DNA from: Sulfurisphaera ohwakuensis
GTDB lineage: Archaea > Thermoproteota > Thermoprotei_A > Sulfolobales > Sulfolobaceae
Length of the DNA stretch: 64,000 nucleotides
Assembly: GCF_009729055.1 (NCBI RefSeq)
Contig: NZ_CP045484.1
Location: forward strand, 62,001-126,000
Direction: 5' to 3'
In this document: positions 1 through 64,000 of the stretch, piece by piece
How the letters are laid out: each line of letters opens with the position of its first letter
How positions within the stretch are numbered: position 1 is the first letter of the stretch
Notes under the pieces: generated by a model
Told to the model about the DNA's origin: nothing
The model's database searches: none
Seen by the model: the letters and a program-made list of their open reading frames with translations, nothing else
Position numbers and translations under genes: made by a program

Positions 1-109
1 ACTTGACATAAAAAAGATAAAAGAAATTGGTTGGAAGCCTAAATATACTTCTAGAGACGCTGTTAGACTTGCTGTGAGGGATTTATTAAATGAATTACAT
101 AAAAATTAG
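1..109 (+). CDS. C-terminal end of an NAD-dependent sugar-nucleotide epimerase/dehydratase (partial)
   Basis: Only the last 35 or so residues are inside the window; the reading frame begins at base 2 and stops with TAG at 107-109. The tail has the pattern IGWKPKYT followed by [10 protein letters not shown], typical of the C-terminus of UDP-glucose 4-epimerase and dTDP-glucose 4,6-dehydratase relatives (extended SDR family). Substrate and catalytic residues lie upstream, out of view, so the exact reaction cannot be named. The next small gene overlaps its end by about 20 bases. Confidence 0.6.
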
Positions 110-317
110 GCTGCTAGGCTTAGGTTTGCTTCTTCTCTCTATAACTATAATAATATTATCATTTGAAATATTATTTCTTGGATTACAGATAAAACTCGGT
201 AATTTTAGACTGTCTGATTACTTCATAAAAGTTATTAATTTTTTAATTATCTTAGGCGTTTTTGGTTATTTAGGGTATGTTGGATATGTTATGCTTAGTA
301 CTGGAGAAAGGAGATAA
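90..317 (+). CDS. Small two-helix membrane protein, unknown function
   Basis: 75 residues with two strongly hydrophobic segments, about residues 8-34 and 44-68, and a short charged tail (GERR). The start ATG lies inside the end of the preceding epimerase gene, which suggests translational coupling in one transcript. No family is recognised. The small size leaves some chance that it is not expressed, but the overlapping start and clean membrane-protein composition favour a real gene. Confidence 0.5.
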
Positions 318-357
318 TAGCGTTTAATTTAAATACCAGACATTATATTGATTTTTG

Positions 358-459
<102 letters not shown>

Positions 460-463
460 CGTA

Positions 464-739
464 TTATTTTAAAAATTCTTTCATAATCATTTTAATAATC
501 TTGTATTTTCCTTCTATTTTATTTACCATAATTAAACCTGGAATACCAGTTGCAGGATGGATTTTATCTGGAAATGGAACAGGATCTAGGCCAAGCTTTT
601 GACAAATAATAAGCAAAGAATTAAAATCAATTCTTTTTTCTCCAATTTTTCTAATTTTTCTTCCTTTACCCCTACTACTAGCTAAAAAATAAGCTAACCA
701 TATGGCTACTTTTTCCCCTTTATAGTCTCTTAAGCTCAT
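464..739 (-). CDS. srp19: Signal recognition particle 19 kDa protein
   Basis: 91 residues, the normal size of archaeal SRP19. It binds SRP RNA and helps SRP54 dock, so that ribosomes making membrane or secreted proteins are targeted. The segment IWLAYFLASSRGKGRKI (residues 13-29) is the conserved RNA-contacting block, and the rest keeps the KLGLDPVPFPDK region. The start ATG overlaps the stop of the upstream rps8e gene by four bases (ATGA), so the two are co-translated. The gene ends just beyond the 3' end of tRNA-Lys, convergent with it. Confidence 0.9.
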   Translation of the reverse strand: MSLRDYKGEKVAIWLAYFLASSRGKGRKIRKIGEKRIDFNSLLIICQKLGLDPVPFPDKIHPATGIPGLIMVNKIEGKYKIIKMIMKEFLK

Positions 740-1122
740 TCTTTAATCAGTATAGCATTTATTGTTCCGTCTTGACCTGGCCTAGAAGTTACCTTTGCTT
801 TTCCCAATTCTGTTTGAATTATTGATCCTTTTACAATTATTCCTCTTCTAGCATACTCCTTATTTGCTGGAGTTTCTATAACTGATAATATTTTTGCTTT
901 CTTGCTTACCTTTTCTTGAGGGTCATATATGTTTGCAAACGTGGCATATTTCACTCTTATTTTTATATTTCCTCCCATACCTCTTTCTTTTTCTATTAAC
1001 TCCTCAGTACTAAGTTTTGTTTCAGTAGGAGGAGAACCTAATTCAAACTTCCTTTTATCTCTATGTTTTCCTTTTTTACCACCAGTTATTTTCCTAAAAT
1101 CATTACCTTGAAAATATCCCAT
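736..1122 (-). CDS. rps8e: 30S ribosomal protein S8e
   Basis: 128 residues, matching archaeal S8e. It is basic at the N-terminus (GGKKGKHRDKRKFELG) and carries the S8e signature block with the ETPANKEYARRGIIVKG segment in the middle. It is a component of the small ribosomal subunit. It is first in a two-gene unit with srp19. A T-rich, TATA-like stretch precedes the ATG, consistent with its own promoter. Confidence 0.93.
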   Translation of the reverse strand: MGYFQGNDFRKITGGKKGKHRDKRKFELGSPPTETKLSTEELIEKERGMGGNIKIRVKYATFANIYDPQEKVSKKAKILSVIETPANKEYARRGIIVKGSIIQTELGKAKVTSRPGQDGTINAILIKE

Positions 1123-1154
1123 ACGAAACTTATTTAAGGAGGTAGCTTATAAAT

Positions 1155-1943
1155 TTAAGCACCGAAATTTCTTTTCCTCTTTTGATAAGATCTTATTGCT
1201 CTCCATAAGTCTATCTTTCTAAAGTCTGGCCAATATGTGTCTACAAAAAAGAGTTCTGAATACGCTATATGCCATAAAAGGAAATTACTTATTCGTATTT
1301 CACCAGAAGATCTAATTACTAGATCTATGTCTTCTAGCTCTTTATCATAAAGGTATTGCCTAAATATATTTTCATTAATATCATCTAGTTTTATTTTTCC
1401 TTTCTCGTAATCTGCAATAATTTTTTTGGTAGCATCAATTATTTCTTGTCTTCCCCCATAACAGATTGCAAGAGTAAGCTTCCTCTTGTTAAAATTCTCA
1501 GTTTTTTTACTTAATTGATTTAGTACTTCTAATAGGTCTAAGGGAAGTTTATATATTAGACCTATTGCTCTTACTTTAACTTCATATTTGTAAATTATTT
1601 CGCCATAGAGTAACTCTTCTAATCCTGCCTTAATGTAGTTAAATATTGTATTAAGCTCAAGATTTGATCTCTTATCACAATTTTCTGTTGAAAGTGCAAA
1701 TACCGTTATATTTTTTATACCCATCTCTAGTAACCATAATAACACTTGTTTTAACTTTCTGTAACCATTATAATATGCATCATTTATACTTAAGTTGTTG
1801 GCTCTTGCCCATCTCCTATTCCCATCTGGAATAATTCCAACGTGTTGAGGAAATGGACCATTTTTTATCTCATTCCATAAAATTTTTTCATAGAACTTAT
1901 AGACTGGATATAGTATAATCTTCCCTACTTTTTCTTTAAACAT
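1155..1943 (-). CDS. uppS: Cis-prenyltransferase (undecaprenyl diphosphate synthase family)
   Basis: 262 residues. It condenses isopentenyl diphosphate into long cis-polyprenyl chains; in archaea the product serves as the dolichol-type lipid carrier for glycosylation. The family motifs are present: [13 protein letters not shown] with the catalytic Asp (about residues 35-47), the [11 protein letters not shown] block, and [14 protein letters not shown] near the C-terminus. The start overlaps the end of lysK by 19 bases, so it is probably the last gene of the lys transcript although its pathway is unrelated. Confidence 0.9.
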
Positions 1944-2965
1944 AATTCTTCTATCGCATTGATATAAGTTGTTAAAGCTATAAATATTTCATCGATAGAA
2001 ATCTTTTCATTATTTGTGTGTTCTAACGTAGAATTCCCAGGTCCATAGGTTACTATTTCTTTTGCTATATTTTTTAATATATTCATATCACTAGTCCCAG
2101 CTTTTCTAGCTAGTTTTGGCTTAAACCCTTGCTTTATTATGCCTCGCATAACTGCTTTAACAATATTACTATTCACATCAACTTTCACTGGTTCTATATC
2201 TTCTACTATTTTTATATCACATGTTTTAAACTCATTATGAATAAGAGCTAGAATCTCATCCTTAGAGTTTTTAATCGAGTATCTTATATCTAGATGTAAA
2301 TACCCTTCTGAAGGTGTCATATTTATATAATCACCAGATTTTATTATGGTAGGTACTATAGAAAAATTCTCATAGTTACTTGGTTCTCTATATATTTCTA
2401 GAATTTTTTTCGATAAGTCAACTATCAAATTCTCTTTAGATGAAGAAGAATGTTGAGAATTTCCTCTACATAATATATCTAAATGCAATACTCCCCTATA
2501 TTCCACTATAACATCTAAAGTATTACTGGGTTCCCCTACGATAATATAATTGTACCTAATACCACTATTAGCTAATTCCCTTGCGCCCTTACTTTTTCCT
2601 TCTTCATCTGCTAGTGCAGCAAATTGAACTTTATACCCTTTTTCATTTAATATATAAGTTGCCAAAAGCATAGCAATCAAAGGACCTTTTGCGTCAACAG
2701 CCCCCCTACCATATATAACTTCTCCTTCTATTTTAGGCTGTATAAATCCTGGAACTGTATCTATATGTGATGCTAAGAGTATATCCCCTTTTCCTAGGAA
2801 ATACGACTTAGATTTAGAAATTTCAAGATTAAGATTAAATTCCTTTGAGACTTTTTCAAAAAAATCTTTAGCTCTTTCTTCTTCGCCAGAAGGAGTATAA
2901 ATTGAAAGTATTTCAAGTAGTAGCTCTTTTATTTTCCGTCTCAATAATTCCTTTTCTAGCTGCAT
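1925..2965 (-). CDS. lysK: LysW-amino-acid hydrolase (M20 family), releases lysine from LysW
   Basis: 346 residues, a di-zinc M20 peptidase fold. Expected metal and catalytic residues are visible: ASHIDTVPG (His and Asp), [10 protein letters not shown] (bridging Asp), DEEGKSKGA (general-base Glu), GEPS, and the late His in [11 protein letters not shown]. It does the final step of the LysW pathway, cutting lysine (or ornithine in the arginine branch) from the C-terminal Glu of LysW. Its start lies 53 bases inside the lysJ gene, so translation is coupled. Assignment as LysK rather than ArgE/DapE comes from the gene context. Confidence 0.9.
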
Positions 2966-4076
2966 TTGATGCTTCCTCCATATCGCTTTGTGTAATCATG
3001 TATGGTGCAAGAAATCTTATAACTGTTGATCCAGCTTTTAAGGCTAAAACTCTTTCATCTTGCATAACTTTTAATGCAATTGCTGGTGGAAATCTAATTT
3101 CAATACCTATCATCAAGCCTTTACCTCTAATTTCCCTCACTGATTTCAAATCACTAAGTTTTTCCCGGAGAATTTTCTTAAATATCTCTCCTTTAATGCT
3201 TGCTTGTTCTACTACATTGTCTTCCTTTAAAACTTTCGATGCCGCAGTAACTGCAGCCATAGCCATTGGATTTCCTCCATAAGTACTACCATGATCACCC
3301 TCTTCCAATTTTTCCGCTATCCAATCTGGCAGAAATAAAGCACTAACTGGAAAACCTCCCCCAATTGCCTTTCCTGCTGTTAACAAATCTGGAATAATAC
3401 CATAATGTTGATAAGCCCATACTTTTCCAGTTCTTCCAAAACCTGTTTGAACTTCGTCAACTACTAACAAAGCACCTACTTTTTGTGTTTGTTCTCTTAA
3501 AGCTTTCATGAAGTCTTCATTAGCTGGAATCACTCCGGATTCACCTTGAATTGGTTCAACTATTACAGCAGCTGTTTGTTCATCTATGTTCTTTAATTCA
3601 TCTATATTATTATAAGTTAGAAATTGTACTGGTGACATTAATGGTTCAAAAGGTTCTCTATATCTTTTATTCCATGTAACTGAAAGGGAACCTGCTGTTC
3701 TTCCGTGAAATGAATTTTTGAAAGCTATTATTTTTTTCCTACCAGTTATTTTCCTAGCAGTTTTCAGAGCAGCTTCAACAGCTTCAGTACCGCTATTTAA
3801 TAAAATAATGTTATCCATCTTATCTGGTTTTAAAGGGTCTAGTTCTTTTAGCATTTCGTCTCTGATAGGGGTAGAAAATGAAGTAGACAAAGTCATAATA
3901 TTTTCCATTTGTCTTGATAAATATTCTATAACCCTTCTGTTTCTGTGTCCTAAAAAGGCTACACCAATTCCCGTATGAAGGTCTAAGTATTTTGTTCCAC
4001 TAATATCCCATACGTACTGACCCTCTCCTTTTACTATAGTCAGTCCTCTATCTCCATAAAGTTGAATGAACTTCAT
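2913..4076 (-). CDS. lysJ: LysW-aminoadipate-semialdehyde aminotransferase
   Basis: 387 residues, class III PLP aminotransferase (ArgD/LysJ group). Visible motifs: [15 protein letters not shown] (phosphate and cofactor contacts), [20 protein letters not shown] (Asp to the pyridine ring), and [13 protein letters not shown] with the Schiff-base Lys. It moves an amino group to the semialdehyde held on LysW and probably serves both lysine and arginine synthesis in Sulfolobales. It overlaps lysX by four bases (ATGA) and lysK by 53. Confidence 0.92.
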
Positions 4077-4930
4077 TTTTTAATCCACTCTTCAATTTTT
4101 CTAATTAAATACTCTGATACGTTAAAATTATTGACTCTTACAGTATTTTTGTATTCTGGCACTCCATTTACTTCATTAATTATATAACCTCTTTCTGGAT
4201 CTTCAAATACATCGATACCTAGAAAGAATCCTCCTATTATATCTTTTACTTTTAATGCAAGATCTTGTAATTCTTCGTCTATCTTTAAAGGTTCTGCCTT
4301 AGCACCTAAAGCTGTGTTTGTTTTCCAATTCCTCGAATTCACTCTATAAATTCCAACTGGTGCCTCATCACCTATGGTGAATATTCTTATGTCCCTATCG
4401 GGTTTTTTCACAAATTCTTGTATTAAATAAATATATCTAAATTGTAACGTAGTATATTCTTGATACTCTAAAAAGTTCCTTAATGTATCCTCATCAGTGG
4501 CTCTGGCTACCATCCTACCCCAGCTACCTTCAACTGGCTTTATTACAACAGGATAACTTAGTTTATTTGCAAGTTCTAAGGCTTTTTCTTTAGAAAAAGC
4601 TACTATTGTTTTAGGAACTCTTATCCCATGCTTTGATAATAACGATAAGGTGTAAAGTTTGTTTTCACATTTTATTAAAGTTGAGGAGTCATTAATAGTT
4701 TTGTAACTTAAGTTTTCAAATATAGTGGATGTTATTACTGCTCTAGCATGAGAAGTATTTCTTTGTATTATAACATCAAGATCTCCTAATGTTTCATTAC
4801 TATCATTATTATAAAAATAATAAAAATCTTTAGTATATATTGGAATTACAGTATGTCCTAATTTCCTCGCTTCTTGTATAAGATTTTTTTCTTCCCATCT
4901 TAGGAGATCATATATTACCCCTAAGATCAC
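4073..4930 (-). CDS. lysX: LysW-aminoadipate ligase (ATP-grasp)
   Basis: 285 residues. It joins the amino group of alpha-aminoadipate to the C-terminal glutamate of LysW using ATP. ATP-grasp features: [29 protein letters not shown] and the late metal-binding [13 protein letters not shown]. The start is GTG and shares bases with the TGA stop of lysW (GTGA), the tightest coupling possible between carrier and ligase. The related ArgX ligase, which uses glutamate, is close in sequence; its position in the lysWXJK unit supports LysX, but substrate choice is not proven here. Confidence 0.88.
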
Positions 4931-5097
4931 TCTCCCCAGTCCTCTCCTACTTGCTCGGCTAATCTTAGTGCGAGTCTTCCATGATCATTATATACTTCTA
5001 ATTGAGCTCCACATTCATGCTCAACTATTTCTCCAGGCAATGCGTCATCTGGAACATTTACATCTCCATTACATACGGGGCACTTTAGGACTACCAT
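4927..5097 (-). CDS. lysW: LysW, the amino-group carrier protein
   Basis: 56 residues. It protects the amino group of aminoadipate (or glutamate) and presents it to LysX, Z, Y, J and K. The C-terminus is EDWGE, the signature tail whose last Glu receives the substrate. An N-terminal CPVC (residues 6-9) and HECG (27-30) form the zinc site; the second half uses His where the bacterial protein has Cys. The protein is acidic. It is first in lysW-X-J-K and follows lysM after a 67-base gap that holds a promoter-like sequence. Confidence 0.95.
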
Positions 5098-5131
5098 TTT
5101 TGGATCAAATATATCATAAAAAGTAAGTAGT

Positions 5132-5147
5132 TGATAAGCTTTTATGA
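5132..5147. promoter_or_regulatory. Imperfect palindrome between lysM and lysW, candidate LysM operator
   Basis: The 16 bases read TGATAAGC TTTTATGA, that is T-N-ATAA, four bases, TTAT-N-A: a 6-4-6 dyad of the size Lrp-family proteins bind. It lies 35 to 50 bases upstream of the lysW start. LysM is known in Sulfolobus to act at the lysW promoter; placing its site on this dyad is inference from position and symmetry. Confidence 0.35.
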
Positions 5148-5164
5148 AAATAAATGGTTCGATT

Positions 5165-5587
5165 TTAAAACCAGACTCTAAGAACTATTGTACTATTTGT
5201 ACTTAGTACTCCTTGAAGGCTTCTTATATCATCTATTGTTTTATTAATTGAGGAGATGTTAGTACCCCTAACTACTGTTAAAATGTCATAATCTCCAGTT
5301 GTCTCATATACAAATTCTACTCCTTGAATCTTTATTATTTTTTTAGAAATTTCTGGTGTTGGGATTTGTGGATTAGTTTTTACCATAACTATAGCTCTTA
5401 TTTCATTTTCTAGCTCATAATCAATAGTGAATCTCTTAATTACACCCATTTTTATTAGTTTTTCAATCCTTTTCCTTACTGCCGCTTCACTAATTTTGAG
5501 CTCTTTAGCTATACTAGTGTATGGAGTTCTTGCATTTTTCCTTAATATTTCAAGAATTTTTAAATCACTTTCATCTACATCCGCCAT
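5165..5587 (-). CDS. lysM: Lrp/AsnC-family regulator of the lys genes
   Basis: 140 residues. N-terminal helix-turn-helix with ARTPYTSIAKELKISEAAVRKRIEKL (residues about 20-45) and a C-terminal RAM ligand-binding domain (ETTGDYDILTVVRG region). In Sulfolobus the orthologue LysM activates lysWXJK when lysine is scarce. It sits between lysZ and lysW: the lysZ stop and the lysM start share a base, and lysW follows after a gap with a candidate operator. The initiating ATG is at 5585-5587. Confidence 0.88.
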   Translation of the reverse strand: MADVDESDLKILEILRKNARTPYTSIAKELKISEAAVRKRIEKLIKMGVIKRFTIDYELENEIRAIVMVKTNPQIPTPEISKKIIKIQGVEFVYETTGDYDILTVVRGTNISSINKTIDDIRSLQGVLSTNSTIVLRVWF

Positions 5588-6372
5588 TACATGATCACCG
5601 TTCCCCTTAATTGTAATGCATTTGAAATTGGGTCTTGCACAAGACCCGAGGAGATTATTACTTTTTTAACTCCATTTTCAATAGTTTCTCCGGCCATTAA
5701 TAGTTTTCTGTTCATACCGGGTCCTATTCTTTTAGATAATTCTTTAGCCTCTTTAGACGTGAGCTTACTTATTACTTTTCCATCAACTAAAACTCCTTCA
5801 ACATCAGTTAGAAGTATTAAAGTATCAGCTTTCATAGCAGTAGCAATTGCAAAAGCCATTTGATCTCCATCAACATTAAGTAATGTTTTTTCTTCTGGAT
5901 CGTATGCCAGGGGAGCAAAAACTAGAAGATCAAAACTCTTTAACAAATCTGAGATTACTAATGAATCAACTTTCTTTATTTTCCCAGTATAACCACCATC
6001 AACTATTCTTTTTCTTCCTCTTTCATCTATTATTATTATTTTTTTCTTTCTCTCTGCAATTACAGAGTTACCATCAGCACCAGTTAGTGAAATTACTTTC
6101 TTTTTATGAGCTAATTTTGATACTATTTGTCTTGAAATCAAACTCATAACCATTATAAAAACTTCTAATTCTTCTTTAGATGTATATCTACTTCTTATTC
6201 CTTCTGGTGAAGTTACAAATACTGGTTCTATTCCTAGTTTCTTAGAAGTCTCAGTTACCTGGTCTCCACCACCATGAACAAATATAGCTTGTTCTCCTAC
6301 ATTAGATAAACTTTCAATAATCCCATCTAAATTATTTTTTATTACTCTTCCTCCGGCTTTTACAACTATCAT
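5587..6372 (-). CDS. lysZ: LysW-aminoadipate kinase
   Basis: 261 residues, amino-acid kinase fold like N-acetylglutamate kinase. It phosphorylates the side-chain carboxylate of the LysW-bound substrate. Visible: KAGGRVIKNN at the start, HGGGDQVTE (substrate loop), GADGNSVIAER, DVEGVLVDGK and the GPGMNRKLLMAGE nucleotide loop. It lies between lysY and lysM with only one or two bases separating the coding regions, so it is one transcript. It probably also serves the arginine branch. Confidence 0.9.
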   Translation of the reverse strand: MIVVKAGGRVIKNNLDGIIESLSNVGEQAIFVHGGGDQVTETSKKLGIEPVFVTSPEGIRSRYTSKEELEVFIMVMSLISRQIVSKLAHKKKVISLTGADGNSVIAERKKKIIIIDERGRKRIVDGGYTGKIKKVDSLVISDLLKSFDLLVFAPLAYDPEEKTLLNVDGDQMAFAIATAMKADTLILLTDVEGVLVDGKVISKLTSKEAKELSKRIGPGMNRKLLMAGETIENGVKKVIISSGLVQDPISNALQLRGTVIM

Positions 6373-6373
6373 T

Positions 6374-7423
6374 TTAAGCAGGCCTCAGAGGAGGTATTCT
6401 TAAACCCTCATCTTCTTCAAAACCTCTTGATATGTTAAAGGCTTGTACTGCTTGACCAGCTGCACCTTTCATCAAGTTATCTATTGCAGAAAACATTGTT
6501 ATTCTTTGCATTCTTTTTTCTATTGCAAAACCTATATCTGCAAAATTACTACCTATAACAAATTTTGGATCTGGATAAGGATGAATATTACTCCTTATTA
6601 TACGTATGAATTTTCTTCCTTTATAGAATTCTATGGATTTTTTCCACATATCCATTTCGCTTATATCACTACTTAGCCAACCATGAACTGAAGCCAAAGC
6701 ACCTCTCACACTACTAACGGCGTGAGGAACCAAACTTACTTTTACATCCCTTTTTGCTATTAAACTAAGTTCTTGCTCAGCTTCAGCTGCGTGTCTATGC
6801 CCATCGGCCTCATAAGGTCTTATTGCATTTTGTCTTTCTGGATGATGACTACCTTCATGAGGTTTCGCACCTCCTTCACTACTTCCAACTTTTACATCGC
6901 TGATTAATTTGTAGGTCTCTAATAGACTTGATGCAACTAAAGGAGCGCCAGCTAATATAGTTGCAGTAGCATTACAGCCTGGAGAAGCGATAAGTTTTGC
7001 ATTTTTAAGTTCTTCATAGTGAAGTTCTGGTAAGCCATACACAGCTTTTTTCAGCAAATCTGGGTATGGATGTTCATAACCATACCATATTTTATATAGA
7101 GTAGGATCTTTTAACCTAAAATCTGCACTTAAATCAATTACTTGAATTCCCATTTCTAGAATTTTTGGTACATATTCTAATGAAACTTTGTGCGGTAACC
7201 CTAGAAATACAGCATCCGCTTTATCTCCTAGTTTATCAAATGAAAACTGTGAAAAATTCATATTGTAAAATCCTCTTAAATTTGGATGTACTAATGTTAT
7301 GGGTTTACCAGCATATTCTCTAGATGTTACATACGTTACTTCTACTTTTGGGTGAACTGCCAGAATTCTTAGCAATTCTCCACCAGTATAACCTGAACCT
7401 CCTATTACAGCAACTCTTATCAT
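6374..7423 (-). CDS. lysY: LysW-aminoadipate 6-phosphate reductase
   Basis: About 350 residues from the ATG at 7421-7423, preferred over an upstream in-frame start at 7465 because MIRVAVIGGSGYTGGELL is the true N-terminus of this family. The Rossmann motif VIGGSGYTGGE binds NADPH, and the catalytic Cys is in ASPGCNATATILAGAP; the HPER and PHAVSSVRGALAS blocks are conserved. It reduces the acyl phosphate to the semialdehyde that LysJ aminates. It is first in lysY-Z-M. Confidence 0.92.
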   Translation of the reverse strand: MIRVAVIGGSGYTGGELLRILAVHPKVEVTYVTSREYAGKPITLVHPNLRGFYNMNFSQFSFDKLGDKADAVFLGLPHKVSLEYVPKILEMGIQVIDLSADFRLKDPTLYKIWYGYEHPYPDLLKKAVYGLPELHYEELKNAKLIASPGCNATATILAGAPLVASSLLETYKLISDVKVGSSEGGAKPHEGSHHPERQNAIRPYEADGHRHAAEAEQELSLIAKRDVKVSLVPHAVSSVRGALASVHGWLSSDISEMDMWKKSIEFYKGRKFIRIIRSNIHPYPDPKFVIGSNFADIGFAIEKRMQRITMFSAIDNLMKGAAGQAVQAFNISRGFEEDEGLRIPPLRPA

Positions 7424-7480
7424 CTTTTGACCATAAAGCAATAGGATTATAAGTAATTTAAGCATATATAGTATTATATT

Positions 7481-7909
7481 ATGAGTATAACAACAGACGA
7501 ATTGAAGAAATTCTTAGAAGAAAAAATAGCTGATTTAAAGAAAGAACTGGAGTTTTACGAGTATTTACTTAGTTTAATTGAAGCAGAGGGTTATAAGGGT
7601 ATAGTAAAGGGAAACAAGGGGAGCATGGATGTTCTTAAAAGTAGCAGAGGAGAAATATTAGCTGAAATATATTATATGCCCCCTATTATGAGGGTAATAA
7701 TTAAAGGAAAGACTACTATAAATAAAATTTATGTTAATGTACTCACAAAGATACTAGAAAATGAAAAAAATAGAAATAAAATAGATTATGATATTGTATT
7801 AGAAAGGGATGAACTTAAAGAAATAATTATAAAAAATGTTAAGGATGAGATAATTTATAATAAGATTAAGGCAGCTTTACAATCTATTTTAGAGAGAGTC
7901 TCTTATTAA
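7481..7909 (+). CDS. Conserved hypothetical protein with N-terminal coiled coil
   Basis: 142 residues. Residues 1-35 form an amphipathic Glu/Lys-rich helix (DELKKFLEEKIADLKKELEF), followed by a predicted alpha/beta domain with YYMPPIMRVIIKG in the middle. No known motif is recognised. It is divergent from lysY and convergent with the cedB-like gene, whose 3' end it overlaps by 21 bases. A TATA-like TATATAG lies shortly upstream. It is probably a Sulfolobales-specific gene. Confidence 0.65.
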   Translation: MSITTDELKKFLEEKIADLKKELEFYEYLLSLIEAEGYKGIVKGNKGSMDVLKSSRGEILAEIYYMPPIMRVIIKGKTTINKIYVNVLTKILENEKNRNKIDYDIVLERDELKEIIIKNVKDEIIYNKIKAALQSILERVSY

Positions 7910-9703
7910 TGTATCTAATGAAATTACTACCGGTCTAGGATCTGTTATAAATCTAATTAAAGCCTCACCCCTTCCTAGGAATGATAATTCGTTTGAAATT
8001 TCCTTATCAGATATGTTTACAAATCTTAAAACTTCTTGCCAGAATTTTTTATCTCCATTATTCATAAATGCTATTAATCCTATATTTTGTAAATAAATAT
8101 CACTATAATCTCCTAAATCGATTATATTCTGAGTAGCTAATAATAACATTATACCAAAACCTCTTCCTCTCTTTATAAGATCAAGTATTATTGAGTACTC
8201 AGAAGAATCCTTTATTATAGTCCAAGCTTCATCTACAACTATAGCTATTTTCAATTTATCATCAGCTATGTTATATTTATTATAAATTTTAGTTAGTACT
8301 GACATCATTATTAACCGTCTAATTTCTTCAGACTTTATCAGCGAAAGATCAATTACATATATACTATCCTCATTAATCATATCGACTAAGGAGTTTTCTT
8401 TACCTATATCAAATTCTTTTACTTGAGATATTATTCTATATAGATATGTTTTAACTTGATAAGGAATATCCAATTTTTCGATTTCAGCCAGAATAATATC
8501 CCATGTAGGATTTGTGTACCTATAAAATACATCTTTTATTACTTTGTATAAGATAGAAGAGGTATACTTGTCCAATTTAAAGCTGTTTGATAATATTTCT
8601 TCTATTTGTGATATATAAGATTCTAAGTTAATGCCATCAACTCTCAGTAAACCTAAACTATATACAAGAGGGTTAAGAGTTTTGAAGCGTATATAGTATT
8701 TTTTTAATCTTATTTTTATATCGCTTTTCATATCGAAAAAAATCACTGGAATATTTGAAAATATATTAATTTTATAACCTAAACTTATTAAAAATTCTGT
8801 TTTTCCAGCACCAGTTGGACCAATAAGTAGAACATGAGGATTTAGCATACTTTTATAGTTCCAAAAAACAGCTCTATTATTACCTATTTCTCGTCCTATG
8901 TAGATCCCATCTTCAAAAAACTCAAATTTTGGTGACTTAGGTAATGAAAATACGGATAAAAATGGTAATTGAGTTGGGAAACCTTGCTTCTTTAACTTAA
9001 TTTTATCTTGAAATAATTTTATTATCTCATCTTTTGTAGCTAATCTAGCTTTTATTCCTAAACTTTCTAGTCCCTTCCTTAGAAGTTGGATAGAAGCTAA
9101 AACATTTTCTTCTGTGGTAGAGTTAATGATAAAGAATATTAAGTATCTGAAAGGAGTCTCTCCTTCACTTATTTTTTTAATCATAGACTGCACAATTTCT
9201 AGTTCATTCTTTGCTCTTTCATTAGATGGATCAGCTTCAGTAATAACTCTTAAATTTTGGGCTCTTAAAAATAAATTTTCTAAAAATTTATTTTTATCTA
9301 TAGATTGCTTCTTAAATACTATGTCTATATCCCCTAATACATCTAAAACTTTATGAAATGATATTATCTTATTTCTTAGACTTTCATCACTTAAATCCCT
9401 ATAATCAAAAGGAATGTCATCTACTACAAGAACGCCTCTTATACGTTCTTCATCTCTCATTATTCCATCTTTTACAATTATCCCAGATTTTACTTCATTT
9501 TTATTTATTTTACCTCGAATATATGTAGTTATAAAGTCACTGAAAATTCTATAATTTCCCTTCTTTAACATAATCAAAAAGAGAAAAAAGAGTAAGATAT
9601 CTAAAATAAAAAATATTAAATTTTTACTAATAACACCTAAAATTAAAAGGATTATTACAAAGATTATGAGAACTTTAGGATTTTCACTTATATTATCAGC
9701 CAT
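7889..9703 (-). CDS. cedB: CedB-like HerA/VirB4 ATPase of the crenarchaeal DNA-import system
   Basis: 604 residues. The N-terminus has one or two membrane segments (about 9-47), then a VirB4-like region, then an ATPase domain with Walker A LLIGPTGAGKTEF (near 295) and Walker B IAIVVDEAWTI followed by KRGRGFGIMLLLATQN. This matches CedB, which powers import of chromosomal DNA between Sulfolobus cells after DNA damage. The membrane-channel gene cedA is not in the window; CedB is also encoded apart from CedA in S. acidocaldarius. The alternative is another membrane-bound HerA/VirB4 protein. Confidence 0.75.
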   Translation of the reverse strand: MADNISENPKVLIIFVIILLILGVISKNLIFFILDILLFFLFLIMLKKGNYRIFSDFITTYIRGKINKNEVKSGIIVKDGIMRDEERIRGVLVVDDIPFDYRDLSDESLRNKIISFHKVLDVLGDIDIVFKKQSIDKNKFLENLFLRAQNLRVITEADPSNERAKNELEIVQSMIKKISEGETPFRYLIFFIINSTTEENVLASIQLLRKGLESLGIKARLATKDEIIKLFQDKIKLKKQGFPTQLPFLSVFSLPKSPKFEFFEDGIYIGREIGNNRAVFWNYKSMLNPHVLLIGPTGAGKTEFLISLGYKINIFSNIPVIFFDMKSDIKIRLKKYYIRFKTLNPLVYSLGLLRVDGINLESYISQIEEILSNSFKLDKYTSSILYKVIKDVFYRYTNPTWDIILAEIEKLDIPYQVKTYLYRIISQVKEFDIGKENSLVDMINEDSIYVIDLSLIKSEEIRRLIMMSVLTKIYNKYNIADDKLKIAIVVDEAWTIIKDSSEYSIILDLIKRGRGFGIMLLLATQNIIDLGDYSDIYLQNIGLIAFMNNGDKKFWQEVLRFVNISDKEISNELSFLGRGEALIRFITDPRPVVISLDTLIRDSL

Positions 9704-9742
9704 ATGTAAGCATAATTTACTTAAAAAAGAGAGAGATAATCA

Positions 9743-10375
9743 CTATAATTCAATATTAGCATGTATTACGCGTAAATCATCTTCAGTCTTTTTAAGCTTC
9801 ATCATTAATTCAGCGACTACACCATCTAAAAATATTTGTGTAGTATCCTCAAATAATGTACCTAAGGGAGCTAAAGGTTCAGTAATTCCTAAAATTTGCC
9901 TAGCAAAATAATCCTCATTTTGTGAATATTTTGTTCTTCCAGGGATTTCAACAACTACATCTGCTATTTTTGCAATAGGACTATCTGAATAGCTTGTTAT
10001 TGCTATTAATGTTGCTTTAGCTTCTTTTGCGGCTTCAGCAGCAGTTAATATTAGCTTTGTTCGACCAGAACCCGATATTGCAATCGCAATATCCTTTTCA
10101 CCAATTGCGGGAACTATTGTCTCACCTAATACATAGGCATTGTAACCTAAATGAAGAAGACGCATTGCAAAAGCTCTTCCTACTAATCCACTCCTTCCAG
10201 CTCCCATGACTAATACTTTTCCATTTCTATTATTATAATAAAAATTAGTTAGAACTTCAACCATTTTATTTACTTGTTCGGGTTTTATCATTTGAGCGGC
10301 CCTTATAATGAATTCGGCAATATCGAACATAGTTTTTATACTAAGTGGGGCTTGGAGAAGTGAGGATGAAGACAA
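9743..10375 (-). CDS. hxlB: 6-phospho-3-hexuloisomerase
   Basis: 210 residues, one SIS sugar-isomerase domain. Motifs: [20 protein letters not shown] and [10 protein letters not shown] bind the sugar phosphate, and the C-terminus keeps [16 protein letters not shown], characteristic of PHI enzymes. It interconverts fructose 6-phosphate and hexulose 6-phosphate. With HxlA (47.9 kb) it runs the ribulose-monophosphate route backwards to supply pentoses in archaea lacking the oxidative pentose pathway. The start is TTG at 10373-10375; a TATA-like ATAGTTTAAT lies about 25 bases before it. Confidence 0.9.
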
Positions 10376-10474
10376 ATTATTTCTCCAATTAAACTATATC
10401 ATGATTACTTTAAAACATTATTGCTATAAAGTAGCAATTAAAGTTTAATATTTTACATGATAAATAACACTATT

Positions 10475-10780
10475 ATGTCGTCAACAAGATGGGTTCCAAA
10501 ATGGACCATAATAAGCATAGAATTAGAAGACGGGAAGAAAATAGAAGCTTGTTACGATGAGATAACAAAACTCTACGCGTGCCCTTACTGCACCCCAATA
10601 TGCAAAAAAGGCGGTATCCCAGAACAAGGATCTTATTTCTTCAATAAAGAAGATTTAAAGGAGCATATAAAAGCTCACAGTTTTAACTATTGGATAAAAT
10701 CAAAGAAGGAAGAAGAGGAAGAAGAAGAGGAAGAAAAAATAAAAGGTACAGAGGAAGAAGAGGAAGAAGGGGAGGAGTAA
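10475..10780 (+). CDS. Small zinc-finger-like protein with poly-Glu tail
   Basis: About 101 residues from the ATG at 10475, which lies about 26 bases after a TATA-like TTTAATATTTT and suits leaderless initiation (an upstream ATG at 10457 is possible). Zinc ligands: ACPYC, a third Cys in ICKK, and HIKAH, so one C2H2-like finger. The last 25 residues are almost all Glu, coded by GAA/GAG runs. Function unknown; comparable small zinc proteins in Sulfolobales bind nucleic acid or partners. The same repeat can be read as an Arg-rich peptide in the next frame (see pfkB entry). Confidence 0.6.
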   Translation: MSSTRWVPKWTIISIELEDGKKIEACYDEITKLYACPYCTPICKKGGIPEQGSYFFNKEDLKEHIKAHSFNYWIKSKKEEEEEEEEEKIKGTEEEEEEGEE

Positions 10781-11559
10781 TAAAAATTCTTATTATAGGG
10801 AATTTTACCATAGACTTGATTAATGAGAAAGAGCAAATAGGAGGACCACCATTATATTCTGGTTTCGCAATTTACAAGCTTGGAGGAGAGGCTTATATAC
10901 TTTCAATTTTAGGTAAAGATTTCTTTCATCAAATTCCTAGTTTTTTAAAAATATATAAAATAATAAATGATAATAACACGGTAAAATTTAAGCATATATT
11001 TCAAAATAATTCTAGAAAATTAATATTATTATCAAAAACGAATAATAAAATAAGTTTCAAATTTCTGGTTATGCATAACTATTTTGATGGAATATTAATT
11101 AATCCTGTATGTAACGAAGTAAACCTAGAAAATATAAACGTAAACGTGCCAATAGCGGTTGACATACAAGGTTTTATTAGAACGTGTAAAATAAATGAAG
11201 AGATTAGCTATTCTTCTACTAACTTGCCTCCTAATCCTTTATACACAGTATTTCATAGTAACATAGAAGAATTGAATAACTCTGGACTTTCTATTAAAGA
11301 TTTATTTAAATTAGGTTTTAAGGAACTATTAATATCATATGATGAAGAAGGATTTGAACTATATACTATGGCTAATAAAAAATATTTTAAACCAACTCAA
11401 ATTGGTACTTATAGAACAGGTACAGGAGATATACTTCTTGCCTCGTATTTTTATTATAGATTAAATAACGTAGATCCCATAAGTTCTGCAATAAAAGCTA
11501 AAGAATTCGTAGAATGGTTTAGCAATTTAGGCTATCAAGAATTGCTTCGCATAGTGTGA
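10780..11559 (+). CDS. PfkB-family carbohydrate kinase (apparent ATA start)
   Basis: About 259 residues. Ribokinase-type fold: N-terminal KILIIGNFTIDLI, GGPPLYSGFAIYKLGG, and C-terminal GTYRTGTGDILLASYFYY with the catalytic Asp of the GAGD-like loop. Substrate unknown; the family phosphorylates sugars or nucleosides. The expected start (Met-Lys-Ile) is ATA-AAA-ATT, overlapping the TAA of the zinc protein by one base. The only standard in-frame start is ATG at 10690, which would add about 30 mostly Arg/Gly residues translated from the Glu repeat. Both options are unusual. Confidence 0.7.
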   Translation: MKILIIGNFTIDLINEKEQIGGPPLYSGFAIYKLGGEAYILSILGKDFFHQIPSFLKIYKIINDNNTVKFKHIFQNNSRKLILLSKTNNKISFKFLVMHNYFDGILINPVCNEVNLENINVNVPIAVDIQGFIRTCKINEEISYSSTNLPPNPLYTVFHSNIEELNNSGLSIKDLFKLGFKELLISYDEEGFELYTMANKKYFKPTQIGTYRTGTGDILLASYFYYRLNNVDPISSAIKAKEFVEWFSNLGYQELLRIV

Positions 11560-12379
11560 AATTCTTCCACTTTCCTAGTCTACCACAGAACCTGATATTT
11601 TCAGGATAGACATTATCGTCTTCTCCAATAAGGATTGCATATCTTATAATTCTTGATCTAAAAGCTAAAATTTCGTCTTTTAAGAGTATATTTTCTCTCT
11701 TTAAATCACTAAATATCTTATCCCATATAGGTGGCGATGATGTAAACGGAATTAGTATGTATAAGATATCATAATCATTACTAATCCAATAAGCACTTAT
11801 AATGTGAGAATAAGATATACCATTATCACCATTAATATAAACATCCCAACCTCTATCTTTTTTTGGTACGATAACTATTAGTTCTAGCATTGAGACACTA
11901 CGTAACTTATCATTCTTAATTCCTAATAGATCTGCAATATATTTTCTAGATATAGTAACGAATATTTCATCTCCCTTGATCATATTATTTGTTGTAATTA
12001 TTTTATTGTTTTGGATTATCTTCTTTATATTAGTATGTAATACCTTAACTTTCTTAGATAAATTATCTATGAGTTCAATTAAATTAGTCACATAAAACAT
12101 TTTCTCGTTAAAAATTAGCCATTTAGGCAGTTCATGAGTATAAATCTTTCTAAGTATATAATTTTCTTTTTTCATATGTATTCTTAACTTAACTTCTGTT
12201 GTCTGAAAATATTCACATGAATAATTAGTTAATGGAGGATGAAATGGGATATTAACGTTAAGAATTTCCTCGTAGGTAAAAACTCCACCAAGCCTAGGTT
12301 GATTTTCAATAATGAGAGAATCTTTCTTATTAGAGGCAAGAAATAAACCAGAGAGCCCTCCACCTAAAACAATTTTCAC
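11519..12379 (-). CDS. FAD/NAD(P)-binding protein of the amine-oxidase/protoporphyrinogen-oxidase type
   Basis: 286 residues. The N-terminal Rossmann motif is VLGGGLSGLFLAS followed by LIIENQPRLGG, the usual FAD-binding pattern, and FCGRLG near the C-terminus fits the final flavin-contact block. It is shorter than typical oxidases (400 or more), so the substrate domain is reduced. Its 3' end overlaps the convergent pfkB gene by 41 bases. The substrate cannot be deduced. Confidence 0.6.
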   Translation of the reverse strand: MKIVLGGGLSGLFLASNKKDSLIIENQPRLGGVFTYEEILNVNIPFHPPLTNYSCEYFQTTEVKLRIHMKKENYILRKIYTHELPKWLIFNEKMFYVTNLIELIDNLSKKVKVLHTNIKKIIQNNKIITTNNMIKGDEIFVTISRKYIADLLGIKNDKLRSVSMLELIVIVPKKDRGWDVYINGDNGISYSHIISAYWISNDYDILYILIPFTSSPPIWDKIFSDLKRENILLKDEILAFRSRIIRYAILIGEDDNVYPENIRFCGRLGKWKNFTLCEAILDSLNC

Positions 12380-12382
12380 AAA

Positions 12383-12661
12383 CTAAATTAATAAAAGATT
12401 TGATAAAACATTATCTGATGTGTAAGTAAGGCTACCATTACTGGAATCATCACCTTTTCTATCATTCAAATTATCTAAAAATCTCATTAAATCATTTTCA
12501 GATTGTAATATTATGATCTTATTATCTAGCTCGAGCTCGATATATGATCTACTTAACAAATCTAATTCCAATATAAATTCTATTTTTCTTTCCTTTAAAG
12601 CTTCAATAATTTTAGGAGTTATGTCAATATTACTATTAGCACCAATTATTATTCTAAGCAT
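12383..12661 (-). CDS. Hypothetical protein, upstream partner of the FAD protein
   Basis: 92 residues. It begins MLRIIIGANSNIDITPKIIEAL and alternates predicted strands and helices, ending in a low-complexity Ser/Asn tail. It stops three bases before the FAD-protein start on the same strand, so the two are almost certainly one transcript. No family recognised. Confidence 0.5.
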   Translation of the reverse strand: MLRIIIGANSNIDITPKIIEALKERKIEFILELDLLSRSYIELELDNKIIILQSENDLMRFLDNLNDRKGDDSSNGSLTYTSDNVLSNLLLI

Positions 12662-12718
12662 CCTATATGGATAGCTATGTTAGAATTACTTAAAAGAAAG
12701 ACTATACAATAATATCAA

Positions 12719-12946
12719 GTGAAATCCTTTTTAGGTTCAACAATATTACAAGGAGGAGGCATATTTGCTTATACCACAAGCTATGAAGAAGCAAAAAAGA
12801 TCTATGAAGAAGCAAAAAAGATCTTTACCGAGTTTTCAGTAAAAATATTAGATTTGCAAGATATTAAACAAAAGCTTGAAGCAATAAATTTAGACCCAGA
12901 TATAGCTGACTTTAAAGAAGGATATGTTATAGCCATAGGTGTGTAA
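12719..12946 (+). CDS. Small hypothetical protein with a duplicated heptapeptide
   Basis: 75 residues with a GTG start. An exact 21-base tandem duplication (12781-12801 and 12802-12822) encodes YEEAKKI twice. The C-terminal half is ordinary acidic sequence (DLQDIKQKLEAINLDPDIADF). It ends immediately before an integrase relic, so it may be a host gene bordering an integration site or a remnant of the element. No family recognised. Confidence 0.45.
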   Translation: MKSFLGSTILQGGGIFAYTTSYEEAKKIYEEAKKIFTEFSVKILDLQDIKQKLEAINLDPDIADFKEGYVIAIGV

Positions 12947-13093
12947 TATTATGCGAAAGAAAAGAGGTATTATGTCTATAAGTTGAAATGATAAACAATG
13001 GGTAAAGGAGACTTACGTCGGACCTTTAGCTGAAGTTATAGAAACTTGTCTAAAATTGAAAGAAAATGAGAGTGTGAAGCTATGGCCCTACTA
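12947..13093 (+). pseudogene. Degraded SSV-type integrase N-terminal fragment next to tRNA-Val
   Basis: The sequence can be aligned base by base with the integrase N-terminus at 58.5 kb: shared blocks are [20 protein letters not shown] and CLKLKE/YLKLKE. Here an in-frame stop (TGA, then TAA) follows YVYKLK and a frameshift precedes the TYVGPL block, so it cannot be translated. It runs into the 3' end of tRNA-Val in the same orientation as the 58.5 kb copy runs into tRNA-His. This is the scar of an SSV/plasmid element that once used tRNA-Val as its attachment site. Confidence 0.8.
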
Positions 13094-13168
13094 TGGGCCC
13101 GCGGGGACTTGAACCCCGGATCTCCACCGTGTGAGGGTGGCGTCCTAACCAGACTAGACGACGGGCCC
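13094..13168 (-). tRNA. tRNA-Val (CAC anticodon)
   Basis: Acceptor GGGCCCG pairs with CGGGCCC, the T arm is CCGGG TTCAAGT CCCCG type, and the anticodon stem CCACC/GGTGG closes the loop CTCACAC, giving anticodon CAC. Discriminator A is at 13094. No intron and no encoded CCA. The gene is intact although an integrase relic abuts its 3' end, as expected when an element reconstitutes the tRNA on integration. Confidence 0.93.
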
Positions 13169-13236
13169 ATACCATATTTTCCTTTTATCCTTATATAGTT
13201 TCTTATAATCTAATTAAGCGAGCAAAAAAGTAAAAA

Positions 13237-14874
13237 TTAAAACATCACAGATTTGTAATCGGGTTCAATCTTTATATTTAGTACGTTTAATTTATTTTCA
13301 TCTAAGTTTTCTAATTCCATTTTTAGCTCGCTAATACTCTGTATTGTTTTAGCATCCAGACTTTTCTCTAGAATTTCGTCTTTAATATCAAGGTTTGAAG
13401 TAGTTCTACTTATAGTTGGAATATCAGATGAGATTGCGTCTATTGTTGTACTTCCATTATCATTTAATATTAGTAGAATTCCATGGCTCTTGTTCAACCT
13501 ATTTTGAATGATTGATAGATTTTGTATTACCCCTTGTAGGTCTGTAACTCCTATAATCTTATTGTTTGATGCCCTTACGATACCACTAATAGCTATATTT
13601 CTTTCTAGTAAGGATTCACTAGCTATCCAACTAAAAGGCTTCTCTATAGGCAATCTTACAAAATCTATTGTTGGAGCAGTTAGATCTATGAAAATCTTAT
13701 CAAACTTGAATTGCTGAATAGTCCTTACTACATCATAAGGCCATAAACCTCCATGAGAATCTAAAATGTGTATTTTTCTATATACCTTTATTTTATCAGC
13801 AGAACCCCTCTTTATTGGTTCCTTAATTTTAGCCTTAAGCTGTGTTAACAGTTCTTTTAAGAATAAACCTGTATCTGCTACTACTGGAATTTGTGGAATA
13901 AAAACTTTGCCTATATCTTCACCATCAACATTATTATGAATAAGATAGCCTTTGAATTTCATTGACCAGCCGGCTGTAGAGAGTTGTGTAAATCTTGTTC
14001 CTAAAGCTAGTATCACATCGGCTTCATCAAGCAGTCTGCCTCCTTCTTCTGTAGCAAATAAACCTAGACCTTCACCAGCATAAAGCGGATGTGATGCTGG
14101 TATTACTCCTTTGCTCCTAAAAGTAGCTATAACTGGTGAATCTAATAACTCAGCAAGTTCTTTTAATTCATCAAAAGAGTTAGAAGCTAAAACACCATAA
14201 CCAGCAATAATTACTGGTGATTTTGAATTTGATAATACTTCCGCGACCTTTGCTACTGTGGTCTTATCTGGTGTTTTCTTTTCTGGTTTCTGCTCAGCAG
14301 GAGATAAAGGATATGCTTTCAACTTAAATAAATCTTCTGCTATTTCTATATAAACTGGCCTATTTCTATTACTTAATGCTTCCTTATAACCTTTCTCTAT
14401 AGTTATTATTATTTCTTCTATGCTAACTACTCTTTCACGCATCTTTGTTATAGGAGCTAATATATTCATTAAATCATCTTGGGTCTTCAACTCAGCAATT
14501 CTACTTCTACCAGTATCCCTATATGATCTTAGAGTTGAAACAAGCAGAAGTGGTACAGAGTCCATAAATGCTTGGGCTATTATATCAATAGCCTCAGTTA
14601 AATAAACACCAGGGGATTGCAAAACTACTCCAAGCGTATTATATTCCCTCGCATAGGAATCGGCTAACATTACAGCCTCTCTGGTGCTTGACGCATAATT
14701 TATATTAATTTCGTATTGTTTAAGTCTTTCAGCCAAAAATGATGGAAGATTATAAGGTGAAAATATTTCTTTGATTCCTAACTCTTTAAAAGTATAAGCA
14801 ATCGCTTCGTCTCCTTTTGTTTCTCTTCCTATTGTCTCCTCTTTTCTTTTGGGTTGACTCACAAGATTATACAA
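13237..14874 (-). CDS. Thiamine-diphosphate enzyme of the acetolactate-synthase type, altered cofactor motif
   Basis: 545 residues in three domains: pyrimidine-binding (about 18-185, activating Glu probably in STREAVMLAD), central Rossmann-like (about 200-345, SPVIIAGYGVLA and DVILALGTRF), and pyrophosphate-binding. In the last domain the family signature GDG...NN is not conserved: the aligned region reads IIGVTDLQGV and LILNDNGST. It is therefore unclear that it binds ThDP and Mg normally. It could be a divergent acetolactate/oxalyl-CoA-type enzyme or a non-catalytic paralogue. It lies alone between two tRNA genes. Confidence 0.7.
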   Translation of the reverse strand: MYNLVSQPKRKEETIGRETKGDEAIAYTFKELGIKEIFSPYNLPSFLAERLKQYEININYASSTREAVMLADSYAREYNTLGVVLQSPGVYLTEAIDIIAQAFMDSVPLLLVSTLRSYRDTGRSRIAELKTQDDLMNILAPITKMRERVVSIEEIIITIEKGYKEALSNRNRPVYIEIAEDLFKLKAYPLSPAEQKPEKKTPDKTTVAKVAEVLSNSKSPVIIAGYGVLASNSFDELKELAELLDSPVIATFRSKGVIPASHPLYAGEGLGLFATEEGGRLLDEADVILALGTRFTQLSTAGWSMKFKGYLIHNNVDGEDIGKVFIPQIPVVADTGLFLKELLTQLKAKIKEPIKRGSADKIKVYRKIHILDSHGGLWPYDVVRTIQQFKFDKIFIDLTAPTIDFVRLPIEKPFSWIASESLLERNIAISGIVRASNNKIIGVTDLQGVIQNLSIIQNRLNKSHGILLILNDNGSTTIDAISSDIPTISRTTSNLDIKDEILEKSLDAKTIQSISELKMELENLDENKLNVLNIKIEPDYKSVMF

Positions 14875-14902
14875 CCAAAGTAAAGTATAAATTTTTTAAA
14901 TA

Positions 14903-14990
14903 AGCCGGGGGCGGGACTTGAACCCGCGAAATAACGGGTATCTGCAATAAACTCTGCGGCCCGCCGCCTTAACCTCTCGGCCACCCCGGC
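14903..14990 (-). tRNA. tRNA-Cys (GCA anticodon) with a short intron
   Basis: Acceptor GCCGGGG/CCCCGGC, D arm GCC/GGC, T arm GCGGG TTCAAGT CCCGC. The discriminator is U (base 14903), as required for Cys. The anticodon stem GCGGG/CCCGT encloses 21 bases: C-C-GCA-G, about 14 intron bases, then A. Mature length would be 74 nt. Position 33 reads C, not the near-universal U. Assignment to Cys is firm from GCA plus U73; the exact splice points are inferred. Confidence 0.88.
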
Positions 14991-15626
14991 ATGTATTCAA
15001 ATATGTTTTACACTATCGAGCTAAAATATTTTAATGTTAACTTATGCATTTTAGAGCGTGAGAAAGTGATTCCTTTTTCAAAAATAGGGGATATATTGGC
15101 CGAAATAAAAGGGCTAACAGATTTTGTAATAATAGGTGATACTATAGTAGATTTAAGTTTAGGTAGAAAGGGTACCGATAGCGATATTGATCTCTTCATG
15201 CTTGGCTTAAGTGTACTAGTTGATGAAGATAAAATACGTGAATTCGCTTTTGAAAGAGGTTGGGATTTCGGTAAGACACCTATAGATACACCTAGAATTA
15301 TTGCTTCAGTAGACGATGACCAATTACAGATAGATATGTATGAAAATATTCAAGATTTTTTTGTTCCAGAAGAAATAATAAACAGTGCTATTGAAATGAG
15401 AATAGGCAAAGAAAAATTTAAGATAGTAAGACTAGAAGATTACATTTTACTTAAAACTAATGCTTTTAGAGAAGAAGATGAGGACGAATTGAAAACCATA
15501 GTTTACTTAATAGGTGAAGGAAAGCTTAATATAGATAAAAAATACTTAGAGTCTCATATAGATCTTTTTGAAGAAAATTCGAAAAGTATACGAGATAGAC
15601 TTGCCTTAATAGGAATAAAAATTTAG
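14991..15626 (+). CDS. Nucleotidyltransferase-fold protein (AbiEii/MNT-like)
   Basis: 211 residues. Core motif [22 protein letters not shown] carries the two Asp residues of the polymerase-beta-type nucleotidyltransferase site, with a third acidic strand in [10 protein letters not shown]. The first ATG abuts the 5' end of tRNA-Cys; the ATG at 15003 is an equally good start. Relatives include toxin-type and housekeeping NTases; no antitoxin partner is visible beside it, so no toxin role is claimed. Confidence 0.65.
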
Positions 15627-15627
15627 G

Positions 15628-15798
15628 CTATCCTTTCTTAGCTGGTAATTCTTTCTTCTTTGGTCTTAGATTTTTACTATGGCATCTTCTACATTTTGTA
15701 GCTCTTATGGAATTTAATGCCCCACAATCTCTACAGACTTTCTTTAAAAATACACGCTGTTGAACTATTTGAAGCTTTACTGGATCGGTGAGTGGCAT
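15628..15798 (-). CDS. rpl40e: 50S ribosomal protein L40e
   Basis: 56 residues, starting [19 protein letters not shown] four-Cys zinc site is formed by CRDCG and CRRCH, and the tail is Lys-rich. This is the exact layout of archaeal L40e, the homologue of the ribosomal half of the eukaryotic ubiquitin-L40 fusion. It is convergent with the nucleotidyltransferase gene, whose stop is one base away. Confidence 0.93.
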
Positions 15799-15868
15799 TT
15801 TTAACCCCGATTCAATAATATGAGTCAGTTCAAAAAAAGTATTGCGGTAAAAGCGGAGTTGAAAGAGG

Positions 15869-16375
15869 ATGAAGATACCGCTAGATTATATTTGTGTAAA
15901 AAGTGGACTTCTATGCAATCGTTGTCAATCTCTGATAGATAAGGGCGAAGTAGAACATTATGAAGTAGACGTGATGAAGATTTTATTAGATCTAGAAGAA
16001 ACACAGTTTAGAGAACTGAAAGATGCAGTATATCATAAAGCGTTTAAAGTAGATAATTTATTGATATTACTAGTAACTAGTCCACCTACAATGTCTCATC
16101 AAAAATGGATTAAGATAGCTAAAATACTTCAAGAGAAACTAGGCTTAAAAGTAAGAATCCTTGAAAAAAGTAACAACATTAAGTCCACAGCGTCTCAACT
16201 ATTATCACCAGCAAGAGTACTAGGAGTAAATACAGTATGGTTACCAGATGGTTCAGTACAATATGTTATAAGAATCTCTAGAAACGAAAAGAGATTTCTA
16301 CCAGCAGATGAAAATTCGTTAGAAACAGCACTATCAAAAATCCATGCTATCCCAATAAAAATTAGGGTGGAGTAA
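15869..16375 (+). CDS. NusA-like KH-domain RNA-binding protein
   Basis: 168 residues. The N-terminus has a Cys cluster ([12 protein letters not shown]) and the C-terminal half has a KH-like domain with [20 protein letters not shown]. Sulfolobus relatives are described as NusA-like transcription factors; that name rests on recall of the family. The stop is two bases before aspS, so the pair is cotranscribed. A short ATG reading frame at 15820 is out of frame and was not used. Confidence 0.5.
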
Positions 16376-16377
16376 AA

Positions 16378-17667
16378 ATGTATAGAAGTCATTTCATTGC
16401 TGATGTAACTCCAGAATATGATGGAAAAGAAGTAATATGGGCTGGATGGGTTCATCTTTTGCGTGACTTAGGTGGTAAGAAATTTATAATACTTAGAGAT
16501 AAGACTGGTTTAGGTCAAGTAGTAGTAGACAAAAACTCTAGTGCTTTTGGTATTTCGCAAGAACTTACACAAGAAAGTGTTATCCAAGTGAGAGGTATAG
16601 TAAAAGCTGATAAAAGAGCTCCTAGAGGGATAGAACTCCATGCAGAAGAAATAACTTTACTAAGTAAAGCAAAAGCACCTTTACCTTTAGATGTTTCTGG
16701 TAAAGTAAAAGCTGATATAGATACTAGACTTAGAGAGAGAGTATTAGATTTAAGAAGACAGGAAATGCAAGCAGTAATAAAAATCCAATCTTTAGCACTA
16801 AAGGCTTTTAGAGAAACATTATATAAAGAAGGATTTATCGAAATTTTCACCCCAAAGATTATAGCATCAGCTACTGAGGGTGGTGCACAATTATTTCCCG
16901 TGATATACTTTGGTAAGGAAGCATTTTTAGCGCAAAGCCCACAGCTTTATAAAGAACTTATGGCTGGAGTAGTAGAAAGAGTTTTTGAAGTTGCTCCTGC
17001 TTGGAGAGCTGAAGAATCTGATACACCGTTTCATTTAGCAGAATTTATTAGTATGGATGTAGAAATGGCGTTTGCTGATTATAACGATGTAATGCAACTT
17101 TTAGAGAAAATATTACATAATATTGTAAAGACCATAAAAGAAGAAGGAAAAGAAGAGCTAAAAATTTTAAATTATGAACCACCAGAAGTAAAGATACCTA
17201 TTAAAAGATTAAAGTACACTGAAGCAATAGAAATCTTAAGAAGTAAAGGATACAATATTAAATTTGGAGATGATATAGGAACACCCGAATTAAGAATACT
17301 TAATGAGGAACTAAAAGAGGATTTATATTTCATTATTGATTGGCCCTCAGATGCAAGACCATTCTATACTAAAAGTAAAAGTGAGAACCCAGAATTAAGC
17401 GAAAGTTTCGATTTAATCTATAAATTTTTAGAAATAGTATCAGGAAGCACAAGAAACCATAAGAGAGAAGTACTAGAAGAAACATTAAAGAAAAAAGGAT
17501 TGAAACCAGAGAGCTTCGAGTTTTTCCTAAAATGGTTTGATTATGGAATGCCACCTCACGCCGGATTTGGAATGGGACTAGCAAGACTAATGGTAATGTT
17601 AACGGGAATACAGAGCGTTAAGGAAATAGTTCCCTTCCCTAGAGATAAGAAAAGACTAACACCCTAA
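16378..17667 (+). CDS. aspS: Aspartyl-tRNA synthetase, archaeal type
   Basis: 429 residues, the length of archaeal AspRS. An N-terminal OB-fold anticodon domain (about 17-105) is followed by a class II core: motif 1 around [19 protein letters not shown], motif 2 [20 protein letters not shown], motif 3 [13 protein letters not shown]. It charges tRNA-Asp; archaeal forms may also charge tRNA-Asn, and which applies here cannot be read directly. The end overlaps convergent truD by four bases. Confidence 0.95.
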
Positions 17668-18755
17668 GTAAAAAGTCTTGGATCAGTTCTCGCAACCTCT
17701 CTTATAACAATAGTTGCATAAATTCCACGATCTAAAGCAAATGTAATTTTTTTATCTTTTATGGTTAAATTTCTAATTAGAGTATATGCTTTTCTTACAA
17801 GATCCTTAACATTTAGTTTTAGTTCCTTAATCTTAAAATTAATACTTAGTAGTCCTTCTTCTCTAAATATTTCTCTACAAATACTATCACAACTATCATA
17901 TGATGTAGGAATTTTTATTACTAAATTCTCATCTATCTTAGTATGATCCATTATCCTTGATAGATACTTATTAAATAAATATGATTGGTAAGCTTCTATG
18001 TAAAATATAAGTGGAGTTTGTAAATTTCTTAATATGTTAAAATAATTCTCATTCCTAAGAAGCAGTTTAATAGCTATTCTTTCATCTCTAAATCTTTTAG
18101 GGAATAATTCTAGTGCTTCTTTAAGATCGCCTTTCATATAAGCATATCTAGCTTTTTTTACAAGTTCGCTTTCGCTTTCAAAAGGATATCCTACCAAAAA
18201 ATCAATAGCATTTTGCCATTCTCTCAACACCAACATTTTACCTATAATGTGAGTTATAGGTCTTTTTGTCCCAAATCGTTGATAGCCTATATAAGCTGGT
18301 AAATATTTTATGCTCCTTAGTTTATTTACTCTTTTCTCAAGCTCTTTAATATCATCAGTTTCTATCTCTATCTCAAATATGTTCCCAGTATGATTAAATT
18401 TAGAATTGCTATAACCTAAGAAGGTTAAAAGAAACTTGTCATTTTCATACTTCTCAATAATATTTTTTACATTAGTTGTATATACTATTTGTTCTGTAAT
18501 AGCATTTGTATCCTTAATTCCTATATAATGTATCTTGCTATGTAATATTTTTGATATTTCACTTATCACAGTAAAATGATCTATTCCCCGCTTTCTAAGT
18601 AAATATACAGCATATTTGCCTTGTATGGAACCTTTCCATTCCGTAGCAGGTTTATAAGAGATCTCCTCAATAACCCTAAAACCATCAGGTCTATTGATAA
18701 AAACCTTCAGTGGACTCCAGTCTTCATTTATAAAATACTTCTCCATCCCGAGCAT
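17664..18755 (-). CDS. truD: tRNA pseudouridine(13) synthase TruD
   Basis: 363 residues. The TruD catalytic motif is present in [17 protein letters not shown] (Asp nucleophile in G-x-KD). The family-specific block [15 protein letters not shown] follows, and the inserted TRUD domain fills the middle. It isomerises U13 in tRNA. The ATG at 18746 three codons downstream is an alternative start. It is convergent with aspS. Confidence 0.9.
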
Positions 18756-18932
18756 TATATCTATTGGATGCGGTGTAGTTACCAGTTAACTTCGCCTAAA
18801 TTAGTGATAAAATATTCGCTGACTTAAAGTTTTTACTGAATATCTAAACTTCATTTAAACACTATTACAATAATTTCTAATTATAAACAAGCAGATTTTA
18901 TCTAGTAATTAAAAATTTTTATTAATAAAAAA

Positions 18933-19298
18933 TTAAAGAAGTTTTAGATCTCCAGTTATCTTATCAACTAATTCTACAGGGGCTGGTCCAATTCCTATAC
19001 AAGTTACTGTTCCAGGTTCTATCTGCGTTTTTCCAGCATCTTGTATTATAGTTGTTGGTAAATTTAGTTCTATAGCCTTTTCATATCTTTTATTTAATTC
19101 ATCGAGGTTAGGAACTTTAACAACTATTTTAGGTTGTCCTTCTTCTAGCCATTTATATAACCATTCTTTCCAAAGACTATTACTAGAATTTAGAATATCA
19201 AGAACTAATGAAACAGCTGCATGAGCGACTTGGGCAGCTATTTTGCCTTTTCCCATATCTAAATCTGTCCTTACGACTATTACCATTTTAGTAGCCAT
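18933..19298 (-). CDS. pth2: Peptidyl-tRNA hydrolase, archaeal/eukaryotic type
   Basis: 121 residues from the ATG at 19296-19298, about 22 bases after a TTTATAAA box, so leaderless. Motifs: RTDLDMGKGKIAAQVAHAA with the catalytic Lys/Gln/His set and QDAGKTQIEPGTVTCIGIGP. It frees tRNA from peptidyl-tRNA that drops off ribosomes. It is divergent from the zinc-ribbon gene at 19344. Confidence 0.94.
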   Translation of the reverse strand: MATKMVIVVRTDLDMGKGKIAAQVAHAAVSLVLDILNSSNSLWKEWLYKWLEEGQPKIVVKVPNLDELNKRYEKAIELNLPTTIIQDAGKTQIEPGTVTCIGIGPAPVELVDKITGDLKLL

Positions 19299-19343
19299 CA
19301 AAAAGAGAGAATTTATAAACCAAATTAAAAACTATGTAATACA

Positions 19344-19547
19344 ATGAGTCTAAATTTCAGATTAAGTTTAAGAGAAGAGATTGAACCACCAGTATGCTCC
19401 AGTTGCGGAAAACTAATACACCCTAGAGAGAAAGGAGTTGAATTTTACTGCCCTAACTGTGGAGAAATAATTATAAGAAGATGTTATTATTGCAGAAAAC
19501 ACATAGTGTCCTATACTTGTCCAAAATGTGGTTTTGAAGGTCCATAA
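19344..19547 (+). CDS. Small double zinc-ribbon protein
   Basis: 67 residues with four CxxC knuckles: CSSCG, CPNCG, CYYC and CPKCG, so two zinc sites. This matches the archaeal DUF1610-type zinc-ribbon proteins usually linked to translation. It ends ten bases before the EF-1 beta gene and is probably cotranscribed with it, which supports a role at the ribosome. It is very likely a cytoplasmic RNA- or protein-binding factor. Confidence 0.85.
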
Positions 19548-19556
19548 GGTGATTAT

Positions 19557-19832
19557 ATGACAGACGTCCTTGTAGTAGTAAAAGTATTCCCAGAAAGTGA
19601 TGAAGTGAATCTTGATAATTTATATGAAGAAATTGGTAAGAAACTACCCGCAGGATATAAGTTAGTAAGAAAAGAAACAGAGCCAATAGCTTACGGTTTA
19701 AAAGCATTAATTGCATATGTACAAATGCCTGAAAATGTTGAGGGAGGAACTGATACATTAGAAGAGATAATAAACAGCATTCAAGGAGTAAGTCATGCTG
19801 AGGTAGTTGGTATTACAAGACTAGGTTTTTAA
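19557..19832 (+). CDS. ef1b: Elongation factor 1-beta (nucleotide exchange factor for EF-1 alpha)
   Basis: 91 residues, the short archaeal form. The beta-alpha-beta fold is visible: VLVVVKVFPESDEVN, KKETEPIAYGLKAL-like block and the C-terminal VSHAEVVGITRLGF ending. It restores GTP on the elongation factor that brings aminoacyl-tRNA. It follows the zinc-ribbon gene closely. Confidence 0.92.
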   Translation: MTDVLVVVKVFPESDEVNLDNLYEEIGKKLPAGYKLVRKETEPIAYGLKALIAYVQMPENVEGGTDTLEEIINSIQGVSHAEVVGITRLGF

Positions 19833-19837
19833 ATTAA

Positions 19838-22201
<2,364 letters not shown>

Positions 22202-22207
22202 AAATAA

Positions 22208-22438
22208 ATGTGGAGAGAAATTCCGTTACATTACATTATTCTTGAAATTCTTAAGAAGAGAAATGCACCTATTACAGATGAAGATTTATATAACGAAGTT
22301 AAGAAAAGCGTAAATTATGAAATATCTTTTTCTGATTTTTTAAAAGCATTAATGAAACTAGAAATTAGGGGATTTATTACAGTAACGTTAATAAGAGAGA
22401 ATGTAAGAATGATTAATTATATAGGTGAGAAGGAATAG
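22208..22438 (+). CDS. Small winged-helix protein between cdc48 and fen1
   Basis: 76 residues. Predicted winged helix: HYIILEILKKRNAPITDEDL, a second helix SFSDFLKALMKLEIRG and a wing strand FITVTLIRENVRMINY. It starts six bases after the cdc48 stop and its TAG overlaps the apparent ATA start of fen1. Such a position suggests a DNA- or protein-binding partner in replication or proteolysis; this is inference only. Confidence 0.7.
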   Translation: MWREIPLHYIILEILKKRNAPITDEDLYNEVKKSVNYEISFSDFLKALMKLEIRGFITVTLIRENVRMINYIGEKE

Positions 22439-23496
22439 GAGTAGATCTTGCTGAGCTTGTTGAAGAGGTAAAAAAGGAACTATCTTTCGCTGAACTTAAA
22501 GGAAAGAAAATAAGTATTGATGCATATAATGCCCTTTATCAGTTTTTGGCTGCGATAAGACAACCAGATGGAACACCATTAATGGATAGTCAAGGAAGAG
22601 TAACTAGTCATCTTAATGGATTATTTTATAGGACTATAAGTATTCTGGAGGAGGGAATTATACCCATTTATGTTTTTGATGGAAAACCACCAGAACAAAA
22701 AGCTCAAGAATTAGAACGAAGAAAAAAAGTAAAAGAAGAAGCTGAAAAGAAGTTAGAGCAAGCCAAAACAGAAGGAAGTATAAAGGCTAGTGAGTTAAAA
22801 AAATATGCTCAAATGAGTATTAGACTTACTAACGAAATGGCTGAAGAAAGCAAGGAATTACTGAAAGCTATGGGAATTCCAGTAGTTCAAGCACCTTCAG
22901 AAGGTGAAGCAGAAGCAGCATATATAAATATTTTAGGCTTAAGTTGGGCAACTGCAAGCCAAGACTATGACTCCCTTTTATTTGGTGCTAAAAGGTTAAT
23001 AAGAAATCTTACTTTAACTGGTAAAAGGAAACTTCCGGGAAAAGATGTATATGTAGAGATTAAACCAGAACTAATAGAACTAGATACTTTATTAAAAAAA
23101 CTGGGTTTAACTAGAGAACAATTAATAGACATTGGCATTATAGTTGGAACAGATTATAACCCAGATGGAATTAAAGGCTATGGCGTTAAAACCGCATATA
23201 GAATTATTAAAAAATATGGTAGTTTAGAAAAAGCAATAGAAAAAGGAGAAATACCAAAAATTAAAGTCAATTTTAACGTCGAAGAGATAAGAAGTCTATT
23301 CCTAAAACCACAAGTAGTAGAGCCTAAGGAAAATCTTGAATTAGTAGATTGTGATAGTAATAAAATATTAGATATCCTCGTTAAAACGCACGATTTTAAC
23401 GAGGAAAGAGTAAAAAACGGGATAGAGAGATTAGAAAAAGCAAAGAGAGAAGCAAAAGGAGCTTCTCGTCAGACTGGACTTGATCAATGGTTTTGA
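22435..23496 (+). CDS. fen1: Flap endonuclease 1, apparent AUA start codon
   Basis: 353 residues if translated from ATA at 22435, giving GVDLAELVEEVKKELSF after the initiator. That matches the universally conserved FEN1 N-terminus with Gly2 and the metal-binding Asp in ISIDAYNALYQFL. The first ordinary start (TTG, 22546) would delete that Asp and leave the enzyme dead. Other hallmarks: VFDGKPPE, APSEGEAEAAY, ASQDYDSLLFG, GTDYNPDGIKGYG, and the PCNA-binding tail QTGLDQWF. It cuts 5' flaps in Okazaki fragments. The start overlaps the upstream stop as ATAG. Confidence 0.92.
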   Translation: MGVDLAELVEEVKKELSFAELKGKKISIDAYNALYQFLAAIRQPDGTPLMDSQGRVTSHLNGLFYRTISILEEGIIPIYVFDGKPPEQKAQELERRKKVKEEAEKKLEQAKTEGSIKASELKKYAQMSIRLTNEMAEESKELLKAMGIPVVQAPSEGEAEAAYINILGLSWATASQDYDSLLFGAKRLIRNLTLTGKRKLPGKDVYVEIKPELIELDTLLKKLGLTREQLIDIGIIVGTDYNPDGIKGYGVKTAYRIIKKYGSLEKAIEKGEIPKIKVNFNVEEIRSLFLKPQVVEPKENLELVDCDSNKILDILVKTHDFNEERVKNGIERLEKAKREAKGASRQTGLDQWF

Positions 23497-23543
23497 TTAA
23501 CTAAATTTTCATGTACATAGCTTTTAAATTAAATAATTTTATA

Positions 23544-24200
23544 ATGATATTTGTGAACACTCACACTTTTATTCCATTATACCTTAATCTGATTGACCTT
23601 AATGTCTTAGTTATAGGCGGAGGAAAAGTAGGGACTAAAAGAGCTTTAAACTTTTATGAACATGGAGCTAAAGTTACTGTTGTAAGTTTAAATTTCTCAG
23701 AAGAATTATTAAACTATAAGGATAAAATTTCATTAATAAAAAAGGATGCAAATGATTTAGATTCAAACTTTTTAGCGAACTTTGATATCATTATTACTGC
23801 TACAAATGATAAAAATATTAACAGTAAATTATGTCATGAAGCAAAAAAATTAAAAAAATTATGTAATAATCCTACTAATATAGAAGAATCTAGTTTTATA
23901 GTGCCTATATACTATACAGATAATGAACTCTCAATAGCTGTTACTACTTTCGGCAAATCTAGCTTATCATCAAAATACATTATTGAACTTATTCGTAAAA
24001 ATATTCTTAGTGATGAAATTTATGAACTAGTAAAAGTAATGGAAACAGTCAAAGAGTTACTTAAATCAGAAATAAATGATCCTTCAAAAAGGTTTACATA
24101 TTATAGTAAAATATTTAATGATGAAATTTTTAGAAATTATATAAAAGAAAAGAAATTAGATTTAGCAATAGATAGAGCAAAGGTGATTATAAATGAGTGA
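23544..24200 (+). CDS. sirC: Precorrin-2 dehydrogenase / sirohydrochlorin ferrochelatase-like protein
   Basis: 218 residues from the ATG at 23544, which is about 22 bases after a CTTTTAAATT box and so fits leaderless translation; an upstream ATG at 23511 is inside the promoter. The N-terminal Rossmann motif NVLVIGGGKVGTKRAL and the ITATNDKNIN/NNPTNIEES blocks match Met8/CysG-N enzymes that oxidise precorrin-2 with NAD. It begins the haem/sirohaem cluster and overlaps hemA by eight bases. Confidence 0.85.
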   Translation: MIFVNTHTFIPLYLNLIDLNVLVIGGGKVGTKRALNFYEHGAKVTVVSLNFSEELLNYKDKISLIKKDANDLDSNFLANFDIIITATNDKNINSKLCHEAKKLKKLCNNPTNIEESSFIVPIYYTDNELSIAVTTFGKSSLSSKYIIELIRKNILSDEIYELVKVMETVKELLKSEINDPSKRFTYYSKIFNDEIFRNYIKEKKLDLAIDRAKVIINE

Positions 24201-25431
24201 CGAATTTATAGATATAAACAATTATATAGCAATAGTATATACATACAAAACAGTTGGAATAAGTAAGTTATATGAACATTATGTTAAAGATCAAGAATTG
24301 TTATTGCTAAAGGGACTAATAAAGGGAGAAATTAGTGTATTACAAACATGTAACAGAGCAGAGACATACTTATATACATATAACAAAGAAGAATTTAAAG
24401 ATTTTTTACAGAAATTAGATGAAATTCATGGAAAGCAGATTAGTAAAGATGCTATGATCTTAAAAGGGGAAGATGCAGTAAAGCATTTGTTTGAGGTATC
24501 ATCTGGTTTAGACTCACTTGCTATAGGCGAATACGAAATACTTAGACAATTGAAAGAAAGCATTGAAAAAAGTAAAAAACTTGGATTAAGCAGTGAAAAA
24601 CTAGAATTTCTTTTTAAAAATGCTATAAAGGTTGGAAGAAAAATTAGACAACAAACGGAAATTTCAAAAGGGAAAACTGGTATATATGCATTAGCTGTTG
24701 AATATGCTAAACATGTATCAAATAATAACATAGGCAATGTAAAAATTGCTATAGTAGGAGCCGGAGAAATTGGAAATAAACTAGCTCTAATGTTGAAGAA
24801 TGAAGGAGCTCAAAATGTTACAATATTTAACAGAACATACGAAAAAGCGTTAGAAGTTGCCAATAAGTATGGCTTTAAAGCAGAACCATTAGATTTTGAT
24901 AAAATAAATAATTATGATATTGTATTTGTTGCAATATATTATGATAAAAAAATAAATCTACCAAATCCTAAACTAGTAATTGATCTTTCTGTTCCCCAGA
25001 TTGTTTTAGGTAACAATGTTATTACGTTAGAAAATTTGAGATCTATCTCAGAGAAAATAATGGAAACAAAAATATTAAGTTTACAGAAAGCTGAGGAATT
25101 AATCCATATAGAGATAGAGAATTTTAAGAATGAAATTATTAAATATAATCAAAATAGACTTATTTCTAAATTTATGAAAAGAATAGAAGATATTAGGGAA
25201 GCTGAAATAAATAGAGCTTATGCAGAAATTTTAAAACATGCTAATGATAAAGAAGAGATAAAGAATATTATTGATAAAATGACTAATTCAATGCTTAAAA
25301 AAATCTTTTCACCGCTTTTTGAAACCGTTAGAAAAAATGAAGATATGGCAAATTACATTAACAACATTTTCGAAATATTAAGTAATGGTAACATTTCCAA
25401 CTCTAAGACCGAGGAGACTAAGGAAAAATAA
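24193..25431 (+). CDS. hemA: Glutamyl-tRNA reductase
   Basis: 412 residues. Catalytic Cys in LQTCNRAETYLY, GLDSLAIGEYEILRQ loop, and NADPH-binding AIVGAGEIGNKLALML. A long C-terminal dimerisation helix follows. It reduces the glutamate on tRNA-Glu to the semialdehyde, the first committed step of tetrapyrrole synthesis. It overlaps sirC by 8 bases and hemB by 47, so expression is coupled. Confidence 0.94.
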   Translation: MSDEFIDINNYIAIVYTYKTVGISKLYEHYVKDQELLLLKGLIKGEISVLQTCNRAETYLYTYNKEEFKDFLQKLDEIHGKQISKDAMILKGEDAVKHLFEVSSGLDSLAIGEYEILRQLKESIEKSKKLGLSSEKLEFLFKNAIKVGRKIRQQTEISKGKTGIYALAVEYAKHVSNNNIGNVKIAIVGAGEIGNKLALMLKNEGAQNVTIFNRTYEKALEVANKYGFKAEPLDFDKINNYDIVFVAIYYDKKINLPNPKLVIDLSVPQIVLGNNVITLENLRSISEKIMETKILSLQKAEELIHIEIENFKNEIIKYNQNRLISKFMKRIEDIREAEINRAYAEILKHANDKEEIKNIIDKMTNSMLKKIFSPLFETVRKNEDMANYINNIFEILSNGNISNSKTEETKEK

Positions 25432-26395
25432 GTTAATAAGAGACTTAGTCGCAGAAACAAGTTTAACTACTTCTGGGTTAATACAGCCTATTTTCATAAA
25501 AGAAAATATAAATGAACCAGAAAAGATAGATAGTATGCCTGGTGTTTATAGATATCCACCTAATGAGCACTTGATAAAGTTTGTCGAAGAAGTTTATAGT
25601 TTTGGCGTAAAGAATTTTATTCTCTTCGGAATACCCTCATTTAAAGATGAATTTGCATCATCAGCATACGATAAAAATGGAATAATACAAAAATCACTAA
25701 GACTGCTTAGGCAAACTTTCGGAGAGAAAATATTACTAATTACTGATGAATGTACAGATGAATATACCTCTCACGGACATTGTGGAATTATCACACAAAA
25801 AGATGGAAAACTTTGTGTGAACAATGACGAAAGCCTAAAAGTTCATGCACTTATTGCAGTCAGCCAAGCTGAGGCAGGAGCTGATATTATAGCACCTTCA
25901 TCAATGATGGATGGCGTTGTTGGAGCTATTAGGAAGGCATTAGATGAAGCGGGTTTTACGGATACTGCAATAATGTCGTATAGTGTAAAATACGCATCAA
26001 CGTTTTATTCACCTTTTAGAGATGCAGCATATTCTAAACCAGCTTTTGGTGATAGAAGAGGATACCAAATGGATCCAAGAAACGCCTTTGAAGCATTGAA
26101 GGAGGCTAGTTTAGATATAGAAGAAGGAGCTGATATTCTTATGGTGAAACCGGCTCACACTTATTTAGATGTTATAAGATTAGTAAAGACAACCTTCCCA
26201 CAATATCCATTAGCTGCATATCATGTTAGTGGAGAATATAGTATGATTAAAGCAGCAGCCTTAAATGGATGGATAGATGAAAAAACAGCTGTTTTGGAAA
26301 TAACTACTGCAATAAAAAGAGCTGGTGCAGATTTAATTATAACGTATTATGCTAAAGACATAGCTAATTGGATAAAAGAAGGTGTACCTTTTTGA
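25385..26395 (+). CDS. hemB: Delta-aminolevulinate dehydratase (porphobilinogen synthase)
   Basis: 336 residues. Starts [13 protein letters not shown] as in archaeal relatives. The two active-site lysines lie in SYSVKYAS and LMVKPAH. The metal-site segment [15 protein letters not shown] includes Cys ligands typical of zinc-type enzymes. It joins two aminolevulinates into porphobilinogen. It overlaps the end of hemA by 47 bases. Confidence 0.95.
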
Positions 26396-27651
26396 GCGAA
26401 AATCTTTGGAAGAAAGCCTTAGAATTATTTGCTGGAGGAGTAAATAGCCCTGTAAGAGCTGCCGTTAAACCATACCCCTTTTATGTTGAAAAAAGTGAGG
26501 GAGCATTCCTTTATACGATAGATGGACAAAGACTCATAGATTATGTTCTAGGATATGGCCCACTAATATTAGGTCATGCACATCCATATGTTAAAAAGAA
26601 GATAATAGAACAAATAGAGAAAGGCTGGTTATACGGAACTCCTAGTAAAAAGGAAATTGAATTAGCTGAAAAAATAAGATCTCATATACCATCTGCTGAA
26701 AAGATTAGATTTGTTAACAGTGGTACTGAAGCAACAATGTTAGCAATACGCTTAGCTAGAGGATATACAAAAAGAGAAAAAATATTAAAATTTGACGGAA
26801 ATTATCACGGAGCTCACGATTACGCTTTAATAAATGCTGGTAGTGCTGTATCAGAGTTCAATGTTATTATATCTTCAGGCATTCCAACTTCGATAATTAA
26901 TACTGTAATAGTGTGTAAATATAATGACCTTGACTGCGTAGAAAAACACCTTAGAACTGAGGAAATAGCTGGAGTTATAGTTGAACCAGTAATGGGAAAT
27001 ATGGGAGTGATTTTACCAGAGCAAGACTTTCTTAATGGATTAAGAGAACTTACGAAAACATATAATTCTGTACTTATATTCGATGAAGTAATAACTGGTT
27101 TTAGATTAGGACTTAGTGGCGCTCAGGGATATTTTAAGGTAATCCCAGATTTAACTACTTTAGGAAAGATTATTGGTGGCGGCTTACCAATAGGTGCAGT
27201 TACTGGAAAAAAAGAAATTATGAGTAATCTTACCCCAGAAGGAAATGTATTTAATGCTGGTACATTTAATGCTAATCCTCTTACAATGGCTGCAGGAATA
27301 GCTACAATAGAAGTTCTAGAGACAACAAATGCATATGATATAGCTAATAAGGCTTCAAAAGAAATAGCAGAAGAACTAGATAATTCTTTATCTAAAAAGA
27401 ATTTTAAATATACTATAAATAGAATACAAAGCATGTTCCAATTCTTTATAGGTATAAGTAAAGTAACTAATGCTGATGATGCTAGGTTAGCTAATAAACA
27501 TCTCTATGTAAAGATTCATGAAAAACTGCTGAAACTAGGCGTTTTCATTCCTCCTAGTCAATTTGAGACAATATTTACATCTAGTTCACACTCTGATGAG
27601 ATAGTAAATCTTACTATTGAAGCAATTCATAAGGTGGTTAGTGAAATATGA
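26392..27651 (+). CDS. hemL: Glutamate-1-semialdehyde 2,1-aminomutase
   Basis: About 419 residues from the TTG at 26392, which overlaps the hemB stop as TTGA; the ATG at 26368 lies well inside hemB and is less likely. Motifs: [37 protein letters not shown], and [13 protein letters not shown] with the PLP lysine. It converts GSA from HemA into aminolevulinate. It overlaps hemC by four bases. Confidence 0.95.
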
Positions 27652-28532
27652 GAATAAGAATAGCAGCTAGAGGTAGTAAACTAAGCAGAATTCAAGTAAT
27701 GATGGTTGAAAACTATTTACATAAATTAGGTATAGAAACTGAATTTATAGAGATTAAAACTAAAGCTGATTTATTCCAGAACGAACCTTTATCTAAACTA
27801 GGTAAAGGAGTATTCGAAAAAGAAGTAAATCAAGCAGTTTTAGATAATAAGGCTGATGTCGCTGTTCATAGTATGAAGGATATCTTGACTGAGATTTCAG
27901 AAAACTTGGAAATTTATGCTGTATTACCCAGGGATCCTCCATTTGATATTTTAATCTCAAGAAAAAACTTATTTAACTTGGAACCAAATTCAATTATAGG
28001 AACTAGTAGTATTAGAAGAAAAAATTTCCTAACTTTTTATAGAAATGATCTTAACATTAAGGATTTGAGAGGAAATATAGATACTAGATTAAAGAAGTAT
28101 TTTGAAGGTCAATATGACGGCATTATAATAGCTGAGGCTTCAATATATAGGCTAAAAGAGCAGGTTCAGTATTATAGGTTAGATCCTCATTTATTCACTC
28201 CAGAAGCTAATCAAGGTATAATAGTAGTTATAGGAAGAAAAAAAGATGAAACAATAAAGAAAATATTTAATGAAATAAATGATAAAGATACATTAGAAAT
28301 TGCTATTGCTGAAAGAAAAGCATTAAGTATTGTAGGGGGTGGATGCCATTCACCAATTGGAGTTTATTTTGAAAAATATGATAAAGATTTCCATGGAATA
28401 ATTAGTTCTTCATTTGGTAGGAAAAAGATTACAATAGAAGAGTATTTTCATAACATGACTCCTTATGAAGCAGGGGAATTATTAGGTAAAAGATTCTTGG
28501 AGGAAATAAAAAATGAAGGTATTATTCCTTAG
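27648..28532 (+). CDS. hemC: Porphobilinogen deaminase (hydroxymethylbilane synthase)
   Basis: 294 residues. [18 protein letters not shown] and [12 protein letters not shown] bind the growing chain, and [11 protein letters not shown] carries the Cys that anchors the dipyrromethane cofactor. It polymerises four porphobilinogens. It overlaps hemL by four bases and hemD by 20. Confidence 0.95.
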
Positions 28533-29148
28533 GCCCGAAGGATCTAATATTCCTTATAGTAAGAATTTTATTGAAATTAGTATTTTAAAACCTGAATGTA
28601 TAAATTATACTGTTAATTTACACGAGATAGACGGCCTTGGATTCACGAGTATTAATGCAGTAAGATGTTTTAAAGACTTTGATAAAATTGAAGGAAAAGC
28701 TATATTTGCCGTAGGACCTAGTACATCGGAAGAGCTAATTAAGCGTAATATTAAAAATGTGATTATACCAGAAGAATATACTGTAGAATATCTGGTAAAA
28801 CTAATAAAGCAGAATACTAAAAATCCACTTCTAGTTAGGAGTTTGATAGCAATAGATAACAGTTTAGATATCAAGCAAATTGCTGATTATAATTTAAAAG
28901 CAGATTTACAAAAACTAGAAGAAGCCAGAGAGCTAATTGAAAAATGTAAAGTTGATATAATAGTTTTAACTAGCTCTTATATAGCTAGTTTAGTGAAAGA
29001 TTTTATAAAAGAATGTGAAATAATAGTAAGCATAGGTCCGTCTACTTCTAAAGTAATTAAAGATAAGAAAAACATATATGAAGCGAAAGAGCATGATATG
29101 AAAGGAATTTTAAAATTATTAAAAGAATTGGGTGCTTATGATGGATGA
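28513..29148 (+). CDS. hemD: Uroporphyrinogen-III synthase
   Basis: 211 residues, weakly conserved as usual for HemD. The [10 protein letters not shown] and [11 protein letters not shown] segments match the two-lobed HemD fold, with VSIGPSTSK near the end. It closes and flips ring D to give uroporphyrinogen III. It is the last recognisable tetrapyrrole gene of the cluster; later steps must be encoded elsewhere. Confidence 0.85.
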
Positions 29149-29401
29149 AGAAATAAAATCAATAACAATTTCTACATTAAAGAAATTGATTGGAGATTTT
29201 GATATAAATACGCTGGAGATAAAGTTTTATCAGTCATTTAAGGATAGGTATGATATCTATGGAAAATTTCAGAACAAAGACGGTGTATATGAATTTGCAA
29301 TTAGTGTAGATAAAAAAGGTAATATAAAAAGAGATCACATCAATTTAATATCACCTAGAAAAGTTGTAGATGAGATAAATAAGAAAGTCCACAGTGAGTA
29401 A
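29138..29401 (+). CDS. Small conserved hypothetical protein after hemD
   Basis: About 87 residues; the ATG pair at 29138 and 29141 overlaps the hemD stop. It looks like a compact alpha/beta protein (FDINTLEIKFYQSFKDRYDI, VYEFAISVDKKGN). No family recognised. Its position in an overlapping series suggests cotranslation with the hem genes, but a role in haem synthesis is not shown. Confidence 0.6.
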   Translation: MMDEEIKSITISTLKKLIGDFDINTLEIKFYQSFKDRYDIYGKFQNKDGVYEFAISVDKKGNIKRDHINLISPRKVVDEINKKVHSE

Positions 29402-29403
29402 CA

Positions 29404-31044
29404 TTGAAAGTATTACTAATCATAATAGACGGTGCATCATACAAAATAATTGAAAAAATTAAGGATAAATTACCTACTATAAATAAGTTGATAAATTCTG
29501 GTTTTTATGGAAAATTGGAATCAGTATTTCCTTCCCTTACTCCAATTGCTTTAGCCTCATTAATAACTGGAAACTTACCTGAACATAACGGAATTACAGC
29601 ACCTAAAATTTTTATAAAAGGACGCTCGCTATCTTCTCCTTTATCAGCGTTCAGTAGTGAAGGTTTAAAATCTGATCCTATTTGGGCATATCTAGGTAAA
29701 CATGGATATAAAGTCACAGTAACTTCTAATCCTCAAGCACTACCAGATAAATGGAAAATTAAAGATGTAATATTATTCGACCCATATAAAAGTAAAATAA
29801 AGAAGTGCAGCGATGCTAAAGTTCTTTTAGAAGGAGAAAACAAAATCCTAAGTAATATATGGCTTGTAGAGAAACGTAATTCTAAGTACCTCATAGTCTA
29901 TACAAGCCCTTATGGTGAAAAAGAAATTGAATTAGAAGAGGGAGAATGGAGTGAGCCTATCGAAATTTTAGGTAAGTGCGGCAAAGATGAATTGAAAGGA
30001 ACCATATTTCTACATGCTAGGCATGAGAACGTATATGTAAGTCCTATTAGTTTCTTCAATTATAAATGGGGAAATAATACTGAATTACAAGAAAAAATAT
30101 GGAATTTTATAGTAAATAAACATGGAATGATTTTAGATGGAGACTATCACTCTTTATATAAAGGAATTATAACGTTAGATGAATATTTAAAAACTATCGA
30201 ACTCACATACTCATTTTTTCTTAATTATACATTATTCATGCTAGAAAATACTAATTGGGATTTCGCTATTACATATCTACCAATAGTAGATAACCTCCAG
30301 CATTTACTTTACGGTATTAACGAAGAAAAAGCCTTTGAACATATAGTAAAAGGATACGAAATGGCAGATGAATTTATTAGAGCACAACTTAATTATGCAG
30401 ACGTATTTTTCGTGTGTTCTGACCATGGAATAGCTGAAGTTGAAAAGAAAATTTTTATAAATAAGTTTCTTGAAAAAATTAATGTATTGAAATTAAATGA
30501 TAATGAAGAAATAGATTGGAGTAAAACAAAAGCATATTACGGTGGAGGAGGCCAAATAAGAATTAATTTAAAAAATAGAGAAAAAAACGGCATAGTGTCA
30601 CATAGGGAATTCCCAAAATTAGTAAGATATATAGTAAGAAACTTAGAAAATTTAGTTGACGAAGAAAAAAATGAAAGAATTTTTACATCTATTGTAGCAA
30701 GAGAATCTCCTGCTAATGATAGGGAAGGAGATATTTATATCACAGGTCTTAAAGAGAAATACGGAATAAGTAGTTTAGTTAAAAAAGATATGAACATAAT
30801 AGAAAAAATTGAATATTACAAAATGACATCAGGAGAACATGGTTATTTTAGAAAGGATGATCTTTACGGTATTATTATATTTTATGATAAGAAGAGTAAT
30901 ACAAGAAGGAAATTTATTTCAAATGCAAAAATAATAGATGTGGCACCTACGATCTTGAAATTATTTAACGTAACAAATGTTAAAATGGATGGAAAGCCTA
31001 TTATTACATTAGTAGAAAAGTATGGAGATCTCAACAATTATTAG
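29404..31044 (+). CDS. Alkaline-phosphatase-superfamily phosphodiesterase/nucleotide pyrophosphatase
   Basis: 546 residues, TTG start two bases after the preceding gene. Metal and nucleophile features: LLIIIDGASYKII at the start, FPSLTPIALASLITG with the Thr nucleophile, TYLPIVDNLQHLLYG and VCSDHGIAE. This is the type I phosphodiesterase family, which hydrolyses phosphodiesters or pyrophosphates. No signal peptide is seen, so it is cytoplasmic. Substrate unknown; it overlaps the next gene by 23 bases. Confidence 0.75.
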   Translation: MKVLLIIIDGASYKIIEKIKDKLPTINKLINSGFYGKLESVFPSLTPIALASLITGNLPEHNGITAPKIFIKGRSLSSPLSAFSSEGLKSDPIWAYLGKHGYKVTVTSNPQALPDKWKIKDVILFDPYKSKIKKCSDAKVLLEGENKILSNIWLVEKRNSKYLIVYTSPYGEKEIELEEGEWSEPIEILGKCGKDELKGTIFLHARHENVYVSPISFFNYKWGNNTELQEKIWNFIVNKHGMILDGDYHSLYKGIITLDEYLKTIELTYSFFLNYTLFMLENTNWDFAITYLPIVDNLQHLLYGINEEKAFEHIVKGYEMADEFIRAQLNYADVFFVCSDHGIAEVEKKIFINKFLEKINVLKLNDNEEIDWSKTKAYYGGGGQIRINLKNREKNGIVSHREFPKLVRYIVRNLENLVDEEKNERIFTSIVARESPANDREGDIYITGLKEKYGISSLVKKDMNIIEKIEYYKMTSGEHGYFRKDDLYGIIIFYDKKSNTRRKFISNAKIIDVAPTILKLFNVTNVKMDGKPIITLVEKYGDLNNY

Positions 31045-32383
31045 TAAAAGAAAAAGAAGGGTTATAGGAATTAGTTATTATGAAGAAGGATTACCTCACG
31101 TAGAAGTAAATCTTAATGGGAAAAAAATTAATCTTGCAAACAATTTCTATAGAGAAACATCAAGAATTAGAATTCCTTTTAATATAGCATTATTTCATAG
31201 AAATCCTATTATAAGAAAACTTTCACCTAAATTATCTTTATTTCAAAAACTTCCAACAAAGTACTTTCCTTCCACGAGCAAAAGCATTGAAAAAATAACA
31301 GTAAAAAGAATCATTATAGGTGGTGGTACAGCTGGCATTACTGCATTGGATGATAAATCATTATTAATAACACATGAACTTATTGGGGACCTAGAATATG
31401 ATTATAGCCCGATACCAGAGATAGAGCGGGGAGATCTATTAGAGAAAATAAAGGAAAAAATTAAGAAATTTCACGACAGAATAATTATAGGTAAATTTCT
31501 TGGTAAATTTGATGAAGGATTACTATTCGAAACAAAAGATAAGTATTTGTTACTTACTGCTGAGGATATTATAATAAGTGTAGGAGGAAGAACGTTAAGA
31601 CCCATTTTTAACAGAAACTATATTGTAGGAATAGTTTCAAGAGAATTGTATTTAAGGAAATTAAAGAATAAATATAAAAATATTGTTGTATTAGGTTTTA
31701 CAAATTTGACAGCAAGAACTGCATTAAATGCTGAAAAAGCTATAATAATCTATCCTAGAGGAATTAAACCCTTATTTTCTAAGTTTTACAGAGAACAACT
31801 TGAAGAAAAAGGAATTGAGATAATTGAAGATAATATATCTGATATAAAAAATAAAAAAGATGTTATAGTAATTTCTACGTATAATGGTAATTTAGTAAAA
31901 GCTCAATTAGTAGTATTTTCTATAGTAAAACAACCAAGAATAGAGATAATAACTAATTTAGGAGTGGATTATAGATTCAATCACACATTACATATCTATC
32001 AACCAGCAGATAGTAGTAAAGTTATAGGTGGTGCATTGGGAATAATGGATGAGTATATAAGTTATTTAAGTGCAACAAACACTTTGGATTACAAAAAAGT
32101 AAGTATATATGAGCCAGGATTGTTCAATAATGATGTGATACAGAATAATTCTCCATACTTATATGGAGAAGGCGGAATTATATGTGAGTGTGAAGATATT
32201 GATTTAAACGATATAAATTTCGCTAAAAAATTAGGTTTCATTAGTGTCGAGGATATAAAAAGAATTACTGGATTAGGTACGGGCCATTGTCAAGGTAAAG
32301 TATGTAGTATAGTTGCTGGAAGTATTTTAAAAAGTCCTACTCTAATAACTTTCAGATCACCTATTTATCCGGTGAGCTTATGA
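31022..32383 (+). CDS. FAD/NAD-binding dehydrogenase subunit with BFD-like [2Fe-2S] domain
   Basis: 453 residues. The middle has a nucleotide-binding motif IIIGGGTAGITAL, and the C-terminus has CECED followed about 35 residues later by HCQGKVC, the four-Cys BFD-type iron-sulfur site. This layout matches the large subunit of HcnB, opine and hydroxyproline dehydrogenases and the sarcosine oxidase alpha core. The N-terminal 90 residues look like the reduced Fer2_4-like segment but show no Cys cluster. It overlaps the DAO-type partner by four bases. Confidence 0.75.
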   Translation: MEISTIISKRKRRVIGISYYEEGLPHVEVNLNGKKINLANNFYRETSRIRIPFNIALFHRNPIIRKLSPKLSLFQKLPTKYFPSTSKSIEKITVKRIIIGGGTAGITALDDKSLLITHELIGDLEYDYSPIPEIERGDLLEKIKEKIKKFHDRIIIGKFLGKFDEGLLFETKDKYLLLTAEDIIISVGGRTLRPIFNRNYIVGIVSRELYLRKLKNKYKNIVVLGFTNLTARTALNAEKAIIIYPRGIKPLFSKFYREQLEEKGIEIIEDNISDIKNKKDVIVISTYNGNLVKAQLVVFSIVKQPRIEIITNLGVDYRFNHTLHIYQPADSSKVIGGALGIMDEYISYLSATNTLDYKKVSIYEPGLFNNDVIQNNSPYLYGEGGIICECEDIDLNDINFAKKLGFISVEDIKRITGLGTGHCQGKVCSIVAGSILKSPTLITFRSPIYPVSL

Positions 32384-33483
32384 TAATAATAGTTGGAGCC
32401 GGAGCACATGGTCTTAGCTTAGCCTATCATTTAAAAAAGAAGGGTATTAAAGACGTACTAATAATCGAAATGAAAAGAATAGGATATGGTTCTAGTAGTA
32501 GAAATGCAAGTAGGTATCGTTATCATTTTTACAGTGAAGAGAATATTGACTATGCATTAAAGGCAATACCTTATCTTGTATCTCGAAGTAAAGAACTTTT
32601 CTTAAATTCTGTAACTTATAAAACAGGGTATTTGTGGATACTTAGAAGTGAAGAACAAATATCAATTTTCAAAAAACTAGACTCTTTATGGAAAAGTAAG
32701 AATATAGGAGGAAGATTTATTAATTGTAAAGAATTCGATTATCTTTCCGTTGAAGGAGTGTGCTATTATGCACCGCAAGATGGTGCATTTCATCATGATT
32801 ACATACTTTATAGTTATTATATTTCAGTAAAAGATTCGTATAAAATAGTTTTTGATAAAGTCAGTGAAATTGTAATAGGAAGTGGCAAAGTTAAAGGTAT
32901 AAAAACAGAATCTGGAAAATTCTTTGAAGCTGAGAAAGTTGTTTTAACAACTGGAGCCTGGAGCGGTGAACTACTACAAAAGATAAACATACAACCATAT
33001 ATTGAGCCAGAGAGAAAAGAAATCTTTATTACTGAGCCCATAAAATACTTTATTAAGCCGCTTATTATAGATAAAGATATATATTTTTCTCAGACATTAA
33101 AAGGAGAGATCATAGGAGGAACAGAAACTAAAACAGAAAGAGGATTTTTGCCATTTACTATCTCGATTAAAGAGATGAGTAAATTCTTACAAGGATTAAA
33201 ACAATTAGTAAAAAACATATCTGGTCTAGGTATTTTACGTGGATGGAGTGGATATTATGAGATGACACCCGATAATTCTCACATTATGGGATATGGGGAA
33301 GAATGGCCAGAACACTTATATATTGATGCTGGATATAGCGGACATGGCATGATGTTTGCTCCATATTCGGGTAAATTGATGGCTGATCTAATTGCTGATA
33401 ACAAAAAGGACCCATCATTTTCAATTTTTACACCAGATAGATTTGCAAAAAACAAATTACTAAAAGAAAATCTAGTAATATAG
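32380..33483 (+). CDS. FAD-dependent amino-acid oxidase/dehydrogenase subunit (DAO family)
   Basis: 367 residues. N-terminal Rossmann motif IIIVGAGAHGLSLAYHL, VVLTTGAWSGELL, and C-terminal YSGHGMMFAPYSGKLMADL are DAO-family signatures (glycine oxidase, sarcosine oxidase beta, HcnC). With the preceding gene it should form a heteromeric dye-linked dehydrogenase for a secondary or imino acid such as proline, hydroxyproline or sarcosine. The exact substrate is not readable. Confidence 0.8.
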   Translation: MIIIVGAGAHGLSLAYHLKKKGIKDVLIIEMKRIGYGSSSRNASRYRYHFYSEENIDYALKAIPYLVSRSKELFLNSVTYKTGYLWILRSEEQISIFKKLDSLWKSKNIGGRFINCKEFDYLSVEGVCYYAPQDGAFHHDYILYSYYISVKDSYKIVFDKVSEIVIGSGKVKGIKTESGKFFEAEKVVLTTGAWSGELLQKINIQPYIEPERKEIFITEPIKYFIKPLIIDKDIYFSQTLKGEIIGGTETKTERGFLPFTISIKEMSKFLQGLKQLVKNISGLGILRGWSGYYEMTPDNSHIMGYGEEWPEHLYIDAGYSGHGMMFAPYSGKLMADLIADNKKDPSFSIFTPDRFAKNKLLKENLVI

Positions 33484-33490
33484 ACTTCAT

Positions 33491-34477
33491 TTATAACCTA
33501 GGTAATATAATAAAATCCTTTTTAGGAATATTTTTCCTTGCATATTCTACCAGATCTTTAGCATATTTACTTCTACTTCCATCAACTACAATAATGTCCG
33601 AAGTGGTATTTTCAATATAATATATTGTATCCTGGAAATCAGCATGGCTACTTAGACCTATAATAAAGGATTTTTGATCAACTCTTCTTATAAAGTCCTT
33701 TATTATCCAGCCATCTAGAAGAAAATTCGTAGCTGCATTATCCCTATTTTTAAATTCCGTAGCATGTTTAAAGCTTATGTACCAGCCGTCTTTCATTATT
33801 TCCTTGCCTTCTTTACTCTTTTCATCAAATACATCATTTATCTTTATACCATGTTTTATTGCAACATTTGTAAGATCTTTTACCTTCCCAGCTACAATAA
33901 AAGGAGCGTCTACATCATATTGTCTTAAAATCTTCATAGCTTCTTGAAGCTTACCATAATAACCAAATATTCTAACTGGACCTTGGATCAAAGCATCACG
34001 AATATAATCAGAAAACAATATCTCAGCTTCATGCTTATAAGGCCTTTTATGGGCTGGATTACCATAAGTTGCATCAATAATTAGAACATCTGGATTTAAT
34101 ATAGGCGTACCTTTTCCTGGATTCTTAAAATCTCCAGTATATGCTAATTCAACATTATCACTCTTTACAACCACTTGAGATGCACCCATTATATGATCAG
34201 CTTTTTCAAGCTTAATTTTCTCATCCAATACATCTAGTGTAATACCATAATCTAGTTCTATTCTTTTATGCTTAGGAATAGTATAACCTAACACTGATGC
34301 AGCATCCAAAGTTATAGGAGTAGCTATAACACTAGAACATTCTTTTATACTTTTATCTAGTTCTAATAGGTGATCGGAATGAAAATGAGTTATAACCCTA
34401 AATAACCTTCTGTAATGCCCATCGATAGTAAAATTGTTGCCTAATAAAATTGCACCATTATCTAGTATATCAAACAC
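33491..34477 (-). CDS. Metallo-beta-lactamase nuclease (SNM1/beta-CASP-like)
   Basis: 328 residues. Metal motif ITHFHSDHLLELD near residue 30 and later Asp/His residues (AYTGDFKNPG, DATYG, SSHADFQDT). This is the SNM1-like group related to mRNA 3'-processing factors and to the exonuclease partner of bacterial LigD. It is next to the DNA ligase gene on the same strand (49 bases apart), which favours a DNA-repair role. Direct nuclease activity is inferred. Confidence 0.75.
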   Translation of the reverse strand: MFDILDNGAILLGNNFTIDGHYRRLFRVITHFHSDHLLELDKSIKECSSVIATPITLDAASVLGYTIPKHKRIELDYGITLDVLDEKIKLEKADHIMGASQVVVKSDNVELAYTGDFKNPGKGTPILNPDVLIIDATYGNPAHKRPYKHEAEILFSDYIRDALIQGPVRIFGYYGKLQEAMKILRQYDVDAPFIVAGKVKDLTNVAIKHGIKINDVFDEKSKEGKEIMKDGWYISFKHATEFKNRDNAATNFLLDGWIIKDFIRRVDQKSFIIGLSSHADFQDTIYYIENTTSDIIVVDGSRSKYAKDLVEYARKNIPKKDFIILPRL

Positions 34478-34525
34478 TATCTATTTTAGGAAAAAGAAGT
34501 ATTTGAAGTTTAGTTTTATAATTCC

Positions 34526-36328
34526 TTATGCTTCATCAGTGTGCTGTTCTTCTTCCTTCTTTCTCAATTTCATTTTATACATTTCGTAAATTTCTTTAGG
34601 AGTTGTAGCATCTTCTATGCTTTTATCATCCCTCCATCTTATAAATCTAGGAAATCTTACTGATAATCCTGCACCTTTAGACACCATATCTTTACAGCAC
34701 GTGTGTTCTGGAGATAGTGTTATTTCTGCACCTATAATTTCAGCAACATATTTAGGTTCAACCCATATATCAGGTTCTAATTGTGAATCAACTCTTGGAT
34801 CTTTTTTATCTAACTTAATCTCCATTAATTTCTTTTGCAATTCATCTAATTCAGCATCACTAAAGCCAGATGCTACTTTACATACAGTTTTAAATGTATC
34901 TGTCTCTGGGTCATATGCAGCCATTAATAATGAACTCAATTTACCTCCTCTTTTTCCTCTTCCATAAAATGCTCCTACTACTACTAGATCAACGCTGTCA
35001 GCCATCTCGCTTTGATAATCTCTCTTCAGTTTAATCCATAAGAAACCTCTAGAACCTGCCTGATATATAGAATCTTTAGCAACCGATTTCACCATTACAC
35101 CTTCTGCTCCATTGCTTATAGCATCATAAAAGAATTCCATCAGTTTATCTACATTATTTGTATAAATATGATGAGCTATATGTAATTTATCATTTGGTTT
35201 AATAACTTCTTCTAGTTTCTTCCTTCTTTCTGGCAAAGGCTTCATGGTATAATCTGCATCTTCATAAAGCATTAAATCAAAAAGATAAACGTTTACTGGA
35301 TATTCCTTTATAGCTTCATTTATATCATTCTTTCTTTTCCTATGCATTAACTCTTGAAATGGTCTAATCTCATTACTTTCTGGGTCTACAGCTACTATCT
35401 CTCCTTCGATTATAACTTCATTAGCGTTTATGTATTCTCTTACATATTCCACAACATCAGGATACATTCTAGTAATATTCTCCAATCTTCTAGAGAATAT
35501 ATATACTTCTTTATCCTTTTTATGTATTTGTGCACGTTCCCCATCATATTTGTAATCTACTAAAGCTTCACCGCCTACTTTAGCTAAAATCTCTGCAGGA
35601 TCACTCATTCTTTCGGCTAACATAGGCCTTATAGGAATTCCTACTTGAGGTTTAATGTCCTTTAAAGCTTCTACGCCTTGTTGCGCAATAATTTTTGCAA
35701 TATTACCTAGATCCGCTCTTAAATTATATGCTCTTTCTATTAATGGTCTAAATGAAGTACTCCCGGTAAATGCTGTTGATAGTGCATCCATTATTGTGGC
35801 ATCACCGATTCCAACTCTTAATCTTCCATCTACGAACCTAACTATGTATTTTGCTTCTAAAGGAGAAGCCTTCTTTAGTAACCCAGCTAAAGATCTAATT
35901 TTAATATCTCTACTACCCTCACCTGAAGCCAACGCTATTTTAGTCAAAGACTCATAAGTTTCTTCAACGGTTAAACCTTCATTTGATTGAGCACCTAAGA
36001 AGCTTAAAATTGAGGCAGACTGAGGAGTTTTCTTAAGTCTCATCGCAACTTCTCCTAAGTCACCAACAACTTTCAATTGCTCTTCTACTACTTCCTCTTT
36101 GACATTCACAGCAATCGAAATTGCTTTAATAAGTAATTTTTCACCAACTCCTAACTCTGGATAGCCTAAAAAGTCTGGCCACAATTTACCCTGAATTAAA
36201 TAAACTACCTTATCAATGACATTTTTATCAGCCTTTTTAAACAGATCAGTTAGTAATGCGGTAAGTTGAAGCCTTGAAGATATCTTCTCAAGTTTATCAA
36301 AGTACTCAGCTATGAGTTTAAACTCCAT
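34526..36328 (-). CDS. lig: ATP-dependent DNA ligase
   Basis: 600 residues, standard archaeal ligase I. An N-terminal DNA-binding domain (about 1-215) precedes the adenylation motif [12 protein letters not shown] with the nucleophilic Lys; motifs [19 protein letters not shown] and [10 protein letters not shown] follow, then an OB domain. It seals nicks during replication and repair. A small C-terminal extension is charged ([11 protein letters not shown]). It is divergent from the C/D sRNA and dcd. Confidence 0.96.
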
Positions 36329-36354
36329 ACTTTAAAATATTTTAGCTTAACTTT

Positions 36355-36366
36355 TATATTTATAGC
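36355..36366 (+). promoter_or_regulatory. TATA box for the C/D box sRNA
   Basis: The sequence TATATTTATAG lies about 25 bases before the sRNA C box, the spacing of a crenarchaeal promoter. It is clear of the divergent ligase start (36328) and could in principle also overlap that gene's upstream region. Confidence 0.5.
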
Positions 36367-36379
36367 TTTGACGATATAA

Positions 36380-36437
36380 TACAGTGATGAAAACCCGGCA
36401 TTTCAGATAGATGAAGACTCAGAGTTACTCTGACTTT
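36380..36437 (+). ncRNA. C/D box sRNA (2'-O-methylation guide)
   Basis: All four boxes are in order: C box GTGATGA (36384-36390), 13-base guide, D' box CAGA (36404-36407), C' box GATGAAG (36410-36416), 13-base guide, D box CTGA (36430-36433). Total about 55 nt, typical for Sulfolobus. With L7Ae, Nop5 and fibrillarin it would guide methylation at the base paired to the fifth guide position: a G with the D' guide and an A with the D guide. The targets in rRNA or tRNA were not searched. It has its own TATA box and no open reading frame. Confidence 0.82.
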
Positions 36438-36440
36438 TGC

Positions 36441-36450
36441 TTTATAAATA
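36441..36450 (+). promoter_or_regulatory. TATA box of dcd
   Basis: TTTATAAATA is centred about 31 bases before the dcd ATG at 36477, giving a near-leaderless transcript. It shows that the in-frame upstream ATG at 36411, which lies inside the sRNA, is not the true dcd start. Confidence 0.6.
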
Positions 36451-36476
36451 TAATCCGTCAAAATATAATATACATA

Positions 36477-37028
36477 ATGATTCTCGGTGATCGTGATTTA
36501 AAATATTATCTAGAGAAAGGATGGATAAAAATAGACCCACTAAGAGAAGATACCGTTAGGGAAAACGGAGTTGACCTTAGAGTTGGAGGAGAAATTGCTA
36601 GATTTATAAAAACGGATAAAGTATTTGATCCAGATAATCCCGATCCTGCATTTTTCAAAATCGAAAAAATTGAGGAGTTTATTATTCAACCATATGAACA
36701 TGTACTTTTAACCACAGAAGAATATATTGAACTTCCAAATGATGTTATGGCTTTTGTTAACCTTCGCTCATCCTTTGCGCGACTAGGCTTGTTTATTCCA
36801 CCTACTATAGTAGATGCTGGATTTAAAGGACAAATAACAATTGAGGTTGTAGGTTCATCGTTTCCCGTATTATTAAGGAGAGGGACACGTTTCATACACT
36901 TAATATTTGCAAGAACATTATCACCCGTAGAACACCCGTATCAAGGAAAATATCAAGGCCAAAAAGGCGTTACTTTACCGAAATTTAGAACAGAGGCTTC
37001 CAAGTTTTTGCCTCTCCATCAAAAATAA
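36477..37028 (+). CDS. dcd: dCTP deaminase
   Basis: 183 residues from the ATG at 36477, where the family begins [15 protein letters not shown]. Motifs: [17 protein letters not shown], and the trimer/nucleotide block [21 protein letters not shown]. It converts dCTP to dUTP for thymidylate synthesis, and belongs to the dCTP deaminase/dUTPase superfamily. Its 3' end overlaps a convergent coding region by 44 bases. Confidence 0.93.
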
Positions 37029-37680
37029 TTAGACCTTCACTAACTAACCTTTTGAAAAGTTTAGCCTCTTTTGGATCTAATTTAGATTCAGCTTCTGCAG
37101 GATCTGGACTTTTTATTTCCTTTAATTTATCTATAAATTTATCAAAAAATTCCTGAGATAACGCAATTCTCTCCTTCTCAGTATATATTATTCTTGCCCC
37201 TTCCCTTTCTAGCTTAGAAAAATATGCATCAGCGTTTTTTAACTTCAATTCGGATTCAAAGACTACTCCTTGCTCATTAAGAATATCAATAGCAGTCTTT
37301 TTTTCCCCCTCTTTTTTCGTAGACTCAAAAGATTTTCTCTGTGAAGGTTGAGGTAGTCTCTCTTCCTTAGTTATGGGTTTACTTTCTATTTTTGATTCCA
37401 ATTCATCTATTCTTTCTACAATTTCAGCTATTCTTTTTTTTAGATCTTCAAATTGTGACGTAAAAGGATTTATAAGATCTTGGACTTTTCTCTCTAACCT
37501 TGAAGTAATTTGTGAAACTAAATCATTAACATTCTGAGGTAAACTGTATGCCTCTGATGAATGAGGAGAAAATAAAATAGCTTTTATATAATCTGTCATT
37601 AACACATAGCCTTCTTTCCTTGCTTTTTCCTCTAGTTCTTTGTACTCCTCATCAGTTAACTTAATATAAATAATCTTCAT
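36985..37680 (-). CDS. Ribbon-helix-helix plus coiled-coil DNA-binding protein
   Basis: 231 residues from ATG at 37678-37680 (GTG at 37686 also possible). Residues 1-40 look like a ribbon-helix-helix: [20 protein letters not shown] followed by a second helix. A heptad-rich coiled coil spans about 60-105 ([20 protein letters not shown] onward), then a Lys/Ser linker, then a C-terminal alpha-rich domain. The layout suggests a dimeric chromatin or repressor-like protein; function unknown. A T-rich TATA-like box lies about 28 bases upstream. Confidence 0.65.
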
Positions 37681-37722
37681 TAACACATAATTAGAAATAA
37701 TACGATAAAAAATTAGCCTATA

Positions 37723-38424
37723 TTACAACTTTTGTTTCTCCAATAGTGAATTAATGAAGTTTTCTTCGTAAGGAACACCAATAAATTCAACAGACTCATT
37801 TATAGCTACAGTAGGTACACTCATTACTTGATATTTTTCAGCAATATCTTGGTTCTCATAGGCTTCAACTACATCAGATTCAACATTACACTTTCCAGCT
37901 TTGCATGCTTCATAAGCAACCATATGAGCCATTAATGCAGCATATGGACAATATGGACATGACGGAGTAACCACAGTCTCGATTTTCACATATCCGTTTA
38001 ATTTATTTTTAATCGCATTTATTGTTTCTGCACTTAGTCCACTTTCTCCAAGGGATAGTCTCACTACTGTTTCTACTAGAGCTCTTATTTCTTCTCCTAA
38101 AGGTGCTCCAGTCCATCTTAGGTAACCTTTCATAAAGGCAACTGTGGGAACTCTCTCTACACGAAATTCTTTAAATATCTCAGTAGAATTAGGATCAGCC
38201 CTATCAATAACATGTACAACAGCTAAACTTTTTCCTTCAGAGTCCTTAGGGGCAGCATCACTCATAAATTGTAGAAACCTTTTTGTTACCTCACAATAAT
38301 GACAGTGAGGATCATTAGAATCTATGAAAACATATATATCTACTGGATTCTTCATATCTTTAAGTGCATCAACAAGGGCTTGTTTTACTTCATCTGTAAA
38401 GAGTTCCGCGAATTCTTCTTCCAT
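37723..38424 (-). CDS. pdo: Protein disulfide oxidoreductase with two thioredoxin folds
   Basis: 233 residues. Two thioredoxin-like units, each with a CxxC: PHCHYCEV in the first and PSCPYCPY in the second, and a cis-Pro loop (RVPTVAF, SVPTVAI) after each. This is the PDO of hyperthermophiles, which forms the many disulfides in their cytoplasmic proteins. No signal peptide. It stands as a single gene with an upstream A/T-rich promoter. Confidence 0.94.
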   Translation of the reverse strand: MEEEFAELFTDEVKQALVDALKDMKNPVDIYVFIDSNDPHCHYCEVTKRFLQFMSDAAPKDSEGKSLAVVHVIDRADPNSTEIFKEFRVERVPTVAFMKGYLRWTGAPLGEEIRALVETVVRLSLGESGLSAETINAIKNKLNGYVKIETVVTPSCPYCPYAALMAHMVAYEACKAGKCNVESDVVEAYENQDIAEKYQVMSVPTVAINESVEFIGVPYEENFINSLLEKQKL

Positions 38425-38474
38425 GCTTTCACGCTAATAATGATAATTAACACGGTTAAATAAAAATGTATCTA

Positions 38475-39167
38475 TCATAATAAAGATATCTCTTCTTTCT
38501 TACATTTAACTTCACTAGGTTTAATAATTAAGATTTTCTCAGATTTTGGTTTTTCTTCTCTAAATATTATACCTTGAAATTTCTTTATTTTAACTTTATT
38601 ATTTAACCAACAATCGGGCTCAAGGCCAGCTTTAATACAGGTCTCGGCTAAAAAAGTCTCCTCATCCCAACAATATTCCATTGGAACCTGAGGTAATAAA
38701 AGACCGCTATAAAGAATACCATATTCAACTATTAACCCATCTTCCCCCACCTTAATCTTCTTGGGCAATTCCCATCTATTTTTAACATCAATTTCTTGGG
38801 GCTTTGTTAGTACTGTAACTTCGATAATAATATTGTCAAATTCTCCTTTAGAAAGAGGAGGAAATCTAGGATCAGAAAAAGCTGCAGCAATAGCAGCTTT
38901 TGAAACTATTTCTTTAAGAGGAGCTACAGCTTCTACATAACCTATACATCCCCTCAATGAAGTAGAATTACCATAATATGTCTCAAGTGTAACAAATGCA
39001 AGACCTTTTTTATTAAGTATAGGATCATTAAGGGAAGACAAATAATCTTCTAAATTAATCTTTAATATACCTAATCTATTTGCGATAGAATCTCTAGCTA
39101 TTTTAATAAGGACCTTACCTAAATTCTCATTTAATTCATTAACTGCTACTAATTGCTCTTGACTCAT
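38475..39167 (-). CDS. AMMECR1-domain protein
   Basis: 230 residues. The AMMECR1 core is visible in [26 protein letters not shown] (conserved LRGCIG), ISVL-like [11 protein letters not shown] and the [19 protein letters not shown] block. It is widespread in archaea and eukaryotes; the biochemical role is unknown, with a possible link to radical-SAM MEMO partners. It overlaps the upstream Mut7-C gene by 29 bases, indicating one transcript. Confidence 0.9.
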
Positions 39168-39606
39168 TATTTTTTATTTTGCTCCTTGCCTTAATAAGGG
39201 TATTCTCTATAGTTCTCCAATGAGAACCTTTCCAATATTCTTTTCCACATTTAGTACACTTCCACTTATTATCGTCTATTTTTTCCAACACACCATTACA
39301 TTCTGTGCATCTACTAAAATTAGGATCAGCATTTAGATCAATTTTGTATTTTTTTGAAAGTTTAGCTAATATATCAATTAGATCTTCTGATGAATAAACA
39401 AAAAAGCATTCTAAGTTTTTCTTTCTTGCCCTAATACATAATCCTCTATCCCTAGTTATTATAACTCTCTTAGTTTCTTCTGCTATTTTTAATATTTTCC
39501 AATCTTCGTAATTGTTACTATAGAGAGTATCATATCCTAAAATTCTTAGCCATCTAGCAAGTTTACCTAACATAGCATCAACAATGAACTTTTGTGATTG
39601 CATCAA
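39139..39606 (-). CDS. Mut7-C PIN-like RNase domain with zinc ribbon
   Basis: 155 residues. [21 protein letters not shown] and [14 protein letters not shown] match Mut7-C, a PIN-like fold with conserved Asp residues. The C-terminus has a four-Cys zinc ribbon (CTECNG and [11 protein letters not shown]). This two-part layout is a standard archaeal form thought to act on RNA. It is cotranscribed with the AMMECR1 gene and the small membrane protein (four-base overlap). Confidence 0.88.
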
Positions 39607-39851
39607 ACATTATATAGTATTAAAAATATTAAAATCCAAGCTGAAAAAAGAATTAATACACCTCTACCATATATGTCCCATTTACCAAAATGGTCAAATT
39701 TATAAATAAAGAATAAAAATATCGAAACAATGTAAGCTATCAGAGGCATTAAAAATGCTATAATTTCGTTATTTAAAAAAAGGAAAGATAGAACACCTGC
39801 GATAACTCCAATTATACCCCTAATAATAACTATTTTATCTTCCTTTTGCAC
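39603..39851 (-). CDS. Small membrane protein with three helices
   Basis: 82 residues. Hydrophobic spans at about 8-26, 28-49 and 60-80. The first ten residues are charged (MQKEDKIVII). It is first in a three-gene overlapping set with Mut7-C and AMMECR1, divergent from rqcH. No family recognised. Confidence 0.6.
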   Translation of the reverse strand: MQKEDKIVIIRGIIGVIAGVLSFLFLNNEIIAFLMPLIAYIVSIFLFFIYKFDHFGKWDIYGRGVLILFSAWILIFLILYNV

Positions 39852-39880
39852 AAGTAGATATTCAGTAAGGGGTTAATAAA

Positions 39881-41668
39881 GTGAATAAAAAGAATTCTAT
39901 GTCATATCTTGATCTTCTTGCGTGGATAACTGAAAATAAAAATGAAATAATCTCTTGTAGAGTTGATAATGTCTATAAAATATCTGGTACGCAAGCATAC
40001 TTTTTAAAACTTCATTGCAAAAATAGCGACAAAAACTTAGTAATCGAACCTGGGAAAAGAATACATTTTACAAAATATGATAGACAGAAAGAAATATCTA
40101 ATGAAGTATCATTAATTAGAGCTCATATTAAAGATAGAATCATAAATAATATAGAACTTCTAGGGAAAGAAAGAATCATAAAGTTAACCTTTATGGATAG
40201 ACTTATGTATATAGAATTATTACCCAGAGGTCTTTTAGTTATAACTGACTTAAACAATAGAATCTTATTTGCTACTGAATATAAGGAATTTAAAGATAGA
40301 GTAATAAAACCAAACGTAATATATACTCCACCACCCCCTCCTCCACCTTTAACAGACGAAGAAATTGATAAATTACTAAAAAAAGGAAACTTATCTAGAA
40401 TTTTAGGTGTACCTCAAGAGATAATTGAAGCTTTAGGAATCTCAGTTTTAAACAGGCAAGAATTAGATAATGCAGTTCTAAAAATTAAGAAATTAGAAGA
40501 AGACATAGAAAAAGGAAACTTTAACAAATGTCTAATCCCTAATTTGACTGTAATACCCTTAAAATTTAATGATTGTATAGAAAAAGATAGTTACAATGAT
40601 GCATTGGATGAATTCTTTACTAATGAAGAAAAAGCAGTTATAAAAAGTGAAACAGATAAAAAATTGGAGGAAGAAAAGAAAAAACTAGTTAAAACAATTG
40701 AAGAAATAGAAAATGAAATAGAAACATATAAGAAAGAAGAAGATAAACATAGAAATATTGCCAACATTTTAATAGCAAATTATCAGAATATAGAAAATGA
40801 GATAAATAAAAACCTTGGTAAAAATACTATCAAAATAAAGCTTGACGAGTACGAGATTGAATTAGATCCGAAGTTATCGGTATACAAAAACGCTTCAAAA
40901 TATTTTGATATTGCCAAGGAATACGCAGAAAAAAGAAAGAAAGCCGAAGAGACTTTAAATAATCTTAAACAAAAATTGAAAGAACTCGACAAACAGATAG
41001 AAGAAAGGACTGAAGAAATAAGAATTTCATTAAGAAAAAGAGAATGGTATGAAAAATATAGATGGAGTTTTACAAGAAATGGTTATCTAGTGATAGCTGG
41101 AAGGGACATAGATCAAAATGAAAGTTTAGTAAGAAAGTTATTAGAACCTAAAGATATTTTTCTTCATGCAGATATTCAGGGAGCCCCTGCTACTATAATA
41201 AAGACTCAAGGAAATAGCGTATCAGAAGATGATATTAGAGATGCGGCTGTGATTGCAGCATGTTATTCGAAAGCATGGAAAGTCGGAATGGGGGCTATAG
41301 ATGTATTCTGGGTAAATGGAGATCAAGTAAGCAAATCTCCGCCTAGCGGAGAATATCTTAAGAAAGGGTCTTTTATGATTTATGGAAAGAAGAACTTTAT
41401 AAATAACGTTAAGATGCAATTATTTCTTGGTTTAACCGAAGATTTTAAGATAATCGTAGGTAGTGAAGAAGTAGTAAAGAAATATAGCAGTTCTAATATT
41501 TTTATTCTCCTTGAACCTGGTGATGATGATCCTAGTAAATTATCGACAAAAATAATTAAAATTTTACAAGAAAAATTAAAATTAAAAGGTTTACGAACAT
41601 TACAAGATGATATAATAAGATCTCTTCCCGGTAAAAGCAAAATAGTAGCAATAAAGAATAAAACTTAG
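39881..41668 (+). CDS. rqcH: RqcH/NEMF-type ribosome-quality-control protein (NFACT family)
   Basis: 595 residues, GTG start. The N-terminal NFACT-N domain (about 1-200) ends in a proline run (PPPPPPPL), then two long coiled coils (about 245-300 and 340-385), then the C-terminal NFACT-R domain with DIFLHADIQGAPATIIK. Homologues bind the 50S-peptidyl-tRNA complex and recruit tRNA to stalled chains. It heads a three-gene plus-strand set with rio2 and a DUF460 gene. Confidence 0.88.
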   Translation: MNKKNSMSYLDLLAWITENKNEIISCRVDNVYKISGTQAYFLKLHCKNSDKNLVIEPGKRIHFTKYDRQKEISNEVSLIRAHIKDRIINNIELLGKERIIKLTFMDRLMYIELLPRGLLVITDLNNRILFATEYKEFKDRVIKPNVIYTPPPPPPPLTDEEIDKLLKKGNLSRILGVPQEIIEALGISVLNRQELDNAVLKIKKLEEDIEKGNFNKCLIPNLTVIPLKFNDCIEKDSYNDALDEFFTNEEKAVIKSETDKKLEEEKKKLVKTIEEIENEIETYKKEEDKHRNIANILIANYQNIENEINKNLGKNTIKIKLDEYEIELDPKLSVYKNASKYFDIAKEYAEKRKKAEETLNNLKQKLKELDKQIEERTEEIRISLRKREWYEKYRWSFTRNGYLVIAGRDIDQNESLVRKLLEPKDIFLHADIQGAPATIIKTQGNSVSEDDIRDAAVIAACYSKAWKVGMGAIDVFWVNGDQVSKSPPSGEYLKKGSFMIYGKKNFINNVKMQLFLGLTEDFKIIVGSEEVVKKYSSSNIFILLEPGDDDPSKLSTKIIKILQEKLKLKGLRTLQDDIIRSLPGKSKIVAIKNKT

Positions 41669-41693
41669 GATTTGTAATATTAAGTTAAATATT

Positions 41694-42560
41694 ATGGCTG
41701 TTTTAACATTAGCAGAAAGAGCCTCTTTAGTAGGACCTCTTGATTATAAAGTTTTGAAAACTATTTACGAATTAAATTCTAATTATGAATATGTTCCATA
41801 TTCAGTAATAATAAACAAACTAGGATTAGTAGAAAGAGAACTTAAAGAGGTTCTTCTAAAATTATATAATCTAAAGCTCGTATCTAAAGAAAAAGTATTG
41901 AAAGAAACAGGGTACAGAATTACTTTCGCTGGCTTAGATACTTTAGCAATTAAAAAATTATATGCTAATAAAGTACTAAATAAATTAGGAATAATAATAG
42001 GTGAAGGAAAAGAAAGTAATGTTTACTTTGGATATGATTTCTCAGATGAAACAATAGTAGTAAAATTCCATAGAGTAGGCAGAACTAGTTACAAAAATAT
42101 AAGAAAAATACGTGGAATAAAATATAAAGAAGATTGGATAAAATTAACAATAGAAAATGCCGAAAGAGAATTTAGTGCACTAAGTTGCCTTACTAACAAT
42201 TATGCAAACGTTCCTAAACCGTTAGGTCAAGCTTACAATGCTGTTGCTATGGAATATATTCAAGGTAATGAATTATATAGAACTAATTTGAGTAACCCAG
42301 AGGAAGTGTTAGAAGAAATAATCTCTAATGTCAGAATTGCGTTTCAATACTGCGGCAAGTTAGTACACGGCGATTTAAGTGAATATAACATATTAATAAG
42401 AGAGGATGGTAAGCCATATATTATAGATTGGCCTCAATGGAAAAAAGATGATGAAGACTTATTATTTAGAGATCTAACAAATATATTATATTACTTTAAT
42501 AAAAAATACGAAATATATAAAGATATTGATCAAGTAATAAATTATATAAAGGGGGAATAA
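41694..42560 (+). CDS. rio2: Rio2-type protein kinase
   Basis: 288 residues. An N-terminal winged helix (about 1-85) precedes the kinase: GEGKESNVYFG loop, VVKFHRVGRTS Lys, catalytic HGDLSEYNILIRE and metal-binding IIDWPQW. Rio2 acts in maturation of the small ribosomal subunit. Its stop codon shares a base with the following ATG, so the DUF460 protein is cotranslated. Confidence 0.93.
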   Translation: MAVLTLAERASLVGPLDYKVLKTIYELNSNYEYVPYSVIINKLGLVERELKEVLLKLYNLKLVSKEKVLKETGYRITFAGLDTLAIKKLYANKVLNKLGIIIGEGKESNVYFGYDFSDETIVVKFHRVGRTSYKNIRKIRGIKYKEDWIKLTIENAEREFSALSCLTNNYANVPKPLGQAYNAVAMEYIQGNELYRTNLSNPEEVLEEIISNVRIAFQYCGKLVHGDLSEYNILIREDGKPYIIDWPQWKKDDEDLLFRDLTNILYYFNKKYEIYKDIDQVINYIKGE

Positions 42561-44383
42561 TGCGGGTATTAGGCGTAGATATAGAAGCAGGAAAAAGCCC
42601 TAATTCCTCTCAACCACCTTCTTATGCAGTAGTAATTATTAATGAAAAAGGAGAAATTGAAGAAAAATATGAGAATGTAAGTATTGGGAAACTTATACGA
42701 ATTATATGGGAAAAGAGACCAGAAGTTATAGCAACTGATAATGTATATGAACTAGCGTCTAATGAAAAACAATTAATTAAATTACTTTCTTTATTACCAG
42801 ATAATTTACAAATAATACAGACTACGTATATAAATGGACAATTTAAAGATATAAGAGAAGTAGCTAGAGAGAATGGCATAGATATTCAAGGAAAAACTAA
42901 CCCACTAAAAACAGCATACTTAGCAGCACTTTTAGCCTTAAAAGGTCTTGGCACACCAATTAAAGCAATAGAAAATAAAACAAAGATTATTATAAGTAGA
43001 GGTAGAGCTCTTGGCCCTGGAGGAATGAGTAGTAACAGGTATAAACGACATATTAGAGGACTAGTATTAAGAGTTATGAAAGAAATTAAAGAAAAATTAG
43101 ATAAAAATGGTTTTGATTATGACTATACTATAAAGAGGACAAAGGCTGGCGTAGAAAAAGCTGTATTTATTGTGTATGCTCCTCGTCAAAGTTTGAATGG
43201 AATAATTAAAAAAATGAAAGGGCACGACTTAGTGGTTGATATAAAACCGATATTCAAAAGTAAAATTGAATTTGTAGATAAGGAAAAATTCTCAAGAAAA
43301 CCAATTATAGTTGGAATAGATCCTGGGATTGAAGTAGGAATATCTATAATTGATCTATATGCTAATCCAGTATATCTCAATAGTAAAAGAAATATTGACA
43401 GAGAAGAAATTATTAATATAATAAGACAAAATGGGAAACCGGTATTGATAGCTACTGATGTAAACCCCGTGCCTGACACAGTGAGAAAAATAGCTGCACA
43501 GCTTAGATGCAAAATCTATGAGCCAGAAAGGCCTTTATATATAGATGAAAAAATGGAGTTAGTCAGTAAGTTTTCCGAAATGCATAAAATTAAAATTGAT
43601 GATCCTCATATAAGAGATTCTTTGTCTGCGGCATTAAAAGCATATTATGATTTTTCTCATAAATTGAGACAAATTGAAGGTTTTCTTGGAAGATTAGATT
43701 TAGATATAGAAGAAGATAAGATAATTGAATGTGTAATTAACGGAAATACAATAAATGAATGTATTGAGAAAGAAATTGAAAAAGAAGTTACAGTTACAAC
43801 ACGAATAGAACAGCCTAAAACCATAGAAAATAAACAGATTAGTAATTCTGCTCAATCAATTAATAATGAACTGCTTGAATATAAGAAAGAAAATGAGAGA
43901 TTAAAAAGATATATAAAACAACTGTTACAATACAAAGAATATCTAGAGCATAGAATAGATGAAATAAAAGCCTCAATTAACATAGAAGTAGAGAAAGATA
44001 GAAGAGTATATGAACTCCATACTATAATAAGTACTTATTTAAAGCAAATAGCATCACTGAAAGATCAAATAGAAAACAAAGACAAAGAAATATCAAAACT
44101 AAAAGAGATAATAAGAGGTCTAATCTATGGAGATAAGACTGCATTACATAAATCGCAATTACCACCTTACTTTAAAATAGAGAAAAATAGGATTATATTT
44201 GCAGACCAAGAAATTAGCAGTGAGATATTAGATCTAATCATAGATGATTATGTAATATTAGAAAAAACTTTGCTAAGAGACTTAGAACTGTTAAATAAAG
44301 AGAGATTGATGAATATAGATACAAACATAGATCTTAAAAGAATTATTGATGAATATAGGAAACAACGTTTTAGAACAGCATAA
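42560..44383 (+). CDS. DUF460 protein: RNase H/RuvC-like fold with coiled coil
   Basis: 607 residues. The N-terminal half is DUF460: [14 protein letters not shown], a second RNase H-like segment [17 protein letters not shown] with acidic residues placed as in RuvC-fold nucleases, and [16 protein letters not shown]. Residues about 430-530 form a coiled coil, followed by a small C-terminal domain. Predicted nucleic-acid enzyme of unknown target. Its tight coupling to rqcH and rio2 points to ribosome or RNA quality control. Confidence 0.8.
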
Positions 44384-45587
44384 CTTTATTTTCCAATATT
44401 AGATCTGATATCTTAGTTATAGACCCTAATATCTCGTCAGATATTCCTTCAATTTCTCTTTTCATTTCAGAAGTCAAACTACCATTTTCTGTGGTCACTT
44501 GGACATTTGCTATTAAAGGATCATCTATAGGCCTACCAATTTGGCCTAATACCTCAACTTGAACATTCTTAACTCCTTTAACTTCAGTAGAAACTTTTTG
44601 AGCAATTAGATTAGCGACGATGTTGTATATTTTTCCTACGTGGTTTACTGGATTCTTTCCTGCAGTAGCCTCTAATGACATAGGTCTCATTGGGGTTATT
44701 AATCCAGTAGCCCTATTACCTCTTCCAGTCATACCATCGTCTCCATGCTCAGCTGACGTTCCTGTCACAGTCAAATATACAATTCCTTTATCTATTTTGT
44801 CTCCAGTATTTATGTTAACTTTTACATCATAATCTGGTACAAGCTTACTCGCTAGATCTAAGATAGCTTGTTTTGCCTCTTCTTTTACAGCAATATAATG
44901 ATTTAAATCACTTACTAATTGACTTATAACTGCCATTGCAATAGTTAATTCAATTGTTTTACCTTTTCTTAATCCCATAACTTTTATATCTTCCCCTATT
45001 TCAGGTATTTTAGCTTTCATTTCCTTAGAGTTAAGATATCTTTCTGTTTGATAAACTAAATTTTCTAACTTTGAATATGGAGCAAATCCAACTCCGAAAC
45101 TGGTATCATTAGATAAGGGAACTGATTTCTTAGCTACCTCAAATATTCCAACAAGATCAGCCGAACCTTTACCTATCTTATAGTCAACTATAACATGTTT
45201 TTCTGGGTCTAAATATCTAAAGTGTTCTTTAATCCATTCCTTAACACTTTCAATAATAATAGTTCCAACCGGTATGCTTTCAATTCCAGACTCAGTCTTT
45301 ACTTCAGTCGTAGCTCTTCCAGCTACAATAATATAAATCGGTTGTAAAACTTCTCCTCCTTTAAATCTAGGTGATGCTTGTCCTCCTACAACTAATGTTT
45401 TATCCAAATTATGATGAAGTATTGTACCATATCTTTTCAGATAATAGAGAGATAATTTCCTACTTGCCTCTTCTGATGCAGAATCTGCTATGTAATCTGG
45501 ATGTCCAGTACCCTTACGCTCTACTAACTCTACTTCTAACGAATCTATATCAACCCAATGACTTAACTGCACGTTTATGTTTCTCAT
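44370..45587 (-). CDS. mat: S-adenosylmethionine synthetase, archaeal type
   Basis: 405 residues, the archaeal MAT family that is distant from bacterial MetK. Conserved blocks: [20 protein letters not shown] at the start, [35 protein letters not shown], and [20 protein letters not shown]. It makes S-adenosylmethionine from methionine and ATP. It is convergent with the DUF460 gene (14-base overlap). Confidence 0.95.
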
Positions 45588-45619
45588 TAGAATACACTCA
45601 CCGATGTATTCTTATAAAA

Positions 45620-45892
45620 TTATTTTCCCATTAAGGCTTCGTAATCAACACTTATGAAAAGTATATTGCTACCTCTTATTAGAACTCTTCCATATTTTGC
45701 AACAGGTTCAGCTGTACCTTCTCTTGTCTCAATACAGTCTCTCAGTACTAAATTCATTGTACCGTCACTTTGTTCTAATCTACCAACGTATTCTGATCCA
45801 TCTTTAAGTTTTACTAATACAATTTTATTTGTTGCAGTTTTTAAACTCTTTAATGGATTTTCTATCTTTGCTTGCACTATAGTCATCCTCAT
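45620..45892 (-). CDS. lsm: LSm/Sm-like RNA-binding protein
   Basis: 90 residues, a single Sm fold. Sm1 motif: [26 protein letters not shown]; Sm2 motif: [15 protein letters not shown]. It should form a heptameric ring that binds U-rich RNA. The usual neighbour L37e is absent here; mat follows instead 32 bases downstream. Confidence 0.93.
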
Positions 45893-45980
45893 TTTCTTTT
45901 CTGTTACTGACTAATATAAAAGGGTTCTTGTCTCTTAGCCACATCCTTTTTAAAGGGAAAATTTTATAATTTATACAAAC

Positions 45981-46292
45981 GTGGAACTAACAATATCAGA
46001 CCCAGAAGATATATTAAAAATTTCTAGGGCTTTATCAGTAATATCAAGAATAAACATATTAAAACTAGTAGCTGAAAATGAAATGAGTATTACTGAATTA
46101 AGTGAAGTATTACACATGACAAAAGCTAATATTAGTATGCATATTAGTGAACTAGAAAATGCTGGATTAATTGAAATATCTTATAAAAATGGAATAAAAG
46201 GTATAAAAAAGATTATAAAATTAAAATATGATAAAATTATTATTAATTTAAACTCCAGCAGCAGCTCTAAGGAAACCTATAAAGACGGGTGA
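45981..46292 (+). CDS. ArsR-like helix-turn-helix regulator
   Basis: 103 residues, GTG start. A winged helix is visible: [30 protein letters not shown] as helix-turn-helix and a short wing ([11 protein letters not shown]). No Cys metal site of the ArsR/SmtB type is seen. It is divergent from lsm and overlaps convergent pyrG by 45 bases. Targets unknown. Confidence 0.7.
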
Positions 46293-47843
46293 AGGAGCTA
46301 AAGGCCTACTTTTATATTCTGGATGACCTTGTAACCCTAGGAAGAATTTATGGTTCTTAAGCTCAATCATTTCAACCAGACCATTCTCACTTACACCAGA
46401 TATTACTAGACCACCTTTCTGCAAAAGATCTACATATTCTGGGTTTACCTCATATCTATGTCTATGCCTCTCATATACTTCTATGTTTCCGTAAATTCTA
46501 TAAGCTAATGTTCCTTCTTTAATGATTACCTTTTGAGATCCTAATCTCATTGTACCACCAATTTGTACAACTTTCTTTTGCTCGTCTAATAGTGTGATTA
46601 CTGGATGGGGTGTATTAGGATCAACCTCAGTAGTATGGGCTTTTTCTAGCCCTAACACATTTCTTGCAAATTCTACTACTGCTAGTTGCATACCATAACA
46701 GATACCAAGGAATGGTACATTATTTTCTCTCGCATATTTAATTGCAAGAATTTTTCCCTCCACTCCGCGTGAACCAAATCCGGGTAGAACTATTATCCCG
46801 TCAACAGATTTCAATTTATCAATTGCTTCTTTTGAATTTTCTATGTCAGTGGATTCTATCCAAACTAGAACAGGCTTGATATGAAGCTTAGCAGCTGCAT
46901 GGTAAATCGCTTCCTTAATACTAATGTAGCTATCTTTAAGCTTTGTATACTTTCCCACAAGAGCAATTTTCACTTCTTTATCAGCTGTCTTTAAATTATC
47001 TATAAAGCGGATCCATTCAGATAGATTAGGCTGATTATCTGGTAAGTTAAGTTTACTTAAAATCTTACTTGCTAAGCCTTGTTTTTCTAGGATTAGAGGA
47101 ACTTCATAAGTCATATTAACATCATAGTTAGAAAAGATGTATTCTGGTTTTACATTCGTAAACAATGCAATCTTCTTCTTTGTTTCTTCATCTAGTGGAA
47201 CTACAGATCTAGCAACTATGATATCTGGCTGTATACCTATTCTTCTTAATTCTTGCACGCTATGTTGTAAAGGTTTAGTTTTTATTTCCTCAGTTACTTT
47301 AAGGAATTCGACTAAGGCAACATGAACAAAAACTACATTTCCTTCTTCCTCTTCTAGTTTTAATTGTCTTACTGCTTCTAAGAATGGTAAACCTTCTATA
47401 TCTCCAACAGTTCCGCCTATCTCAACGATAGTAATGTCTGCATTTGCCATATTAGAAGCATATCTTATCATACTCTTTATTTGATCCGTAACATGAGGTA
47501 TAATTTGAACTGTTTGACCCAAATATTTTCCTTGCCTCTCATTCTTTATAACTTCAAAGTAAACCTTACCAGCAGTAATATTATTGTAACTATACATATT
47601 AATACCTACAAATCTTTCATAATGACCTAAATCTAGATCTGTTTCTGCTCCATCATCTGTTACAAAAACTTCTCCATGCATATATGGATTCATAGTACCC
47701 GCATCAACATTAAGATATGGATCTACCTTAACCATTGTTATCTTATATCCTCTATTTTTTAAAAGCAATCCTATAGAAGCGGCTACCGTGCCTTTACCAA
47801 CACTTGATAATACTCCTCCAGTAATTATAATATACTTTGTCAA
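46248..47843 (-). CDS. pyrG: CTP synthase
   Basis: 531 residues. N-terminal synthase with [18 protein letters not shown]-loop and [15 protein letters not shown], and C-terminal glutaminase with [10 protein letters not shown] (Cys nucleophile) and GHPEYKSRP. It makes CTP from UTP, ATP and glutamine. It overlaps a convergent HTH gene. Confidence 0.96.
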
Positions 47844-47925
47844 TCGGAAATCACAGCTAAAAATATCACACAGTGAGTTTTAAAAATCATTTGTTAACTT
47901 TTATGTAGAAATACCTATTGGTGGA

Positions 47926-48597
47926 ATGATGGAATTACTGGAAAAATTATTAAAAAGTAAAAATTTACAAGTAGCATTAGATTTTATCGATTTAAAAAAC
48001 GCAGAAGAAATTGCAAAACAGTCTATTGAAGCTGGGGCTGATATATTAGAAGTTGGGACACCTTTAATCAAGTCTTATGGCATACAAGGAATAAGAAGAA
48101 TAAGGGAAATTGCAAAAGAAAGAATTGTTTTAGCTGACACTAAAACTGCAGATGCTGGCGACGTAGAGGCTGAAATAGTTCATCTAGGTGGAGGTAATAT
48201 TATGACAGTGCTTGGAATTATGGACGATGCTACAATAGAAAGTGCAGTAAAGAAAGCACATGAATATGGAATTCTCGTCCAAGCAGATCTCATAAACGTT
48301 AAAGATATTCTAAAACGAGCAGAAGAAATTAAAAGATTGGGGGTAGACATAATAGGATTGCATGTAGGATTAGATGTGCAGAAAAAAAGAGGTATTACTA
48401 TAAGCGATTTAAAGAATGAAATAAAGAAAGTTAGCGAACTTGGAGTAATAGTATCAGTTGCTGGTGGGTTAAACAAGAATAATATTGTTGATCTTATAGA
48501 TTTACCTATAAATATTTATGTTGTTGGTGGAGCAATAACAAGAGCGAAGAATCCATTAGAGGAAGCTAAGCAAATCGTTAAAATAATTAAGGGGTAA
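47926..48597 (+). CDS. hxlA: 3-hexulose-6-phosphate synthase
   Basis: 223 residues (ATG at 47926 or 47929). Orotidine-decarboxylase-like barrel with [36 protein letters not shown] (Asp-Lys-Asp catalytic set) and [18 protein letters not shown] phosphate loops. In archaea it works in reverse with HxlB (9.7 kb) to turn fructose 6-phosphate into ribulose 5-phosphate and formaldehyde. The two genes are 38 kb apart here, not fused as in some archaea. Confidence 0.92.
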
Positions 48598-48623
48598 AAT
48601 GAGAATTATAAAGGAGTGATTAA

Positions 48624-49073
48624 ATGTCTCAGCCGGGACAGACTAAATCAAAAGAGCTTAAACTCACATCTAAGCAAGTATTTACTCCAGATTCATTAAA
48701 AGATGATAAAAGAAAAATTAAATTACTGTATCTAATAAAAACCTTAAATGGAGCCTCAGAAAAAGCACTAACTATTGGTTTATATGAGCTAAAACAGAAG
48801 GGATTAGACTTAGGATATCAATTTAATGTAATCGGAAACAATGTTTTTAGTCCAATGATAAAAGAAGATATCACAGCATTATTATATGTTGGATATATAG
48901 AAAACGATCCGCAAAGTAAAAAATTAAAACTAACTTCTAGTGGTCAAGAATTCCTAGATAAACAGCAGATTGAGGACGACTTTAAAAATAATTTAGCACA
49001 ACTTTTAAGCGATATTAAAATGAAGATAAATGCAATAGATGAAGAAAATAGACTTAAAAATAAAAGAAGATAA
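48624..49073 (+). CDS. Winged-helix-like conserved hypothetical protein
   Basis: 149 residues. A charged N-terminal tail (about 1-35) precedes a predicted winged helix: KLLYLIKTLNGASEKALTIG, MIKEDITALLYVGYIENDP with KLKLTSSGQEFLD as wing, ending in a Lys-rich coil. It follows hxlA closely on the same strand with a GGAG-type ribosome site. Function unknown; possibly a DNA-binding regulator. Confidence 0.6.
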   Translation: MSQPGQTKSKELKLTSKQVFTPDSLKDDKRKIKLLYLIKTLNGASEKALTIGLYELKQKGLDLGYQFNVIGNNVFSPMIKEDITALLYVGYIENDPQSKKLKLTSSGQEFLDKQQIEDDFKNNLAQLLSDIKMKINAIDEENRLKNKRR

Positions 49074-49082
49074 TACTTTATT

Positions 49083-49505
49083 TCACATTGTCATGAACGT
49101 TCCTCTTCTATTTTGAGTAGTTTGTTGCTCTTCATTCAGAGGTCTATTCCATATTAATGGATCTAGTTTTCCTTCTTTACTTAATTTTACTACTAATTCT
49201 CTGAATTGACTTGTATGTCTTATATCTAATTCTAATAAAGTTTCCAATATATTCCATGTAGTTCTCATAACATCTTCTAACATCTCCTTAGGCATATGCT
49301 TTATAATTTGAGGATCTTGTAACCATTGATCAAAAGCTTTAACTGTTCTCATAATATGTTGAAAAGCAACTCTAGTTGCTAGGATTAAATCTAATCTATC
49401 TGTATCTCCAGCTTCATATTTTTTCTCCAACTCTTTTAATGTCTCTAACAAATTTTTCTGCATCTTAATCCATTCGTCAAGATTAGATAGATATCCACTT
49501 TCCAA
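49083..49505 (-). CDS. DUF2153-type all-alpha protein
   Basis: 140 residues, helix-rich: [60 protein letters not shown]. This matches the Sulfolobales-restricted DUF2153 pattern as recalled. No catalytic motif; function unknown. Convergent with the 48.6 kb gene. Confidence 0.65.
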
Positions 49506-49552
49506 TAGTTACACCAGATAATATTATCTTAATTCAAACTAATAAAGATATG

Positions 49553-49951
49553 TCAACTTTGTTCAGACTTTAAGTTGAAAGGAACTCCTTCTTCCAGGAT
49601 CTCTTTAGGAATGCTATTCTTATACTTCTTCATAAAACTCAAGTCTTCATCCTTTCTTCTTAACTTGTCTGGTAACATCCTAGGAATCTCATCAATAATT
49701 GGATACCATCTTTTACAGTTTGAGCAATATAATAAACCGTCAACAATTTCATACTTAATACATTCTTCACAAGGAGTAGGTTCTTTCATATCTTTTATAA
49801 ACTGATTCTTATAACTACAATAAAGTTCACATAATGGTTTCTTTTCATCTCCTATACCTCTTTCTACCATTCTTGTTGAAAAAACGTAATACTTTAACGG
49901 AAAATGCTTACATATAGGACATGCCAAAAGATCAAGCAACCTGTATTTCAT
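49553..49951 (-). CDS. Trm112-like zinc-binding protein
   Basis: 132 residues. [18 protein letters not shown] at the N-terminus and the later [20 protein letters not shown] are the Trm112/UPF0434 hallmarks; further Cys residues (CELYC, CEEC) form an insertion. Trm112 proteins activate several methyltransferases that modify tRNA, rRNA or release factors. It overlaps the phosphomutase gene by four bases. Confidence 0.85.
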
Positions 49952-51315
49952 TTACCCTCTACAATCTTTTTTAATTCATTAACTAAATTATTTGCTACGT
50001 TTTCATCTTTAGCTTCAGCCATTATTCTTATTATAGGTTCAGTCCCACTTTTCCTTACAAGAAACCAGAAATCTTTACCTATGATTTTGACTCCGTCTAT
50101 AGTTATTGCTTTAACACTAGAAGTTGAATATACTTCTAATATTTTCTTATAAATTTCCTCAACCATTAACCCTGGCTTTAGGTCAACCTTAGTTTTTACA
50201 AGATAATATTTAGGAAGCCTATCAAATAGCTCTGCTGACGAAACATTTTCATTAGCTAGTAATTCTAACATTAAAGCAAAACTCATTGCACCATCCCTTA
50301 CATACTGATGTGGAGGATACATAAAACCTCCATTTTCTTCAAACCCAGCTAGCGCATTCTCATCCGCTACCTTATGTGCTATATCAACACTTCCTACTTT
50401 TGTCCAATCAACTTGAATATTATATTTACTTAAATACTCCTCTACTAAGCTTGAGCTTGAAACAGCAGTAACAATCTTCTTTATAGCTTTAGGATTTTTA
50501 ACAGATGCCCAATATGATAATAAAGTACCACTCCTATCACCCCACTGTACTCTTCCTTCAGAATCAATAAAAATGGCTCTATCAGCATCACCATCGTGTG
50601 CTACACCTAAGTCCACTTTTAAAGTCTTTACAACTTCTGCAGTCTCTTTAAGACTATCAAAAGTAGGCTCTGGTTGTCTAGCTGAAAATAAGGGATCAAG
50701 ATTTCCATTAATCGTGTAAATCTTACAACCTAAAGCTCTAGCAACTAATGGAGTAGATAAAGCACCTACACTATTAGCCGGATCAATTAATACCTTATAA
50801 TTTTTCTTTTTAATTTTCTCTATATCAACATGACTTAAAATTCCATTTACATAAGTAGAAATAACTCTATCTTCTCTCTTAACTTCTGTAGTTAGAGAAC
50901 TCCATTCTATAGTATTAAATCTTTCAGTAAAAAATAAGTCCTCGATTTCATTTTCTTTCTCTCTTCTTATTTCAATACCATCCTTATCAACAACTTTTAT
51001 CCCATTATATGGTGCTGGATTATGGCTAGCAGTAATTACAACTCCACCATCATAACCCAAAGTTTTCACAGCATATTGTAAAGCTGGTGTAGGAGCCATA
51101 CCACCATCATAAACCTCAACACCTACACTTAGTAAACCACCTTCAACAATTTTAACTAACATATCACCCCCTGCTCTTACATCCCTGCCTACAAGAATTT
51201 TACTATTCTTTCCAAAAAATGTCCCTATAGCTTTAGAAAGCTTTAATACCAATTCTGGAGTTAACTCTTTATTAACTATCCCTCTTACTCCGTCAGTACC
51301 AAAAAGCTTACCCAT
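49948..51315 (-). CDS. glmM: Phosphomannomutase/phosphoglucomutase/phosphoglucosamine mutase
   Basis: 455 residues, alpha-D-phosphohexomutase family. [12 protein letters not shown] start, catalytic phosphoserine in [14 protein letters not shown], metal loop DGDADRAIF, sugar loop and C-terminal phosphate-binding [10 protein letters not shown]. It interconverts hexose 1- and 6-phosphates for sugar-nucleotide supply. Substrate preference among Man, Glc and GlcN cannot be read with certainty, so the symbol is tentative. Confidence 0.92.
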
Positions 51316-51328
51316 ATATTAAGATTGT

Positions 51329-51631
51329 CTAACTCGATTTTAATTTCTTTAGTAGTTCTAAAGCTTCCAAACCTCTCCTATCCACAACAAATTTAATATT
51401 TCTAATACTCTGAGCTTGTTTATTTTTCCTTACTTTCTTTATAGAATGTAATATTTTTTCTATTTCCTTTTCTATCTCATTTACATTTTTATTTGCTTTT
51501 TTAGCCCTGCTTATCTCACTTTTTATTTGATTATGAATTTCTGTCATAAGCAAATTCAAATCTTTTATTAATTCTTTTTTACTTCCATATTTTTTCTTTT
51601 TAATCTGAGAAACAAGCTTTTCGAGTTCCAT
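51329..51631 (-). CDS. Small Lys-rich helical hypothetical protein
   Basis: 100 residues, nearly all helix, with heptad spacing and many Lys/Glu (KLVSQIKKKKYGSKKELIKD, NEIEKEIEKILHSIKKVRKN). It is basic, so nucleic-acid binding is possible. It lies 13 bases upstream of the phosphomutase gene on the same strand. No family recognised. Confidence 0.55.
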   Translation of the reverse strand: MELEKLVSQIKKKKYGSKKELIKDLNLLMTEIHNQIKSEISRAKKANKNVNEIEKEIEKILHSIKKVRKNKQAQSIRNIKFVVDRRGLEALELLKKLKSS

Positions 51632-52072
51632 ATAAATAAAAAATTATCATGGGTTTTAAAACTAATTTAGCTATAATATACAGAAAGCCTTGTATGATAA
51701 TAATAAATAGCAAGACCCATAGCTAAATTTTCTGTTAAATGAGATTCTTAGTTAGAAACAGTCACTTTGGAAATTAACACATACTGATCTATTTAATGTG
51801 CATAATCATAATAAAGACGCAGTACCTTAACAAATTTTATCCTAATGCCTAATACTATAGAAAAATAATAGAACTCCCAATCTTTAAAAACTTATCATTA
51901 ATATAAATTAGATCGCTACTAGGAATAACTTTCTTTAGTTGGAGAACAAACTATAAATTAATAGATTAACTTACTATACCATTATCAAACTTTTATATAA
52001 AGAAGAAATACTATTAACATATATAATACGTTGACAAAAACATAATAGCTAGAAAAGATTTCAGAATATCTG
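51632..52072. other. Intergenic region without recognisable genes
   Basis: About 440 AT-rich bases. No reading frame of note, no C/D box set and no tRNA were seen. The segment around 51990-52010 (TTTATATAA) looks like the promoter of the ACT-domain gene that follows. Otherwise nothing is supported. Confidence 0.6.
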
Positions 52073-52345
52073 ATGGAAAACGCTATAATTATAGTAGTAG
52101 GAGCTGATAAACCTGGAATCGTAGCTGGAATAGCGTCAAAACTAGCTGAAAATAATGCAAACATAATCGACATCTCGCAAACTGTTATAAGGGGAATTTT
52201 TGCCATGATCATGTTAGTTGATATTTCTAAATGTAAAGTGCCATTAGATGAATTGAGAACACAACTACAAGAGAAAGGTAGAGAGCTAGGGGTTGAAGTA
52301 CACACATACCACGAAAAAGTATTTAGATACATGGAGAGGGTATAA
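52073..52345 (+). CDS. ACT-domain protein
   Basis: 90 residues, one ACT fold: AIIIVVGADKPGIVAGIASKLAENNANI followed by ISQTVIRGIFAMIMLVDISK. ACT domains bind amino acids and tune enzymes; this stand-alone form is usual beside a DUF711/PFL-like gene, which follows with no gap. Likely an allosteric partner; ligand unknown. Confidence 0.9.
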   Translation: MENAIIIVVGADKPGIVAGIASKLAENNANIIDISQTVIRGIFAMIMLVDISKCKVPLDELRTQLQEKGRELGVEVHTYHEKVFRYMERV

Positions 52346-53683
52346 ATGAAGTATAGCGCAGAAGAAATAATAGAAGTATATCAAATGCTTAACGAGGAGG
52401 ATCTAGATATTCGTTCAGTAACTCTGAGTATTAACACACTCTTCGCAATATCAGATGATTTAGATAAATCATTAAAGAAGTTAGAAGAGATTAATAATTT
52501 TCTAGAAAAATTTTCAAAAATCGTAGATGAAGTAGGAAGTAAATATGGAATCAGAATTGTTACTAAAAGAGTATCTGTATCCCCAATTCAGTTCTTCCTT
52601 GAAGTGCTAGATGAAAAAGACGGAATAGAATTAGCTAAATATCTAGATAGAATAGCTGAAAGAAATAACATAGATTATATAAGTGGTTATTCAGCTTTTG
52701 CAGATAAAGGATTTACTAGAGGATCCTTAAGAGTTCTTAAAACCTTAACAGATGCACTGAACAAGACTAAAAGACTAACTGGAATGATTAACGCTGCATC
52801 TACGATGTCTGGAATGAATATCGATGCAATAAAGATCTTTGTAGACCGAATATTCGAAATGCCACCAGAATCCTCATCAAGGACAGCTATAATGTCTAAT
52901 GTTCCTCCAGATTCGCCTTTTGTACCTTCAGCTCACCACGGTATGGGAATGCCAGAGGCTACAATAAATGTAGCTGTAAGCGGACCAGGAGTAATTAAAG
53001 CCGCTATTGAAAGAAGTAAACCTAAGACTTTACAAGAACTCCATGACATAATAAAGAGGGCAGCATTTAAGATTACTAGACTCGGTGAACTAGTAGGAAG
53101 AACTGTAGCTGAAAACATGGGGATAAATTTTACAACTGTTGATTTATCATTGGCCCCCTCACCTAAAGTAGGAGATAGTGTTGCGGAAATTATAGAGACG
53201 ATGGGGATAGAAAAGATAGGCGGACACGGCTCATTGGCTGCATTAGCTATTTTAATGGACGCTGTAAAGAAGGGAGGAGCTATGGCCACATCCTCAGTTG
53301 GCGGTCTCAGTAGTGCGTTTATTCCGGTAAGTGAAGATGCTGTAATGTCTGAGAGATCATTAGAGGGATATGTAGATTTTTACACTCTTATAGCGTTATC
53401 CTCTGTATGTAATAGTGGCATAGATATGGTAGGAGTAAGCAAGTCACAAGGGAAGGATAAGGTAATAGGACTAATTTCAGACATCTTAGCATTAGGAATA
53501 TCCTTAAACAAAATCCTTGGAGCTAGAATAATACCCATCGACTCACCACCAGGAAGTTATATAGATCTTGGAGGACTTCTGGGTAAGATAGTAGTTATGA
53601 AATTAAAGGACGTCAATGTATCAAAGTTTACTTCATATAAAGGTTTCATACCCAGTACTGTAAAAAGGCTGGAATTAGGGTAA
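52346..53683 (+). CDS. DUF711/UPF0210 family protein
   Basis: 445 residues. Conserved blocks: [70 protein letters not shown] and [16 protein letters not shown]. This is the UPF0210 family with a glycyl-radical-enzyme-like barrel and no known function. It is directly coupled to the ACT gene, a pairing found in many bacteria and archaea. Confidence 0.9.
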
Positions 53684-54729
53684 CATAATAAGTTTCTTTA
53701 TATTTAAGAATAACCACACGTGGCGTTGTCTAAGATGATAAAAATGGAAATTGATGAGTAATATTAATAAGTTATTGGGTTGAGATAATATTATGATAAA
53801 GACATTTATCAGTTAGAAAGTTTTCGTGATAGATAAAGAATTTTGTTGGGATATAAGCGAGATAAACTTCAATTATTCCCATAGCATATAATTTTTATAA
53901 TATGAAATAATATGAGTACAGTAATTTTTCATTTTTGCTTTATTTTTCTCGGTTTGTTGGATTTTTAATTCAAAATATTTCAAGAATTCATGTTCTTATG
54001 AGTAATTATCTTTATACTCAAATATAAATTTATTCAATTATTTACATTTTGAACATCGTCACGTATCCAGTTTTAAACTTAGTTACTTATCATAAAGAAT
54101 TTTTGTCTTCTACTTTTAAATTTTCAAATAAACATTATATTGGTATCTCGATTTAAAGCTTTCTTAAAGAAAAGAGACTTTATCTAAATACGGTTTTTAT
54201 AGATACTCTAAGCAGCAAAATCTAGGATATTAAGAGAGAATCCTAGGAGTTATATAAAAAACAGAAAAGGATAAAGGTTATAACGTAACGGGAAAAATTT
54301 TAAAAACTCTAGAACTTAATGTTTTTAAAAACTATTATTGAAAGCTGATTTTTATCTTAAACCAGTAAATCTTAACTTTTGACATTAAACAAAGAATAGA
54401 TACTAATGGAATCCTTTATTAGCAATTTTCTAGTAAGTGCTAATTAGACATATCAACCTAATACATTAAAAAAGAGAAATGTATTACTACTAGAGTTAGA
54501 TTAGCTAACACACATATTAAGAGAACAGCTCAATACGAAAAGTGTAATAGAAACTAATCATATGTATATTAGCACGATCACAAAAAAGCTCATTAAATAA
54601 ACTGACTGTATAATTAGTCATTTTAAAGCACTAGCTAATCTAAGTTTATCAATGTAAAATATCACTAATCTCTCCTAGCATAAATTACATTTTTACATAG
54701 AATTTAATGATGATGTATTTACTAAAATC
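53684..54729. other. Long gene-poor region at the left border of the accessory block
   Basis: About 1,050 AT-rich bases. Apart from the inverted-repeat copy at 53711-53797, no gene, tRNA or RNA box set is recognisable; all frames are short. Fragments such as the pair of TTTTTAAAAACT motifs around 54300-54335 do not form a clear array. It may be decayed element or host DNA. Confidence 0.6.
53711..53797 (+). repeat. Inverted repeat copy A (partner at 55817-55902)
   Basis: Includes 32 bases (53732-53763) identical in reverse complement to 55851-55882, with lower similarity on both sides over about 87 bases. A 13-residue frame (53720-53761, GTG start) ends MIKMEIDE. In the other copy the same frame is open for 24 codons, so the repeat may derive from the end of a small gene. 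Confidence 0.8.
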
Positions 54730-55338
54730 TTAATATGGTGGCTGATAACCACCACCGAACCCACCACTGGGATTACCATATGATCCTCCTCCAAACATAC
54801 CACCTTGTGCTGGTGGAGCATTAGCTACTATTTGAGCAATATAATTAAGTAACTGATCCTCGTTAGTATATTGCTGGTAAACATGATATGCATCAAAGGC
54901 TGCTCCACCTATTCCCAAGATTGTTAGCAATTTGTTATGTAACATCTCATCACTAAAGAATGAAAAACCTCCGCTCATAGCCAATGGAATTAGATCTTGG
55001 ATCCAATTTGCTACACCAGTTTCAATAGTCACCATTCCCGGTCCTTGGCATATTCTTATTGTATAGGCCTTATTTGCGTCAGTTAAAAATCCAAACAAGC
55101 TAGAATGCCTAGCTTGTATAACAACCATATTTTGACTTATCATAGGATTTACTTGAAATCCCATTCCATTTAAGTATGATACCACTTGTTGACCTACGTA
55201 TTGCATATTTATAGGATATGATACTGGTACTGTTATTGTCTTTCCACCTAGTCCTACAAGACCTCCACATAGTGCTGAACCAAATGGAGGTTGTTGTCCA
55301 AAGAATGGAAATCCCATATCCATTATATTTAATTCCAA
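54730..55338 (-). CDS. Conserved hypothetical protein with Gly/Pro-rich tail
   Basis: 202 residues (start at MELNIMDMGF or the ATG six codons later). An ordered body with KTITVPVSYPINMQYVGQQV and a helical segment about 110-160 is followed by a disordered tail rich in Gly, Pro and Tyr (MFGGGSYGNPSGGFGGGY). No signal peptide. It sits inside the inverted repeat pair. A TATATATA-rich promoter is upstream. Probably Sulfolobales-specific; function unknown and origin (host or element) unclear. Confidence 0.65.
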   Translation of the reverse strand: MELNIMDMGFPFFGQQPPFGSALCGGLVGLGGKTITVPVSYPINMQYVGQQVVSYLNGMGFQVNPMISQNMVVIQARHSSLFGFLTDANKAYTIRICQGPGMVTIETGVANWIQDLIPLAMSGGFSFFSDEMLHNKLLTILGIGGAAFDAYHVYQQYTNEDQLLNYIAQIVANAPPAQGGMFGGGSYGNPSGGFGGGYQPPY

Positions 55339-55484
55339 ATATATATATTTAGATTCTATTAAGTATGTACATAGTTCTTCTGTGTCTATTTCAGTTTTTA
55401 ATTCTAAGAAACATACGGCTTGATAAATACTCTATCCTCTCATTAGTTCCAAATAGAACAAGGGAGGGATCTGCAGTTTTTTAA

Positions 55485-55712
55485 ATCATATACCATAATA
55501 ATCAAATTACGAAAAAAGTTTTCACATTTAATGATATCAAAATTCGTGAAGTCAAAGGCAAGTATTATGTTTACTTACTAGAGAAGGATAAAGACTGTCA
55601 GAGAAGGGACCGTTATGTGGATAAGCTTAAAGACGTAGTAAAGTTCTATATTAGTAGTGGAGGTCTGTGGACCCGTAGGTCCCGGGTTCAAGTCCCGGCC
55701 AGAGCCTTGTGA
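55485..55712 (+). pseudogene. Integrase N-terminal relic carrying the tRNA-His 3' half
   Basis: The frame has no start codon. Translated, it holds FNDIKIREVKGKYYVYLLEK and YVDKLKDVVKFY, the same pattern as the integrase at 58.5 kb ([22 protein letters not shown]) but clearly divergent. It then runs through a 36-base exact copy of the tRNA-His 3' half in the sense direction ([13 protein letters not shown]) and stops. The 58.5 kb copy reads tRNA-His antisense, so this came from a different element or an inverted arrangement. Confidence 0.75.
55665..55700 (+). other. tRNA-His 3'-half fragment (attachment-site remnant)
   Basis: 36 bases identical to bases 58706-58671 of tRNA-His (minus strand), from the anticodon loop (CTGTGGA) through the T arm. 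It lacks the 5' half and the acceptor end differs (AGAGCC instead of CGAGCC). A partial tRNA of this kind is what an SSV-type integration leaves at one end of the element, but here it is inverted relative to the intact gene. Confidence 0.85.
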
Positions 55713-55980
55713 GGGATATCCCACACACCCTTACCGCTAATATAGAATTCTACAATCTTATCTAAGGGGCCCTTTAACCATCTTTAAAAAAGCAAGTCTT
55801 TTTCAGTTGAAATTACCTTTACCATAAATCTCATCCCAATTACTTATTAGTATTACTCATCAATTTCCATTTTTATCATCTTGGATAACATCACGTGGTA
55901 ATACACGGTCTCCCTCACCTTAAGCATTTCTTCAATTTATTGAATTTCTAATATTGTTATAATAAATTCCTTTATCTTTC
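55713..55980. other. Spacer between integrase relic and element genes
   Basis: Contains inverted repeat copy B and a 24-codon minus-strand frame (55853-55927; starts MLKVRETVYYHVML and ends MIKMEIDE). No other gene is seen; a T-rich run near 55960-55980 follows the stop of the next minus-strand gene. Confidence 0.5.
55817..55902 (-). repeat. Inverted repeat copy B (partner at 53711-53797)
   Basis: Reverse complement of the left copy with a 32-base identical core at 55851-55882. In the shared frame the two copies differ at codons 2 to 4, two of these changes being synonymous (TTG/TTA, TCT/TCC). That is weak evidence that the sequence was once translated. Confidence 0.8.
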
Positions 55981-56322
55981 TTAGAAAGATATTATTCTAT
56001 CAGAATTTTTGCAAAACGATTTTAGCTCTACCGTACTCAGCGAGAGAGAAACGTTGTTATCTTCATATTCCGCATTGGGCAAAACTTGAAGGTAGTATTT
56101 ATCATAGACGCTTACGTATGAGGGGTTAAGCCAAGGAGCCGTTGAAAGAGCGGAACCGTTTTGAGTCTCTCTGACAATCTGCGTCGATGAAGGCTGAATA
56201 ACAATAGTTTGTGAGTATTTGTAGTATGAAAAATCTCCGCCTCCTCTAAACCTATAAAACGCTGAAGATGGTAAGAGAAAAATGGGTAGGATAAGTAGGG
56301 TTAGGAGTAGGAGCCACTTCAT
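55981..56322 (-). CDS. Secreted or membrane-anchored element protein
   Basis: 113 residues. Signal peptide MKWLLLLTLLILPIFLLPSSA, then a mature part with no recognised domain. A TATTTAAAC box lies about 28 bases upstream, so leaderless. The right-hand neighbours on the same strand are likewise exported. The C-terminus may be truncated where the repeat region begins. Base composition is visibly richer in GC than the host genes around it. Confidence 0.55.
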   Translation of the reverse strand: MKWLLLLTLLILPIFLLPSSAFYRFRGGGDFSYYKYSQTIVIQPSSTQIVRETQNGSALSTAPWLNPSYVSVYDKYYLQVLPNAEYEDNNVSLSLSTVELKSFCKNSDRIISF

Positions 56323-56363
56323 TAAGTGAGAAAAAAGAGAGTGAGTTTAAATAGGGCCTATTT

Positions 56364-56717
56364 TTACTCCTCTTCATCCGGTCTGTGTATTTTGAAGGGG
56401 CTTAGCTCCTCCTCTTGCCAACCGAATTCATAATCGTACCACTTCTTGTAAAGAGTCTTTATACCGTAGTAAAGCTCTTTATACCAAGTTATGAGTAAAA
56501 GTCCTAACCCGATAACTAGTGTTTCCGGCCATAGGTTTGCATACCATGGTGGAGGGGCATAATAACCCGTAGGAGCACAACTTACAAGTGGGTTTGAGCA
56601 TATGGGTGGGGGAGGTAACTGAACCCAAGTTGAGTGGTCTATTGAGTGTAGGTAAGCTGTTAACCCTAGAAGTACCGTGGAAGAACCGGTTAGGACTAAC
56701 TTCTTGTCTTTCATCAT
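56364..56717 (-). CDS. Two-helix membrane protein with proline-rich loop
   Basis: 117 residues from the ATG pair at 56715-56717, about 28 bases after a CTTTATAAGT box; the frame is open further upstream into the next gene but that start is less likely. Helices at about 5-23 and 61-81 flank an exposed loop with PPPPICSNP and APPPWYAN. The tail is acidic (HRPDEEE). This resembles small structural or accessory proteins of Sulfolobus viruses and plasmids in style; no homologue is named. Confidence 0.55.
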   Translation of the reverse strand: MMKDKKLVLTGSSTVLLGLTAYLHSIDHSTWVQLPPPPICSNPLVSCAPTGYYAPPPWYANLWPETLVIGLGLLLITWYKELYYGIKTLYKKWYDYEFGWQEEELSPFKIHRPDEEE

Positions 56718-56754
56718 TAAAAACAAATAAAAAAGGTTTAACTTATAAAGGTTT

Positions 56755-57857
56755 TCACAAGACGTATTCAAAACCGTAGCTAGGTATCGCAATATCGCTT
56801 TGTGTGCTAGTAACTAAGCTGACAAACGGGTGACCGCCTAACTGGTTCACCGGCAAACCATTTATTTGTGCATAAGCTTCGATACCTTGCTGAGTTCCTA
56901 GCATCCAGTAAGAGACATTATAGTAATAAGTAACATATACTACACGACCGTACATATGTTCTGATTGTTTTCCGATATATTCGCTCGCACCCCACGCTAC
57001 ACCGGAAGGCGGTGGGTTTAAGCCAATCATAGTCCCTGAAACAGCACTGGAACTAGCTGAATCTGAAGATATTAAGTTCTGTCCGTACCACGGTGCCTGA
57101 TATTCTTCATATCTGGTTCCGTTTAGTATAATTAGTTGGAATAATGTAACAAAGTACGGGTTAGAGTCAGTAAAAGAGTATTGGGACGGCGCATGAACTT
57201 CTACAGAGACACTCGGGTAAGCTATACCTTGACCGCTAACACTCTTGAGTAACACTGAGCTAGCTGTGCTAGGAACTGTGTTAAATGTTAAAGCGCAATT
57301 ATTATTAAATACAATTTTCTCGCCGGGGTAGATCGGAGTACCGGGGAAGTTGAACCCTTGCCCGTTATAACCAAATATAGCATACCAAGTACTACCTTCA
57401 CTTAATGCTGTAATTACAAAACTACTTTGAGGGTTGTAAGGTACTTGTTCTAAAATAGGGGGTAATGTAATGTATTGAGGAATAGGAAAACCATTAACAA
57501 TTTCAGTATAGTTTACGATGATATCGGTCTCTATTACAGAAACTCCGTTAACAACATATGTCAGTACTAACTGGAGTATAATTCCGTCAAACGGATATGA
57601 TGTCCGTTAATTGTTAATGTCCCCGTCGCTTGTAACGGTATGTTTAGCATTTCTAACACAGTGTAGAACCCGCTATCGTTCAATGCGAAGTAAGAGAAGC
57701 TAGAGAAATAAACCATATAATAACTATACCCCGCTAAGTTCGAATTGTATGCCGAAATCGCCCAATCGTATCCGCTTATTTGTGCCGACGGTAGTATGCT
57801 TAATGCTGGGATTAGTAGTAGTGTTAGAAAGGTTAGGGAAAGTAGGGGCTTCCACAT
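56755..57857 (-). pseudogene. Frameshifted secreted glycoprotein-like gene of the element
   Basis: Two frames join to about 368 residues. The first part (57857 down to about 57604) has signal peptide MWKPLLSLTFLTLLLIPALS and a Ser/Tyr-rich start; the second part continues to 56755 (VSVEVHAPSQYSF, GTRYEEYQAPWYG, MYGRVVYVTYYYNVS). Restoring one base near 57603-57605 would read ING-TSYPFDG, adding an N-glycosylation site and continuing smoothly. Many N-x-S/T sites and Tyr suggest an exposed surface protein. A TTTTAAAG box precedes the ATG. Either a real pseudogene or a sequencing error. Confidence 0.65.
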
Positions 57858-57892
57858 TTGCCGAGAAGAGAGAATTAGACTTTAAAAGGGGC

Positions 57893-58117
57893 TCAAGACA
57901 CGCAGATATTATGTTTTTTGCAAACATGGTCTAGGAGTGCATCCGTGTTTGCGAACTCCTTTCTGCACACCGGACAAGTTGTCGTATGCTCAGCATAACG
58001 TATGTGCTGTTTGAGAGAGACGGAAGAGCTGAAGGGCATTAGGCATAACGGGCAAACGTAAGGGGAAACTGCTTTACTTGTCAACAACTTATAGAGATAA
58101 CTACTTTCATCCAACAA
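57893..58117 (-). CDS. Double C2H2 zinc-finger protein of virus/plasmid type
   Basis: 74 residues. Finger 1: CPLCLMPFSSSVSLKQHIRYAEH; finger 2: CPVCRKEFANTDALLDHVCKKH, both with classic spacing. Small C2H2 proteins like this are common in Sulfolobus fuselloviruses and plasmids, where they act as regulators. The start is TTG (TTG-TTG-GAT). It is the best single piece of evidence that the 56-58 kb block is of viral or plasmid origin. Confidence 0.8.
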   Translation of the reverse strand: MLDESSYLYKLLTSKAVSPYVCPLCLMPFSSSVSLKQHIRYAEHTTTCPVCRKEFANTDALLDHVCKKHNICVS

Positions 58118-58155
58118 CTTTAGATTATGGATTAACGCTTTAACGATTGCCCTTA

Positions 58156-58269
58156 TTAATCTTTTCTGTTCCGGCCGAGAGAATAATAATGTTCAAGTTC
58201 CTCTAAAGTTACATGAATCGTAATTCCTTTATGATTACTCAAGTACTCTTTACTGCCTGACCCTGCCAA
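58156..58269 (-). CDS. 37-residue frame upstream of the zinc finger
   Basis: Begins at a TTG directly after an in-frame stop: AGSGSKEYLSNHKGITIHVT, then LEELEHYYSLGRNRKD. The composition is protein-like (helix LEELEHYYSLGR), but the start is weak and it may be the remaining C-terminus of a decayed element gene. No family recognised. Confidence 0.4.
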   Translation of the reverse strand: MAGSGSKEYLSNHKGITIHVTLEELEHYYSLGRNRKD

Positions 58270-58457
58270 TTAATTAGGAGATGCTGAGAAATTTCCAAGT
58301 TATATGTTTAAAAGAGATTCCCTTGAACAAATGTATATATCTCAGGGATGCAGAATCTTTGCCGTCTTCTTTCAACTCTACGCGTTTTTACGGTAAAAAT
58401 TAACGGGTTGCAAAAGCTTATGAACACAAATTGGCAACCATAATACAGTGAGGAGTT

Positions 58458-58760
58458 TTGGCGGATAAGCAACGTAGATATAAATTCGGCGATTATATCT
58501 TAAGGGAAAGAAAAGGTCGGTATTATGTCTATAAATTGGAAACGATGAATGGTGACGCAAAGGAAACTTACGTGGGTCCCTTAATCGACGTCGTTGAGAC
58601 TTATCTAAAATTGAAAGAAAGTGGGGGTGTGGGGGTGTCCCCCACTGGGGGTTTCCCCCTAAAGGGCTCGGGCCGGGACTTGAACCCGGGACCTACGGGT
58701 CCACAGCCCGTCGCTCTAACCAGGCTGAGCTACCCGAGCCAATCCCATTATTATTTCTAA
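58458..58760 (+). pseudogene. SSV-type integrase N-terminal fragment overlapping tRNA-His
   Basis: About 100 residues, TTG start after GTGAGGAG. The sequence [24 protein letters not shown] and [18 protein letters not shown] is the N-terminal domain of archaeal partitioned tyrosine recombinases; then it reads through tRNA-His antisense ([19 protein letters not shown]) and ends. The catalytic C-terminal domain is absent. This is int(N), the half left beside the tRNA when an element integrates; the matching int(C) is not in the window. Confidence 0.85.
58664..58740 (-). tRNA. tRNA-His (GTG anticodon)
   Basis: Acceptor GGCTCGG/CCGAGCC with discriminator C at 58664, as required for His. D arm GCTC/GAGC, anticodon stem ACGGG/CCCGT with loop CTGTGGA, T arm CCGGG TTCAAGT CCCGG. 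No intron. The G at position -1 is not encoded (T there), so it would have to be added after transcription. It is an integration target: int(N) overlaps it. Confidence 0.94.
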
Positions 58761-58777
58761 CTTCCAATTTTTTAAGC

Positions 58778-60016
58778 TTACCCATGTTTTTGGACCTTAT
58801 ACTCTTGCTTAACTATGTCAAGTATTTCTCTGGCTATAACTGTTTTATAATTTTTATTTATTTTCTTTATAAAATTGTTTCCGATTACTATAACTTCATT
58901 AAAATCTGATGAAAATGCTATATCTTTTCTAGAAGCATTATTCGCTATTAGTAAATCAAAGCCATGCCTCTCCTTCTTTATTTTACCTTTTTCTATTAAT
59001 TCATTGTCATCTTTTACAGTCTCTGCAGCAAAACCTACTAAGAAAACATTATATTTCCTTATTATACTTGAGATCTTTACTGTTTTTTCAAGTTCTACTG
59101 TAGGAGTTTCTGTATGACTATCAATCTTTGAAGAAGCAATGTTTTTAAACTTATAATCTGCGGGTGCTCCAGCTAAAATCACAATATTATATCCAGTTTC
59201 TACAAATTTCTTCACTTCATTAGCCATTTCATCAGTTGTTTCTACCTGAACTTTCTTTTTAACATAAGGCTTTATATGAGTACTTAAAGGACCATGAACT
59301 AAAACAACATCAGCACCTCTAAAATATGCCTCGTTTGCTATTGCAACTCCCATAGTCCCACTACTAGGATTTGAAATAAATCTCACTGGGTCTAAATGCT
59401 CTCTTGTAGGGCCAGCTGTAACGACAATTTTCAATCCTTCTAAATCCTTACCCCTAAGAAGTAAGGTTGAAATATAATTTGATAAATATTCTATATCTGG
59501 ATAATGAGCAACATCTCTTACAAGAAAAGGTTCTACAACAATTACTCCTATCTCATTTAGTTTATTTATATTATTTATCATTTGAGGTGTAAAATACATT
59601 GGTAAATGCATCGCTGGAACTAAGATTAGAGGTTTTTTTAGACCAATAAAATTAAGAGCAGTAACTGTTATTGGAGTATCTGCAATTCCATTAACAATTT
59701 TGCTTATAGTATTTGCTGTAGCTGGTGCGACAACATATGCGTCATAATCTTCAGCTAATGTAACATGTTCTATCCCGCCAGAAATTTTTGTTATCACTGG
59801 ATTACCAGTTGCCCATTCAAACATTGTAGGAGAGACTAATTTTGAAGCGTCTTTACTCATAATAACTTGGACTTCTGCACCTAACCTCATTAAGCTTCTC
59901 ACTAAGTCGATAGTCTTATAAATGGATACACTACCTGTGACTCCTACTAAGATTTTCTTATTCAAAAGTTCTGATGAGATCTCGCCTATAATTTTCTTCG
60001 AGGGATGAATAGCCAT
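58778..60016 (-). CDS. coaBC: Bifunctional phosphopantothenoylcysteine synthetase/decarboxylase
   Basis: 412 residues. The N-terminal CoaC flavoprotein part has VGVTGSVSIYKTIDLVRSL, GGIEHVTLAEDYDAYVVAPA (catalytic His) and PAMHLPMY; the C-terminal CoaB part starts at about 190 with VVTAGPTREHLDPVRFISN and ends around FVGFAAETVKDD. It makes phosphopantetheine for CoA. It is the first host gene to the right of the element scar and convergent with int(N). Confidence 0.94.
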   Translation of the reverse strand: MAIHPSKKIIGEISSELLNKKILVGVTGSVSIYKTIDLVRSLMRLGAEVQVIMSKDASKLVSPTMFEWATGNPVITKISGGIEHVTLAEDYDAYVVAPATANTISKIVNGIADTPITVTALNFIGLKKPLILVPAMHLPMYFTPQMINNINKLNEIGVIVVEPFLVRDVAHYPDIEYLSNYISTLLLRGKDLEGLKIVVTAGPTREHLDPVRFISNPSSGTMGVAIANEAYFRGADVVLVHGPLSTHIKPYVKKKVQVETTDEMANEVKKFVETGYNIVILAGAPADYKFKNIASSKIDSHTETPTVELEKTVKISSIIRKYNVFLVGFAAETVKDDNELIEKGKIKKERHGFDLLIANNASRKDIAFSSDFNEVIVIGNNFIKKINKNYKTVIAREILDIVKQEYKVQKHG

Positions 60017-60054
60017 CAGACATAAATTTAAACTTTGAATAAAAACCTTATATT

Positions 60055-60558
60055 ATGGAGTTTGCTGAAGCAAAAAAGGGAAAAGAATATAGAATAAGAA
60101 ATGCAAGGTTAACAGATGTAGATCAAATAATAAAAATTAATAGATTAGCTTTACCTGAAAATTATCCCTATTATTTCTTTGTAGAACACCTAAAGGAGTA
60201 TGAAGCAGCATTCTTTGTCGCAGAAGTTGATGGAGAGGTGGTAGGTTATATAATGCCTAGAATAGAATGGGGATTTAGTAATCTGAAACAATTACCAACA
60301 TTAGTTAAAAAAGGGCATGTTGTATCTATAGCAGTTCTAGAGCAATATAGAAGATTAGGCATAGGCACTGCATTACTTCAAGCCTCAATGAAAGCGATGA
60401 AAGAGGTTTACAACGCAGAAGAAGTTTATCTAGAAGTTAGAGTGAGTAACTCACCAGCGATTAATTTATATAAAAAATTAGGGTTTAAAGAAGTAAAAGT
60501 ATTAAGACATTATTATGCAGATGGAGAAGATGCTTACCTAATGGCTGCTCCTCTTTAA
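60055..60558 (+). CDS. ard1: N-terminal protein acetyltransferase (Ard1/NatA-like)
   Basis: 167 residues, GNAT fold. Acetyl-CoA loop VVSIAVLEQYRRLGIGTALLQ and AEEVYLEVRVSNSPAINLYKKLGF. In Sulfolobus this enzyme acetylates N-termini including that of the chromatin protein Alba. It is divergent from coaBC, and its end overlaps a convergent phosphoesterase by 21 bases. Confidence 0.93.
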   Translation: MEFAEAKKGKEYRIRNARLTDVDQIIKINRLALPENYPYYFFVEHLKEYEAAFFVAEVDGEVVGYIMPRIEWGFSNLKQLPTLVKKGHVVSIAVLEQYRRLGIGTALLQASMKAMKEVYNAEEVYLEVRVSNSPAINLYKKLGFKEVKVLRHYYADGEDAYLMAAPL

Positions 60559-61026
60559 TTCATATTCTCTCCCATCATAAACGACATAATAGCCCTTTTC
60601 TAAGCTTCCTACAGATACAACTTTAGTTTTACCTATATCATAAACCTTTTGCTCTATTAAGTGGCCATGAAAAACAATTTCTGGTATATTTGATAGGATT
60701 TCAGCTAAGACTTTTTGAGATCCTCTAGGATTTCTAGGAGGAAAATGAGTAATTACTTTTCTATATGAAAATGAAATGAATAAATCTAACACTCCTTCTT
60801 GGATGAGTAATCCATTCTTGCGTAAGTATTTTTGAGTAGTAATGTCTTCCATTTCACCCAATATTCCCTTATATTTTTTAATATATTGAGGACACTCTAC
60901 ATCACCAAGTCCTACAATTAAATCAACTTCTAACTTGTTAAGAAAATCTATCACATCCTCTCTGCAAGGTACTTGTGTAACCAAGGCTATTTTTCTTATA
61001 CCATTCATCAAGATAATATAAACCAA
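60538..61026 (-). CDS. Calcineurin-like metallophosphoesterase-related protein
   Basis: 162 residues (or 156 from MNGIRKI). GLGDVECP, GEMED, ITHFPPRNPRG and VFHGHLIEQK align with phosphoesterase metal motifs, but the first D-x-H motif is not obvious (LVTQVPCRED). It may be a reduced or altered YfcE/MJ0936-type phosphodiesterase. It is last in the overlapping minus-strand cassette (89-base overlap with the CitG-like gene). Confidence 0.65.
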   Translation of the reverse strand: MVYIILMNGIRKIALVTQVPCREDVIDFLNKLEVDLIVGLGDVECPQYIKKYKGILGEMEDITTQKYLRKNGLLIQEGVLDLFISFSYRKVITHFPPRNPRGSQKVLAEILSNIPEIVFHGHLIEQKVYDIGKTKVVSVGSLEKGYYVVYDGREYELKRSSH

Positions 61027-61843
61027 TACCAGTAGCTATAATATCTGCCGTTGACCCGGGATTATATCTATTTTTAACTAAAAAATCATCAAAGTCCTTT
61101 ATTCTCTTCAAAGAATAATTTTTAAGGATAGAACATGCAAGTTGTGAGACACGTATAGCAGTATAAGCTCCGTATTTTCTTAAAATTAGACCATCTGGAA
61201 CTTCACATAATATTTTTATAAAACTATATAGAACTCCTTCCTCTAATCCCTTGTTTTTAATCTCCTCTATAACTTCTAAAGAATATCTATAATTTAAAAC
61301 CATATTTCTTACAGCACTATCTATTTCAGAAGATTTCAAAAAAATATCATATAATGTATACTTCTCTAATTCTCTGTAATCCATAACTTCCATCTTTCCC
61401 AAGTATGATAAATTCAGTTCTCGTAATGCTAGAGAGAAAAAATATGAGTCTTTATTATTTAAAGAAAGTATAACTTGTGAAGCTTTGAGTAAAGTGTCGC
61501 TTAATGAGTAAGAAGAAGAATAAGCAATTGGTAATAATTGCATTGAAGTACCAAAAATAGAGAAATTTATATTAAGTTCTTTACTTTTAACTATAGCATA
61601 GTAAAGTAGATCATAAAGACTTTCATATTTTTTATCAAACTTTCTCTTGCAAGCTTCTTTGTAATACCTCTTCATTAGTAAAGCTGAATAAAGTATATCA
61701 GAAAAATTTACAGAGGTAATATCTTTAACTCTAGAAGCATTACCAGGCTTATTTATTAAAGCCTCATCAATAGAAGCCTTAGATAAAATATAACTTATGC
61801 TATCACAATATTCTTCTAATGTAGCCTTTAACATCTCTATCAC
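60938..61843 (-). CDS. CitG/MdcB-like (triphosphoribosyl-dephospho-CoA synthase family) protein
   Basis: 301 residues, all-alpha. LINKPGNASRVKDITSVNFS and NPGSTADIIATGIGLYYLDE are the family's conserved ends. CitG makes the prosthetic group of citrate lyase, but no lyase genes are near, and archaea with this family often lack citrate lyase, so the real substrate is probably different. It overlaps its neighbours by 41 and 89 bases. Confidence 0.75.
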   Translation of the reverse strand: MIEMLKATLEEYCDSISYILSKASIDEALINKPGNASRVKDITSVNFSDILYSALLMKRYYKEACKRKFDKKYESLYDLLYYAIVKSKELNINFSIFGTSMQLLPIAYSSSYSLSDTLLKASQVILSLNNKDSYFFSLALRELNLSYLGKMEVMDYRELEKYTLYDIFLKSSEIDSAVRNMVLNYRYSLEVIEEIKNKGLEEGVLYSFIKILCEVPDGLILRKYGAYTAIRVSQLACSILKNYSLKRIKDFDDFLVKNRYNPGSTADIIATGIGLYYLDEWYKKNSLGYTSTLQRGCDRFS

Positions 61844-62720
61844 CTATTATCATTTTTACTTCACCATCCTCACATCTCATAAGCATACCTTTGACGTATA
61901 CTCTATTGGACTTATACAAAAGCATAGAATATATACCTTCATATGAGACTAGAAGTTGAGGAGCAGAACTACCTTTTATTATAGAGACATTTGACAAAGT
62001 AACCACAGAAGGATAGAAAAGCGAATTAAATTTATCATCAATATTAGCAATAATCTCTCCTTCTCCGATTCTTTTACATACAATATTACAATATTTTTCG
62101 ACTTTATCGTTCACAAAAAGAAAGGAATATTTAATACCCTTATACATTCCCCTAACTCTTCTATCATACAGATCCTTAGCAAGATTTAAGGAGATATCAT
62201 AGTTCTTAATAGTTTCCGATATCCAATCTTTATCTTCATCAAAGCCTTGAAATGATTCAAGAAAATCAATAGTATCTTTAATGCCATAAATCACAAAATC
62301 AATATCAGAATTTTCATGCGAAATTCCAGCTAATAAACTTCCAGTAATTCCAATATTCTTAATGTTCACGTAGTCATAAATTTCCAAGGCTAAACTTTCT
62401 AATTTATTTTCACTTTTTCTAATTATTTTTCTCATTTTTTCCTCGGGTTTTAAGTGCTTTACTATCATAGACTTTCGTAATATAGGAAAAGACACATCAT
62501 AACAAGGCTCATATATATACTCCTGATTAACTTTGAGTAGATTATGAACACCATAATATCTTAATACTCTTTCATACCCTTTCCAAATTCCTTTTCCAGT
62601 GTATATATATTTTAAATAGGCATATATATAACCGAAAGGGTTAATATTAGAGTAAACAACGTAAATATTATTGTCTTTACTAATTATTAAGTCTTTATCA
62701 AGGAAATAATCTCTTCCCAT
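61803..62720 (-). CDS. Nucleotidyltransferase-domain protein
   Basis: 305 residues. The middle holds GITGSLLAGISHENSDIDFVIYG (about 130-152), the G-S and D-x-D of polymerase-beta-type NTases. A third acidic residue is plausible in YDISLNLAKDLYD. The N-terminal 100 residues are specific to this family, and the C-terminus has an OB-like strand set ending IIGDRDVKGY. Function unknown; it is part of the overlapping cassette. Confidence 0.7.
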   Translation of the reverse strand: MGRDYFLDKDLIISKDNNIYVVYSNINPFGYIYAYLKYIYTGKGIWKGYERVLRYYGVHNLLKVNQEYIYEPCYDVSFPILRKSMIVKHLKPEEKMRKIIRKSENKLESLALEIYDYVNIKNIGITGSLLAGISHENSDIDFVIYGIKDTIDFLESFQGFDEDKDWISETIKNYDISLNLAKDLYDRRVRGMYKGIKYSFLFVNDKVEKYCNIVCKRIGEGEIIANIDDKFNSLFYPSVVTLSNVSIIKGSSAPQLLVSYEGIYSMLLYKSNRVYVKGMLMRCEDGEVKMIIGDRDVKGYIRRIL

Positions 62721-63595
62721 CCCTTTAATCTCACATATGATATTGCTGTATTAGAGCTTTTTAACATATCTAAGTATTTCCTATAAATACCACCACCAAC
62801 AGCATTAGCAATATATGCTGAGCCCACAGCAGCTTCCTTAAACTTAAATTCAAACTTCTTACCAAAATCTAACTCATATTTTCTTTTCCCAGAAACAATA
62901 ATCGGAATGTCGAACTTAGTAGAGTACCATTCAGCTATCATTCTAATTAACTCTTTTCCTTTTTCCCAATTACCACTACTATATATTACATCCTTAGTTA
63001 TCTTAGCATATTTGTGTAAAAGATAAGCAACCTCACCATCTATGAAACCAGCAGAAGTAGGACCAGGTATAATGGTACCACCAAACCCATCAATAATTCT
63101 ACCATTGACAACAATAATAACAGCAGAAAAGTTACTTCCTACTTCTACTAAAACAAAACTGTCATATAAAGTCCTATAGAAAAATGCTGAAGCTACTTTG
63201 TCTGCAGTACCCATGTCTATTACGTTAATTTTTCTGTATATTGGAACACTATCAAGCTCTATAACACTTGGAAGTACAAATGCATTGTTTAACCACATAG
63301 AACTCCTTAAAAAATTCCTTAAGGGTCCTTCTTTTTTAGGATCAGCTAATGATAAAAGAAAAATTTCCCTTTCTGTTATCTTATTTACTTTATAGAAGGG
63401 TAAACCGTGTCCAGAAGGAACCGCTATTAATAATGGTCTAGTTCTCACTATTTCCCTAACTAACGAGAAAGCATAATGAGGAATTAAAGATGTGGGAACT
63501 TCTTTATATGATAGCAAAATACCTAATTCACTTACTTCGGCAATAGCAAATGTATTACTACCTGGATCTATTCCGATAAACTTCATTTTCTTCAA
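62687..63595 (-). CDS. DUF1464 protein (ASKHA-fold, acetate/butyrate kinase-like)
   Basis: 302 residues. N-terminal FIGIDPGSNTFAIAEV, NVIDMGTADKVASAFFY and FGGTIIPGPTSAGFIDGE are nucleotide-binding loops of the sugar kinase/Hsp70/actin fold, and GSAYIANAVGGGIYRKY is at the end. DUF1464 has been predicted to be a kinase; activity unproven. It overlaps both neighbours by 34 to 38 bases. Confidence 0.75.
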   Translation of the reverse strand: MKKMKFIGIDPGSNTFAIAEVSELGILLSYKEVPTSLIPHYAFSLVREIVRTRPLLIAVPSGHGLPFYKVNKITEREIFLLSLADPKKEGPLRNFLRSSMWLNNAFVLPSVIELDSVPIYRKINVIDMGTADKVASAFFYRTLYDSFVLVEVGSNFSAVIIVVNGRIIDGFGGTIIPGPTSAGFIDGEVAYLLHKYAKITKDVIYSSGNWEKGKELIRMIAEWYSTKFDIPIIVSGKRKYELDFGKKFEFKFKEAAVGSAYIANAVGGGIYRKYLDMLKSSNTAISYVRLKGWEEIISLIKT

Positions 63596-64000
63596 TATAA
63601 ATTTCTACCATTAAATCACTTTTCTTAACGTTGTACTTAACCTCTTTACCAGTTATGGTGTCTTTAAGTAAATTTTCCGCGAATTTTTTGAAGAATTCAG
63701 TATTTTTCTCCTTATCAAACTTGTATATTACTATTTGTTTTTCTGGAGAAGAATACATATTAGCCTTCTCGCCCATTAAAAGTTGAGATATGAAATCTAA
63801 AATAGCAATAAGTCTACTTATTTTACCTTCTTCAGTAAAGGAAAGAGTAGAAATATAACTTGAAATCAATAAAGATAAATCCTTTGGAGTTACAGATTCA
63901 ATATTAATAAATAAAGCCTTAACAGAACGTAGATGCTTCAAAAGTAAATAGTTAAGTTGAAGGTAATTTAACTCGTCTTGTAACGATCTGTAAAGAGAGA
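63558..64000 (-). CDS. Hypothetical protein, upstream member of the cassette (partial)
   Basis: The frame stays open to the right window edge. The TTG at 63941 is one possible start, but sequence before it (SLYRSLQDELNYLQLNYLLL) continues as protein-like helix, so the gene probably begins outside. Alpha/beta composition, KKSDLMVEIYIEENEVYRN at the end; no family recognised. It overlaps DUF1464 by 38 bases. Confidence 0.55.
   Translation of the reverse strand, partial: SLYRSLQDELNYLQLNYLLLKHLRSVKALFINIESVTPKDLSLLISSYISTLSFTEEGKISRLIAILDFISQLLMGEKANMYSSPEKQIVIYKFDKEKNTEFFKKFAENLLKDTITGKEVKYNVKKSDLMVEIYIEENEVYRNRSR

Follow-up and report, generated by a model that had tools for sequence, protein, structure and literature searches.

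Among the closest described counterparts of the DNA analysed here are the MITEs of Sulfolobus (SM1-SM4, SM3A and SMN1), which in the sections available of the sources are short and non-coding, have inverted ends and a short target duplication, and rely on a related transposase that acts in trans (PMC3718332, PMC10969869). The same portion of the first source gives SM3A as 164 bp with ISC1058 as parent family, and SMN1 as 320 bp with ISC1733 as parent family (PMC3718332). A second point of reference is the ISC1212 group of the IS5 family, found in Saccharolobus; ISC1212 and ISC1236 are described, in the available part of the source, as sharing weak similarity with other IS5 elements (PMC3852290). 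A third is provided by the relics of SSV-type (suicidal) fuselloviral integrases in tRNA genes (PMC8371274). All three bear on an inverted pair of sequences in a 64,000-nt stretch of the Sulfurisphaera ohwakuensis genome (NZ_CP045484.1 62,001-126,000, forward strand), hereafter the window, to whose numbering all coordinates refer. We are highly confident that each of the two copies is the left terminus of a single IS5-type, ISC1212-like family, and that they were brought in by two independent insertions facing each other by chance, the left one a MITE and the right one a truncated IS.

The pair itself, with its 32-base perfect core and separation of about 2.1 kb, was recovered both by a repeat search of the window and by alignments of the two copies. 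The search delimits arms at 53717-53786 and 55828-55897 (70 nt, gapless, 90% complementary, with a spacer of 2041 nt), and a gapped alignment over about 85 nt gives 86.4% identity (81 columns). The window contains 32 inverted 20-mer pairs, compared with a mean of 0.0 over 10 first-order Markov resamplings, and a chance origin is thereby excluded. The element ends lie at 53722 in the left copy and 55892 in the right copy, with ACGT immediately outside each, and both copies are the left terminus of a single IS family. The size of roughly 87 bases given in the preliminary description does not stand, as the homology between the right copy and the IS extends through 125 bp (55772-55896, ACGT included) and the left is the end of a 339-bp element. 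The left copy is 86.9% identical to an IS elsewhere in the same genome (L002) and the right copy 87.7% identical to an IS in another genome (L079 in G018); neither is thus more similar to its partner in the pair than to a full IS at another place, which argues against local duplication. A 101-base repeat query detects eight places in the genome, both window copies included, so that single copies with no inverted partner exist, an arrangement at odds with a paired unit. A 354-base query detects 14 places in the genome, with matches in three of the four genus genomes and 11 of 31 family genomes, and the exact repeat pattern had no match in genome-contig and viral-contig collections, which may omit records near the window.

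Table 1. Features in and around the inverted pair (window coordinates).
Feature	Position	Strand	Basis or remark
Left ACGT target-site duplication of the MITE	53718..53721	.	ATGT, one copy only, in G003 and G002
339-bp MITE, left end being the left repeat	53722..54060	+	Ends, relatives and, in G003 and G002, the empty site
Right ACGT target-site duplication of the MITE	54061..54064	.	ACGT at both outer sides
Chromosomal DNA, in G003 and G002 directly adjoining the DNA left of the MITE	54072..54211	+	81% to G003 1596-1736
202-residue gene	54730..55338	-	Locus shared with G003, on the same strand, and with G002, on the opposite one
int(N)-like integrase relic 1	55470..55660	+	Reading frame; 55515-55622 83% DNA match to int(N)-like ORF in G002
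Inverted tRNA-His fragment, ~nt 31-75	55662..55706	+	Compared with tRNA-His 58664-58739
int(N)-like integrase relic 2 (GPLDKIVEFYISGKG), head to head with relic 1	55707..55771	-	Limits approximate
First 121 bp of the IS (right repeat)	55772..55892	-	Transposase start MVKVISTEKDL from ~55825
ACGT target bordering the IS fragment on its outer side, within host sequence CACGTGGTAATAC	55893..55896	.	
Second-IS-family fragment hosting the first IS	55893..56025	+	Upstream sequence of 343-aa transposase in G002; right limit approximate
Fuselloviral end-filament (VP4-like) gene, 5' part	56026..56322	-	phrog_6848, E 6e-27, residues 1-99 of 113-aa ORF
SSV-type int(N), overlapping tRNA-His 58664-58739 (-)	58458..58760	+	PF07935, E 4.7e-33

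The left repeat is one end of a complete MITE, a kind of element anticipated by the test proposed in the preliminary description, and this element has its own family right end at 54060. Its insertion can be read against two relatives, G003, which we take to be S. tokodaii, and G002. The alignment of the window with G003 ends at 53718 and that with G002 at 53713, and both restart at 54072 (the stretch 54072-54283 is 80% identical to G002); at the insertion point both relatives read a single ATGT, where the window reads ACGT twice. The single ATGT and the contiguous flanks identify an empty site and the element as a MITE. It is short, possesses both ends of its parent IS and no transposase gene, forms a discrete insertion and is multicopy. 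Near-full-length copies number three among the four genus genomes, namely that in the window, G000:C1:565520-565835 (80%) and G002:C1:1309320-1309664 (82%), and some match is present in three of the four. IS positions 1-165 and pieces of the right end match the MITE, for the right half of which a sibling IS remnant (L018) is the closer match. The 339-bp element is a new member of a MITE family, for which we found no match in plasmid and phage collections (these may omit records near the window) and no published description in the open-licence literature. It shares with the Sulfolobus MITEs the traits listed at the outset but differs from SM3A and SMN1 in length, SM1-SM4 being compared by description only, and in its parent family, which appears to be ISC1212-like. 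A shorter relative of about 157 bp, with both ends present, is found in G003 (C1:775057-775213; L033 1483-1639).

The right repeat is a different kind of insertion. Window positions 55896-55772 match IS positions 1-123 at 82%, ACGT included, and the start of the transposase encoded there, MVKVISTEKDL, corresponds to MVKAISTEKDLLL in an open copy of the IS in G018. The copy breaks off at about 55772, where it abuts an integrase relic. On its outer side, 55893-55982 has matches, some of them weak, at eight other places in the 21 genomes searched, and a longer match (to 56035) in G002 adjoins, upstream, a gene for a 343-aa transposase. Most aligned relatives of this host IS read C(A)CGTGGTAATAC uninterrupted at the insertion point, and thus the first IS inserted at ACGT within another IS. 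The right copy is without its other end, and ACGT is read there at the outer side only and not as a duplication pair; this palindromic tetranucleotide also borders other copies and at single copies could be part of the inverted repeat, a point that the empty site settles for the MITE alone.

Full copies of the IS, 1123 bp in length, are present at three places in the genome with different flanks, each time with the repeat as left end, ahead of the transposase start. Their inverted ends are GACGTTGTC.../...GACAACGTC or close variants, and terminal inverted repeats GACGTTGTCCAA.../...TTGGACAACGTC and close variants recur in the listed copies of the family. Among eight elements with a 4-bp target duplication, a listing restricted to pairs with at most one mismatch, the duplication is identical in four (the window MITE, L002, L071 and L072) and has one mismatch in the other four; the MITE relatives L006, L028 and L033 have no clear target duplication by eye. 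The transposase contains a DUF772 (Pfam) domain above cut-off (34.4 and 32.6 vs 23.1 bits, L002 being the own-genome copy tested), whereas the matches to the NCBIfam IS5 model (35.7 bits) and to DDE_Tnp_1 (14.3 bits) are below their cut-offs, of 140 and 23 bits, the former far below. The copies in G018, which is presumably a Saccharolobus, measure 1212/1213 bp, and this length, together with DUF772 and the weak IS5-model matches, fits the ISC1212 group. The family therefore resembles that group and is probably IS5-type, the name resting on length and description and serving as a lead. In contrast to ISC1212, which is known here by description and not by its ISfinder sequence, the own-genome copies are 1123 bp and broken. 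No intact transposase of the repeat-bearing family was found in the genus, plasmid collections (which may omit records near the window) gave no match, and none of 55 pattern matches in the genome-contig collection was confirmed. The three own-genome copies (L002, L003 and L004) have different flanks and about eleven further small deletions that are identical in all three; these common deletions would point either to sites prone to deletion or to the mobilisation in trans of an element already dead. Some of the deletions of L002-L004 recur in another genus (L070 and L077 in G015; L073 in G016).

A separate observation concerns how the transposase of this family is encoded. It lies in two overlapping frames (L096-L113, L079 and L002-L004, from G010, G018, G015 and G000) that are split at GGGAGAGAAAAAACGA, a conserved A6 run. 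Exact-pattern counts at this junction gave 28 six-A copies vs one seven-A copy, in six genomes from four genera, and the seven-A copy has a single uninterrupted frame of 318 codons. Both frames are long (at least 182 codons downstream and at least 108 upstream) in 13 of the 18 six-A copies fetched from three genomes, comprising all six in G010, seven of ten in G018 and neither of the two in G015; one further G018 copy has frames of 75 and 184 codons. The overlap between the two frames spans 79 nt in G010 and 40 nt in G018. A junction of this form at a conserved A6 run suggests frameshifting or slippage, and on the strength of the reading frames we give an even chance to the proposal that the family makes its transposase by recoding, in which a -1 frameshift or RNA-polymerase slippage at A6 would fuse the N-terminal (DUF772) and catalytic frames. 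In the parts available of two articles, IS5 is listed among the IS families that use frameshifting and other archaeal candidates are mentioned (PMC5009743), and a review counts a single reported case of -1 frameshifting in archaea by 2021 (PMC8211752). We found no description of a frame junction in ISC1212 in the open-licence literature.

The preliminary description had raised the possibility that the repeats border a mobile unit, which would be a composite one with the 202-residue gene and an integrase relic inside it. Both repeats are indeed outward-facing left ends bordered by ACGT, and that mobile DNA is involved is correct; however, the left copy belongs to an element that is closed, after 339 bp, by a right end and a duplication of its own, and the right flank of the right copy is ordinary sequence of another IS, so that each copy sits in an insertion of its own. 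Nor do the relatives offer an empty site for a composite spanning 53722-55892, as the left flank in G003 and G002 is contiguous with 54072 onward and not with the right flank. Neither repeat was found in the orthologous loci of G003 and G002, yet the 202-residue gene is at the locus in both, and it is thus not cargo of a repeat-bordered unit; we regard past movement of such a unit as very improbable, a future mobilisation of the block being conceivable. A relative of this gene is present in 27 of 31 family genomes, and its product has no Pfam or PHROG family and no match in plasmid and phage collections, which may omit records near the window. Marginally less improbable, although still highly unlikely, is the proposal that the inverted copies recombined homologously, turning round the 2.1 kb between them and so yielding the inverted tRNA fragment. 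Inverted repeats of this kind can recombine, and the tRNA-His fragment between the copies is inverted relative to the tRNA gene, but 54072-54211 and 54562-55360 are arranged and oriented as in G003, where both repeats are lacking. This colinearity means that the interval was not flipped by the repeats in this lineage. In G002, moreover, the 202-residue gene is inverted in the absence of either repeat. The inversion of the tRNA fragment is thus not explained by the repeats, and the variant of the recombination reading that remains is one in which an inversion confined to the right part may have involved another partner copy.

Two further readings concern what the repeats might encode. The frame ending in MIKMEIDE does occur in both copies, and exactly so in four others, as might be expected had a short peptide gene, or the final part of an older gene, been duplicated. 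The ending is exact in six of 15 left ends but altered or frame-shifted in the other nine, and in full IS copies the frame stops before the transposase start; the sequence belongs to the leader of the IS, ahead of the transposase, which leaves a peptide gene with very little credence. An origin of this frame as the C-terminus of an SSV-type integrase was also considered and dropped, since the full IS copies place the sequence upstream of the transposase start. Least probable, to the point of being negligible, is a structured RNA covering both copies: a search of 53500-56100 against Rfam, at E up to 1, returned three matches, all below the gathering score and none on the repeats. One of these, a Na+ riboswitch at 53955-54004, is inside the body of the MITE.

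Two insertions of one IS family therefore remain the preferred reading of the pair. The MITE is an internally deleted derivative of the IS family that kept the left and right ends, and it was inserted at an ACGT site, which was duplicated, presumably by a family transposase acting in trans; no active source of transposase for that time was seen among the genus copies. On the right, an autonomous-type copy of the IS inserted into ACGT in the second-IS fragment, within a decayed fusellovirus at tRNA-His, and was then truncated after 121 bp, in what is probably the order of events on this side, so that it now abuts the integrase relic. The interval between the repeats never moved as a unit.

The surroundings of the right copy resemble a known viral system. 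The stretch 55893-58760 represents a decayed fusellovirus at tRNA-His, with a phrog_6848 fragment, a B129-like zinc finger (phrog_9259) and an SSV-type int(N), and in the PF07935 int(N) and the att in the 3' half of tRNA-His it is like the integrase relics described above; the repeats are no part of that system, which is their context alone. Within 55470-55771, the two int(N)-like relics run into the inverted tRNA-His fragment from opposite sides. Compared with the window and G003, G002 carries the 202-residue gene at the same place in reversed orientation (L066 1939-2547), and the int(N) relic beside it is reversed as well, with the order kept, as would be expected had a circle been put back in the opposite direction; this inversion has a cause other than the repeats.

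Judging by the empty sites, the MITE inserted once this lineage had parted from a relative with 98% identity in the adjoining DNA. If confirmed, the two-frame transposase would be a testable case of recoding in archaea. As for the pair, a candidate mobile unit is removed and replaced by ordinary genome wear from insertions of a known kind, and the locus shows how such inverted pairs originate, with IS ends gathering around an integrated virus.

What the first reader, a model, noticed from the sequence alone, without database searches (positions are those of the whole stretch)
55981..58269. Cargo of exported proteins and a zinc finger, each with its own leaderless promoter
Four minus-strand genes of higher GC content encode two signal-peptide proteins, a two-helix membrane protein with a proline loop, and a double zinc finger. 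Several have a TATA box 23-28 bases before ATG. The set is not one I can name; it could be an undescribed virus or plasmid envelope/adhesion module.
Basis: partly seen in the sequence, partly recalled or inferred. Interest (0 to 1): 0.6.

Follow-up and report, generated by a model that had tools for sequence, protein, structure and literature searches.

The report
Fossil fusellovirus toxin cassette at tRNA-His
The four genes are the worn-down remains of a spindle-shaped virus that once inserted into this hot-acid-spring archaeon's histidine tRNA gene; what survives is the virus's secreted-toxin cassette, and other species in the family repeatedly keep the same cassette after losing the rest of the virus.

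Summary
Window 55981-58269 is part of a decayed fusellovirus (Sulfolobus spindle-shaped virus, SSV) provirus in tRNA-His. Gene by gene it matches the SSV order b129 zinc finger - secreted toxin - small membrane 'gene 2' - vp4 tail fibre, next to an E54 remnant and the N-terminal half of an SSV-type integrase abutting the tRNA. The TATA boxes sit where SSV1 promoters T3 and T4 are mapped. The '368-residue' protein is the toxin-position gene, of ASV1 A367 type (44-54% identity), now frameshifted. The zinc-finger gene is frameshifted, vp4 is cut after about 100 codons, and gene 2 is open. The wider pattern is new to me. In 31 Sulfolobaceae genomes, 20 loci in 13 genomes keep this cassette without the virus. 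VP1 survives outside complete proviruses at only 2 places, the DnaA-like gene at 1 and B277 at 0. Thirteen of 15 vp4 fragments are the cassette-side 5' end. Some loci are arrays with more gene-2 than toxin genes; six toxins are intact. This suggests selection for the cassette. tRNA-side deletion bias could explain about half of the loci, and toxicity and immunity are untested here.

The parts
58664..58739 (-). tRNA-His(GTG), the integration target
   Evidence: ARAGORN. DNA identity with three genus members ends exactly at its 3' end, 58663.
58458..58658 (+). Int(N): N-terminal fragment of an SSV-type 'suicidal' integrase, running into the tRNA 3' half
   Evidence: PF07935 E=4.7e-33; ASV1 integrase 68% over residues 1-76.
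58357..58440 (+). remnant of fusellovirus gene E54 (residues 27-54), the gene before int in SSV1
   Evidence: tblastn 64% identity, E=6e-9; gene order.
57893..58260 (-). b129 double C2H2 zinc-finger gene, broken by a frameshift near 58165 (residues 7-39 at 58260-58162, residues 36-129 at 58174-57893)
   Evidence: tblastn 82-86% to SSV1/SSV2/SSV7/ASV1; PHROG 9259 E=6e-44; PF22034 E=2.4e-14.
57881..57887 (-). TATA box of the toxin gene, equivalent of SSV1 promoter T3
   Evidence: TTTTAAA at -30 to -24, in a 14-base match with one difference to SSV1.
56755..57857 (-). toxin-position gene (SSV1 a291 / ASV1 A367 equivalent), secreted-protein type; pseudogene through a frameshift near 57600
   Evidence: ASV1 A367: 54% (residues 2-101) and 44% (residues 84-363) in two frames; complete provirus of G005: 49-55%; position between b129 and vp4.
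56742..56749 (-). TATA box of gene 2
   Evidence: TTTATAAG at -32 to -25.
56364..56717 (-). gene 2 (C124/C108/A137 position): 117-aa two-helix membrane protein with proline-rich loop; open frame
   Evidence: PHROG 9637 E=1e-14; SSVK1 C108 47% over residues 42-101, ASV1 A137 27%; G005 provirus gene 2 43%.
56346..56353 (-). TATA box of vp4, equivalent of SSV1 promoter T4
   Evidence: TATTTAAA at -31 to -24.
56023..56322 (-). 5' end of vp4 (tail fibre, C792), about 100 codons, truncated; the open frame runs on to 55981
   Evidence: SSV1 C792 55% over residues 1-98; SSV7 C811 56%; PHROG 6848 end-filament E=6e-27.
55891..56036 (.). dispersed repeat at the point where vp4 breaks off
   Evidence: 73-74% matches in loci L133 (two copies), L153 and L082 of other genomes.
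55512..55772 (+). older integration scar: a second Int(N) (55512-55652, +), a 45-base copy of the tRNA-His 3' half in inverted orientation (55662-55706), and a short third Int(N) stretch on the minus strand (55707-55772)
   Evidence: SSV6 integrase 71%; 96% match to relatives' tRNA-His; sequence.

Best explanation
The region is a decayed fusellovirus provirus at tRNA-His that kept the virus's toxin cassette. How the intact form worked: (1) a circular SSV-type virus recombined into the 3' half of tRNA-His through its own integrase gene, leaving Int(N) beside the tRNA (shown by sequence); (2) B129, a zinc-finger protein, probably regulates the neighbouring viral genes (inference); (3) the T3-like leaderless promoter drove a secreted toxin that inhibits related uninfected cells (position and signal peptide shown; activity inferred from SSV1 and SSV9); (4) gene 2 makes a small membrane protein linked to the toxin allele (function unknown); (5) the T4-like promoter drove the VP4 tail fibre. 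Today the toxin and zinc-finger genes are frameshifted and vp4 is truncated, so the locus cannot make a virus or a whole toxin; only gene 2, with its own TATA box, could still be expressed. The same cassette survives repeatedly in other chromosomes, most likely because it was selected after the rest of the virus was useless: losing it would expose a cell to toxin from its kin (inferred).
For: Gene-by-gene homology in SSV order and strand with E54 and Int(N) (against the maps). A complete provirus in G005 carries the same toxin and gene-2 family between early genes and full vp4. Mapped SSV1 promoters T3 and T4 coincide with the window TATA boxes. SSV9 B310 and SSV1 a291 at this position are secreted toxins (PMC8628083, PMC13431529). 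Selective retention: profile searches of the same 31 genomes find all four complete proviruses each time. Outside them, B277 occurs 0 times, DnaA-like once, VP1 twice, and vp4 15 times with 13 being 5'-end only. Cassette genes occur at 20 loci in 13 genomes. Sign tests: 13 against 2, p=0.004; 5' neighbour kept 12 times against 3' neighbour 0, p=0.0002. Vp4 break points differ between loci (codons 21 to 233), so most losses look independent.
Against: The A367-type protein has no detectable sequence similarity to the tested toxins beyond the signal peptide. Its fold could not be modelled (mean pLDDT 31.7), so 'toxin' rests on position and secretion. Published tests found no antitoxin effect of gene 2 in SSV9 or SSV1. 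Gene-2 frames are not open more often than their shorter length predicts (p about 0.11-0.18). About half of the cassette loci lie beside a tRNA or Int(N), where one-sided deletion could leave them without selection.
Confidence: 0.85

Rival explanations
1. Same provirus, no selection: deletions of integrated SSVs are one-sided. The tRNA and the adjacent Int(N) are kept, and in compact 11-12 kb SSVs the b129-toxin-gene 2-vp4 5' segment is simply the piece nearest to Int(N), so it is the last to go.
For: Compact SSVs have b129 within about 2 kb of int, and one search shows them as the best DNA matches to the b129-Int(N) part of the window. By my count about half of the cassette loci (window, L133, L111, L157, L123, L035, L068, L027, L025, L156) are close to Int(N) or a tRNA. 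Frames are often broken.
Against: The other half (L125, L150, L026, L151, L155, L152, L154, L164, L165, L166) are not beside Int(N) or a tRNA. Genes between Int(N) and b129 are lost even in the window, where only about 100 bases separate E54 from b129. Arrays with repeated b129 3' ends (L125) and extra gene-2 copies (L150) need repeated recombination, not just deletion. L164 keeps toxin and vp4 5' end joined directly to dnaA and Int(C), i.e. an internal deletion.
Confidence: 0.3
2. The cassette is itself mobile: a small satellite-like element or recombination unit (b129 3' end - toxin - gene 2 - vp4 5' end) that shuttles between SSVs and chromosomes by homologous recombination in the conserved flanking genes.
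For: Toxin alleles vary while b129 and vp4 are conserved; ASV1 carries two zinc finger-toxin-gene 2 units in tandem. The S. tokodaii-like genome has three units separated by b129 3' ends. The orthologous 1.73-Mb loci of G000 and G002 carry different alleles between similar flanks.
Against: No free element consisting of the cassette alone was found in phage, plasmid or IMG/VR searches. Break points in vp4 and b129 vary rather than being fixed ends.
Confidence: 0.25
3. One reading: an undescribed virus or plasmid envelope/adhesion module.
For: Secreted and membrane proteins are present and vp4 is an adhesion (tail fibre) gene.
Against: Every gene has a counterpart in the same order in described fuselloviruses.
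Confidence: 0.03

Closest known systems
Acidianus spindle-shaped virus 1 (ASV1, Betafusellovirus yellowstonense), genes C125-A367-A137-C806
   Same: Zinc finger, 367-aa secreted protein, small membrane protein and large fibre gene in the same order; A367 is the closest viral protein (44-54%).
   Different: ASV1 has two such units and a complete genome; its fibre gene after A137 is C806-type, whereas the window's vp4 is C792-type.
SSV1 / SSV2 / SSV7 / SSVK1 (Alphafusellovirus) b129 - toxin - gene 2 - vp4
   Same: b129 76-86%, vp4 5' end 50-56%, gene order, T3 and T4 promoters.
   Different: Toxin allele unrelated in sequence beyond the signal peptide.
Secreted SSV toxins B310 (SSV9) and A291 (SSV1)
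   Same: Genome position, signal peptide, size class.
   Different: No sequence match outside the signal peptide; activity and fold of the A367 type untested; the window copy is a pseudogene.
SSV-like remnants at tRNA genes in Sulfolobus islandicus (PMC3718332)
   Same: Degenerate fusellovirus remains with int(N) at a tRNA.
   Different: In the passages I read that paper does not report which genes survive selectively; different tRNA (Thr-GGT).
Orphan immunity gene arrays of bacterial type VI effectors (Vibrio cholerae, PMC5361080)
   Same: Chromosomal arrays in which small partner genes outnumber toxin genes.
   Different: Gene 2 is not shown to be an immunity gene; published tests were negative.

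Membership tests
Fuselloviridae provirus | SSV-type integrase split at a tRNA, Int(N) overlapping the tRNA 3' half | tested here: met
Fuselloviridae provirus | conserved order b129 - toxin - gene 2 - vp4 on one strand, int on the other | tested here: met
Fuselloviridae provirus | capsid genes VP1/VP3, B277, DnaA-like gene, Int(C) | tested here: not met
   No VP1, B277 or DnaA-like match in this genome and no capsid, B277, DnaA-like or Int(C) match at the locus: it is a remnant, not a virus
SSV secreted toxin (A291/B310 group) | gene between b129 and vp4 behind a T3-type promoter | tested here: met
SSV secreted toxin (A291/B310 group) | N-terminal signal peptide | tested here: inconclusive
   Typical MWKPLLSLTFLTLLLIPALS start; hhalign aligns only this part; no SignalP available
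SSV secreted toxin (A291/B310 group) | hydrolase-like beta-rich fold reported for A291, B310 and SSV10 ORF299 | tested here: inconclusive
   AlphaFold model too poor (mean pLDDT 31.7); Pfam and PDB profile searches empty
SSV secreted toxin (A291/B310 group) | sequence similarity to tested toxins | tested here: not met
   hhalign 11-13% probability, signal-peptide end only
SSV secreted toxin (A291/B310 group) | growth inhibition of uninfected cells | not testable with these tools
   Needs a lawn assay; the window copy is frameshifted
Toxin-immunity array (polymorphic toxin type) | small partner gene confers immunity | not testable with these tools
   Published SSV9 and SSV1 tests negative
Toxin-immunity array (polymorphic toxin type) | orphan partner genes outnumber toxins in arrays | tested here: met
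   L150 1:3, L154 1:2, L156 1:2, L035 1:2, L111 about 2:3 toxin:gene 2; some SSVs have two small genes anyway

The most novel reading that the evidence does not exclude
Sulfolobales chromosomes collect and keep fusellovirus toxin cassettes as host-owned competition or immunity loci. After infection everything but the zinc finger-toxin-gene 2 cassette is lost, because cells that delete it become sensitive to toxin from their relatives. The cassettes then recombine into arrays of toxin and gene-2 alleles, as orphan immunity arrays do in bacteria.
Probability: 0.35. Interest if true: 0.75.

Novelty: new member of a known kind. Interest (0 to 1): 0.45.

Why it matters
The window locus itself is an ordinary kind of object, a virus fossil at a tRNA. 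It led to a pattern I did not find described: across a family of archaea, the part of chronic viruses that survives in chromosomes is the secreted-toxin cassette. If selection is the cause, it is a chromosomal record of virus-mediated warfare between archaea. It would also offer a direct route to the open question of what protects toxin producers, since arrays with several intact gene-2 alleles and six intact chromosomal toxin genes can be tested one by one.

Tried and rejected
Structure of the toxin family: AlphaFold on ASV1 A367 with the window pieces gave mean pLDDT 31.7, so no fold search was run; deeper alignments could not be used because viral collections hold only ASV1 as a relative. 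I suspected from memory a link of the toxins to acid glutamic peptidases (motifs NWAG......QAG......VEAP...); Pfam, NCBIfam and PDB sequence searches gave nothing, so it is not claimed. Profile-profile links between A367 and other SSV toxins: signal peptide only. Gene 2 preserved by selection: open frames are not more frequent than length predicts, and dN/dS between gene-2 copies (0.47 and 0.99) is confounded by divergence inside viruses. A simple direct-repeat provirus between 55706 and 58664 was rejected because the left tRNA copy is inverted and there is no Int(C) at the locus. 'G2' hits of length 674 are a naming error of my script (ASV1 C674) and were ignored.

Full report
What is there. 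The window is 62001-126000 of a single-contig 2.80-Mb genome. One close relative, G002, is 2,694,756 bases long, which matches Sulfurisphaera (Sulfolobus) tokodaii strain 7 (own knowledge), so the host is probably a Sulfurisphaera. At 55981-58269 there are four minus-strand genes with about 41% GC against about 30-34% in most of the window. From right to left they are a C2H2 double zinc finger, a signal-peptide protein in two frames, a two-helix protein with a proline-rich loop, and a second signal-peptide protein.

Identity. PHROG and tblastn matches name each gene. The zinc finger is fusellovirus B129 (82-86%; PHROG 9259, E=6e-44). The two-frame protein matches ASV1 A367 (54% and 44% in the two frames). 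The two-helix protein matches the small gene after the toxin (SSVK1 C108 47%, ASV1 A137 27%, PHROG 9637). The 113-aa frame is the first ~100 codons of vp4, the tail fibre (55%; PHROG 6848). To the right lie 28 residues of E54 and then Int(N) of an SSV-type integrase (PF07935 E=4.7e-33) running into tRNA-His. SSV1 has E54-int on one strand and b129-a291-c124-c792 on the other, exactly as here. ASV1 has C125-A367-A137-C806.

Promoters. SSV1 transcripts T3 and T4 are mapped one base before a291 and c792 with box A about 25 bases upstream. The window has the same arrangement: CCTTTTAAAGTCTA before the toxin gene against CTTTTTAAAGTCTA in SSV1, TATTTAAA before vp4 and TTTATAAG before gene 2.

State of decay. 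The toxin-position gene has a frameshift near 57600, b129 one near 58165 and a lost start, vp4 stops after about 100 codons at a dispersed repeat (55891-56036), and Int(C), VP1 and the rest are absent at the locus. This genome has no VP1, B277 or DnaA-like match anywhere. Gene 2 is open. In the three other genus members searched, right-flank identity stops exactly at the tRNA 3' end. G002 has a tyrosine-integrase element there instead, and the remnant is absent from the loci fetched.

What the 368-residue protein probably was. SSV9 B310 and SSV11 p29, in this same position on transcript T3, are secreted toxins of related cells; SSV1 a291 is required for growth inhibition but not for virions; signal-peptide cleavage is needed; only the signal peptide is conserved between alleles; short downstream genes are linked to the toxin allele (PMC8628083, PMC13431529). 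The window gene fits position, size and signal peptide. It shares no detectable sequence with those toxins beyond the signal peptide, and its fold could not be predicted. I therefore call it 'toxin-position gene, probably a toxin allele', not a proven toxin.

Where else it occurs. A full-length relative lies in a nearly complete provirus in G005. A b129-toxin pair, both genes intact, stands alone in G011. A 351/352-aa secreted protein about 28% identical sits at a conserved chromosomal place in G000 and G003 without other virus genes and evolves under purifying selection (dN/dS 0.11, like its neighbours at 0.13).

Survey. Int(N) profiles were sought in 31 Sulfolobaceae genomes, and 80 Int(N) flanks plus earlier loci were annotated with fusellovirus proteins. 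Profiles of b129, vp4, B277, DnaA-like and VP1 were then run on the same 31 genomes and further loci were read. Four complete or nearly complete proviruses are found by every profile. Outside them B277 occurs 0 times, DnaA-like once and VP1 twice. Toxin and/or gene-2 cassettes occur at 20 loci in 13 genomes of 5 genera (an orthologous pair in G016 and G028 counted once). Of 15 partial vp4 genes, 13 are the 5' end only, and 12 of those 13 have toxin or gene 2 beside them; none has the 3' neighbours B78 or C166. Sign tests give p=0.004 and p=0.0002. Vp4 break points range from codon 21 to 233, so most are separate events. Several b129 remnants are the 3' end only. The controls are more conserved than the toxins, which works against the bias seen.

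Arrays. G002 at about 1.725-1.730 Mb holds three toxin pseudogenes, each followed by an open gene 2, separated by b129 3' ends and ending in a vp4 5' end. The ASV1 record notes relatives ST1724, ST1725 and STS262 in S. tokodaii. The orthologous 1.73-Mb locus of the window's own genome carries different alleles between 88-94% identical flanks. G003 has one toxin with three gene-2 copies. By my count of frames, six chromosomal toxins outside complete proviruses are intact (in L111, L133, L151 twice, L155 and L026) against about 16 broken. Gene-2 copies are open in about 21 of 27 cases, which is not more than their length predicts.

Interpretation. That this is a decayed fusellovirus toxin cassette is close to certain. 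Why such cassettes survive is inferred. Selection (self-protection by toxin carriers, reported for SSV9, would punish loss) fits cassettes away from tRNA genes, internal deletions such as L164, and arrays. One-sided deletion toward the tRNA explains about half of the loci without selection, since compact SSVs have b129 near int. Both may act. Within the open-access library searched I found SSV remnants described (PMC3718332) but no report of selective retention of the toxin segment.

Noticed in passing
window 55512-55772: Older scar at the same tRNA: Int(N) of SSV6 type (+), a 45-base tRNA-His 3' half inverted relative to the real tRNA, and a short Int(N) on the opposite strand. SSV6 and SSVK1 integrases carry the tRNA half in sense orientation, SSV1/SSV2/SSV7/ASV1 in antisense, so layered integrations plus an inversion are likely.
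   Followed up: partly
L125 (G002:C1 about 1.7250-1.7297 Mb): Array of three fusellovirus toxin pseudogenes, each with an open gene 2, separated by b129 3' ends and closed by a vp4 5' end, in a genome whose length matches S. tokodaii.
   Followed up: yes
L035 (own genome, C1 about 1.7324-1.7365 Mb): A second fusellovirus remnant in the same genome with a broken SSV2-type toxin and two open gene-2 genes; flanks 88-94% identical to L125 but different alleles inside.
   Followed up: yes
L033:1165-2220 (own genome C1 about 219.2-220.2 kb) and L028:8238-9296 (G003): Secreted 351/352-aa host protein distantly related to the toxin (28%), same neighbours in both genomes, dN/dS 0.11; a cellular relative of a viral toxin-position protein.
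   Followed up: partly
L026:9859-11305 (G011): Intact b129 zinc finger plus intact A367-type toxin alone between PQQ-repeat-like surface protein genes, no gene 2 or other virus genes found nearby.
   Followed up: partly
L010:11552-15506 (ASV1): ASV1 carries two complete zinc finger-toxin-gene 2 units in tandem (C137-B276-C106 and C125-A367-A137), suggesting the unit is modular.
   Followed up: no
L133:13138-14205 and L111:11284-11661: IS110-like transposase genes follow directly where vp4 is cut at codons 233-235 and 222-227 in two genomes of one genus.
   Followed up: no
G003:C1:479454-480310: The gene that flanks the window hotspot on the left (54730-55338) is inverted relative to tRNA-His in G003, next to two Int(N) scars: inversions recur at this site.
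   Followed up: no
L158:7436-10981 (G017) and L160:7413-11202 (G009): Zinc finger plus SSV6 B1232/ASV1 A1231-type fibre gene beside Int(N): intact frame in L158, broken in L160.
   Followed up: no
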